Of a DNA stretch of 38,785 nucleotides, positions 1 to 38,785 are shown in pieces (the first letter of the stretch is position 1; each line of letters opens with the position of its first letter). Origin of the DNA: Solirubrobacterales bacterium (GTDB lineage: Bacteria; Actinomycetota; Thermoleophilia; Solirubrobacterales; Solirubrobacteraceae); contig JACDGG010000009.1 in the NCBI GenBank assembly GCA_013815355.1, positions 1 through 38,785 of the forward strand, given 5' to 3'. A model generated the notes under the pieces. That model did no database searches and was not told the DNA's origin. It saw only the letters and a program-made list of their open reading frames with translations. The translations under genes were made by a program, and so were the position numbers.

Positions 1-630
1 CGCCGTCACCGACCCAAAACTCGTCACAACACCCGCACTACTACTCACCGACGGGATCGACGCCCCAATCGACGCGGCACCACCAAACGTCAGATTATGC
101 GAGCCCGTGTAGGTGGTGACCGTGTTGTTGCTTTGATCCTTGGCGGTAATGGTGAGGTTGTCGGCGACTCCCGCCGTCGGGGTCGTGGTGCTCGCGGCGA
201 GGACGAGGTGAGTAGCTGGCCCGAATGTGACCTGGGCTTCGACGATCGTGCTCGTCGCCGTCCACGAGCGCCACACGGCGGTCACCGTGTACTGGTGGGT
301 GCCGACGGCGACACCGGTGTCAGTGCAGCTCGTCACGGTTGCCGTTGCCGTGGAGCTCGGGCAACTACCTTCCGGCGCGCCACCGTCGCGGCGGAGGTAG
401 TAGGAGACTTCGCCGGGGCCGGGGGCACTGACGGCGCTCCAAGTGAGCGCGACTGTGCCGGCGCCAGGGGTGGCGGAGGAGATCGTAGGCGCCGCGAGGA
501 TGGTGATGCCGCCAGCGGCTGCGCCCGTGCCAGTGGTCGTGAAGTACGCCACGGCACCGGAGGCGAGAGAAAGCACGAGAGCGACTGAAACGCCAATTCG
601 GGTGAGCGGCTTGATCGTTAGACGTTTCAT
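1..630 (-). CDS. Secreted protein with signal peptide, FN3-like domain and Ig-like repeat region (C-terminus beyond window)
   Basis: Reading frame open from ATG at 630 to position 1 (210 codons, absent from ORF track because incomplete): MKRLTIKPLTRIGVSVALVLSLASGAVAYFTTTGTGAAAGGITILAAPTISSATPGAGTVALTWSAVSAPGPGEVSYYLRRDG...GTHQYTVTAVW. The start overlaps the stop of the upstream gene (ATGA). Confidence 0.8.
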   Translation of the reverse strand, partial: MKRLTIKPLTRIGVSVALVLSLASGAVAYFTTTGTGAAAGGITILAAPTISSATPGAGTVALTWSAVSAPGPGEVSYYLRRDGGAPEGSCPSSTATATVTSCTDTGVAVGTHQYTVTAVWRSWTATSTIVEAQVTFGPATHLVLAASTTTPTAGVADNLTITAKDQSNNTVTTYTGSHNLTFGGAASIGASIPSVSSSAGVVTSFGSVTA

Positions 631-1640
631 GAGTGCGCGGTCCCGGTGAAGCTCAAGGAGAACTGGGCGTTCCGGCAGGCGTCTTGGTTGACGGGCAGGT
701 TGAGGAGGCCGATCGTCGGTGCCGAGTAGCCCTGCGCGGGCAACGTCAGGGAGTCGTGGGCGCCGATCGCGAGCGGAGCGACGCTCGATACGTTCGACTG
801 GAGGAGGCTGAGGTTTGTCGCGGGGTCGCAGCCGGGAGGTCCGCCCGGAACGGACACGCTCAGGCTTGTTATGAAGATCGGGGTGTCGTGCGGGTTGACT
901 AGCGTGAGGCGGATCGTTTGGGGCGTAGCGCCGGGGTAGAGCGGGCCGCCCACGACTTCGTCGAAGTTGATCGCGAAGCGCTGGCCAGCCGGCGGCGCGA
1001 CCACGAGCCAGTTGAAATGCGTGACCGGACTTGGAATCGCGGGTGGATCGATCGCGCGGACCTGGAAATGGTGCTCACCGGTGGTCAGTGTGTCGTAGGA
1101 GATGTGGCTCGAGCACTTCCTCCAGGAACGCCTGTCGATGCGGCACTGGAACGTGACGCGTGGCTCGCCGTCGGTGACCGTGAACGTCGCTTTCGTGGCG
1201 CTCGTCGGGTCGCGGAGGTGGTGGGCGATGTAGGGAGCCGGTGGCTGCAGGTCGACCAGCCATTTGTAGGAGACCGTGCGGCTCAGTTCCCGCCGGCCAT
1301 GAGACCAATCCAGTGCCCGCACCCGGAAAATATGAGATCCCCCCGCAAATGGCCCTGGGTAGCGCGTCGGGCTCCTGCAGGAGGAAAACCGCGCGCTGTC
1401 AAGCGAGCACTGGAACCGGACGCGATGCCAGCGATCGGTGTAGGCGAACCTCGCCGTGGTGCGCGGCGTCCCTCTGGCGGGCTTCATGGTGATCGACGGC
1501 GCCGGCACCAAGGGCTTGCCGTCCGGCTCATCGCGCGCGTAGAACGCGTAGGCGCCGCTGCCCGACACGCAGAGCACGACAAGCACCGCCAAGCACGTCT
1601 TCGTGATGGAGCTTTCGGTTGTCGTCCAGCGACTGAGCAT
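627..1640 (-). CDS. Secreted protein with two Cys-paired Ig/FN3-like repeats and a C-terminal domain shared with the upstream gene
   Basis: 337-aa ORF; N-terminal hydrophobic segment; repeats 'RVRFQCSLDSARFSSCRSP...FRVRALD' and 'RVTFQCRIDRRSWRKCSSH...FQVRAID'; C-terminus 'NQDACRNAQFSLSFTGTAHS'; ATGA coupling to the next gene. Confidence 0.8.
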   Translation of the reverse strand: MLSRWTTTESSITKTCLAVLVVLCVSGSGAYAFYARDEPDGKPLVPAPSITMKPARGTPRTTARFAYTDRWHRVRFQCSLDSARFSSCRSPTRYPGPFAGGSHIFRVRALDWSHGRRELSRTVSYKWLVDLQPPAPYIAHHLRDPTSATKATFTVTDGEPRVTFQCRIDRRSWRKCSSHISYDTLTTGEHHFQVRAIDPPAIPSPVTHFNWLVVAPPAGQRFAINFDEVVGGPLYPGATPQTIRLTLVNPHDTPIFITSLSVSVPGGPPGCDPATNLSLLQSNVSSVAPLAIGAHDSLTLPAQGYSAPTIGLLNLPVNQDACRNAQFSLSFTGTAHS

Positions 1641-1695
1641 AGGCTTGCCCGGTATCCGTTTCGGGAGGCCGGGCCGCCCAGTGACGCTCCGCCGG

Positions 1696-2166
1696 CTAGT
1701 TGCTCGTGAGGTTCAGGGTCAGCGTGGCGCCTTGGCAGGCGTTCTGGCTCACGCCTGTTTCGCGCATCGTGAGCGTGCCTGTCGCGGTGACAGACTGCGC
1801 GTTGCCAGACGGGATGCTCTGGCTCGCGGTGACGTCTGCCATCGTGAAGTCTGGGTTGCCTCCGGTAAGCACGGTGCTACACGTGGCGTGGCCTGCGTCG
1901 GGCGTGATGCTCACCAGGTGGATCGTGTTGACGAACTGGCTGCCCGGAGACGGGTTATCGACCGTGAAGGTCACCGTCGAGGAACTGGCGGGGTAGAGCG
2001 TGCTCGCAACTGTGCCGTGCAGGGTGACGTTCGCGCTGTTGCCGACCGAGGCCGTGCCGGTGCCGCTGCCGGTGCTTGTGAAGTACGCCGCCGCGACACC
2101 CCCAAGCACCAGTACGAGGATGCCGAGGGTGATCAGCATTCCTTTGCTTCCTATCGAACGGCGCAT
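1696..2166 (-). CDS. Small secreted protein with TasA/SipW-type-like signal region
   Basis: 156 aa, MRRSIGSKGMLITLGILVLVLGGVAAAYFTSTGSGTGTASVG...; same AYFTxTGxG motif as the 1..630 gene; C-terminus SQNACQGATLTLNLTSN resembles the C-terminus of 627..1640. Confidence 0.75.
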   Translation of the reverse strand: MRRSIGSKGMLITLGILVLVLGGVAAAYFTSTGSGTGTASVGNSANVTLHGTVASTLYPASSSTVTFTVDNPSPGSQFVNTIHLVSITPDAGHATCSTVLTGGNPDFTMADVTASQSIPSGNAQSVTATGTLTMRETGVSQNACQGATLTLNLTSN

Positions 2167-2221
2167 TGGCTTCTACTCCTTGTTGGTGTTTGACGAGCCT
2201 TCGGACACATTCCGGCCGGCA

Positions 2222-2260
2222 CGGCTTATCTCTCTGGCGCAGTGCCAGAGAGATAGGCCG
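2222..2260. repeat. Strong inverted repeat / hairpin, 17-bp stem with 5-nt loop
   Basis: CGGCTTATCTCTCTGGC-GCAGT-GCCAGAGAGATAGGCCG; all pairs complementary except one G.T; lies about 56 nt upstream of the 2166 start on the minus strand; no T-tract on either side. Confidence 0.8.
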
Positions 2261-2606
2261 CAGCCATTTGGCCCTGTTCGACGCCCTCATCGAGCGCCTG
2301 CCGCATTTCCGGCATAGCTATCGGCAGTAACCGGACGAATGTTGAGCCGTGCAAGGGAGCGGCTACCAGATTTGTGGGTGCCCAGAGTGCTATCCGGCGC
2401 AGTCCGCAGCATTGCGACTGCTCGAAGGGTCTACCGGCTTTGCGGCGAATATTCGAAAAGGTGTTTGAGCAAGCGGCGCGCCGAGCCGATATGGGAGCCA
2501 TGCACAGCCACGCCGTCAAGCGCGACCGCAGCTCCGCTGAACCCGACAAGTGCTCGCACGCGGAGCGTGACGCCAGGATCGTCAACGACACGCACCAGCT
2601 ACCACG

Positions 2607-5573
2607 ATGAGCACTACCGACCTGACGGTGCAGCCGCTGCGGGTCCTGGTGATCGCCCCCGCCGCGGAGAGCGATTTGATCGCTGCGCAGCTCGCCTTGG
2701 CTGGGCTACCGCTCACTTTGGAGCTTGTTGATGGCGAGCGTGCCCTCGATGCCGCACTCTCAGCATGCCCTCGGGATGTGCTGCTGTGCGACCACGAACT
2801 CCCCGGCTTTGACTCCGTGCAGGCACTACAGATACTTGCGCGCCACCAGGTCACGGCGCCGCTCGTGATCGTCTCAGGAGACATCGGCGAGGAAACGCTG
2901 GCGCATGCCCTTCGTGAGGGTGCCGCCGACTACGTCAACAAGGACCACCTCGAGCAGCTCGGTCCCGTTCTCCGCCGCTATCTTCAGGACGCCGCTCTGC
3001 CCGCACGCCAGTCTTGGCTGGAGCGCACAGCGCGCGATGAGGAGGCCCGGATGAGGTCGCTGATGGACGACGCGCCGTTCCCGATGTCCCTGCGCGATCT
3101 CGACGGCCGCTTCGTGATCGTCAACCGCCTCGCCGCCTCGCTGATGGATCACGCGCCCGAGGACGTTCTCGGGCACACCGCAGCAGAGCTGTTCGACTCC
3201 GACGCCGCGGCCGCGATCGACGAGCAAGAGGGCATCCTGCGCCAGACAGGCAAGGCAATCAGCTTCGAGCTGACGGGCCCGACATCCGACGGCGTCCTGC
3301 ACGACTACCTCATCAGCAAGTACCCGGTGCGCAACAGCGACGGAAAACTTGTTGGCGTGGGCGGCATCTCGCTCGACATCACCGTGCGCAAACAGACCGA
3401 GAACAGCCTCCGCGAGGCAGAGGATCGCTTTCGTGGAGCCTTCGACGCAGCCACGATCGGAATGGCACTCGTTGCCCCCGACGGCCGCTGGCTGCAGGTC
3501 AACCGGGCGCTGTGCAACCTCGTCGGCTACTCCGAGCAGGAGCTACTGGGCGGCGACTTTCAGGCGATCACGCACCCCGACGACTTGGATGCCGACCTCG
3601 AGTATGTGCGCCAGGTGCTCGCCGCCGAGATCGACACCTACCAGATGGACAAGCGCTACATCCACAAGCTCGGCCACACAATCTGGGGGCGCCTGAGCGT
3701 CTCCCTCGTCCGTGATGCGCAGGCAACGCCAACGCATTTCGTTTCCCAGATCCAAGACATCACACAGCAGAAGGATGCGCAGGAGCTCGCCGAGCAGCTA
3801 CGCCATTCCCAGAAGCTCGACGCGGTCGGCCGCCTCGCCGGCGGTGTCGCACACGATTTCAACAACATGCTCACCGCGATCAAGGGGTACAGCCAACTCC
3901 TGTTGGAGGCCCTAGAGCCCGCCGATCCCCGCCGCGAGCTGGCCGAGCAGATCAGTCGCGCCAGCGAGCAGGCCTCCATGCTGCCGCGACAGCTCCTCGC
4001 GTTCAGCCGCAAACAGGTCTCCCAGCCGAAGCTCGTCGACGTCAACGACGTCCTCGCTGCAGCCAGCGACATGCTTGGGCGCCTCGTGGGCGAGGAGATC
4101 GAGCTCATCGTCACTGCCCAGGCGAACCCCTCCGGGGTGCTGGCCGATCCGGGTCAGGTCGAACAGGTGCTCCTCAACCTGGCGGTCAACGGCGGCGAGG
4201 CGATGCCCGCAGGCGGCAAGCTCACGCTCACCACACGAAATGCGGAGCTCACCCAGCAGGAAGGCGATGAGCTCCTCGGACCCACAGGCCGCTACGTCGT
4301 GATATCGGTCACAGACGAAGGCGAGGGAATCTACGCAGAGACGCAGGAGAAGATCTTCGAGCCGTTCTACACCACGAAGCGAACCGGGTCAGGATTGGGA
4401 CTCGCGACGGTCTATGGCATCGTGCGCCAGAGTGGCGGTTTCGTCCGTGTCGACAGCGAGCCTCGGAGCGGCTCGACGTTCGAGGTCTGGCTCCCTCACT
4501 CAGAGATCGCGCCCGCCGGGAGCAACGATCCAGCAGAGAAGTCCACCGCCGGCACAGTGCTGCTCGCCGAGGACGAGCAGATCGTGCGCGACCTCGCGGT
4601 CACTGTGCTCGAGCGCGCCGGATACCGAGTTCTCGCGGCCGCCAACGGCGAGGACGCTCTCGAGCTCTACCAGCGCACCAACGGTCCCCTCGACGTAGTC
4701 GTCGCGGACATGGTGATGCCCGGAATGAGCGGTCGCGAGCTCTCTGAACGCGTCGTCGAGCACAGACCGCACGCACGCGCCATCCTGATGTCCGGCTACA
4801 CCGAGGAGGCGCCATTCATCAGCACCGGAGGCACGGCCCGACCCACCTTTCTACAAAAGCCATTCACGCCGAGCGCACTTCTCAGCAGCGTCACGGCCCT
4901 CGTCGCGCAATCCCGCGACGCCACACGCCCCTGCGGAGAGATCACCCGCGAGAACACGATCACCTGCCTCGTCGCAGACGACCACCCCGCAGTACTGGAC
5001 TCCGTGTCACGGTATCTCACAGACAATGGCGTTGAGATCGTTGCTCAAGCCTCCCAAGGCGAGGAAGCACTCACACAAATCGAACTCCACCGCCCCTCGA
5101 TCGCTTTGCTCGATGTTCGCATGCTGTCTCTCACCGGCATCGAGGTCGCTCGTCAAGCCTCACTCACAGCCCCTGAGACCCAGATCGTGCTCTTCACGGG
5201 ATACAGCGACCGTGCAATGCTCGAGCAAGCCCTGGACACAGGCGTGCGAGGATTCATCCTCAAGGAAACCCCACTACCAGAGCTACTACACGCGCTCACC
5301 ACCGTCGCCGAAGGAGGCACCTACGTCGACGCCCAACTCGCTGACACACTCGCATCGGGACGGACCGTCAACGCGCTCTCCCCACTAACGCCACGCGAGC
5401 AAGAGATCCTCGCCCTCGTTGCAGACGGCATGACCAACGAGAAGACGGCAGTCGAGCTCGGCATCTCACCCGAGACAGTCCAATCACACGTCCGCAACGC
5501 CATGACAAAGCTCCACGCCGACACGCGAACCCAAGCAGTCGCAACCGCATTCCGCCACTCGCTACTGACCTAG
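2607..5573 (+). CDS. Hybrid sensor histidine kinase/response regulator: REC-PAS-PAS-HisKA-HATPase-REC-REC-LuxR HTH
   Basis: REC 'LLCDHELPGFD...VNKD'; two PAS blocks; H-box 'LAGGVAHDFNNML'; HATPase 'DEGEGIYAETQEKIFEPFYTTKRTGSGLGLATVYGIV'; two further RECs; HTH 'LTPREQEILALVADGMTNEKTAVELGISPETVQSHVRNAMTKL'. Confidence 0.93.
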   Translation: MSTTDLTVQPLRVLVIAPAAESDLIAAQLALAGLPLTLELVDGERALDAALSACPRDVLLCDHELPGFDSVQALQILARHQVTAPLVIVSGDIGEETLAHALREGAADYVNKDHLEQLGPVLRRYLQDAALPARQSWLERTARDEEARMRSLMDDAPFPMSLRDLDGRFVIVNRLAASLMDHAPEDVLGHTAAELFDSDAAAAIDEQEGILRQTGKAISFELTGPTSDGVLHDYLISKYPVRNSDGKLVGVGGISLDITVRKQTENSLREAEDRFRGAFDAATIGMALVAPDGRWLQVNRALCNLVGYSEQELLGGDFQAITHPDDLDADLEYVRQVLAAEIDTYQMDKRYIHKLGHTIWGRLSVSLVRDAQATPTHFVSQIQDITQQKDAQELAEQLRHSQKLDAVGRLAGGVAHDFNNMLTAIKGYSQLLLEALEPADPRRELAEQISRASEQASMLPRQLLAFSRKQVSQPKLVDVNDVLAAASDMLGRLVGEEIELIVTAQANPSGVLADPGQVEQVLLNLAVNGGEAMPAGGKLTLTTRNAELTQQEGDELLGPTGRYVVISVTDEGEGIYAETQEKIFEPFYTTKRTGSGLGLATVYGIVRQSGGFVRVDSEPRSGSTFEVWLPHSEIAPAGSNDPAEKSTAGTVLLAEDEQIVRDLAVTVLERAGYRVLAAANGEDALELYQRTNGPLDVVVADMVMPGMSGRELSERVVEHRPHARAILMSGYTEEAPFISTGGTARPTFLQKPFTPSALLSSVTALVAQSRDATRPCGEITRENTITCLVADDHPAVLDSVSRYLTDNGVEIVAQASQGEEALTQIELHRPSIALLDVRMLSLTGIEVARQASLTAPETQIVLFTGYSDRAMLEQALDTGVRGFILKETPLPELLHALTTVAEGGTYVDAQLADTLASGRTVNALSPLTPREQEILALVADGMTNEKTAVELGISPETVQSHVRNAMTKLHADTRTQAVATAFRHSLLT

Positions 5574-5839
5574 CATCCTGATCGCGAGCAACGCGGCGAA
5601 GATCGCCGCTCCCGCCATAGCATCGCGCCCTTAGCGGACCCGCCGAGCGCGGCGTAACCGTGACCTGGGCCCGACCCTCGATGGCCGAACATCGGAGTCC
5701 TCTGAGGCGCTCATGCGTGCTCTCCTTTTCGGTTCTGTTGGCGCAGCCGAGTATGACCGCGCGACACCCTCTCGAAGGGGGGCATACGGAGACGAAAGGG
5801 ACTGTTCATAGCTCTTACGAGCGGAGAAATGCCCCCTAA

Positions 5840-6055
5840 CGCTGTGACCCCGAGCAGGCGTGTGGCCGTCGCCTTCCACGCGACGACGACCGGATATGCG
5901 CCGCAACTCACCCGCCCGCGATCGGGGACACCGCGGGCCGGCGAGGAGTCGCAGCAGCGAGGTCTTACCGCCCCCGAGGGCCCGGCCAGCGCCAGTCGCG
6001 CTCCCGCGGGACCCCGAGCTCCACATCGAGATCGAGCTCGACACGCACGGCCGCG
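5840..6055 (-). pseudogene. Decayed N-terminal fragment of a ModC/CysA-type ABC transporter ATPase
   Basis: Across frames on the minus strand: VELDLDVELGVPRERDWRW|LAGPSGAG|KTSLLRLLAG|..PDRGRVSCG; Walker A only recovered if a frameshift near 5969 is repaired; no intact ORF. Confidence 0.5.
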
Positions 6056-6125
6056 TGCCGCGTATCGTCGCGACCTACCCGACTGCGCGCCAGCCCAACA
6101 CCGGGGCCGTCGAGGAGCACAGCGG

Positions 6126-7613
6126 TCAGGTGCTCGTCGCCGAGGCGGGCGCCGGATCGCTCCAGATCCTTGCGCCGCGAGGGTGCGCGCCGATACCGGG
6201 GCGTGGCGGCGGGCCTGCTGCGGCCACGGTTCGCGTGGCGCGCGTGCTCGTGGGCGGTTGCGACAGCCACGGCACCCCGCCGAAGGCGGGGACGTGCACT
6301 GCTAGTAGATACGCGGTTGCGAGTAGCGTCGCGAGAGTTAGCCCTCGATTGCGGCTGAGCGCTGCGAGTGGGAGCAGCCAGAGGAGATACCAAGGTGCGA
6401 GCGAGGCGATCGAGGCGAGCAGCGCGAGCAGCGCCCATCCGGCGGCCGCGATCGGGTCCCCGCCACGCCACGCCCACACCAGGGACACCGCGGCGGCGAC
6501 TGCGGCGCAGACGAAGCACGCAGCGCGGACACCGGAGTCGATCGGGGAGCCAAGACTCCGTGCGAGTCGATCGGGCCCACTGAACGTCGTATCGAACAGG
6601 GGGTCGCTGCTGATCCGGTGAAGCTGGCTGAAGACATGTGGCCCGAACAGGATCCACGCCGGCACGCCGATCGCAACAGCCGCCGCGGCCGCACCCCACA
6701 CCGAGCGACCGCGTCGATGAGAGCCGATCAAAAGAAAGGGCAGGGCGATCCCGAGCGTCAACTTAACCGCGGCAGCGCCCGCGACCGCGGCCCCGGCCGC
6801 CGCGTGGCGGCTGCGCAGAGCGAGCGCGACCGCAAGGACTACCAGCAGCGTCGCGAGCAGATCGTTGTGAGCGCCGCTGACGGCGTAGATGAGCAGCAGC
6901 GGGTTCAGCCCGACGAAGATAGCCGCGCGTGCTGGCTCGATTCCGCGTTGCCTGGCGACATCGACGACCAGCAGGACGATCGCGATGCTCGCAAGCCCCG
7001 CCGCAGCCTTGTAGAGCCACAGAGCAAGAATCGTGGAGATGAGCCCAAGTGGGGCGCTGAGCAACGTGAACAGAGGCCCGTAGGGGCTGGGTTGGTGCTT
7101 CCAGTAGACGAACTTCAGCAGGCTCTCGTGACCGAGCGAGATCGGCTCGGACAAGTATGGGTTCAGCCCGTGTGCGGCGAGCTCGCGGGCGTAGGCGATG
7201 TAGCCGAATACGTCGGTCGAGACGATCGTCGGGCCCAGCGTGAAGGCGAGGTTGGCGAGCCCGACCGCCACCAGCGCCCAGCGGAGCGGCAACGATCTCG
7301 CGCATGCGAGCGCCACGAGGTACCCGGCGCCCAGCAACAGCATCGCGGCGCTCAGGCCGCCCGCGCCCAGCGTCCCGAACAGGCCGCTGAAGCCGTGCAG
7401 TGGCCCGTCGACCCAGTGCGGCGCGTTGCCGCCCGGGAGCTCCAGCAGGTAGCGACCATCTGCGGCTCCAGTCGCGATCCACACCGATCCGCACACGCTC
7501 GCTGCGAGCGCCCACAGGCCCAGCGCCGATACGGCGCCTGCGCGAAACGAGGTGCGGCCTCGCGTGCGACTCGGCCGCGTCGCGACGGTTATCGATTGAT
7601 GGTGGGCGCTCAT
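6126..7613 (-). CDS. GT-C family polyprenol-phosphate mannosyltransferase-like membrane protein (MptB / DUF2029-like)
   Basis: Multi-TM ORF; motifs VSTDVFGYIAYARELAAHGLNPYL, SPYGPLFTLL, IFVGLNPLLLIYAVSGAHNDLL, APWYLLWLLPLAAL. ORF extends to 7715 but start at 7613 (MSAHHQS) avoids overlap with the divergent gene; last ~45 residues are not membrane-like and may be out of the ancestral frame. Confidence 0.75.
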   Translation of the reverse strand: MSAHHQSITVATRPSRTRGRTSFRAGAVSALGLWALAASVCGSVWIATGAADGRYLLELPGGNAPHWVDGPLHGFSGLFGTLGAGGLSAAMLLLGAGYLVALACARSLPLRWALVAVGLANLAFTLGPTIVSTDVFGYIAYARELAAHGLNPYLSEPISLGHESLLKFVYWKHQPSPYGPLFTLLSAPLGLISTILALWLYKAAAGLASIAIVLLVVDVARQRGIEPARAAIFVGLNPLLLIYAVSGAHNDLLATLLVVLAVALALRSRHAAAGAAVAGAAAVKLTLGIALPFLLIGSHRRGRSVWGAAAAAVAIGVPAWILFGPHVFSQLHRISSDPLFDTTFSGPDRLARSLGSPIDSGVRAACFVCAAVAAAVSLVWAWRGGDPIAAAGWALLALLASIASLAPWYLLWLLPLAALSRNRGLTLATLLATAYLLAVHVPAFGGVPWLSQPPTSTRATRTVAAAGPPPRPGIGAHPRGARIWSDPAPASATST

Positions 7614-7697
7614 CGCTCTTGCGCGCCCGTCGCCGAGTTGAGGCGCTGCCGAGAGGCGCGTGAGTGCATTGCCGCAGGTTAGGCCCGGAAAGGTTAC

Positions 7698-10169
7698 GTG
7701 CAAGGAAACTCTCATCCGCTCAGATCAGCAGGCGAGGGCGATGCCATAGCTTGGGTGCATGACGGACGTCACACATCCCGCTGGCCGAGCACCGACGCCG
7801 AGGCGCGCGGCGGGGCTGGGGACGTGGCGCGGCTGAACACCTCGGGAGTGGCGAGCGGCTCGCCGCCCCTCAGGAGCCCGAGCGGGCATGCGCTGAGCGG
7901 GTCGCGGCGACTCTGGCGGCGACTGCGGCGTCGCCGGGCGAGTGCGCTCGCCATGGAGGCGCTGCTCGCGGCGGTCGTGAGCGTCGGGTGCGCCGCGTGG
8001 GTGCTGCAACTGTGGCGAGCTGATCTCTCACTGCCATTGCGTTCGGCGCCCGTCGACGATACGAAGTTCTACCTGATGCTCGTGAAGGGCATCGTGGAGC
8101 ACGGCTGGTATCTGTCGAACCCGCATCTGGGCGCGCCGTTCGGCCAGCAGCTGAGTGACTATCCGCAGGGCGCCGACAACCTCAACCTCCTCGTCGTCCG
8201 CTTCCTCGCGATCTTCACCTCGAACGCGGCGCTGATCGTGAACCTGTTCTTCGGGCTCACCTTCGCCCTGGTCAGCTTCCTCGCGCATCTCGTGCTCCGA
8301 AGCCTCGGCCTGGGCACGGCCGCAGCTGGCGTCGCGGCGGTGTTGTACTCACTGCTCGCCTACCACTTCTTCCGTGGCGAGTCGCATCTGCTGCTCTCGG
8401 CCTACTACGCAGTGCCGCTCGCGGCCTACCTGTTCCTCGGACTGCTGGGCGAGACGCAGCTGTTCACGCGCCGCCGGGACACACGCCGGGCGTTCGCGTG
8501 GTGCTCCGGGCGTTCGCTCGCGACGATTGGGATCTGCGTGCTGATTGGGTCGGAGAACCTCTACTACGCGACGTTCGCAATTGTGATGATTGGCGCAGCC
8601 GCGAGCATCTCGCTCGTGCTGCGCCGCTTCAGGGTCGCCGCATCGGGGCTCGCGGTGATCGTCTTGATCTCCGCGACGGTGGGCGCCAACCTAGCGCCGA
8701 GCCTCCTGTACCGCTCCGCGCACGGCCCCAACACAGCGCTCGAACGCTCAGCGGCCTTCACCGAAGGATCGGGCGAGGCGTTCTCGCTCCGGATCTCGAA
8801 CCTCCTCCTGCCCGTGCCCGGCAACCGGGTCGCCCCGCTGCGCCAGCTCAGCAACCGCTACGACGGTGCGATCGCGCCGGGGTATTGCGAGTCTTGCTAC
8901 GCGAGCCTCGGGGCGGTCGGGACGGTGGGATTTCTCTGGCTGATTCTCTGCGCCCTGGGTGCGCTCGTTGCTGTCGGTGGCTCCTGGTTTGGCGCCCGTG
9001 CGCTGATCCGCCACGCCGGCGTTGGCGTGATCGTGGCGGTCGCGGTGGGCACCGTCGGTGGCCTCGCGAGCCTCCTCGAAGTCTTCATCACTCCGGACAT
9101 ACGCGCCTGGAACCGGATCTCGGTGTTCATCGCGTTCCTCTCATTTCTCGCTGTGGGGGTGCTGCTGGATCGGCTGAGCGGCACGCTGCACGCGCGGCGC
9201 TGGGGCACCCCGCTGGCCGGCGTGGGGCTGGCCGCGGTACTCGCGTTCGGGGTCTATGACCAGACGAGTGCCTCGTTCGTGCCCAGCTACGGCGCCGACG
9301 CGCGGCAGTGGCGGAGCGACGCGCGCTTCGTAGCGCGGATCGAAGCGCGGCTGCCTCCAAGCGCGAACGTGTTCCAACTTCCTTACGTGCCGTTTCCCGA
9401 GGGCTACCCGGAAACGCCGGTTGGCGACCAGGTCGCGACCTACTCGACCAAGTACGAGGCGCTGCGGGGCTACCTTCACTCCTCTACGCTGCGCTGGAGC
9501 TACGGCGCGATGAAGGGTCGTGCAGCGGACTGGTCGGCGCAGCTCGCTGGTCAGCCACTCCCCTACCTGCTCGCCGCGGTCTCGGCGGCGGGTTTCGACG
9601 GCCTCTGGGTCGACCCGGCAGGCTTCGAGCCCGCGAAGGCAACGCAGATGTGGGCGGCCCTGCAGGGCCTGCTCGGCGAGACGCCGCTGATCAGTCCCCG
9701 CGGAGATCTGTGGTTCTTCGACCTACGGCCATACACGCGGCGTCTGCGCGGTGCACAGCCGCCGGCGCTGCTGAGCCTGCTGCGCACCCGCACGCTGAGG
9801 CCACTGGGAGTGTCTTGCCACGCGGGCGGTGTCGAGCTGCAGAACCCGTCCGGGACGATTCGCCAGGCAAGCCTCGCGTTGCATCTCGCGCCGGCCGGGC
9901 GCCGCTTCGACGCGGGACACTCTGGGACATCCAGTGGACAGGCCGAGGACTACCCGCCGGCACTGAGCGAAGCCGTTAGCGAGCGGCTGCGCGTCGCGCC
10001 CGGAGCGACCTTCGTCGCGGTGCCCGGTGGAGCCGTGCAGGCCGCGCGGCAGGTGCTCTACGCAACGCTCACCGACGAGGACCTCGAGAGGTTCGCACGT
10101 TCCGGGAACATCGCAGCCGATGCACTGGTAGCGGGTCTCGCCGGCCCTCCATGCACGGGTAAGGGCTAG
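7698..10169 (+). CDS. Large multi-TM membrane protein, putative GT-C-like glycosyltransferase/polysaccharide protein (start uncertain, possibly 7824 or later)
   Basis: 823-aa ORF with many TM segments (MEALLAAVVSVGCAAWVLQLWRADL..., LNLLVVRFLAIFTSNAALIVNLFFGLTFALVSFLAHL) and a soluble C-terminal part (QLPYVPFPEGYPETPVGDQ...). Confidence 0.7.
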   Translation: MQGNSHPLRSAGEGDAIAWVHDGRHTSRWPSTDAEARGGAGDVARLNTSGVASGSPPLRSPSGHALSGSRRLWRRLRRRRASALAMEALLAAVVSVGCAAWVLQLWRADLSLPLRSAPVDDTKFYLMLVKGIVEHGWYLSNPHLGAPFGQQLSDYPQGADNLNLLVVRFLAIFTSNAALIVNLFFGLTFALVSFLAHLVLRSLGLGTAAAGVAAVLYSLLAYHFFRGESHLLLSAYYAVPLAAYLFLGLLGETQLFTRRRDTRRAFAWCSGRSLATIGICVLIGSENLYYATFAIVMIGAAASISLVLRRFRVAASGLAVIVLISATVGANLAPSLLYRSAHGPNTALERSAAFTEGSGEAFSLRISNLLLPVPGNRVAPLRQLSNRYDGAIAPGYCESCYASLGAVGTVGFLWLILCALGALVAVGGSWFGARALIRHAGVGVIVAVAVGTVGGLASLLEVFITPDIRAWNRISVFIAFLSFLAVGVLLDRLSGTLHARRWGTPLAGVGLAAVLAFGVYDQTSASFVPSYGADARQWRSDARFVARIEARLPPSANVFQLPYVPFPEGYPETPVGDQVATYSTKYEALRGYLHSSTLRWSYGAMKGRAADWSAQLAGQPLPYLLAAVSAAGFDGLWVDPAGFEPAKATQMWAALQGLLGETPLISPRGDLWFFDLRPYTRRLRGAQPPALLSLLRTRTLRPLGVSCHAGGVELQNPSGTIRQASLALHLAPAGRRFDAGHSGTSSGQAEDYPPALSEAVSERLRVAPGATFVAVPGGAVQAARQVLYATLTDEDLERFARSGNIAADALVAGLAGPPCTGKG

Positions 10170-10173
10170 CGCG

Positions 10174-11622
10174 GTGGCCACGCTCGGCCGCCTCGAGCGA
10201 CCCGCGGCGCTGCCCGCCAGCCGCCCGCAGCGTCACGGTTCAAGCGTCTCGCTGAACGAGCGCGTCGCGCGGAGCGCCGCCGCAATCTCACTGCTCGGCC
10301 TGCTCGCCGGGAGCCTCCTCGTGGTTGTGATCGCAGCGGAGCGCCCCAGCTTCCTCACGCCGCTCTCTGAGCGCGGGTTCTTCCCGCCCTGGCTGGCGGG
10401 TCCGCTCCACGGGCTATGGCCTCAGCTGACCGGCGATGGCACACAGCTCGAGTGGCTTCTCAGCGCGCTGATGGCCGCCATGTTCGTCTTGTATCTGATT
10501 GCCTCCAGCAACGTGCGGCGCTTGCGCGCGCGCTGGACGATCGTGACGATCGTGGCGATCCACCTGATCTTCGTGCTCGCTCCTCCACTCTCCTACACCG
10601 ACGTGTTCAACTACGTCAACTACGGGCGGATGGGAGCGGTCCACCATCTCAACCCTTACACGACGGTGCCACTGCTGGAGCCTCACGACGATCCGTCGTT
10701 TCCGTTGAGCAACTGGCATCACCTCCTCAGCCCCTATGGCCCGCTGTTCACCCTGTTCACGTATGCGCTCGTGCCGCTCGGCGTGGTGGCCTCGTTCTGG
10801 GCACTGAAGCTGACCGTCATGCTGGCGAGCCTGGCAACACTCGGGCTCCTCTGGCGTTGCGCGCAGCTGCTTGGCCGTGATCCGGTGGGGGCCATCGCCT
10901 TCGTCGGCCTCAACCCCGTCGTTCTGGTGTGGGGTCTTGGCGCAGACCACAACGACAGCCTGATGGTGCTCTTCGCGGTGCTCGCCGCCTATCTCCTGCT
11001 GCGAGCTCCGAGGGCGGCCCGTGCCGGCGGCGTGTCGCTGGTGTGCGCGATCTTCGTCAAGGCCTCTGCAGCGGTGATGCTGCCGGTGTTCCTCTTCGCC
11101 GGCGGCCGGCGGCGTTTCGCGCTCGGCGCCCTGAGTGCCGCTGTCGTGCTCACGCTCGCGAGCGTGGGCGCTTTCGGCCTGCACCCGCCGGCCGTCTCGA
11201 CGCAGAGCCGGCTGGTGGCGGCGATCTCGCCTCCGAACCTTCTCGGTCTCGCGATCGGTCAGGGCGGAGAGACCGCCGCGGTTAGGGCTGTGTTCGAGGT
11301 GTCCCTGATCCTTGCAATCGGCGCTTGCGCGCTCTGGACCGCGCGTCGGCCCGCCGATTGGCTCGCGGCCGCGGCCTGTGCCCAGCTCGCACTGCTAGTC
11401 GGGCTCGGCTGGTCGGGACCCTGGTATGTCCTCTGGGTTCTACCCTTCGCCGCACTCGCCGGTGGCAAACGCCTGCGTGCGGCGGCGGTCGCGCTCGGCG
11501 TCTACTTCCTGCTCGCATACCTGCCGGCCACACCGATGCTGGCCGGCGCGATCGGCTTCCATCCTGAATCGACCCGATTGGGCGTCGCACACCGGGAAGA
11601 AACCGAACTCCTGGTGCGCTGA
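10174..11622 (+). CDS. GT-C family mannosyltransferase-like membrane protein, paralogue of 6126..7613
   Basis: Motifs LSYTDVFNYVNYGRMGAVHHLNPYTTVPLL, SPYGPLFTLFTYAL, AFVGLNPVVLVWGLGADHNDSLMV, GPWYVLWVLPFAAL; GTG start. Confidence 0.75.
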   Translation: MATLGRLERPAALPASRPQRHGSSVSLNERVARSAAAISLLGLLAGSLLVVVIAAERPSFLTPLSERGFFPPWLAGPLHGLWPQLTGDGTQLEWLLSALMAAMFVLYLIASSNVRRLRARWTIVTIVAIHLIFVLAPPLSYTDVFNYVNYGRMGAVHHLNPYTTVPLLEPHDDPSFPLSNWHHLLSPYGPLFTLFTYALVPLGVVASFWALKLTVMLASLATLGLLWRCAQLLGRDPVGAIAFVGLNPVVLVWGLGADHNDSLMVLFAVLAAYLLLRAPRAARAGGVSLVCAIFVKASAAVMLPVFLFAGGRRRFALGALSAAVVLTLASVGAFGLHPPAVSTQSRLVAAISPPNLLGLAIGQGGETAAVRAVFEVSLILAIGACALWTARRPADWLAAAACAQLALLVGLGWSGPWYVLWVLPFAALAGGKRLRAAAVALGVYFLLAYLPATPMLAGAIGFHPESTRLGVAHREETELLVR

Positions 11623-11741
11623 GCGCGCGCCGGCAGGGCCGGCGGGACGCTCGCAGGACAGGGCCCGCCACCCGACGCGAGCCCACAGCCGCATTCGCTG
11701 CGCCCAGCCGCGCCCAGGCGACCACGCCCTAGGATGCCTCG

Positions 11742-12530
11742 ATGCGCATCGGCATTCTCACCGGCTCCGGCACCCACGTGCTCCCGACACTCAAGGACGT
11801 CACACCGCGCGTCCTCGACACTCGATTCGGCCCTACGAACGTGAGCATCGGGCGCTGGCGCGGAGCCGAGATCGTGCACGTCTCGCGCCACGGCGAGGGT
11901 CATGCGCGCCTGTCCAGCCACGTCAACCATCGGGCCAACGTGCTCGTGCTGCGCGAGTTGCAGGTCGACGCGGCGCTTGCCGTCACGATCTGCGGTGCGG
12001 TCGATCCTGATCTCGAGCTGGGCAGCCTCGTCGTCTTCGACGACCTGCATTTCCTCGCCAATCGCCTCGCCGACGGCTCGATCTGCTCCCTGCACGATCG
12101 TCCCGAAGCTCCCGGTCGCGGACACTGGGTCTTCGAGCAGCCGTTCTCCAGCCCGCTGCGCGAAGCGTTGCTCGAGGGAGCGATGGCGGCCGGGCGGCCC
12201 GCACGCGACGGCGGCTGCTACGGGCACGTAGACGGTCCACGCTTCAATACGCGCGCAGAGATCCGGATGCTTGGCGCCTGTGGAGTGAGCGCGGTCAGCC
12301 AGACCGCCGGACCGGAGACCGTCCTTTGCGGCGAGGCAGAGATCCCCTACGCGCTACTCGGCTATGTCACCGACTACGCCAATGGCGTGCGTGCGCAGCC
12401 GACGCAAGTGTCGGAGCTCACGCGGCTGATGGGCGCGAGCACGGGCGCATTCGCGGCGACCCTCGAGCACACACTCGCGTGCTTGCCCGATGCGCCACCC
12501 TCCCCCGTCGGCGCCCAAATCCGCTTCTGA
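11742..12530 (+). CDS. Divergent 5'-methylthioadenosine phosphorylase / PNP family 2-like protein
   Basis: MRIGILTGSGTHVL..., VSRHGEGHARLSSHVNHRANVLVLRELQV, CYGHVDGPRFNTRAEIRMLGACGVSAV, YALLGYVTDYANGV. Confidence 0.8.
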   Translation: MRIGILTGSGTHVLPTLKDVTPRVLDTRFGPTNVSIGRWRGAEIVHVSRHGEGHARLSSHVNHRANVLVLRELQVDAALAVTICGAVDPDLELGSLVVFDDLHFLANRLADGSICSLHDRPEAPGRGHWVFEQPFSSPLREALLEGAMAAGRPARDGGCYGHVDGPRFNTRAEIRMLGACGVSAVSQTAGPETVLCGEAEIPYALLGYVTDYANGVRAQPTQVSELTRLMGASTGAFAATLEHTLACLPDAPPSPVGAQIRF

Positions 12531-13200
12531 GCTGGCAGCGGCGCCGGTGCCCGATGTGATCCTGCCTGTGCTCAACGAGGCCCTCGCCCTGCCGAGAGTT
12601 CTCGCGGCGATCCCTGACGGTTATCGCCCGATCGTCGTCGACAACGGCTCGAGCGATGGCTCGGGCGAGCTGGCCGCCGACCTCGGCGCGCTCGTGGTGA
12701 GCGAACCCCACCGTGGCTTCGGTGCCGCCTGTCACGCGGGGCTACTCGCCGCAGGGGAGGAGATCGTATGCGTCATGGACTGCGACGACTCGTTTGACCC
12801 GCGCGAGCTGCCTCGGCTGGTCGAGCCGGTCCAGCGCGGCCGGGCCGAGCTGGCGCTCGGCTGGCGCCGCCCGCTCCCTGGAGCCTGGCCGCTGCATGCG
12901 CGACTCGCCAACCGCGTGCTGATGCGCTTGCTGCGCGCACGCGGCGGCATCGCTCTGCACGATCTCGGACCGATGCGCGCCGCGCGCCGCGAGGCGCTGC
13001 TCGGCCTGGGGATCGCCGATCGTGCCTTTGGCTACCCGCTCGAGATGGTCCTCAGGGCCGCGGCGGCGGACTGGCGGATCTATGAGACCCCAATCACCTA
13101 CAGGCCGCGGATAGGCGACTCGAAGGTGACCGGGACGTTCCTCGGCACCGCACGGGCGGCTCGCGACATGACTCGCCTACTGGCCACCGTGCCACGCTGA
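12490..13200 (+). CDS. Family 2 glycosyltransferase (DPM1-like)
   Basis: VILPVLNEALALPRVLAAIPDGYRPIVVDNGSSDGSGELAADLGA...VCVMDCDDSFDPRELPRLV; 41-nt overlap with the preceding ORF if the 12490 ATG is used. Confidence 0.85.
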   Translation: MRHPPPSAPKSASELAAAPVPDVILPVLNEALALPRVLAAIPDGYRPIVVDNGSSDGSGELAADLGALVVSEPHRGFGAACHAGLLAAGEEIVCVMDCDDSFDPRELPRLVEPVQRGRAELALGWRRPLPGAWPLHARLANRVLMRLLRARGGIALHDLGPMRAARREALLGLGIADRAFGYPLEMVLRAAAADWRIYETPITYRPRIGDSKVTGTFLGTARAARDMTRLLATVPR

Positions 13201-13241
13201 GAACGGCTGGCGGGCAACGCGAGAGCAGGGCTCGACGGCGG

Positions 13242-13739
13242 CTAGGCGCGCCGCCCACGCAGCGCGCGGAGCGTGTAGAGGAGCGCCGCGAGGGCGAACA
13301 GCACCGCAACGATCATCAGATAACGTGCCATGTAGACATGCTGGTGCTGCCCGCTGGCGACGTGAAAGGTGCTGTCGCTGTTGCCGAGCTGCAGGATCTC
13401 CGGCCCGAACACCAGCAGCAGCAGGCCGCTGAGAAGCAGCGGAACGCGCACGAACACCCAGCCAGGCGATCGCCGCGGCGGCGGCTCGCCAGGCGGCGCT
13501 GGCCGCGTAGCTCTGATCGTGGCGAGACGATCGACTGCCGAGTAGAGCGGAAGCAACAGCATGTCGTGAGCGAGGATCGCCCCGACGAACCAGAACAGGA
13601 TGTACTTCAAGCTCACGGTCGGTTCATCGAACCAGCCGCGCACCGCGATCGCCACGATCGCAAGGCTCGAGGTCCCGAGCAGCGCGTGCAGCGGGCTCGC
13701 ACCGTAGATCCCTCGGAACTTCGCGCTGGCTCGCCTCAC
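13242..13739 (-). CDS. Small multi-TM membrane protein of unknown function, coupled to the molybdopterin oxidoreductase
   Basis: VRRASAKFRGIYGASPLHALLGTSSLAIVAIAVRGWF...; GTG at 13739 overlaps the upstream TGA (GTGA). Confidence 0.7.
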   Translation of the reverse strand: MRRASAKFRGIYGASPLHALLGTSSLAIVAIAVRGWFDEPTVSLKYILFWFVGAILAHDMLLLPLYSAVDRLATIRATRPAPPGEPPPRRSPGWVFVRVPLLLSGLLLLVFGPEILQLGNSDSTFHVASGQHQHVYMARYLMIVAVLFALAALLYTLRALRGRRA

Positions 13740-15031
13740 GCTGGAGCCTCGCTGAACTTCACCTTCGACACCCACTTGGTGCAGTGCACGCCCGGAAGCG
13801 CTGGGCCGATGACCCGTGCCGGGAAGCCGTGGTCGAGCGACAGCTCAGCGCCGTTCACGCGCAGTGCCAGCAACGTGCGCTCGTCGTCCACCTCGTTCTC
13901 CGCCAGGGTGGCGGCACTGAAGACGCCGTTACGCTCGAGCGAGGTCGCGGTCGCGATCATGCCCCCCTCGTGACCCATCAGCCGCGAGAGGTCACGGACG
14001 CGAACGCCGCTCCATCGCTGGGTGCTCGACCAGCCCTCCACGCAGGCGATCGGCAGGTCATAGGTGTGCTGCGGCATCGCGAGCAGCTGAGCGCGCGAGA
14101 TGCTCATGCTGCGTCCTTGCGAGCTCAACTCGAGCCTCCAACCGGGCCCGACCTCCTGCGCGGTGATCTGCGCCGCCGCCGCGGTGCGGTTGACGTTGAA
14201 ACCGTTGGCTCCCGAGCCGAAACGGTCACGCGGACCGAGCAGCGAAAGCACGCGCAGCGGGCCACCGAGGGAGTCGCCGAGCCCTTGTACGAACAGGAAG
14301 AGCGAACCCGCGCCGACGGTCCCGAGCAGCGCTCGGCGGGACATGCTGGGAGCTGCCGGCGTCAGCGCGATCAGGTCACTCGCAGGTGTTTGCTGTGGCT
14401 CGGGGCGCGTGTGCGCGAGATTGTCCCTGAGCGGCTCGAGACCGCGCCTGACGGAGAGCGCCGAGCGCATCGTCGCGAACTTGATGGCAGCGTGGAAGAC
14501 GAACGCTGCGCTGAACACCCAGGCTCCGTAGTAGTGAGCGTTCGTGAAGAAGAACTTGAACAGATAGGCGTACTGGATGTCGAGGATGCCGGTCGCGAAC
14601 TCGAACAGAGCGCCGCCCACCAGGAACGCGAGCGAGAGCCGCTCGAGCGCGTGCGCGGGGCTGCGAAGCGGCGGCCACTCGAACAGCCGAGGAATCACCG
14701 ACCAGAGCTTCGCGAGCAGGATCGGCGTAGCGGCAAGTCCAATCGTGACGTGTACGCCCTGGGTGAACGCGTACAGCCACGACGGGTGCGTGGGCCACTG
14801 GAACAGGTAGAAGTCCAACGGCCCGAGCATTCGCCCGACCGAGTTGCCGCCCAGGCGCGGGTTGTAGGCGTCGTTGGAGAGAAACCCGGTGATCGCAATC
14901 AGCGGAATCGCGATTAGCAGGGCGAAGCCCAGCAACGAAGTCAGCCAGGGTCCACGCAGCGGGCTGCGCCAGAACGAGTGCCGGAACGGACCGGGCGGAG
15001 GCCGATCGGGGTCGGGGAGCGGCAAGCGCAT
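13736..15031 (-). CDS. Membrane-anchored molybdopterin-dependent oxidoreductase (cytochrome b561-like TM domain fused to a sulfite oxidase-type Moco domain)
   Basis: N-terminal TM block (HVTIGLAATPILLAKLWSVIPRLF), then ISRAQLLAMPQHTYDLPIACVEGWSSTQRWSGVRVRDLSRLMG...LDHGFPARVIGPALPGVHCTKWVSKVKF; conserved Moco-ligating-type Cys in PIACVEGWS. Confidence 0.85.
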   Translation of the reverse strand: MRLPLPDPDRPPPGPFRHSFWRSPLRGPWLTSLLGFALLIAIPLIAITGFLSNDAYNPRLGGNSVGRMLGPLDFYLFQWPTHPSWLYAFTQGVHVTIGLAATPILLAKLWSVIPRLFEWPPLRSPAHALERLSLAFLVGGALFEFATGILDIQYAYLFKFFFTNAHYYGAWVFSAAFVFHAAIKFATMRSALSVRRGLEPLRDNLAHTRPEPQQTPASDLIALTPAAPSMSRRALLGTVGAGSLFLFVQGLGDSLGGPLRVLSLLGPRDRFGSGANGFNVNRTAAAAQITAQEVGPGWRLELSSQGRSMSISRAQLLAMPQHTYDLPIACVEGWSSTQRWSGVRVRDLSRLMGHEGGMIATATSLERNGVFSAATLAENEVDDERTLLALRVNGAELSLDHGFPARVIGPALPGVHCTKWVSKVKFSEAPA

Positions 15032-15127
15032 GCTGGCCACCCACCATCTCACACGCACACGCGTAGAACGGGCCGAGAGGCCCTTATTCACACTCTGTTC
15101 ATCGCGACCGCCGCGATCTCAGGGCTT

Positions 15128-16348
15128 TTAGCTCGCGCTGGGCAGGCGGAAGCGCACGCTCGCGCCGATATGCGCGTTCTCGATCCAGATGCGACCGCCG
15201 TGCGCCTCGACTATCGCGCGCGAGATCGCCAGACCGAGGCCGGCGCTTGAGTCGCTGCGCGCCGCCCGTCCGGCGCCCTGCACGAACGCCTCGAACACGC
15301 GCTCACGTTCGGCCACCGGAATGCCCTCGCCGGTGTCGGCGACCTCGACTTCGACCTCGTCAGCGGCGCTCTGCGCGCGCACGGTGATACTCCCGTCGGC
15401 CGGCGTGTGCCTGATCGCGTTCTGGATCAGGTTGAAGAGGACCCGTTGGATCTGCTCGGGATTGGCACGTGCGGCTTCCACATCCGCGTCCAGCTCGGCG
15501 CGGACCGAGACCGAGCCGGCTTCCGCCTGCGCGCGCATCGCGTCGACCGTCTCTAGGACCAGATCCTCCAGCGGCACCCGCTCCACCGTCCAGCTGACAT
15601 CTCCCGCCTCAAGGCGGGAGAGCTCGAAGAGGTCGTCGATCAGCGCGCCGAGCGCACGGACATGAACGCCGATGCGGGACACGTATTCGCGCCGCTTGGC
15701 CCCGTCCACGAGGTCATCGTCGAGCGCTTCGCTGAGCAGCCGCAGCGAGGTGATCGGGGTACGCACGTCGTGTGAGATCGCGGCGAGCAACTCGCGGCGT
15801 CCTCCCTCGAGCCGCCGCCGCACATGCGCCTCGCCCGCGAGTCGCGCGGCGAGCTTCTCGATGTCGCGCGCGACGACAGCAAGCTCGTCGTGACCACGCA
15901 CGGCCATGCGTATCCCATGCTCGCCCTCGCCGATCGCCTCCAACCCCCGGCGCAGCTCGTCGATGTCCCCCATCACCGGCCTGGAGATCGCCCGCGCGCC
16001 CCAGATCCCGACCGTCGCGGCATAGGCGAGCAGCACCGCTGTGAAGACCCCGTCGCGTGTGGAGCTCGTCATCAGCGCCACGAACAGGACCATCGCCAAC
16101 AACAATTGCCCCAGCACGATCGCGCCGCCGAGAGTCAGCTGCCTGCGGATGCTCCCGAGCCTAGCTCTGGATGCGAGCAGCCGTTGCACCCCGAACACGC
16201 TCAGCAGTCCCATCGGCGCGAGGATCGCCAGACACGTCCAGCCGGCGTGCGCTCCGTAGGTCAAGAAGCAGACGAGCGAGGCCGCGAGCGCGATCCCGGT
16301 CATGACCAGGACACCCACGAGCGTGTCGCTGAGCGCTCGGCGAGTCAC
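15128..16348 (-). CDS. Membrane sensor histidine kinase (HAMP-HisKA-HATPase)
   Basis: Four predicted TM helices; LLAAISHDVRTPITSLRLLSEAL; N-box FNLIQNAIRHTP; EVADTGEGIPVAERERVFEAF; GLGLAISRAIVEAHGG. GTG at 16348 overlaps the RR stop. Confidence 0.9.
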   Translation of the reverse strand: MTRRALSDTLVGVLVMTGIALAASLVCFLTYGAHAGWTCLAILAPMGLLSVFGVQRLLASRARLGSIRRQLTLGGAIVLGQLLLAMVLFVALMTSSTRDGVFTAVLLAYAATVGIWGARAISRPVMGDIDELRRGLEAIGEGEHGIRMAVRGHDELAVVARDIEKLAARLAGEAHVRRRLEGGRRELLAAISHDVRTPITSLRLLSEALDDDLVDGAKRREYVSRIGVHVRALGALIDDLFELSRLEAGDVSWTVERVPLEDLVLETVDAMRAQAEAGSVSVRAELDADVEAARANPEQIQRVLFNLIQNAIRHTPADGSITVRAQSAADEVEVEVADTGEGIPVAERERVFEAFVQGAGRAARSDSSAGLGLAISRAIVEAHGGRIWIENAHIGASVRFRLPSAS

Positions 16349-17061
16349 GGGACGAAGCGGTATCCGACGCCCCATACCGTCTCGAGGAAACGTGGTCGCG
16401 CGGGGTCGCGCTCGACCTTGGCGCGCAGCCGGCGCACGTGCACGGTCACAGTCGAGGTGTCCGTGTAGAACGAGTACTGCCATACCCGGTCGATCAGCTC
16501 CTGACGGGTAAATGCATAGCCCGGGTGCCGGGCAAAGAACAGCAGCAACTCGAACTCTCGTTGGGTCAGCGAAACCTCCTGCCGATCGAGGAGTACCCGG
16601 CGCCCCGCGGGATCGACTTCGAGGCCGTCGAACTCGAGCACCGGTCCGCTGTCCGGAGTCGTGTCGACCCGACGCAGAACGGCGTCGACGCGTGCGACCA
16701 GTTCGGCCGGCGAGAAGGGCTTGACGATGTAGTCATCCGCTCCGAGCCGTAGGCCGACGACGCGGTCTGACTCATCGCCCTTGGCAGTCAGCAGGATGAT
16801 CGCCAAACGGTCGCGATCGGTGTCACGCAGGCGACGCATCACCTCGAGTCCGTTCAGACCCGGCAGCATCAGGTCGAGCACAACCAGATCGGGGCGGCGG
16901 TCGCTCGCCAAACTCAGCGCCGCGGCGCCGTCTTCGGCGGTCCTCACCTCATAGCCGGCTCGCTGCAGGTAGCGCGCGAGCACCTCCGTGATCGTCGGCT
17001 CATCGTCCACCACGAGCACAGACCCACGGACGTGATGACTCTGCTCTGCCGTGGACTCCAT
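16345..17061 (-). CDS. OmpR/PhoB family response regulator
   Basis: VLVVDDEPTITEVLARYLQRAGYEV...DLVVLDLMLPGLNGLEVMRRLR...YIVKPFSPAELVARV...LTQREFELLLFFARHPGYAFTRQELIDRVW...TVTVHVRRLRAKVE. Confidence 0.95.
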   Translation of the reverse strand: MESTAEQSHHVRGSVLVVDDEPTITEVLARYLQRAGYEVRTAEDGAAALSLASDRRPDLVVLDLMLPGLNGLEVMRRLRDTDRDRLAIILLTAKGDESDRVVGLRLGADDYIVKPFSPAELVARVDAVLRRVDTTPDSGPVLEFDGLEVDPAGRRVLLDRQEVSLTQREFELLLFFARHPGYAFTRQELIDRVWQYSFYTDTSTVTVHVRRLRAKVERDPARPRFLETVWGVGYRFVP

Positions 17062-17165
17062 CGCACGATTGTCCCACTATGCCCTCTGCGTCCTAGGAGC
17101 GCCGCGCCGAGTTCCCGATTCCGTAATGTGATTCCACGCGCGCGCGCCATAGTTTGCCTGTGGTG

Positions 17166-17831
17166 ATGACGCTCACCGAGACGATCTCTCCGGCGCTGCT
17201 CGTGCTGGCCAAGGCGCCACGCGCAGGTGCGGTAAAGACCCGCCTGTGCCCGCCGTTGACGCCCACACAAGCGGCTGAGCTGGCCGAGGCGGCCTTGCTT
17301 GACACGCTCACGGCGGTCCTCGCGACCCCCGGGGCACGAGCCGTGCTGATCCTCGACGGCGAGGCGGGAGCGTGGATGCCCGCCGGGATCGATCTGCTCC
17401 CGCAACGCACGGGTGATCTCGCCACACGCCTCGCCGACGCCTTCGCCGATATCGCGGGGCCCGCGCTGCTGATCGGCATGGACACCCCGCAGGTCACGCC
17501 CGCGCTGCTCACCAGAGGTCTCGACCTTCTGCAAGAGCCGCACAACGACGCGGTGCTCGGCCATACAGATGACGGCGGCTACTGGGCGATCGGGCTACGC
17601 CGCGGCGACCGTCGCGTGTTCGAGGGCGTGCCGATGAGCACCGAGCGCACCGGCATAGCCCAACACCAACGTCTGATCGATCTCGGCCTGCGCGTGGGAA
17701 TCCTGCCGTCGCTGCGTGACGTTGACCGCTTCGAGGATGCACAGGCGGTCTGTCGCGAGGCGCCAGACACACGCCTTGCCCACGCGCTCGCCGAAATCTC
17801 GCGCGCTTTGCGGGAGACGGTAGCCGCGTGA
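17166..17831 (+). CDS. DUF2064 / TIGR04282-like glycosyltransferase-fold protein
   Basis: LLVLAKAPRAGAVKTRLCPPLTPTQAAELAEAALLDT..., LLIGMDTPQVTPALL, DAVLGHTDDGGYWAIGLRR. Alternative starts at 17154-17163. Confidence 0.85.
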   Translation: MTLTETISPALLVLAKAPRAGAVKTRLCPPLTPTQAAELAEAALLDTLTAVLATPGARAVLILDGEAGAWMPAGIDLLPQRTGDLATRLADAFADIAGPALLIGMDTPQVTPALLTRGLDLLQEPHNDAVLGHTDDGGYWAIGLRRGDRRVFEGVPMSTERTGIAQHQRLIDLGLRVGILPSLRDVDRFEDAQAVCREAPDTRLAHALAEISRALRETVAA

Positions 17832-18517
17832 GCGTCGACGCAAGCGCAGAGCTCGCCGCGATCGATCTCTATGGAGCCGAGCTACTTCGGGCGGCGGAGG
17901 AGCGGAGTGGCGCTACGGCGCTGAGGGCCATCGACGAGCACGGTGAGGAGCTCCCGCTGGCGCTCGAACGCTATCTGGGACACGCCGCGGCGGAGGAGCG
18001 CGGAGTTCTCGAGCGTGCCGTCGGCCCCGTCCTCGATATCGGCTGTGGACCGGGACGCCACATCGTCGCGCTCGAGCGACAGGGTGTGATTGCCGTCGGG
18101 CTGGACATCTCGCCACTGGCTGTGCGCTTGGCGCGCAGCCGCGGTGCCTCAGTCATCGAGGGCTCGATCTTCAACCGCGTGCCGCACGCGGGGTACTGGG
18201 GCAGCGCCCTGCTACTGGATGGCAACATCGGTATCGGCGGCGCACCCTTCGAGCTGCTCGCGCGCGTCGGCAGCCTGCTTCGCCCTGACGGCGTGATCCT
18301 TGTTGAGGTCGAGGGTCCAAACATTCGCGCGCACACGCTCAAGGTCCGTCTGATCGCCGACGGCGCCAGCACTCACAGGTTTCCATGGGCCCGGCTCGGT
18401 ATCGAGGACCTCGGGGCGATCGCCACCCGCGCAGGCTTCGTGGTCAGCGAACATTGGAAGGCAGGAAGCCGCTGGTTCGCTGCACTCACCGCGGACGAAC
18501 GCAAACTGGCGGCGTAA
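17828..18517 (+). CDS. Class I SAM-dependent methyltransferase
   Basis: VLDIGCGPGRHIVALERQGVIAVGLDISPLAVRLARSRG; GTGA overlap with upstream gene. Confidence 0.88.
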   Translation: MSVDASAELAAIDLYGAELLRAAEERSGATALRAIDEHGEELPLALERYLGHAAAEERGVLERAVGPVLDIGCGPGRHIVALERQGVIAVGLDISPLAVRLARSRGASVIEGSIFNRVPHAGYWGSALLLDGNIGIGGAPFELLARVGSLLRPDGVILVEVEGPNIRAHTLKVRLIADGASTHRFPWARLGIEDLGAIATRAGFVVSEHWKAGSRWFAALTADERKLAA

Positions 18518-18552
18518 CCGCCGTTGATCGTTGGCGGGAGAAGGAGCTGAGG

Positions 18553-20103
18553 TCAATCCCCGCTCGGGGCGGCCTTGAAGAGCCTGACGTTGCGATCGAG
18601 GCGTCCGCCCTGGAAGGCCTGCGGGCGTCCGCCCTGGGAGTCGAGATATGAGAGTTCACGAGAGACGTCGCCGATCTCTCCATCGGGAACATGGTCGATC
18701 ATCCAGGTCTCGAGCGCCGCACCTCCCCCAGCGGTTTCCCGCACACGCAATGCACGCAGCTCCTGCGGGTAGTCGATCAGCGAGCACGTCGCTATCAGCC
18801 AGTAACCCCCCGCTCGCGTCGGGCGGGGAATGATGCGGTTGCGATGGGTATGCCCCCAGATCGCAGCAAGCACGCGCGGATCGCGGTCGAGCAGCGCAAG
18901 CAGCGCCTCACCCCCCTCGCTGCTCGTCAGCGGCTGGTGTGAGGCGAGGAGCCTCCACCGTCTGCCCGCGCGGGCCAGCTCGTGCGCGAGCCACCGACGC
19001 TGCTCGCCATGGACGAGTCCACCCGATCCACCTTCGCGGCGTACGAGATCGAGCACGATCACACGCACGTTCGAACCGACATCGAAGCTGTAGTCCATTC
19101 GTTCGCCCGCTCCACCGCTCCCGCTGGTGGCACGCAGCCGCGCGAGCACCTCGGCAACATCCAGCTCGCGTCGAGCAGGGTCGGCCGGAACCGTCACTGC
19201 AGGGGCCTTGCTTGCGGCTTGAATCAGCTGGCCGACGACGGCTGGGGCAGCCAGCCCATCAGGAGATGAGGAAGCCGCGGTGATCGCTGCATCGGTGAGT
19301 TCGCCCGGGATACGCAGGTGCGCGGGCAGATCCCAGATCGCCCGAGTGCCCAGCGCGATCTCGCGTGTGATCTTGCTGGGCGCAAGCACTCCCTGGACGA
19401 GAATGTCATGGTCGCCCAGCACCGGATGCCAGGGGACGCTCAGAGGAGTGCTCGTAAAGCGCCTCGTCGAAGCCGCAAGGATTCCCGGGTGTCGGGGCGC
19501 GTCGAGATCGGGGCGGTAGTAGAGCGGGTCAGGATTACTGGCCACCTGCACACCCACGTAGCCGCGACCGCCGCTGGCGGGATCGACCGGGCCGCCGCGC
19601 AGGAGCTCCAGCGCCAGCTCCAGCTCGTTCCCCTGCGCGTTGTCGATCAGATCACCCCCTTGGATCACAGCATTCGGCGCAAGACGCCCAATCGCACGAA
19701 CCGCCCCGGCGAGTACGTGTGCGGTGAATGCCTCCTGCGGTCTGAACGTCGAGTTGAAAGGGGCTCCGAGGCGTCGCAGGAAAGGCACGCGTGCCGGTGA
19801 CTGCTCGTCGAGCACGTGGACATCTGTGAGATGAGCGATCGTGCACAACACAACGCCCGGTAGCGCTCTGGGCGCCAGCTCCTGGCGGTCGAGCAGCGGG
19901 ATGCCGTCACCGATCTCGAGAACGCCGACCCCTCCTGGGTCGACATAGCTCGAGAGCAGCGTGGAACCATTGGCGGCGGGCGCCCGGCGCGGACTCATCC
20001 CACAGCTCGCCAGCAGCAATGCCGTACCGCCGGAGGTGATCTTCACGAGCGCCTCGCGGCGGGTCAGCGACGCCTCGGCGCCGGGATCTCTCTCAGAGCT
20101 CAT
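18553..20103 (-). CDS. Tat-type lipoprotein metallophosphoesterase (TIGR03767-like)
   Basis: SLTRREALVKITSGGTALLLASCG (twin-Arg plus lipobox); metallophosphoesterase motifs TIAHLTDVHVLDEQS, VIQGGDLIDNAQGNEL, PVLGDHDILVQG, LLASHQPL, IWGHTHRN. Confidence 0.85.
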   Translation of the reverse strand: MSSERDPGAEASLTRREALVKITSGGTALLLASCGMSPRRAPAANGSTLLSSYVDPGGVGVLEIGDGIPLLDRQELAPRALPGVVLCTIAHLTDVHVLDEQSPARVPFLRRLGAPFNSTFRPQEAFTAHVLAGAVRAIGRLAPNAVIQGGDLIDNAQGNELELALELLRGGPVDPASGGRGYVGVQVASNPDPLYYRPDLDAPRHPGILAASTRRFTSTPLSVPWHPVLGDHDILVQGVLAPSKITREIALGTRAIWDLPAHLRIPGELTDAAITAASSSPDGLAAPAVVGQLIQAASKAPAVTVPADPARRELDVAEVLARLRATSGSGGAGERMDYSFDVGSNVRVIVLDLVRREGGSGGLVHGEQRRWLAHELARAGRRWRLLASHQPLTSSEGGEALLALLDRDPRVLAAIWGHTHRNRIIPRPTRAGGYWLIATCSLIDYPQELRALRVRETAGGGAALETWMIDHVPDGEIGDVSRELSYLDSQGGRPQAFQGGRLDRNVRLFKAAPSGD

Positions 20104-20116
20104 CTCGGATCCCTCA

Positions 20117-22399
20117 TCAGCTCAGGGCCACGACGATCGGCTCGCGTCCCGCCTGACGCGCAACCCACAGAACGGCCGCGGCCGCCAGCACAGCGAGCCC
20201 TGCCAGCACCGCCGCGATCTCTCCGGAGCCGGCGCTCAGTTCCAGCGAGGCGTAGCCGATGGCGAGCCTCGCCATGGCCGGGCCGAGTACGAAGCGCTCT
20301 AGCAGTACGCCGATCAGTGCAGCCGGCGCAACAGCGGCCACCGCGGCGCCCCCGAGCAGCACTCGCACCGCGCCGGCGTCGGCTCCACAGGCGCGCAGCA
20401 CGGCAATCGTCGAGCGACGCTCCCGCGCGGTCAGGAACAAGGCCTGTATCAGCGCATAAATGCACACCAGGCCGTCAACGATCGCGACCGCGCGCAGGAT
20501 CGCGGTTAGAGCGGCGATCAGACTGCGACCGCGATCCGTTGCGCCACCGGTCGCCTTCGGCTTGGCGCCCAGCGCCGCAAGCCGTCGCGTCACCGCGACC
20601 GGACTCGCCCCGGCACTCAAGCGCACAGCGAGTTGCTCCTGGGCTGACGGTTCGCTCGCGAGCAGGGCACGCGAGGAGACGTAGACGACGCGGCCGTCGT
20701 GCTGCAGCGAATCGACTATCCCCGCAACACGAAAGCGGGCTTCGTGTCCTGAAGGTAGCTCGACTGCGACGGTCGATCCAGGGCGCAGGCCGAGGACTTG
20801 CGCCAAGCCACGCCCGACCTCCGCACCACTATCGCTTCCCAGCCGGTGCCCGGACACGAGCGGCGGCGCCTCGAAGATGGTGTGATCGCCCGGGTAGCCG
20901 ATGAGATCGATCGTCTCCCCGAGCGAGAAAGAGTCGAGCGCCTGAACTTCATAGCGTGGAGCAACCGCCGCGATACCGCTCAGCCGTCTGACCTGCGGCA
21001 CGGCCGCGGCCGGCAAAGACGCGGTCAGCTGGTAGCGCTTGCCCAGCGAACCAGGGTCCGATTGGAGCGTATTGAGCTCGGAAGCGAGCGCAAGCATCAA
21101 CAGAATAAAACCGACGGAAACCCCGAGCACCGCGAGCGTCGCGAGGAGGCGCACCCGACGAGCACTCACGAGTCGTGCGCCGAGTGCCGCCAAGCCGACG
21201 AGGTTTCCCCCGAGGCGGACCCGCCCTAGAAGTGAACGCCCACCCCGCCGCCCGCCCAGCTCTGCGCCCCGCATCAACGCGATCGGGGGGCGGCGGCTCG
21301 CTCGCAGGGCCGGCCATCCTGACGCGAGCACGGGAATCAGCGCCGTCAGCGCCCAGCAGCCCGCGAGCGGCGCGAGGAGACCCACGCCCGGCGGCAACTC
21401 GTTGATCGCCTCGAGCAGTCGGTCGCTCGGCCCGCGCGCGACGAGATAGCCAACGCCCACGCCGAGCCCACCCGCAGGGATGGAGACGATCGCAGCCTCG
21501 ACGGCGTGTGTGAGCGCTATGTGCGCGCGGCCTGCGCCGATGGCCCGCCGCACACCGATCCCGGCGAGACGCCGCTCGACCTCCGCGCGCGCCGATGCGC
21601 CGAGCATCACCGCGGCCGTGAGCAGGGCAATCGCCGACAGCGCCACGAGCAATGCGATCACGATCCCCGCAGCCTGGTCAAGCAGCACGCGCACGCCGTC
21701 GCGCGTGATCACGCGCAACCCGCGAAGGCCATAACTGGACGCCCGCGCCTGACCCAGCACCTGATCGAGCTGGCGGGGGTCTTTGAGCCACAGCTCCGCA
21801 ACGTTCACCTGCGGATCGCGCTCGACCCCGAAGCGCGCGTCGAGCGCCGGTCGCGAGAGATAGATCCGTGGCGCCGCCAGAGGAAACGCGACGTTGTCCG
21901 GCGACTCGGCGATGCCGACTACGCGAAGCGCTCCGAGACCGTCCAGGAGCAGCCGCGAGCCCAATCTCAGACCCCACGAGCGCGCTACACCCTGTTCGAC
22001 GATCGCCTCGCCCGGACGCACGGACAGCTCCCGGCCCGCGAGCAGGTCAAAGCCGCGCCGCCCTGGACTCAGCACCTCGACGACCCCTTCGCGCGAGCGG
22101 TGAGCACCGCCGATCAGATCGACATTAGTCACCTCGAGGCGGAACGCGAACGCGGCGAGATCTGGGAGCGCTTCGATGCGCGGCGCGACACGGCTGAGTG
22201 GCTGGCGATCAAAGCGCGCAATCACGTTGGGCAGGTCCGCTCCACGCGCGGAGCGCTGAAAGCCAGTGTGAAGCCCGTAGCCGACCACGGCGGCCGTCGC
22301 CAGCATCGCGGCGGCGAGCGAGACACCAGCGGCGGCGAGCGCGGTACGCAGGCGACGCCTACGCAGGCCCGCGAGAGCTCCGCGAAGTACAGCGCTCAC
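20117..22399 (-). CDS. MacB/FtsX-type ABC transporter permease with two FtsX-like halves
   Basis: 760 aa; N-terminal single TM plus periplasmic region, followed by two multi-TM blocks (IVIALLVALSAIALLTAAVML...; LLATLAVLGVSVGFILLMLAL... and LVCIYALIQALFLTARERRSTIAVLRACGADAGAVRVLL). Confidence 0.88.
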   Translation of the reverse strand: MSAVLRGALAGLRRRRLRTALAAAGVSLAAAMLATAAVVGYGLHTGFQRSARGADLPNVIARFDRQPLSRVAPRIEALPDLAAFAFRLEVTNVDLIGGAHRSREGVVEVLSPGRRGFDLLAGRELSVRPGEAIVEQGVARSWGLRLGSRLLLDGLGALRVVGIAESPDNVAFPLAAPRIYLSRPALDARFGVERDPQVNVAELWLKDPRQLDQVLGQARASSYGLRGLRVITRDGVRVLLDQAAGIVIALLVALSAIALLTAAVMLGASARAEVERRLAGIGVRRAIGAGRAHIALTHAVEAAIVSIPAGGLGVGVGYLVARGPSDRLLEAINELPPGVGLLAPLAGCWALTALIPVLASGWPALRASRRPPIALMRGAELGGRRGGRSLLGRVRLGGNLVGLAALGARLVSARRVRLLATLAVLGVSVGFILLMLALASELNTLQSDPGSLGKRYQLTASLPAAAVPQVRRLSGIAAVAPRYEVQALDSFSLGETIDLIGYPGDHTIFEAPPLVSGHRLGSDSGAEVGRGLAQVLGLRPGSTVAVELPSGHEARFRVAGIVDSLQHDGRVVYVSSRALLASEPSAQEQLAVRLSAGASPVAVTRRLAALGAKPKATGGATDRGRSLIAALTAILRAVAIVDGLVCIYALIQALFLTARERRSTIAVLRACGADAGAVRVLLGGAAVAAVAPAALIGVLLERFVLGPAMARLAIGYASLELSAGSGEIAAVLAGLAVLAAAAVLWVARQAGREPIVVALS

Positions 22400-23061
22400 C
22401 GCAGACGCCCATCGACCATCTCGAGCACCCGATCGGCAGCGCCGGCAACGTCGCGCTCGTGGGTGACCATGATCACGGAGCGTCCCGCGGCCGTCAGACC
22501 ACGCAGAATCGCCAGCAGGTCGCGTGCCGCGACACTGTCGAGGTTCCCCGTGGGCTCGTCCGCGAGCACGAGCGCAGGCTCGTTGACAAGCGCGCGAGCG
22601 ATCGCGAAACGCTGCTGCTCACCGCCGGAGAGCTCGTGCGGAAGATGCGAGGCCACCGCGCCGACGCCGAGCTCTTCGATCAGATTGCGTGCGCGCAAAG
22701 CTCCGCCCGGCGGAGCGCCGGGAAGGCCGGCGGGCAGCAGCACGTTCTCCTCGCCGCTCATCTCCTCGATGAGCTGGAACGACTGGAATACGAAGCCGAT
22801 GCGCCGCAGACGGATTCGCGTGAGCTCACGCTGCGAGCATCCGAGGAGCGACTGGCCGGCCAGGGTGATGCTGCCTGCGTCGGGGCGGTCGAGACCGCCA
22901 AGCAGGTGCAGCAGCGTCGACTTGCCTGAGCCAGAGCGGCCCAGCACTGCGACCAGCTCGCCCTCCTGGACATCGAGGTCCACGCCCGCGAGCACCTCGC
23001 TGCTCGCACGGCCTCGACCCACACGCTTGACCACTCCGCAGGCCTGCAGCAACGACACCAT
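22396..23061 (-). CDS. ABC transporter ATP-binding protein (MacB/LolD-like)
   Basis: Walker A LGRSGSGKSTLLHLLGGLDRPDAG; signature HELSGGEQQRFAIARALVNEPALVLADEPTGNLDS; ATGA coupling to permease. Confidence 0.93.
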   Translation of the reverse strand: MVSLLQACGVVKRVGRGRASSEVLAGVDLDVQEGELVAVLGRSGSGKSTLLHLLGGLDRPDAGSITLAGQSLLGCSQRELTRIRLRRIGFVFQSFQLIEEMSGEENVLLPAGLPGAPPGGALRARNLIEELGVGAVASHLPHELSGGEQQRFAIARALVNEPALVLADEPTGNLDSVAARDLLAILRGLTAAGRSVIMVTHERDVAGAADRVLEMVDGRLR

Positions 23062-23237
23062 CTCACCGTAACGCGCGGGTCAGGTCCACCCGACGCCGTA
23101 GCGCTGAGAGCACATTACGAGTTGCGAAAGCTCACCTCTCGCTAATGCGTTGCGGCGAGAACCCCGCTATCAAATGCAGGGATGCCGGCACACCGCGAGC
23201 TCGATATGGTCGGACTCGCCGCAGGGGAGGCGCGCAC

Positions 23238-24314
23238 TTGATTCTCGTCACAGGTGGAGCGGGGTTCATCGGATCACACGTCGTTGAGGCGCTGATCAGC
23301 GAAGGCCAAGCGGTGCGGGTACTCGATTCGCTGCTCTCCCACCGGGAGCGGCCCGGCTACCTGCCCGACGAGGTCGACTTCGTCGAGGCCGACATCCGCG
23401 ACCCGGAGGCCGTCCAGAAGGCGCTTCGCGGCATCGTCCACGTATGCCATCAAGCGGGAATGGTCGGGCTCGGCAGCGACTTCCTGGACATCACTGACTA
23501 CGTCAGCCACAACGATCTCGGCACGGCAGTGCTAATGCGCGAGCTGGCCCAGAAGGGATTCGCAGGACGCCTTGTGCTCGCCTCCAGCATGGTCGTCTAC
23601 GGCGAGGGAAGCTATGAGTGCCCACACGATGGAGCGGTGCGGCCAGGCCCACGGCGCGTCGGAGACCTTGAACACGGTCAATTCGAGCCGCTCTGCCCAC
23701 TGTGCGGAGGCGTGCTCGATGCTCGTCCCGTCTGTGAGAACGCACCGCTTGACCCACGCAACGTCTACGCGGCAACAAAGGTGCACCAGGAGCATCTCGG
23801 GTGGGCCTTCCAACGCGAGAACGCCTCGCCGGTCACCGCGCTGCGCTACCACAACGTCTACGGGCCACGGATGCCACGAGACACACCCTATGCGGGCGTC
23901 GCCTCTCTGTTCGCGAGCGCGCTAGCCAACGAGCAGGCACCACGGGTATTCGAGGACGGCGCTCAGCGCCGCGACTTCGTGCACGTGCGCGACGTCGCGC
24001 ACGCCAACGTGCTCGCGCTGCTCGGCAACCGAGCCGTCTCAGGCGCCTTTAACGTCGCAAGCGGCCAGCCCCGCAGCGTCGGCGAGCTAGCCGACACACT
24101 CGCTGACGCCACTGGCTCCGATGCGCCGCGTCCGGTTCGCACAGGCGAGTACCGACGCGGCGACGTGCGGCACGTGTTCGCCTCTCCCGAGCGCGCCGAG
24201 CGCGAGCTGGGGTTCCGCGCGAGCGAGAGCTTCACCGCGGGTATGCGCGAGTTCGCGACCGCACCACTACGCGGCGAGCGGCTCGATCAAGACCAAAGCC
24301 GTTCCTCGATCTAG
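23238..24314 (+). CDS. NAD-dependent epimerase, dTDP-L-rhamnose 4-epimerase-like, with Cys-rich insertion
   Basis: ILVTGGAGFIGSHVVEAL; YAATKVHQEHLGWAF; insertion YECPHDGAVRPGPRRVGDLEHGQFEPLCPLCGGVLDARPVCENAP typical of that epimerase group. TTG start at 23238 is closer to the Rossmann motif than the ORF-track start at 23145. Confidence 0.8.
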   Translation: MILVTGGAGFIGSHVVEALISEGQAVRVLDSLLSHRERPGYLPDEVDFVEADIRDPEAVQKALRGIVHVCHQAGMVGLGSDFLDITDYVSHNDLGTAVLMRELAQKGFAGRLVLASSMVVYGEGSYECPHDGAVRPGPRRVGDLEHGQFEPLCPLCGGVLDARPVCENAPLDPRNVYAATKVHQEHLGWAFQRENASPVTALRYHNVYGPRMPRDTPYAGVASLFASALANEQAPRVFEDGAQRRDFVHVRDVAHANVLALLGNRAVSGAFNVASGQPRSVGELADTLADATGSDAPRPVRTGEYRRGDVRHVFASPERAERELGFRASESFTAGMREFATAPLRGERLDQDQSRSSI

Positions 24315-24319
24315 ACGGC

Positions 24320-24838
24320 TTAGGAAAGCGCCACATCAACTCTCCTGCGGAAGGCTGCTGGGTCAACCGCTGGGTAGCGATACAACTCAGACTCGATTTC
24401 GTTATACAGCTCGCGCAACCTCGTCGGCTCCACAACTCCACTCGCGAGCATGCTCGCGACATCGTCGAGATCCTGCCTGAATCCACGCTCGATCTTCGAC
24501 AGTGCCTGCGAGTAGAAATCAAAATGGTGTACGTCGAGGTTTCCTTCGCGGAACACAAACGGACTGCGATCTCGCCAGCCAGGTAGCTCAGGGATGAAGT
24601 CGGGCGGAGAAGCCAGCTCTATGTTCACCCCAAGATCGTTCTTCAGCGCGGGAAGCTCGCGGAGCAGCGCATCCACATCGGGCTCGAATCTAAGATCAAC
24701 ATCAATCGTCGACTCACGCCAGCCTTCCAGAACAGCGGACGCTCCCCCGGTCAGGTAGATCCGCGTATGCCCACTCGCCACACGGGCCAACCGCCGAGCC
24801 AGCTCGCGAAGACGCCCCTCGTCAACCGGAGGCCGCAT
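24320..24838 (-). CDS. DUF6036-like nucleotidyltransferase-fold protein, candidate toxin/NTase component
   Basis: RIYLTGGASAVLEGWRESTIDVDLRFEPDVDALLRELPALKNDLGVNIELASPPDFIPELPGW: GG..A.l.g.R.sT.DvDl pattern of minimal nucleotidyltransferases. Confidence 0.7.
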   Translation of the reverse strand: MRPPVDEGRLRELARRLARVASGHTRIYLTGGASAVLEGWRESTIDVDLRFEPDVDALLRELPALKNDLGVNIELASPPDFIPELPGWRDRSPFVFREGNLDVHHFDFYSQALSKIERGFRQDLDDVASMLASGVVEPTRLRELYNEIESELYRYPAVDPAAFRRRVDVALS

Positions 24839-25106
24839 GCTCCGCCGCCCGCGCAAAGCTCACCACGCGGGCCACCAGCGCGTTGTATCGACTATGGGGG
24901 CCCTCACACGTCTCAGAAAGCAATTCATAGAGACGATGAGACGGGACCTCGCCCCCACCCACCGGAACGGCGATGCCCAATGCCCGGAGTCGTGGCGCCG
25001 CCATTGCTACCAACAAAGCCGACTCGCTCTCACGACCCACCGCAAGATCCACAAGCCCGGCATCCAAAATATCCCGCCCTGGCAGTCCCGCATAGGCGTC
25101 AAACAT
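24822..25106 (-). CDS. Small protein overlapping the nucleotidyltransferase start; candidate partner/antitoxin
   Basis: 94 aa, MFDAYAGLPGRDILDAGLVDLAVGRESESALLVAMAAPRLRALGIAVP...; overlaps the next ORF, same strand. Confidence 0.55.
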   Translation of the reverse strand: MFDAYAGLPGRDILDAGLVDLAVGRESESALLVAMAAPRLRALGIAVPVGGGEVPSHRLYELLSETCEGPHSRYNALVARVVSFARAAEHAASG

Positions 25107-25303
25107 AGGCCCAGATCCTAGGCGATCCTCGCATGCAGAGCCGATGCACACACGGTAATGCGTCTCACCAGGACGAGGACCGCCGCGCCGCCCGCCTCGT
25201 GAGCGCGCTCACGGCGCGGGGGGCACAGATTGACCGACACCGGCCTTCCGAACCGGCGCAAGTCATACGGCCGCAGACCGGGCGGATCGGACAAACTGGA
25301 TAC

Positions 25304-25870
25304 CTACCGGTTGCCTGCCGAGCCGGGTGCCAGCAGGCCCGCGATGAGGCGCCGCACGCCCTCGCTGGCATCCGCCCTCGCCTGGTCCGGGACGGCGGCG
25401 GTCGCGATCATCGTGCCGGCCTCCTTCATCGCTGCGGCGAGCATTCTCGCGAGCGGTTCGATCGGCGGATCGACGATCTCTCCGCGATCTCGCGCCGCGG
25501 CGAGCGACCCCCCCTTCGATCATCAGCTCCGCCGTGTCGAGTACCCGGCGCGAGCCGAGGACCGCGGGTCCGTCCACGAGGACGATCCGATGGAACGCGG
25601 GATTCACGCATGCGTCGAGGTAGATCCCGCAATCGGCGAGCAGCGTAGGCCGCTCCGCCACCTCTCGGGATTTGACGATGCTCGCCGATACCTCATGCAG
25701 GACCTCGGCGTATGTGGCAGCGAACAGCTCCGCCTTGCCGCCGAACTGGTGGTAGAGCGCTCCGGTCGTAACCCCGGCTCGCTTGACGATCTCGGCCACC
25801 GAGACCGCGGCGTAGCCGCGCTCGGCGAACAGCGCGCGTCCTGCGCTGACGAGCGCGGCGCGAGTGGCTT
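25304..25870 (-). pseudogene. TetR family regulator, frameshifted and lacking its start
   Basis: ATRAALVSAGRALFAERGYAAVSVAEIVKRAGVTTGALYHQFGGKAELFAATYAEVL...TAELMIEGG; frame breaks at C7 run 25508-25514; +/-1 repair gives SLAAARDRGEIVDPPIEPLARMLAAAMKEAGTMIATAAVPDQARADASEGVRRLIAGLLAPGSAGNR-stop at 25304. Confidence 0.75.
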
Positions 25871-26093
25871 GGGCGCCGCGGGCGGCAGCGTGATCTTCGA
25901 GACAGACGACTGTCGCGCGACCTACGAGAGCCTTTGCGCGAAGGGCGTCGAGTTCACGCAGGCGCCGACCGAGCGCTTCTACGGGATCGACTGCGGGCTG
26001 CGCGACCCCTTCGGCAACCCGATGCGCATCACCCAGCCGCCGAAGGGTCCCGTCGTCCTACCGTCAGCCGCGGAGTTCCAGGCGCAATCCTGA
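25866..26093 (+). pseudogene. C-terminal fragment of a VOC/glyoxalase-family protein
   Basis: GLGAAGGSVIFETDDCRATYESLCAKGVEFTQAPTERFYGIDCGLRDPFGNPMRITQPPKGP; upstream residues in this frame are only antisense of TetR. Confidence 0.75.
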
Positions 26094-26136
26094 CGCCGCG
26101 AGTGAGTGCCTGTGGGCCGCCGCGACAGCCGGGCGC

Positions 26137-27027
26137 TCAGCCGGCCGCGATCGTGTTGGCGCGGTTGGGCTGGCACTCGGCGGGCGCCTGGCTGTAGTCA
26201 CCGAACGGGCCGTCGCGTCGGGCCACCGCAGCTGCGACCCCGTCGCGCTCGGCCTCCTCGATGAAGCGCTCGGCCTCGCGCGTATTGCGCATCAGCCCGT
26301 CGAGGATCGGTCCGAGCGTCTGGGTCGCGCTCAGCCCCATCGACTCGTAGGCCTGGTTGACGATCAGCTTCATCGCGGCCAGCTGCGAGGAGGGGATCGT
26401 GCAGAGCTGTGCCGCCATCTCGGCCACCGTCTGCTCGAGACGCTCGAACGGCACCGCGTCGTTGATCAGCTCGACCTCCGCGGCCTGCTTGCCAGACAGC
26501 GGGCGGCCGGTGAGCGCGTGCTCCTTGGCCTTGGCCAGACCGAGCCGGTAGATCCACATGCCCGACAGGTAGCAGCCCCACATCCGCGAGTAGGGAGTGC
26601 CGATCTGCGCGTCCTCGGAGGCGATCACGATGTCGGCGCACAGCGCCATGTCGCTGCCGCCGCCGACGCACCAGCCGTGGACCTGGGCGATCACGGGCTT
26701 GGGCAGGCGCCACATGCTCATGAACTTCTGCGTCGGGCCGGAGGCCCCCGCGCCGATGAAGTCCTTGCCGGGGTCCCAGCGGCCCTCGCTGATCATCGCC
26801 TCATCCCAGTGGTGAAAGCCGCCGCCGAAGTCATAGCCGGCACAGAACGCGCGCCCCGCTCCGCGCACGACGACGACCTTCACCGAGTCCTCGCGCCCGG
26901 CCGCGGTGATCGCCGCCTCGAACTCGTCGGGCATCGGCGGCACGATCGTGTTGAGGCGGTCGGGGCGGTTCAGCGTGATCGTGGCCACCGGGCCATCGAC
27001 CGTGTAGAGAAGCGTCGTCGTCTCCAT
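26137..27027 (-). CDS. Enoyl-CoA hydratase/isomerase family protein
   Basis: METTTLLYTVDGPVATITLNRPDRLNTI...VVVVRGAGRAFCAGYDFGG...PKPVIAQVHGWCVGGGSDMALCADIVIASEDAQIGTPYSR; start at 27027 is preferred to 27384. Confidence 0.92.
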   Translation of the reverse strand: METTTLLYTVDGPVATITLNRPDRLNTIVPPMPDEFEAAITAAGREDSVKVVVVRGAGRAFCAGYDFGGGFHHWDEAMISEGRWDPGKDFIGAGASGPTQKFMSMWRLPKPVIAQVHGWCVGGGSDMALCADIVIASEDAQIGTPYSRMWGCYLSGMWIYRLGLAKAKEHALTGRPLSGKQAAEVELINDAVPFERLEQTVAEMAAQLCTIPSSQLAAMKLIVNQAYESMGLSATQTLGPILDGLMRNTREAERFIEEAERDGVAAAVARRDGPFGDYSQAPAECQPNRANTIAAG

Positions 27028-27197
27028 GCGCGTGCGTCCTTTCGATAGCCGGGTCAGGTGCGGAGCATCACTCTGCCGACCCGCCGCCGCAAGTGCTGCT
27101 CGCTCCGCGACGAGCCGGGCGCTTTGCCGTGCATGCCCGCCGCAGCTGAGGCGCTCGCGGCGCTCGCGCTCTAGCATTCGCAGCCGGCCGCGAGCCG

Positions 27198-28640
27198 ATG
27201 CGCCCGCCGATGGACAGCCACCCCCCGCCCACCCCTTCTCTGGACTCACTCGGCGTCCTCGCGGACGCGAGCGCGCGCGCCCCGCACACGCTCGAGCTGG
27301 CGAGCCGCCACCTCGACTCCTCGCTCGTCGACGTGCTCGGCATCCTCGGCTTCGACGAGAGCTACGTCTCCGCGCGCGGCTCATATCTGTATGACGCGGC
27401 GGGCCGCGCCTATCTCGACTTCCACACCGGCGAGGGCTTCGCGAGCCTCGGGCACAACCACCCCGGCGTGCGCGAGGTCCTGCAGGCGGTGCTCGCCGCC
27501 GATCTGATCGACGGCGTGCAGATCCACTACTCCCCCCTGGCCGGCATGCTCGCCGAGGCCCTCTCGCAGCTCCTGCCAGAGGGCCTGGACGCCGTGTTCT
27601 TCGCGAGCACCGGCGCAGAGGCCGTCGACTCGGCGATGAAGTTCGCGCGCGCGGCGAGCGGGCGCCCGCGGCTGCTCTCCTGCGACAGCGGCTTTCACGG
27701 CGTCACACTCGGCCCGCTCTCGCTCGTCGGCGATGAGTTCTTCAAGGAGGGCTTCGGCCCGCTTCTGCCCGGCTGCGCGCGGGTTCGGTTCGGCGACCTC
27801 GAGCGCCTGGAGGCCGAGCTGGCGGCGAAGGACGTCGCCGCGTTCATCCTCGAGCCGATCCAGGGCCGCATGGTGACGCTGCCGCCGCCCGGCTACCTGC
27901 ACGCCGCACAGGAGCTCTGCCGCCGCTACGGCACGCTGTTCGTTCTCGATGAGATCCAGACCGGACTGGGGCGCACGGGCAGCTGGTTCGCGCTCGAGCA
28001 GTGGGATCTACAGCCGGACTTCGTGCTCGTCGGCAAGGCGCTGAGCGGCGGATACATGCCGGTCGCGGCGATGGTCACGCGCCGCGAGATCTTCCAGAAG
28101 GCGGTCGGCACGCTCGAGCGTAGCTACGTGCACCAGTCGACCTACGGACGCAACCGCCTCTCGATGGCCGCGGGCCTCGCGACGCTGCGCATCATCGAGC
28201 GCGATCGCCTGCTCGAGCACGTCGCTCACGTCGGCGCGATCATGCGCGACGGGCTCACCGAGCTGCAGACGCGCTACGAGATGATCAAGGAGGTTCGCGC
28301 CAGCGGGATGATGATCGGGATCGAGCTGGGCGCGCCGAGCACGCGCGTCGCGCGCATCAACTGGCGCCTGATCCACATGGCCAGCGAGGGCCTGTTCCCG
28401 CAGCTGATCGTGATCCCGCTGCACCGCGACCACGGCGTCATCACGATGGCGGCGGGAAAGAACGACGTGATCAAGTTCCTTCCGCCGCTGACTCTCTCCG
28501 AGAGCGAGGCGGGAAGCTTCCTCGAGGCACTCGACGCCGTGCTCGCGGAGTGTCACACGAGCTCCAGCAGGAACCTCGCGGTGGTGCGCGACATCGCCAC
28601 GACCACGATGCGCCGCCGGGCACGCGCGAAGCTCAAGTGA
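27198..28640 (+). CDS. Class III pyridoxal-phosphate aminotransferase
   Basis: YLDFHTGEGFASLGHNHPGVREVL; STGAEAVDSAMKFARAASGRPRLLSCDSGFHGVTLG; LFVLDEIQTGLGRTGSWFALEQWDLQPDFVLVGKALSGGYMPVAAMV. Confidence 0.93.
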   Translation: MRPPMDSHPPPTPSLDSLGVLADASARAPHTLELASRHLDSSLVDVLGILGFDESYVSARGSYLYDAAGRAYLDFHTGEGFASLGHNHPGVREVLQAVLAADLIDGVQIHYSPLAGMLAEALSQLLPEGLDAVFFASTGAEAVDSAMKFARAASGRPRLLSCDSGFHGVTLGPLSLVGDEFFKEGFGPLLPGCARVRFGDLERLEAELAAKDVAAFILEPIQGRMVTLPPPGYLHAAQELCRRYGTLFVLDEIQTGLGRTGSWFALEQWDLQPDFVLVGKALSGGYMPVAAMVTRREIFQKAVGTLERSYVHQSTYGRNRLSMAAGLATLRIIERDRLLEHVAHVGAIMRDGLTELQTRYEMIKEVRASGMMIGIELGAPSTRVARINWRLIHMASEGLFPQLIVIPLHRDHGVITMAAGKNDVIKFLPPLTLSESEAGSFLEALDAVLAECHTSSSRNLAVVRDIATTTMRRRARAKLK

Positions 28641-29635
28641 GCGTCTGCCTGCTCACGGGCGCCAGCGGCTTCATCGGCGGGCGCGTGGCCGAGCGGCTCA
28701 TGCACGAGGGCTACGCCGTGCGCTGCCTCGTGCGCGCGAGCAGCGATACCTCGCGGCTGCAGGCGCTCGGCGTCGCGCTCGCCGCCGGCGATCTCACCGA
28801 CCCGGACTCGCTCGCGCGTGCCGCGGACGGCGCGCGCTTCGTGCTGCACTGCGGCGCGCTCGTATCCGACTGGGCCACGACCGCGGAGATCCTGCAGGTC
28901 AACGTGGACGGGACGCGCAGCCTGCTCGCAGCGAGTCTCGCGGCGGGCGTGGAGCGCTTCGTGCACCTCAGCAGCACCGACATCTACGGCCACCCCGGGG
29001 GCGCGGGAATCGATGAGTCCTTCACGGCGAGACGGTTCAGCAACTGGTACGCGCAGAGCAAGCTGAGAGCCGAGGCCGAGGTTCGCAGCGCCGAGGATGC
29101 GCACGGCCTGGAGGTGGTGATCCTACGCCCCGCCACCGTCTATGGACCGGGCTCACTCGACGTCGTCGCCGAGATCGCGCACGCGATCCGCGCGCGGCAC
29201 ATGCTGCTGATCGGCGGGGGGCGCGCGATCGCCGGCCTCTGCTACATCGAGAACCTGATCGACGCGGCGCTGCTCGCGCTGCGCCATCCCTCGGCACCGG
29301 GCGGCGCCTTCAATCTCAGCGACGGCCTCGATATCACCTGGCGGCGTTTCACCGACGACCTCGCCGATGGCCTCGGCTGGCCCCGCGCGCGCCTGAGCCT
29401 GGCTTACGGCCCGGCGAGCGCGATCGGCTTCGCGCTCGAGCACGGCTACCGGTTGGCGCGGCGCGCGACGGGAATCAAAACAGCGCCGCTGCTCTCCCGC
29501 CAGGCAGTGCAGGTGCTGGGCTGTAACCAGGACTTCAGCAACCGCCGCGCGCGTGAGCTGCTCGGCTGGCAGCCGCGTGTCGACTACGACACGGGTCTGC
29601 AGCGGACGCTCGCGTGGCTCGGAGACCTAGCCTGA
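28637..29635 (+). CDS. NAD-dependent epimerase/dehydratase (extended SDR)
   Basis: VCLLTGASGFIGGRVAERLMHEGYAVRCLVRASSDTSRL; YAQSKLRAEAEV; GTG at 28637 overlaps the aminotransferase stop (GTGA). Confidence 0.88.
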   Translation: MSVCLLTGASGFIGGRVAERLMHEGYAVRCLVRASSDTSRLQALGVALAAGDLTDPDSLARAADGARFVLHCGALVSDWATTAEILQVNVDGTRSLLAASLAAGVERFVHLSSTDIYGHPGGAGIDESFTARRFSNWYAQSKLRAEAEVRSAEDAHGLEVVILRPATVYGPGSLDVVAEIAHAIRARHMLLIGGGRAIAGLCYIENLIDAALLALRHPSAPGGAFNLSDGLDITWRRFTDDLADGLGWPRARLSLAYGPASAIGFALEHGYRLARRATGIKTAPLLSRQAVQVLGCNQDFSNRRARELLGWQPRVDYDTGLQRTLAWLGDLA

Positions 29636-29674
29636 GCGCCGCGCGTGCGGCGAAACAGCTTCTAAGGTGGAGCG

Positions 29675-30739
29675 ATGCCCACAACCACTCCGGCGCTCAG
29701 CGCCCCCTCCGCAGGTGCCGCCCTCGACGCGACGACGATCGAGCGCCGTGACCTCGGCGAGCAGGACGTGCTGATCGACATCCAGTTCTGCGGGATCTGC
29801 CACAGCGACATACATCAGGTGAAGGATGAGTGGGGCGGCTCGATCTTCCCGATGGTGCCCGGACACGAGATCGCCGGTGTCGTCGCCGCGGTCGGCTCAG
29901 CGGTCACGAAGCTCTCGGCCGGCGACCGCGTCGGCGTCGGCTGCCTCGTGGACTCCTGCGGCGAGTGCGAGCAGTGCCGGGCGGGAGAGGAGCAGTTCTG
30001 CGTCAAGAGCGCAGTGCCCACCTACAACGGCCGCGGCTATGACGGCGAGCCGACGTTCGGAGGCTACAGCCGCCAGATCGTCGTGCGCGAGCGCTTCGTC
30101 GTGAGGATTCCCGACAGCCTCGAGCTCCAGGACGCCGCGCCGCTGTTGTGCGCCGGGATCACGACCTACGTCCCCTTCAAGCACTGGAAGGTTGGCGCGG
30201 AGACGACGGTCGCCGTGATCGGGATGGGCGGGCTCGGGCACGTGGCCGTGCAGATCGCGGCCGCGATGGGAGCCGAGGTGACGGTGCTCAGCCAGACGCT
30301 CAGCAAGCAGGAGGATGGGTTGCGCTTCGGCGCCAAGCACTATTACGCCACCTCCGATCGCGCCACGTTCAAGGAGCTGGCCGGCAGCTTCGACTTCATC
30401 CTCAACACCGTCTCCGCCAATCTCGACATGAACAAATACATGCGCCTGCTGGCCGTGGACGGGACGCTCGTCAACGTCGGTGCGCCGTCCGATCCGCTCT
30501 CGGTCGGCGCCTTCACGCTGATCGGCGGGCGGCGCAGCCTCGCCGGCTCGGCGATCGGCGGGCTGCCCGACACGCAGGAGATGCTCGACTTCTGCGCCGA
30601 GCACGGTGTCAAGCCCGAGATCGAGCTGATCGGCGCCGGCGAGGTCGGCGAGGCCTACGAGCGCGTCGAGAGCAGCCGCGTGCGCTACCGCTTCGTCATC
30701 GACGCCGCCACGATCGGCGCAGCGTCCACCGGCGGCTGA
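29675..30739 (+). CDS. Zinc-dependent NAD(P) alcohol dehydrogenase (cinnamyl-alcohol dehydrogenase-like)
   Basis: [78 protein letters not shown]. Confidence 0.94.
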
Positions 30740-31332
30740 GCCGCGGTGCTCACGAACGCACACATCAGCTCGACGGCCTGCGCATCCTCGAGGCCCTGCT
30801 CGCCGACGAGCGAGCGCCACGTCGAGAACGCGACCGCGTGCCCGAGCGCAGCGCGCATCTGCTGCTCGACCTCTCCCTGATCCCCCCGCCCGCTCAGCAG
30901 CGTGTCTCGCGCCAAATCGAAATAGCCGCGCAGCGCCGCGAAGCGCTCAGCCACGATCGGCACGGTCCGCTCGTCGCGAAACAGGTTTTCGAGCATTCGC
31001 TCGGTGCGCCGGTAGTAGCCGTACAGCTCCTGGAGAGCGAGCACCAGGCGCTCCTGCGTATCGGCGATACTCGCCCAGTGCTCGAGATCGGGAGGACGGT
31101 TGGCGGCTGCCCAGTGAGCCGTGCAGGCATCGAACAGCGCAGCTTCGTCGGGGAAGTGGCGGTAGAGCGTCGAGCGGCGCACACCGGCGTGCGCCGCTAC
31201 AGCGCTCATCGACGTTCGTGCAGGTCCCAGCGTGCCGTGCAGCTCGACCGCGCTCTCGGTGATGCGCTGACGAGTGCGCTCCTGGGAGGCCGCACGGAGC
31301 TCCATGCGATACGGGCGAGGTTGATCGGTCAT
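30685..31332 (-). CDS. TetR family transcriptional regulator
   Basis: [52 protein letters not shown]; 3' end overlaps the convergent ADH 3' end by 55 nt. Confidence 0.88.
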
Positions 31333-31411
31333 GACTGTCCGTCGAAGTTTGCCACGGACAACGGCATCTGTATAGTTCGTGCGACACTACTGTTCGATGA
31401 AATGAGGCGTC

Positions 31412-31921
31412 ATGCACAGCGCAGCGACACGGGTACTTGGGCCGACTGAGGGCAAGGCCGGCTTCCTCGGCAGCATCGGGGTGCGCTTCATGCTCGACGG
31501 CGAGACGAGCGACGGCGGCTTCGCGCTCGTCGAACACCCGATGTCGGCGCACGCGCTGGCCGCTCCGCTGCACCGCCACAACCGCGAGGACGAGTACAGC
31601 TACGTGCTCGAGGGCCGCATGGGCGCGCTGCTCGGCGAGGAGGTCCTCGAGGCCGGTCCCGGAGAGCTCGTGCGCAAGCCCCGCGGTGAGTGGCACACGT
31701 TCTGGAACGCGGGCGAGCAGCCCTGCCGCATCCTCGAGATAATCGCACCGGCGGGCTTCGAGCAGTTCTTCTCCGAGCTCGTGGACCTCGGCGGTGTCGC
31801 CCAAGCCGATCCGGACGTGCTCGGCGCGCTCTGCGAGCGCTACGCGCTGGAGATGGACCCGGCGAGCGTGCCCGCGCTCCTCGAGCGCTTCGGCGTGCGC
31901 TTCCCCGGGGAGCCGATCTGA
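31412..31921 (+). CDS. Cupin-domain protein
   Basis: HPMSAHALAAPLHRHNREDEYSYVLEGRMGALLGEEVLEAGPGELVRKPRGEWHTFWNAGEQPCRILEIIAPAGFEQFF. Confidence 0.88.
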   Translation: MHSAATRVLGPTEGKAGFLGSIGVRFMLDGETSDGGFALVEHPMSAHALAAPLHRHNREDEYSYVLEGRMGALLGEEVLEAGPGELVRKPRGEWHTFWNAGEQPCRILEIIAPAGFEQFFSELVDLGGVAQADPDVLGALCERYALEMDPASVPALLERFGVRFPGEPI

Positions 31922-31989
31922 GACACGACGCCCATGCCGAAACGGCTCAGACCCCCCTTTGCTCGAATCGTGGCTAACCTTAAGCGACG

Positions 31990-32277
31990 ATGATGATGTC
32001 CATGGCCGAGCCGATGACCACCCGCGGCGCCCACTACACGGCGCTGCTAGAGACGATCGACCATCAGGGCCCTGCAAAGCTGCACGCGCGCGAGCGCGAA
32101 CAGCTGCTGGAGGCCGCCGACGCGCTGCTGTTCAGCGAGCCTGAGAACCAGGAGCTGCTGCGCTCGGCAGAGGAGCTGATCGAGTCGCTGGAGGCGAGCG
32201 AGCGCTGGTCGGCCGAGAGCTGCGACCAGCTGCGCGAACACCTCTACGGCTGCGACGCCTCCGCCCCGATCAGCTGA
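31990..32277 (+). CDS. Small acidic helical protein of unknown function
   Basis: 95 aa, MMMSMAEPMTTRGAHYTALLETIDHQGPAKLHAREREQLLEAADALLFSEPENQELLRSAEELIESLEASERWSAESCDQLREHLYGC; coding-like composition. Confidence 0.65.
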   Translation: MMMSMAEPMTTRGAHYTALLETIDHQGPAKLHAREREQLLEAADALLFSEPENQELLRSAEELIESLEASERWSAESCDQLREHLYGCDASAPIS

Positions 32278-32286
32278 GAGCGAGGA

Positions 32287-32622
32287 TCAGCGCTTGCTCG
32301 GCAGCGAGCGGGCGTAGTCGACTCCGCGGGCAACCCAGCGTTCGAGCTGGCGCTTGCTCTGAACACCCTCGACGTCGATCCGCAGCCAGCCTTTCATCGC
32401 GCGCCCGCGCATCTCGAAGGCGTGCGCGTGCGGCTTGCCCAGCAGCGCGTCAGTCTCGCCCGGCTCGACGCGCAGCATCAGGCCGCCCTGCCCGCTCGCC
32501 GCGACGGCCATGTTGCCGTCGATCAGGAACGCGAGACCGCCGAACATGCGCATCTCGCTGACACCGTCCTGCATGCCCACCAGCTCACGGATGCGGTTGG
32601 CGAGATCCTCGTCGTATGCCAT
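32287..32622 (-). CDS. TfoX/Sxy N-terminal domain protein
   Basis: MAYDEDLANRIRELVGMQDGVSEMRMFGGLAFLIDGNMAVAASGQGGLMLRVEPGETDALLGKPHAHAFEMRGRAMKGWLRID. Confidence 0.88.
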   Translation of the reverse strand: MAYDEDLANRIRELVGMQDGVSEMRMFGGLAFLIDGNMAVAASGQGGLMLRVEPGETDALLGKPHAHAFEMRGRAMKGWLRIDVEGVQSKRQLERWVARGVDYARSLPSKR

Positions 32623-32748
32623 CGCGACATTCTCTCCAACTGCGCCGGCGAGCGCGCCGACCGTCGCTGGGCGATCGCGGACGCGACAGTCTCTAAGCTG
32701 CTTAGGCGTCTGAGATCCGACCGGACGCAAGCAAAGGAGAGATTCTCG

Positions 32749-34134
32749 ATGGCCGTGACGAGCCCCAACCAGATCAACCACGAGCGCGTCGAGGAGCTGA
32801 CACGCATCGAGCTCGCGGCACTCAACGCGCGCACCTCGCGCTCGGCGGCGATGTACGAGCGGGCGCGCAAGTCGCTCAGCGGCGGCGTCGCCTCCTCCTA
32901 CCAGCTGCGTGACCCGTGGCCGATCTACCTCATCTCCGGCGAGGGCGCACGCGTGACCGACGTCGACGGCAATCGCTACTGGGACTTCCACAATGGCTTC
33001 GGCTCGATGGTGCAGGGCCACGGCCACCCCGCGATCGTCTCCGCCGTCAGCAATCGCGTTGCCCTTGGCACACATTTCGCGGCGGTCACCGAGGATGCGA
33101 TCGTCGTCGCCGAGAACCTCGCCGAGCGCTTTGGTCTCGAGCGTTGGCGCTTTGTCAACTCCGGCTCAGAGGCGACGATGGACGCGATCCGTATCGCCCG
33201 CGGTCTCACCGGACGCGAGACGATCGTCAAGATCTTCGGCTCCTATCACGGCCACCACGATGGCGTGATGGTCTCGATCGGCGTCCCCTACGATCAGATC
33301 GGCGACCGTGAGAACCTCGCCTCGCTGCCCTACGGTGCCGGCATCCCGAAGGCCGTCAGCGACCTCACGATCGCCGTGCCGTTCAACGACGCGGGCGCGA
33401 TGGAGCGCCGTATCGCGCGCCTGATCGCCGAAGATCGCAAGCCGGCCTGCGTGATCATGGAGGCCGCGATGATGAACCTCGGCGTCGTGCTGCCGCAGGA
33501 CGGCTATCTCGAGCAGGTACGCGAGATCACCGCGCGCCACGGCATCGTGCTGATCTTCGACGAGGTCAAGACCGGCCTTGCGATCGCCGCCGGCGGCGCG
33601 ACGGAGCGCTTCGGCGTCAAGCCCGACATGGTCACGCTCGCCAAGACCCTCGGCGGCGGGCTGCCCTCCGGCGCGATCGGCGGCAGCGAGCAGGTGATGA
33701 GCGTCGTCGAGGACGGAAGCGTCTACCAGGTCGGCACCTACAACGGCAACCCCCTGACGATGGCCGCCTCGCGCGCGAGCCTCGAGCGCGTGATGACACC
33801 CGAGGCCTACCGGCACCTCGACGGTCTCAACGAGCGCATCCTCGCCGGCTGCGAAGCCGTGATCGAGCGCCATCGCCTGCCCGGCTACGCGGTTGGGATC
33901 GGCTCGAAGGGTTGCGTCACGTTCTCGCCGGTGCCGATCGTCGACTACGAAACGTTCAAGGCCAGCCAGGACGCCGCGGTCACAGACCTCGCCTGGCTGT
34001 GGAATATGAACCGGGGCATCTACATGACGCCCGGGCGCGAGGAGGAGTGGACGCTGTCGGTGATGCACACCGAGAATGCGATCGACGCCTACGTGAGGGC
34101 CTTCGAGGAGATGGCCGCCGCGCTGAGCGCGTAG
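32749..34134 (+). CDS. Class III aminotransferase, glutamate-1-semialdehyde aminomutase-like
   Basis: Start preceded by AAAGGAGA; GARVTDVDGNRYWDFHNGFGSMVQGHGHPAIVSAV; FVNSGSEATMDAIRIARGLTGRETIVKIFGSYHGHHDG; LIFDEVKTGLAIAAGGATERFGVKPDMVTLAKTLGGGLPSGAIGG. Confidence 0.93.
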   Translation: MAVTSPNQINHERVEELTRIELAALNARTSRSAAMYERARKSLSGGVASSYQLRDPWPIYLISGEGARVTDVDGNRYWDFHNGFGSMVQGHGHPAIVSAVSNRVALGTHFAAVTEDAIVVAENLAERFGLERWRFVNSGSEATMDAIRIARGLTGRETIVKIFGSYHGHHDGVMVSIGVPYDQIGDRENLASLPYGAGIPKAVSDLTIAVPFNDAGAMERRIARLIAEDRKPACVIMEAAMMNLGVVLPQDGYLEQVREITARHGIVLIFDEVKTGLAIAAGGATERFGVKPDMVTLAKTLGGGLPSGAIGGSEQVMSVVEDGSVYQVGTYNGNPLTMAASRASLERVMTPEAYRHLDGLNERILAGCEAVIERHRLPGYAVGIGSKGCVTFSPVPIVDYETFKASQDAAVTDLAWLWNMNRGIYMTPGREEEWTLSVMHTENAIDAYVRAFEEMAAALSA

Positions 34135-34186
34135 CGGGGAACCGCAACGCCTCGCTCGGCTGAGGCGGCCAGACTCCAGCTGGCGC

Positions 34187-34618
34187 TCAGGAGGCCTGCG
34201 GATCCTCGCAGGGGTCGGCGATCTCGAACCACACGCAGTTTCCGCGCCGACGGTCGATGCCCCAGCTAGTGGACTGACTGTCCACGAGAAACAGGCCGTA
34301 GCCCCCCTCCTGGCGATCGGCGTCGCGTGGCACGGCCGTGAAGCCGCTGCCCTCGTCGGTCACCTCGACGCGCACCGCATCTACTCCGACGATACGGGCG
34401 CAGAGCTGAATGTCGCTGGCCGGCGGCGCATCGGAGTGCATCACGGCGTTGGAGACCAGCTCGGAGACGAGCAGCGCCAGCGTGTCCAGACCGGCAGGGC
34501 TGATCTCGCGCTCGACGGAGAACTCCGCCACCGCGGCTCGCGCACGCGACGGCGCCAACGGGTCACGCTCGAGCTTGATTCGCAAGATGGCTCCTTCCTC
34601 CCGCGGCTTGAAGCGCAT
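34187..34618 (-). CDS. Anti-sigma factor-like ATP-binding protein (RsbW/HATPase_c)
   Basis: LDTLALLVSELVSNAVMHSDAPPASDIQLCARIVGVDAVRVEVTDEGSGF...GGYGLFLVDSQSTSWGIDRRRGNCVWFEI. Confidence 0.9.
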   Translation of the reverse strand: MRFKPREEGAILRIKLERDPLAPSRARAAVAEFSVEREISPAGLDTLALLVSELVSNAVMHSDAPPASDIQLCARIVGVDAVRVEVTDEGSGFTAVPRDADRQEGGYGLFLVDSQSTSWGIDRRRGNCVWFEIADPCEDPQAS

Positions 34619-34769
34619 GGGCCCTCAAATCGTGAGTCAGGGTTGTGCTGCCCAGGTCGCTCCCGACGTGGAGAATATGCCCTTTGGTGGCGTCCCTTCG
34701 TCCTGGATCGACATACTTGGGTTGCCCGCTGGGCGCCTTCGCTAATCGTGAGAATCCTCGCGCTCGCGG

Positions 34770-34799
34770 GCTCCTCGCGCCCGCGCGGGCGCGGGGAGC
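34770..34799. repeat. Near-perfect 30-bp palindrome upstream of the glutamine synthetase-like gene
   Basis: GCTCCTCGCGCCCGC/GCGGGCGCGGGGAGC; 14 of 15 pairs Watson-Crick plus one G.T; ends 24 nt before the GTG start at 34824. Confidence 0.8.
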
Positions 34800-34823
34800 G
34801 CAATCTGCAGTACCTTCACGAAC

Positions 34824-36161
34824 GTGACGCTCGACGAGTTGAAGGCGGCGGTGGCGGCCGGGAGGATCGACACGGTGCTTCTGGCGATGACCGACATGCA
34901 GGGCCGCCTGCAGGGCAAGCGCCTGACCGCGACGCACTTCCTCGGCGAGGTCGCCGCGCACGGCGCGGAGGGCTGCAACTACCTGCTCGCGGTCGACGTC
35001 GACATGCGCACAGTCGAGGGTTATGAGATGTCCTCGTGGGAGCGCGGCTACAGCGACATGGTGCTGCTTGCAGACCTCGACACGCTGCGCCCGGTTCCCT
35101 GGCAGGAGGGAACGGCGATGTGCCTGGCCGATGTGGCGTGGCCCGATCGCTCCGACGTGCTCGCCTCGCCGCGTCAGATCCTGCGCCGCCAACTCGCCCG
35201 CCTGGCCGAGCGCGGCTGGAGCGCAAATGCCGGCACCGAGCTCGAGTTCATCGTGTTCCTCGACACCTACGAGGAGGCCTGGCACAAGGGCTACCGCGAT
35301 CTGCGACCGGCCAACCTCTACAACGTCGACTACTCGCTGCTCGGCACCGCGCGCGTCGAGCCGCTGATCCGCCACATCCGCAACAGCATGGCCGCGGCCG
35401 GCATGGTCGTGGAGGACTCCAAGGGCGAGTGCAACTATGGCCAGCACGAGATCAACTTTCGCTACGCCGACGCGCTGCGCACCGCCGACGAGCACGCGAT
35501 CTACAAGAACGGCGCCAAGGAGATCGCGGCGGCCGACGGCATGGCGATCACGTTCATGGCAAAGCTCGACGAGCGCGAGGGCAACTCCTGCCACATCCAC
35601 TTCTCGCTCGCCGATGATTCGGACCCACCCACCCCGCTGTTCGCGCGCGACGACGCCGTCTTCAAATCGTTCCTGGCCGGCCAGCTTGCGTGCCTGCGCG
35701 AGATGACTCTGATGCTCGCGCCGCACATCAACTCCTACAAGCGCTTCGCCGCCGGCAGCTTCGCCCCGACGACCGTCGCGTGGGGGCACGACAACCGCAC
35801 CTGTTCGCTGCGCGTCGTCGGCCACGGCGCCGGGAAGCGCTTCGAGAACCGCGTCGGCGGCGCCGATCTCAACCCCTATCTGGCGCTCAGCGCGATCATC
35901 GCCTCCGGGCTGCACGGCATCGAGGCGGGGCTCGAGCTCGAACCGGCCCTCGAGGGCAATGCCTATGCCGCGCAGGAGCGCGCACAGCTGCCGGCCACGC
36001 TGCGCGACGCGCGCGAGCTGTTCGCCGACAGCGAGGTCGCCCGCGAGGCATTCGGGCAGGAGGTCGTGGCGCACTATCTGAACGCGGCGGATGTGGAGCT
36101 CGAGGCGTTCCAGGCGGCGGTGACCGACTGGGAGCGCGTGCGCGGATTCGAGCGTCTGTGA
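34824..36161 (+). CDS. Glutamine synthetase family protein (gamma-glutamyl-amine/polyamine synthetase-like)
   Basis: LLAMTDMQGRLQGKRLTATHF; AGTELEFIVFLD; GNSCHIHFSL; LAPHINSYKRFAAGSFAPTTVAWGHDNRTCSLRVVG...RFENRVGGADLNPYLALSAIIASGLHGIE. Confidence 0.92.
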   Translation: MTLDELKAAVAAGRIDTVLLAMTDMQGRLQGKRLTATHFLGEVAAHGAEGCNYLLAVDVDMRTVEGYEMSSWERGYSDMVLLADLDTLRPVPWQEGTAMCLADVAWPDRSDVLASPRQILRRQLARLAERGWSANAGTELEFIVFLDTYEEAWHKGYRDLRPANLYNVDYSLLGTARVEPLIRHIRNSMAAAGMVVEDSKGECNYGQHEINFRYADALRTADEHAIYKNGAKEIAAADGMAITFMAKLDEREGNSCHIHFSLADDSDPPTPLFARDDAVFKSFLAGQLACLREMTLMLAPHINSYKRFAAGSFAPTTVAWGHDNRTCSLRVVGHGAGKRFENRVGGADLNPYLALSAIIASGLHGIEAGLELEPALEGNAYAAQERAQLPATLRDARELFADSEVAREAFGQEVVAHYLNAADVELEAFQAAVTDWERVRGFERL

Positions 36162-36182
36162 GGCTCGGGCGGGCCCGGTGCG

Positions 36183-36923
36183 ATGCCTGAGCTTCGAGTG
36201 CCCGCGACAGGTACCTCGGCGGCCCCCGATGCGGTGTTCGCGCCGGTGCGCTCCTACACGGCCTTCGAGGAGACGGTCGACCGCCTCGGCACGGCGATCA
36301 AGCTCGGCCTGCTTGCCCCCGGGGCGCGGCTGCCGGCCGAGCGTGAGCTGTGCACGCGCCTGGGCATCGCCCGCTCGACGCTCCGCCAGGCGCTCACCGC
36401 GCTCAGCCAGAGCGGGCACGTGCACGCCACGCGCGGGCGCCGCGGCGGCACGTTCGTGTCAGACCCCCAGCCACCCGCGGACCCGCCGTCGGCGCAGATG
36501 CTCGCCCAGTGGCGCGACACCTGCGACCAGCGCCTCGCGGTCGAGCTGGCCGTGGCGATGCTAGCCGCCGAACGCGCCGAGAGCGAGGACCTCGACGCGC
36601 TCGAACAGGTCGCCGACACACTCGACGCGGCGCTCGAGGACTTCGCCGCCTACCGCCAGGGTGACATCCGCCTGCACGTCGGCCTCGCCGAAGCGACGCG
36701 CTCGGAGCGCCTGATCCGCGCCGCTACCGAGGTGCAGGGGGCGATGAGCGATCTGATCGCCTACATCGCGCATCCCCCCCAGGTGCTCTCATCCTCAAAC
36801 GCCCAGCATCGCCGCCTGCTCACCGCCGTGCGCGAGCGCGATGGCATGCGCGCCGTGCGCGCGATGGCCGAGCATCTGCAGGGCACCGAGCATGTGCTCG
36901 CCGGGCTGCTGCCCGGCGGCTGA
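36183..36923 (+). CDS. FadR/GntR family transcriptional regulator
   Basis: LGTAIKLGLLAPGARLPAERELCTRLGIARSTLRQALTALSQSGHVHATRGRRGGTFV followed by an FCD-like all-helical domain. Confidence 0.92.
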   Translation: MPELRVPATGTSAAPDAVFAPVRSYTAFEETVDRLGTAIKLGLLAPGARLPAERELCTRLGIARSTLRQALTALSQSGHVHATRGRRGGTFVSDPQPPADPPSAQMLAQWRDTCDQRLAVELAVAMLAAERAESEDLDALEQVADTLDAALEDFAAYRQGDIRLHVGLAEATRSERLIRAATEVQGAMSDLIAYIAHPPQVLSSSNAQHRRLLTAVRERDGMRAVRAMAEHLQGTEHVLAGLLPGG

Positions 36924-37000
36924 CAGCGGCGTCCCGCGCCCGCGCGTGAAGGGACCGGACAGCCGTCGGCAGCGCAGGCGCAGATTTGGCGCAATTGCTC

Positions 37001-37049
37001 TTGACTTCCATCCGTGATCGCGCCTATTGTCACGAACGAAGGACGGATG
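37001..37049 (+). promoter_or_regulatory. Candidate promoter (TTGACT-18-TATTGT) overlapped by a CATCCGT...ACGGATG inverted repeat
   Basis: TTGACT 37001-37006, TATTGT 37025-37030; CATCCGT 37009-37015 and ACGGATG 37043-37049; upstream of the permease gene and downstream of the GntR gene. Confidence 0.5.
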
Positions 37050-37081
37050 ACCAAACCTTTTCTCGATGAGGGGGCCAGCAG

Positions 37082-38680
37082 ATGAGCACGACGTCCGGGA
37101 CTCTGAGCGCCGACGAGCAACGCCTCGCCGAGCTCGGGTACACGCAGGAGCTGAAGCGCGGCTGGAGCGGATTCTCGAACTTCGCGATCTCGTTCTCGAT
37201 CATCTCCGTGCTGGCCGGCTGCTTTACGACCTACGGCCAGGCGCTGAAGAACGGCGGTCCGATCGCGATCTCGATCGCCTGGCCGCTGATCAGCGTGATG
37301 ATCCTGATGGTCGCCTTCTCGATGTCCGAGCTCGCCTCCTCGATGCCCACCGCGGGCGGTATCTACTACTGGGCGTCAAAGCTCGGGGGCGCCGGCTGGG
37401 GCTGGTTCACGGGCTGGTTCAACCTGATCGGGCTGGTCGCCGTTGTCGCCTCGGTGGATTACGTGTGTGCGAGCTTCCTGATGAACCTGCTCGGCCTCTA
37501 CAACGTGCACTTCGTCTTCAACTTCACCAAGGCTGCGGCTTTCACGGATGTCCACTACAGCGCCCATGTGAACTTTGCGCTGTTCGCGTGCCTGCTGGCT
37601 CTGCACGGGCTGATCAACGTCTTCTCGAGCCATCTCGTCTCACTGTTCAACGGCATCTCGGTGTGGTGGCACGTGATCGGCGTGACCGTGATCGTCGCGA
37701 TCCTGATCGCCGTACCGAGCCACCACGCCAGCCTCTCCTACGTGTTCGGCCACAAGGCGAATCACTCCGGCTTCAGCCACGGCATGTACTGGTTCTACGT
37801 GCTGCCACTCGGGTTCCTGCTGACGATGTACACGATCACCGGCTATGACGCCTCGGCGCATGTCTCCGAGGAGACGCATGGCGCCGAAGCCTCGGCGCCC
37901 AAAGGCATCTGGCGATCGGTGGCCTATTCGGCGGTGATCGGCTGGATCGTGCTGCTGGCGATCACCTTCGCGATGCCGAAGTCCTCGGCGGGAGTCTATG
38001 AATCCGGCTTCCCGGCACTTACGATCTTCGAGACCGCGCTGAGCTCGGCCGCCGCCAAGGCCGTGATCCTGATCGCGACGATCGGGCAGATCTTCTGCGG
38101 CATGGCCTGCGTGACGAGCGCCTCGCGGATGACGTTCGCGTTCTCGCGCGACGGCGCCGTTCCCGGGCACAAGCTATGGCGCCGTCTGAGCTCGAACAGG
38201 ACCCCGACCTGGTCGGTGCTGTTCGTGATCATGTTCGCGTTGATCATCACGATCCCGGCGTACTTCCCGAACCACCTCGGCACGCCTGTGGCGTTCCTAG
38301 CGGTGACCTCGATCTCGGTGATCGGGCTTTACATCGCCTACACGATCCCCGTGTTCCTGCGCTGGCGAATGGGCAGTCAGTTCAAGCCCGGATCGTGGAC
38401 GCTCGGCGCGAAATACAAATGGATGAACCCGGCGGCGTTCATCTGGGTCGGGCTGTGCGTGATCATCTTCTGCCTGCCGTTCGCGCCGGCCGGCGTGTTC
38501 TTCAAGAAAGGCTTCGAATGGTCGGCGGTCAACTACGCGCCGCTGGTGACGATCGGGGTGATGGCTGCCGTGACGATCTGGTATGCGGTATCGGCGAAGA
38601 ACACGTTCAAGGGCCCGATCCGCACGATCGACGAGCTCGATACCGAAGAGGCATTGCCTTCGATCGCCCAGGCTCCGTAG
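37082..38680 (+). CDS. APC family amino acid/amine permease
   Basis: ELGYTQELKRGWSGFSNFAISFSIISVLAGCFTTYGQALKNGGP; SELASSMPTAGGIYYWASKLGG; GYDASAHVSEETHGAEASAPKGIWRSV; 12-TM-like hydrophobicity. Confidence 0.94.
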   Translation: MSTTSGTLSADEQRLAELGYTQELKRGWSGFSNFAISFSIISVLAGCFTTYGQALKNGGPIAISIAWPLISVMILMVAFSMSELASSMPTAGGIYYWASKLGGAGWGWFTGWFNLIGLVAVVASVDYVCASFLMNLLGLYNVHFVFNFTKAAAFTDVHYSAHVNFALFACLLALHGLINVFSSHLVSLFNGISVWWHVIGVTVIVAILIAVPSHHASLSYVFGHKANHSGFSHGMYWFYVLPLGFLLTMYTITGYDASAHVSEETHGAEASAPKGIWRSVAYSAVIGWIVLLAITFAMPKSSAGVYESGFPALTIFETALSSAAAKAVILIATIGQIFCGMACVTSASRMTFAFSRDGAVPGHKLWRRLSSNRTPTWSVLFVIMFALIITIPAYFPNHLGTPVAFLAVTSISVIGLYIAYTIPVFLRWRMGSQFKPGSWTLGAKYKWMNPAAFIWVGLCVIIFCLPFAPAGVFFKKGFEWSAVNYAPLVTIGVMAAVTIWYAVSAKNTFKGPIRTIDELDTEEALPSIAQAP

Positions 38681-38690
38681 AGGCTGAGCG

Positions 38691-38785
38691 CTGAGCGAGC
38701 AGCTTGCAGTCCTCGAGCCCGCCACCGAGGCGGTGCTCGAGGAGATTCCCCGCGCCGGCGTGGAGGAGGTCGACCGCGCGGTGGC
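38691..38785 (+). CDS. N-terminus of an aldehyde dehydrogenase (truncated by window end; start codon uncertain, possibly CTG)
   Basis: In-frame LSEQLAVLEPATEAVLEEIPRAGVEEVDRAVA, matching the N-terminal pattern of ALDH family enzymes; follows the permease directly. Confidence 0.65.
   Translation, partial: MSEQLAVLEPATEAVLEEIPRAGVEEVDRAV

Follow-up and report, generated by a model that had tools for sequence, protein, structure and literature searches.

In the TasA filaments of Bacillus subtilis, encoded by the tapA-sipW-tasA operon (PDB 8aur, 5of1), the mature N-terminus (from A28-F29) serves as a donor strand that contacts the conserved proline box (P62) in the following protomer, and TapA, which has a fold unlike that of TasA and shares its N-terminus, initiates filament formation (PMC9674648, PMC10151520). 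Cleavage of TasA by the Escherichia coli signal peptidase LepB is hindered by aromatic residues at P2' and P2 (PMC10269814). The tripartite TasA-CalY-CapP matrix of Bacillus cereus (PMC13082335) and the bundling pili and threads of archaea, which are sortase-free donor-strand filaments of beta-sandwich subunits (PMC9674648, PMC9715654), are further systems of this kind. A literature search on a TasA-like system of actinobacteria, or on an operon such as the one described below, found nothing specific.

The present locus lies in a metagenome-assembled Solirubrobacterales genome (3.2 Mb, 305 contigs). The window, that is, the whole stretch of DNA that was analysed, is one entire contig of 38,785 bp, so that its left edge is the contig end. 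The first-pass annotation had placed a three-gene secreted-protein cluster, cut by the left edge, at 1-2166, and its coordinates were right: three contiguous genes, here called S, M and L, fill this segment (Table 1), and L runs into the contig end. As all three are on the minus strand, the order of transcription is S, M, L. Only 55 bp separate S from M, and L starts at an ATG that overlaps the M stop codon, the two genes having 4 bp in common; the three genes therefore probably form a single transcript. A scan of positions 1-2700 revealed no sigma-70-like promoter and no simple terminator, and RNA elements were not found within the window.

Table 1. Features of the S-M-L locus (window positions)
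Feature	Position	Strand	Evidence
S, small subunit, 156 aa	1696..2166	-	ORF, relatives, 70-sequence alignment, AlphaFold
Signal peptide of S (predicted), residues 1-27, A-x-A before Y28	2086..2166	-	Ala -3/-1 conservation
Conserved mature N-terminus of S, YFTSTGSG ([YF][WF][TS]xxGxG)	2062..2085	-	alignment, regex
M, middle protein, 337 aa	627..1640	-	ORF, profile search
S-type C-terminal domain of M (..LYPG..N..C..VNQDACRNA..L..TGTA)	645..968	-	profile match E=1.8e-8
L, large protein, first 210 aa only	1..630	-	ORF; cut by contig end
Conserved mature N-terminus of L, YFTTTGTG	523..546	-	regex; weak S-profile match E=8e-4

Divergent to S, at 2607-5573 on the plus strand, lies a gene for a 988-aa hybrid sensor kinase (PAS, HisKA, HATPase, receivers and a LuxR-type output), which could regulate the S-M-L operon. 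Response regulators adjoin S in four of the 51 loci described below and do not appear in the family list for 51 control genes; four loci are too few to claim two-component regulation as a conserved neighbour. The interval between S and the kinase gene contains a perfect 12-bp inverted repeat, TATCTCTCTGGC-n5-GCCAGAGAGATA (2227-2255), which is not common to relatives and has no further copy in the genome.

The AYFTxTGxG region that had been noticed in two of the genes is indeed common to S (VAAAYFTSTGSG) and L (GAVAYFTTTGTG), where it directly follows the hydrophobic segment (VAAA/YFTSTGSG in S and GAVA/YFTTTGTG in L, the slash marking the predicted cleavage site), and it is nearly invariant among S proteins. 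In an alignment of 70 S homologues, Ala occupies position -3 in 69 and position -1 in 68, Tyr or Phe position +1 in 69, and Trp or Phe at +2, Thr or Ser at +3 and Gly at both +6 and +8 are found in all 70. The P2' residue is aromatic in 70/70 homologues, and so is the P2 residue in 54/70. A regular expression for the motif matched 64 of the 77 S proteins in the conserved loci and 19 genes of the downstream set, whose 51 long genes include non-L genes, as compared to 5 of the 482 other proteins of the same loci, four of these five being L proteins that the downstream set had missed (p about 1e-82 by Fisher test, after the L counts had been regrouped by hand). The combination of A-x-A and [YF][WF][TS]xxGxG is thus almost confined to S and L. 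At the level of sequence, the signal end and the mature start, both nearly invariant, are common to S, most S2 proteins (the additional S-type protein of some loci) and L.

AlphaFold confidently predicts an Ig-like beta-sandwich for S, with a mean pLDDT of 91.9 for the mature protein. The mature N-terminus is Gly/Ser-rich, and the models do not show it as a strand. Two cysteines, C96 and C144, are invariant, and an LxPG box at P59/G60, 30 residues past the +2 aromatic, is present in at least 90% of the S proteins (alignment, n=70).

M begins with an N-terminal hydrophobic segment (GAYA/FYAR), continues with two FxC-type Ig-like modules, which abound in large proteins of the order, and ends in an S-type domain. 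Pairwise BLASTP between S and M is not significant (E=0.036), but a profile built from 10 S proteins only recovers this C-terminal domain of M with the E-value given in Table 1, and also finds the S-adjacent M gene in most relatives; the earlier proposal of a C-terminal domain common to both proteins is thereby confirmed. P59, N71, C96, Q141, C144 and A147 (S numbering) are invariant across S and M. Judged by these residues and the profile matches, one small domain with a predicted beta-sandwich fold is common to S, M and, often, S2.

The available part of L comprises the signal, the YFTTTGTG motif, an Fn3-like domain and the start of Ig-like repeats. Its 210 residues are 65% identical to the first 211 residues of a complete, 1606-aa L in a same-genus genome (locus L043), in which a 366-bp repeat occurs in about 11 tandem copies. 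Elsewhere, the C-terminal parts of L consist of Big-type Ig arrays, lactonase-like propellers, RCC1 propellers or laminin-G, and inspection by eye of the L proteins listed noticed no C-terminal anchoring motif. Examples of propellers behind the shared N-terminus are RCC1-like in L079 (11033-14620) and lactonase/NHL-type in L045 (5554-7515) and L047 (9442-11190). Such downstream variability is what an adhesive part would be expected to show.

Homologous clusters are present in relatives and well beyond them. The S profile matches 40 of 232 genomes of the order, and a scan of one genome per species yielded 51 loci, the closest named ones by sequence being Solirubrobacterales metagenome-assembled genomes. 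They are distributed over Solirubrobacterales/Thermoleophilia, Micrococcales, Propionibacteriales, Acidimicrobiia (Acidimicrobiaceae), Dactylosporangium and some Chloroflexi metagenome-assembled genomes, with Arthrobacter, Pseudarthrobacter, Sinomonas, Agrococcus, Nocardioides, Terrabacter and Patulibacter among the genera found; many of the actinobacteria concerned live in soil or water. The genes usually follow one another as S-M-L or S-M-S2-L and are either closely spaced or overlapping. Of the independent loci, 39 extend for 3.5 kb or more downstream; a second S-domain protein is present in 32 of them, L under a strict rule in 28, and both in 25. The surrounding genes vary between loci while the module is kept as a unit, which suggests a self-contained cassette. 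Phage copies were not found, and the single plasmid copy is on an Arthrobacter megaplasmid. In one genome (G017, locus L046, 11402-15479), prepilin-like genes with LIEVLVA and LIELLVA N-termini lie near S-M-L, on the other side of S.

The arrangement resembles tapA-sipW-tasA in several respects. A small exported beta-sandwich protein is encoded together with a second, unrelated exported protein that has the same N-terminus, an aromatic residue stands right after the cleavage site, and an LxPG box follows about 30 residues on; the distance from aromatic residue to proline is 30 in S (+2 to P59) and 33 in TasA (F29 to P62; PMC10151520). With an N-terminus shared by unrelated bodies, the +2 aromatic and this spacing, S and L repeat the TasA/TapA arrangement in outline. 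On the other hand, the S operon has no SipW inside or nearby and contains the large multidomain L as well as the S-domain protein M, and mature S, which has two conserved cysteines and an NQxACxGA end, shows no significant sequence or fold match to TasA. The B. cereus matrix is likewise composed of two related subunits and a third protein and uses no sortase, but its locus has sipW, no large Ig/propeller protein is described there, and its mature domains have no detected relation to S. A match to the archaeal filaments was not found.

The first-pass annotation had compared the signal regions with SipW-dependent TasA/camelysin-type signals, and the likeness lies in the signal region only. In that reading, SipW would cut S and L, and S would be a bona fide camelysin fibre subunit. 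The S, M and L proteins of the window have no match to the Pfam family model, PF12389; with full-length S homologues, it matches 19/70 at E up to 1 (best E=6e-6), collinear over about 80 residues, the singly inspected matches all being below the cut-off. Once the signal is removed, it matches only 2/70, at E 0.057 or worse. Similarly, hhalign of S against SipW-linked camelysins gives 83.7% with the signal and 0.4% without it, and the latter score (14.1) is at the level of the best of 40 column shuffles (14.2). As a positive control, the profile of these SipW-linked camelysins finds TasA (8aur) with E=9e-5. In Foldseek searches, 8aur ranks second for the full-length S model (E=0.041) and is not among the listed top 50 matches for the mature model; neither model has a close PDB match below E=0.04, and the matches are generic Ig-like ones. 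Searching solved structures with the S profiles gave nothing credible. The models for SipW-dependent exported proteins (TIGR04088/04089/04090) do not match the window proteins and match 1-4 of the 70 S homologues, at E 0.0014 or worse. Since the support for camelysin membership of S is driven by the signal and is lost, together with the rank of 8aur, when the signal region is removed, we do not claim that S belongs to the TasA/camelysin family. No Pfam or NCBIfam model covering S, M or the S-domain was found.

The distribution of SipW leads to the same outcome. No signal peptidase gene was seen within the S clusters read, and SipW (TIGR02228) stays below the cut-off both in the present genome and, among the relatives of the order that bear the module, in 11 of 12. 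TIGR02228, which covers the SipW/archaeal type, is above the cut-off in 17 of 61 relatives; among the 13 with S-profile matches, which include one genome (G026) with M/L-type matches only, at contig ends, a single one (G042) has it, on a contig other than that of the module and beside a camelysin-like gene of its own. The co-occurrence (1/13 versus 16/48, Fisher p=0.09) is in the negative direction and gives no positive association. Further module-bearing genomes lack SipW above the cut-off in 10 of 23 cases, a few of the 23 (L073, L080, L084) apparently being assemblies already counted as relatives. SipW-less isolates with the module include Patulibacter medicamentivorans I11, Terrabacter sp. 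Root85, Arthrobacter sp. AL12 and Intrasporangiaceae URHB0013. Relatives that do carry SipW have separate camelysin-type genes beside sipW. These proteins (for example those of L056, L058, L167 and L177) are exported and have a hydrophobic segment followed by an aromatic residue, as in S; unlike S, they adjoin the SipW gene and their profile matches TasA (E=9e-5), and their mature part aligns with S no better than shuffles. The nearest spacing of sipW to the module, where both occur, is in Pseudarthrobacter chlorophenolicus (L185, 3337-4736 / 8723-12968), in which SipW and its own camelysin-like gene are ~4-5 kb from S-M-S2-L. The family search in the 61 relatives and 23 further genomes thus rejects SipW dependence, which we regard as largely refuted already, and the reading of S as a SipW-processed camelysin is, as a whole, very unlikely.

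This genome encodes two LepB-type signal peptidases of the Ser-Lys type in tandem (locus L184, 1122-2651); a relative (G016) has one LepB-type enzyme at the position of the pair. S has the features of a LepB substrate, with A-x-A at -3/-1 and LepB-type enzymes in the same genome. Given that aromatic P2' and P2 residues hinder E. coli LepB, cleavage of S could be inefficient. Either the actinobacterial LepB tolerates these residues, or the proteins stay anchored.

We tentatively favour, at somewhat less than an even chance, the reading of the locus as a self-contained operon of Actinomycetota for a surface fibre or matrix exported by Sec, whose products may be joined via their shared mature N-terminus. 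Sec would carry S, M and L across the membrane, and an ordinary LepB-type signal peptidase would cut after A-x-A. S would then supply the repeating subunit; M and S2, which have an S-type domain too, would be minor ones; and L would be a large adhesive or anchoring component that caps or anchors the assembly. The shared mature N-terminus may act as the assembly element, its aromatic start pairing with the S-domain that comes next in the assembly, perhaps at the conserved LxPG loop, in the way that the N-terminal strands of TasA and TapA pair in TasA filaments. The conservation of [YF][WF][TS]xxGxG and LxPG is consistent with donor-strand polymerisation via the mature N-terminus. We hold the export of the proteins strongly, their surface assembly moderately, and a donor-strand-like contact weakly to moderately. 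Against the fibre reading, a relation to TasA was not established at the level of structure, and the modelled N-terminus is not a strand. The broader proposal of a widespread actinobacterial (partly Chloroflexi) filament system, a sortase-free and SipW-free counterpart of TasA with beta-sandwich subunits, a large variable adhesin, a shared N-terminus and Sec/LepB export, is possible and rather doubtful.

In an unlikely, yet serious, alternative, the signals remain uncleaved and S, M and L are membrane-anchored, YWTxxGxG being a membrane-exit or complex-forming segment in an envelope adhesin or receptor complex that builds no fibre. The aromatic P2 and P2' residues, the very feature that blocks LepB on TasA (PMC10269814), and the lack of SipW above the cut-off in this genome argue for such anchoring, but an uncleaved anchor would not need the Ala residues at -3 and -1, which are kept in 68-69 of 70 homologues, and no anchoring motif met the eye at the C-termini of the L proteins listed. 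We give little credence to a role of the S-type domain as chaperone or inhibitor of assembly, with small S-domain proteins binding L and presenting it as the sole surface structure. Such a role would accord with the loci read, where L is preceded by one or more S-domain proteins, and with the size and variability of L, which far exceed those of the other proteins; however, L itself has the S-type conserved N-terminus, which is unexpected for chaperones and favours co-assembly of the two.

The earlier suggestion of an uncharacterised extracellular fibre or matrix survives in part: exported proteins, a conserved cassette, Ig-like folds and exchangeable L domains of the adhesin type fit an uncharacterised multi-protein extracellular system, within which fibre formation is what we infer. 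The module lacks a family in Pfam and NCBIfam, exported beta-sandwich matrix or fibre operons are already known as a kind, and the function is proposed. The finding places a conserved exported-protein cassette in actinobacteria that are common in soil, some of them culturable (Arthrobacter, Sinomonas, Terrabacter and Nocardioides). Its invariably aromatic P2' residue, poorly tolerated by E. coli LepB, offers a direct test of signal peptidase rules, and the filament reading, if true, would imply LepB export despite aromatic residues that block the E. coli enzyme. If fibres are built, the cassette would add a type of surface appendage or biofilm matrix to a phylum with few known.
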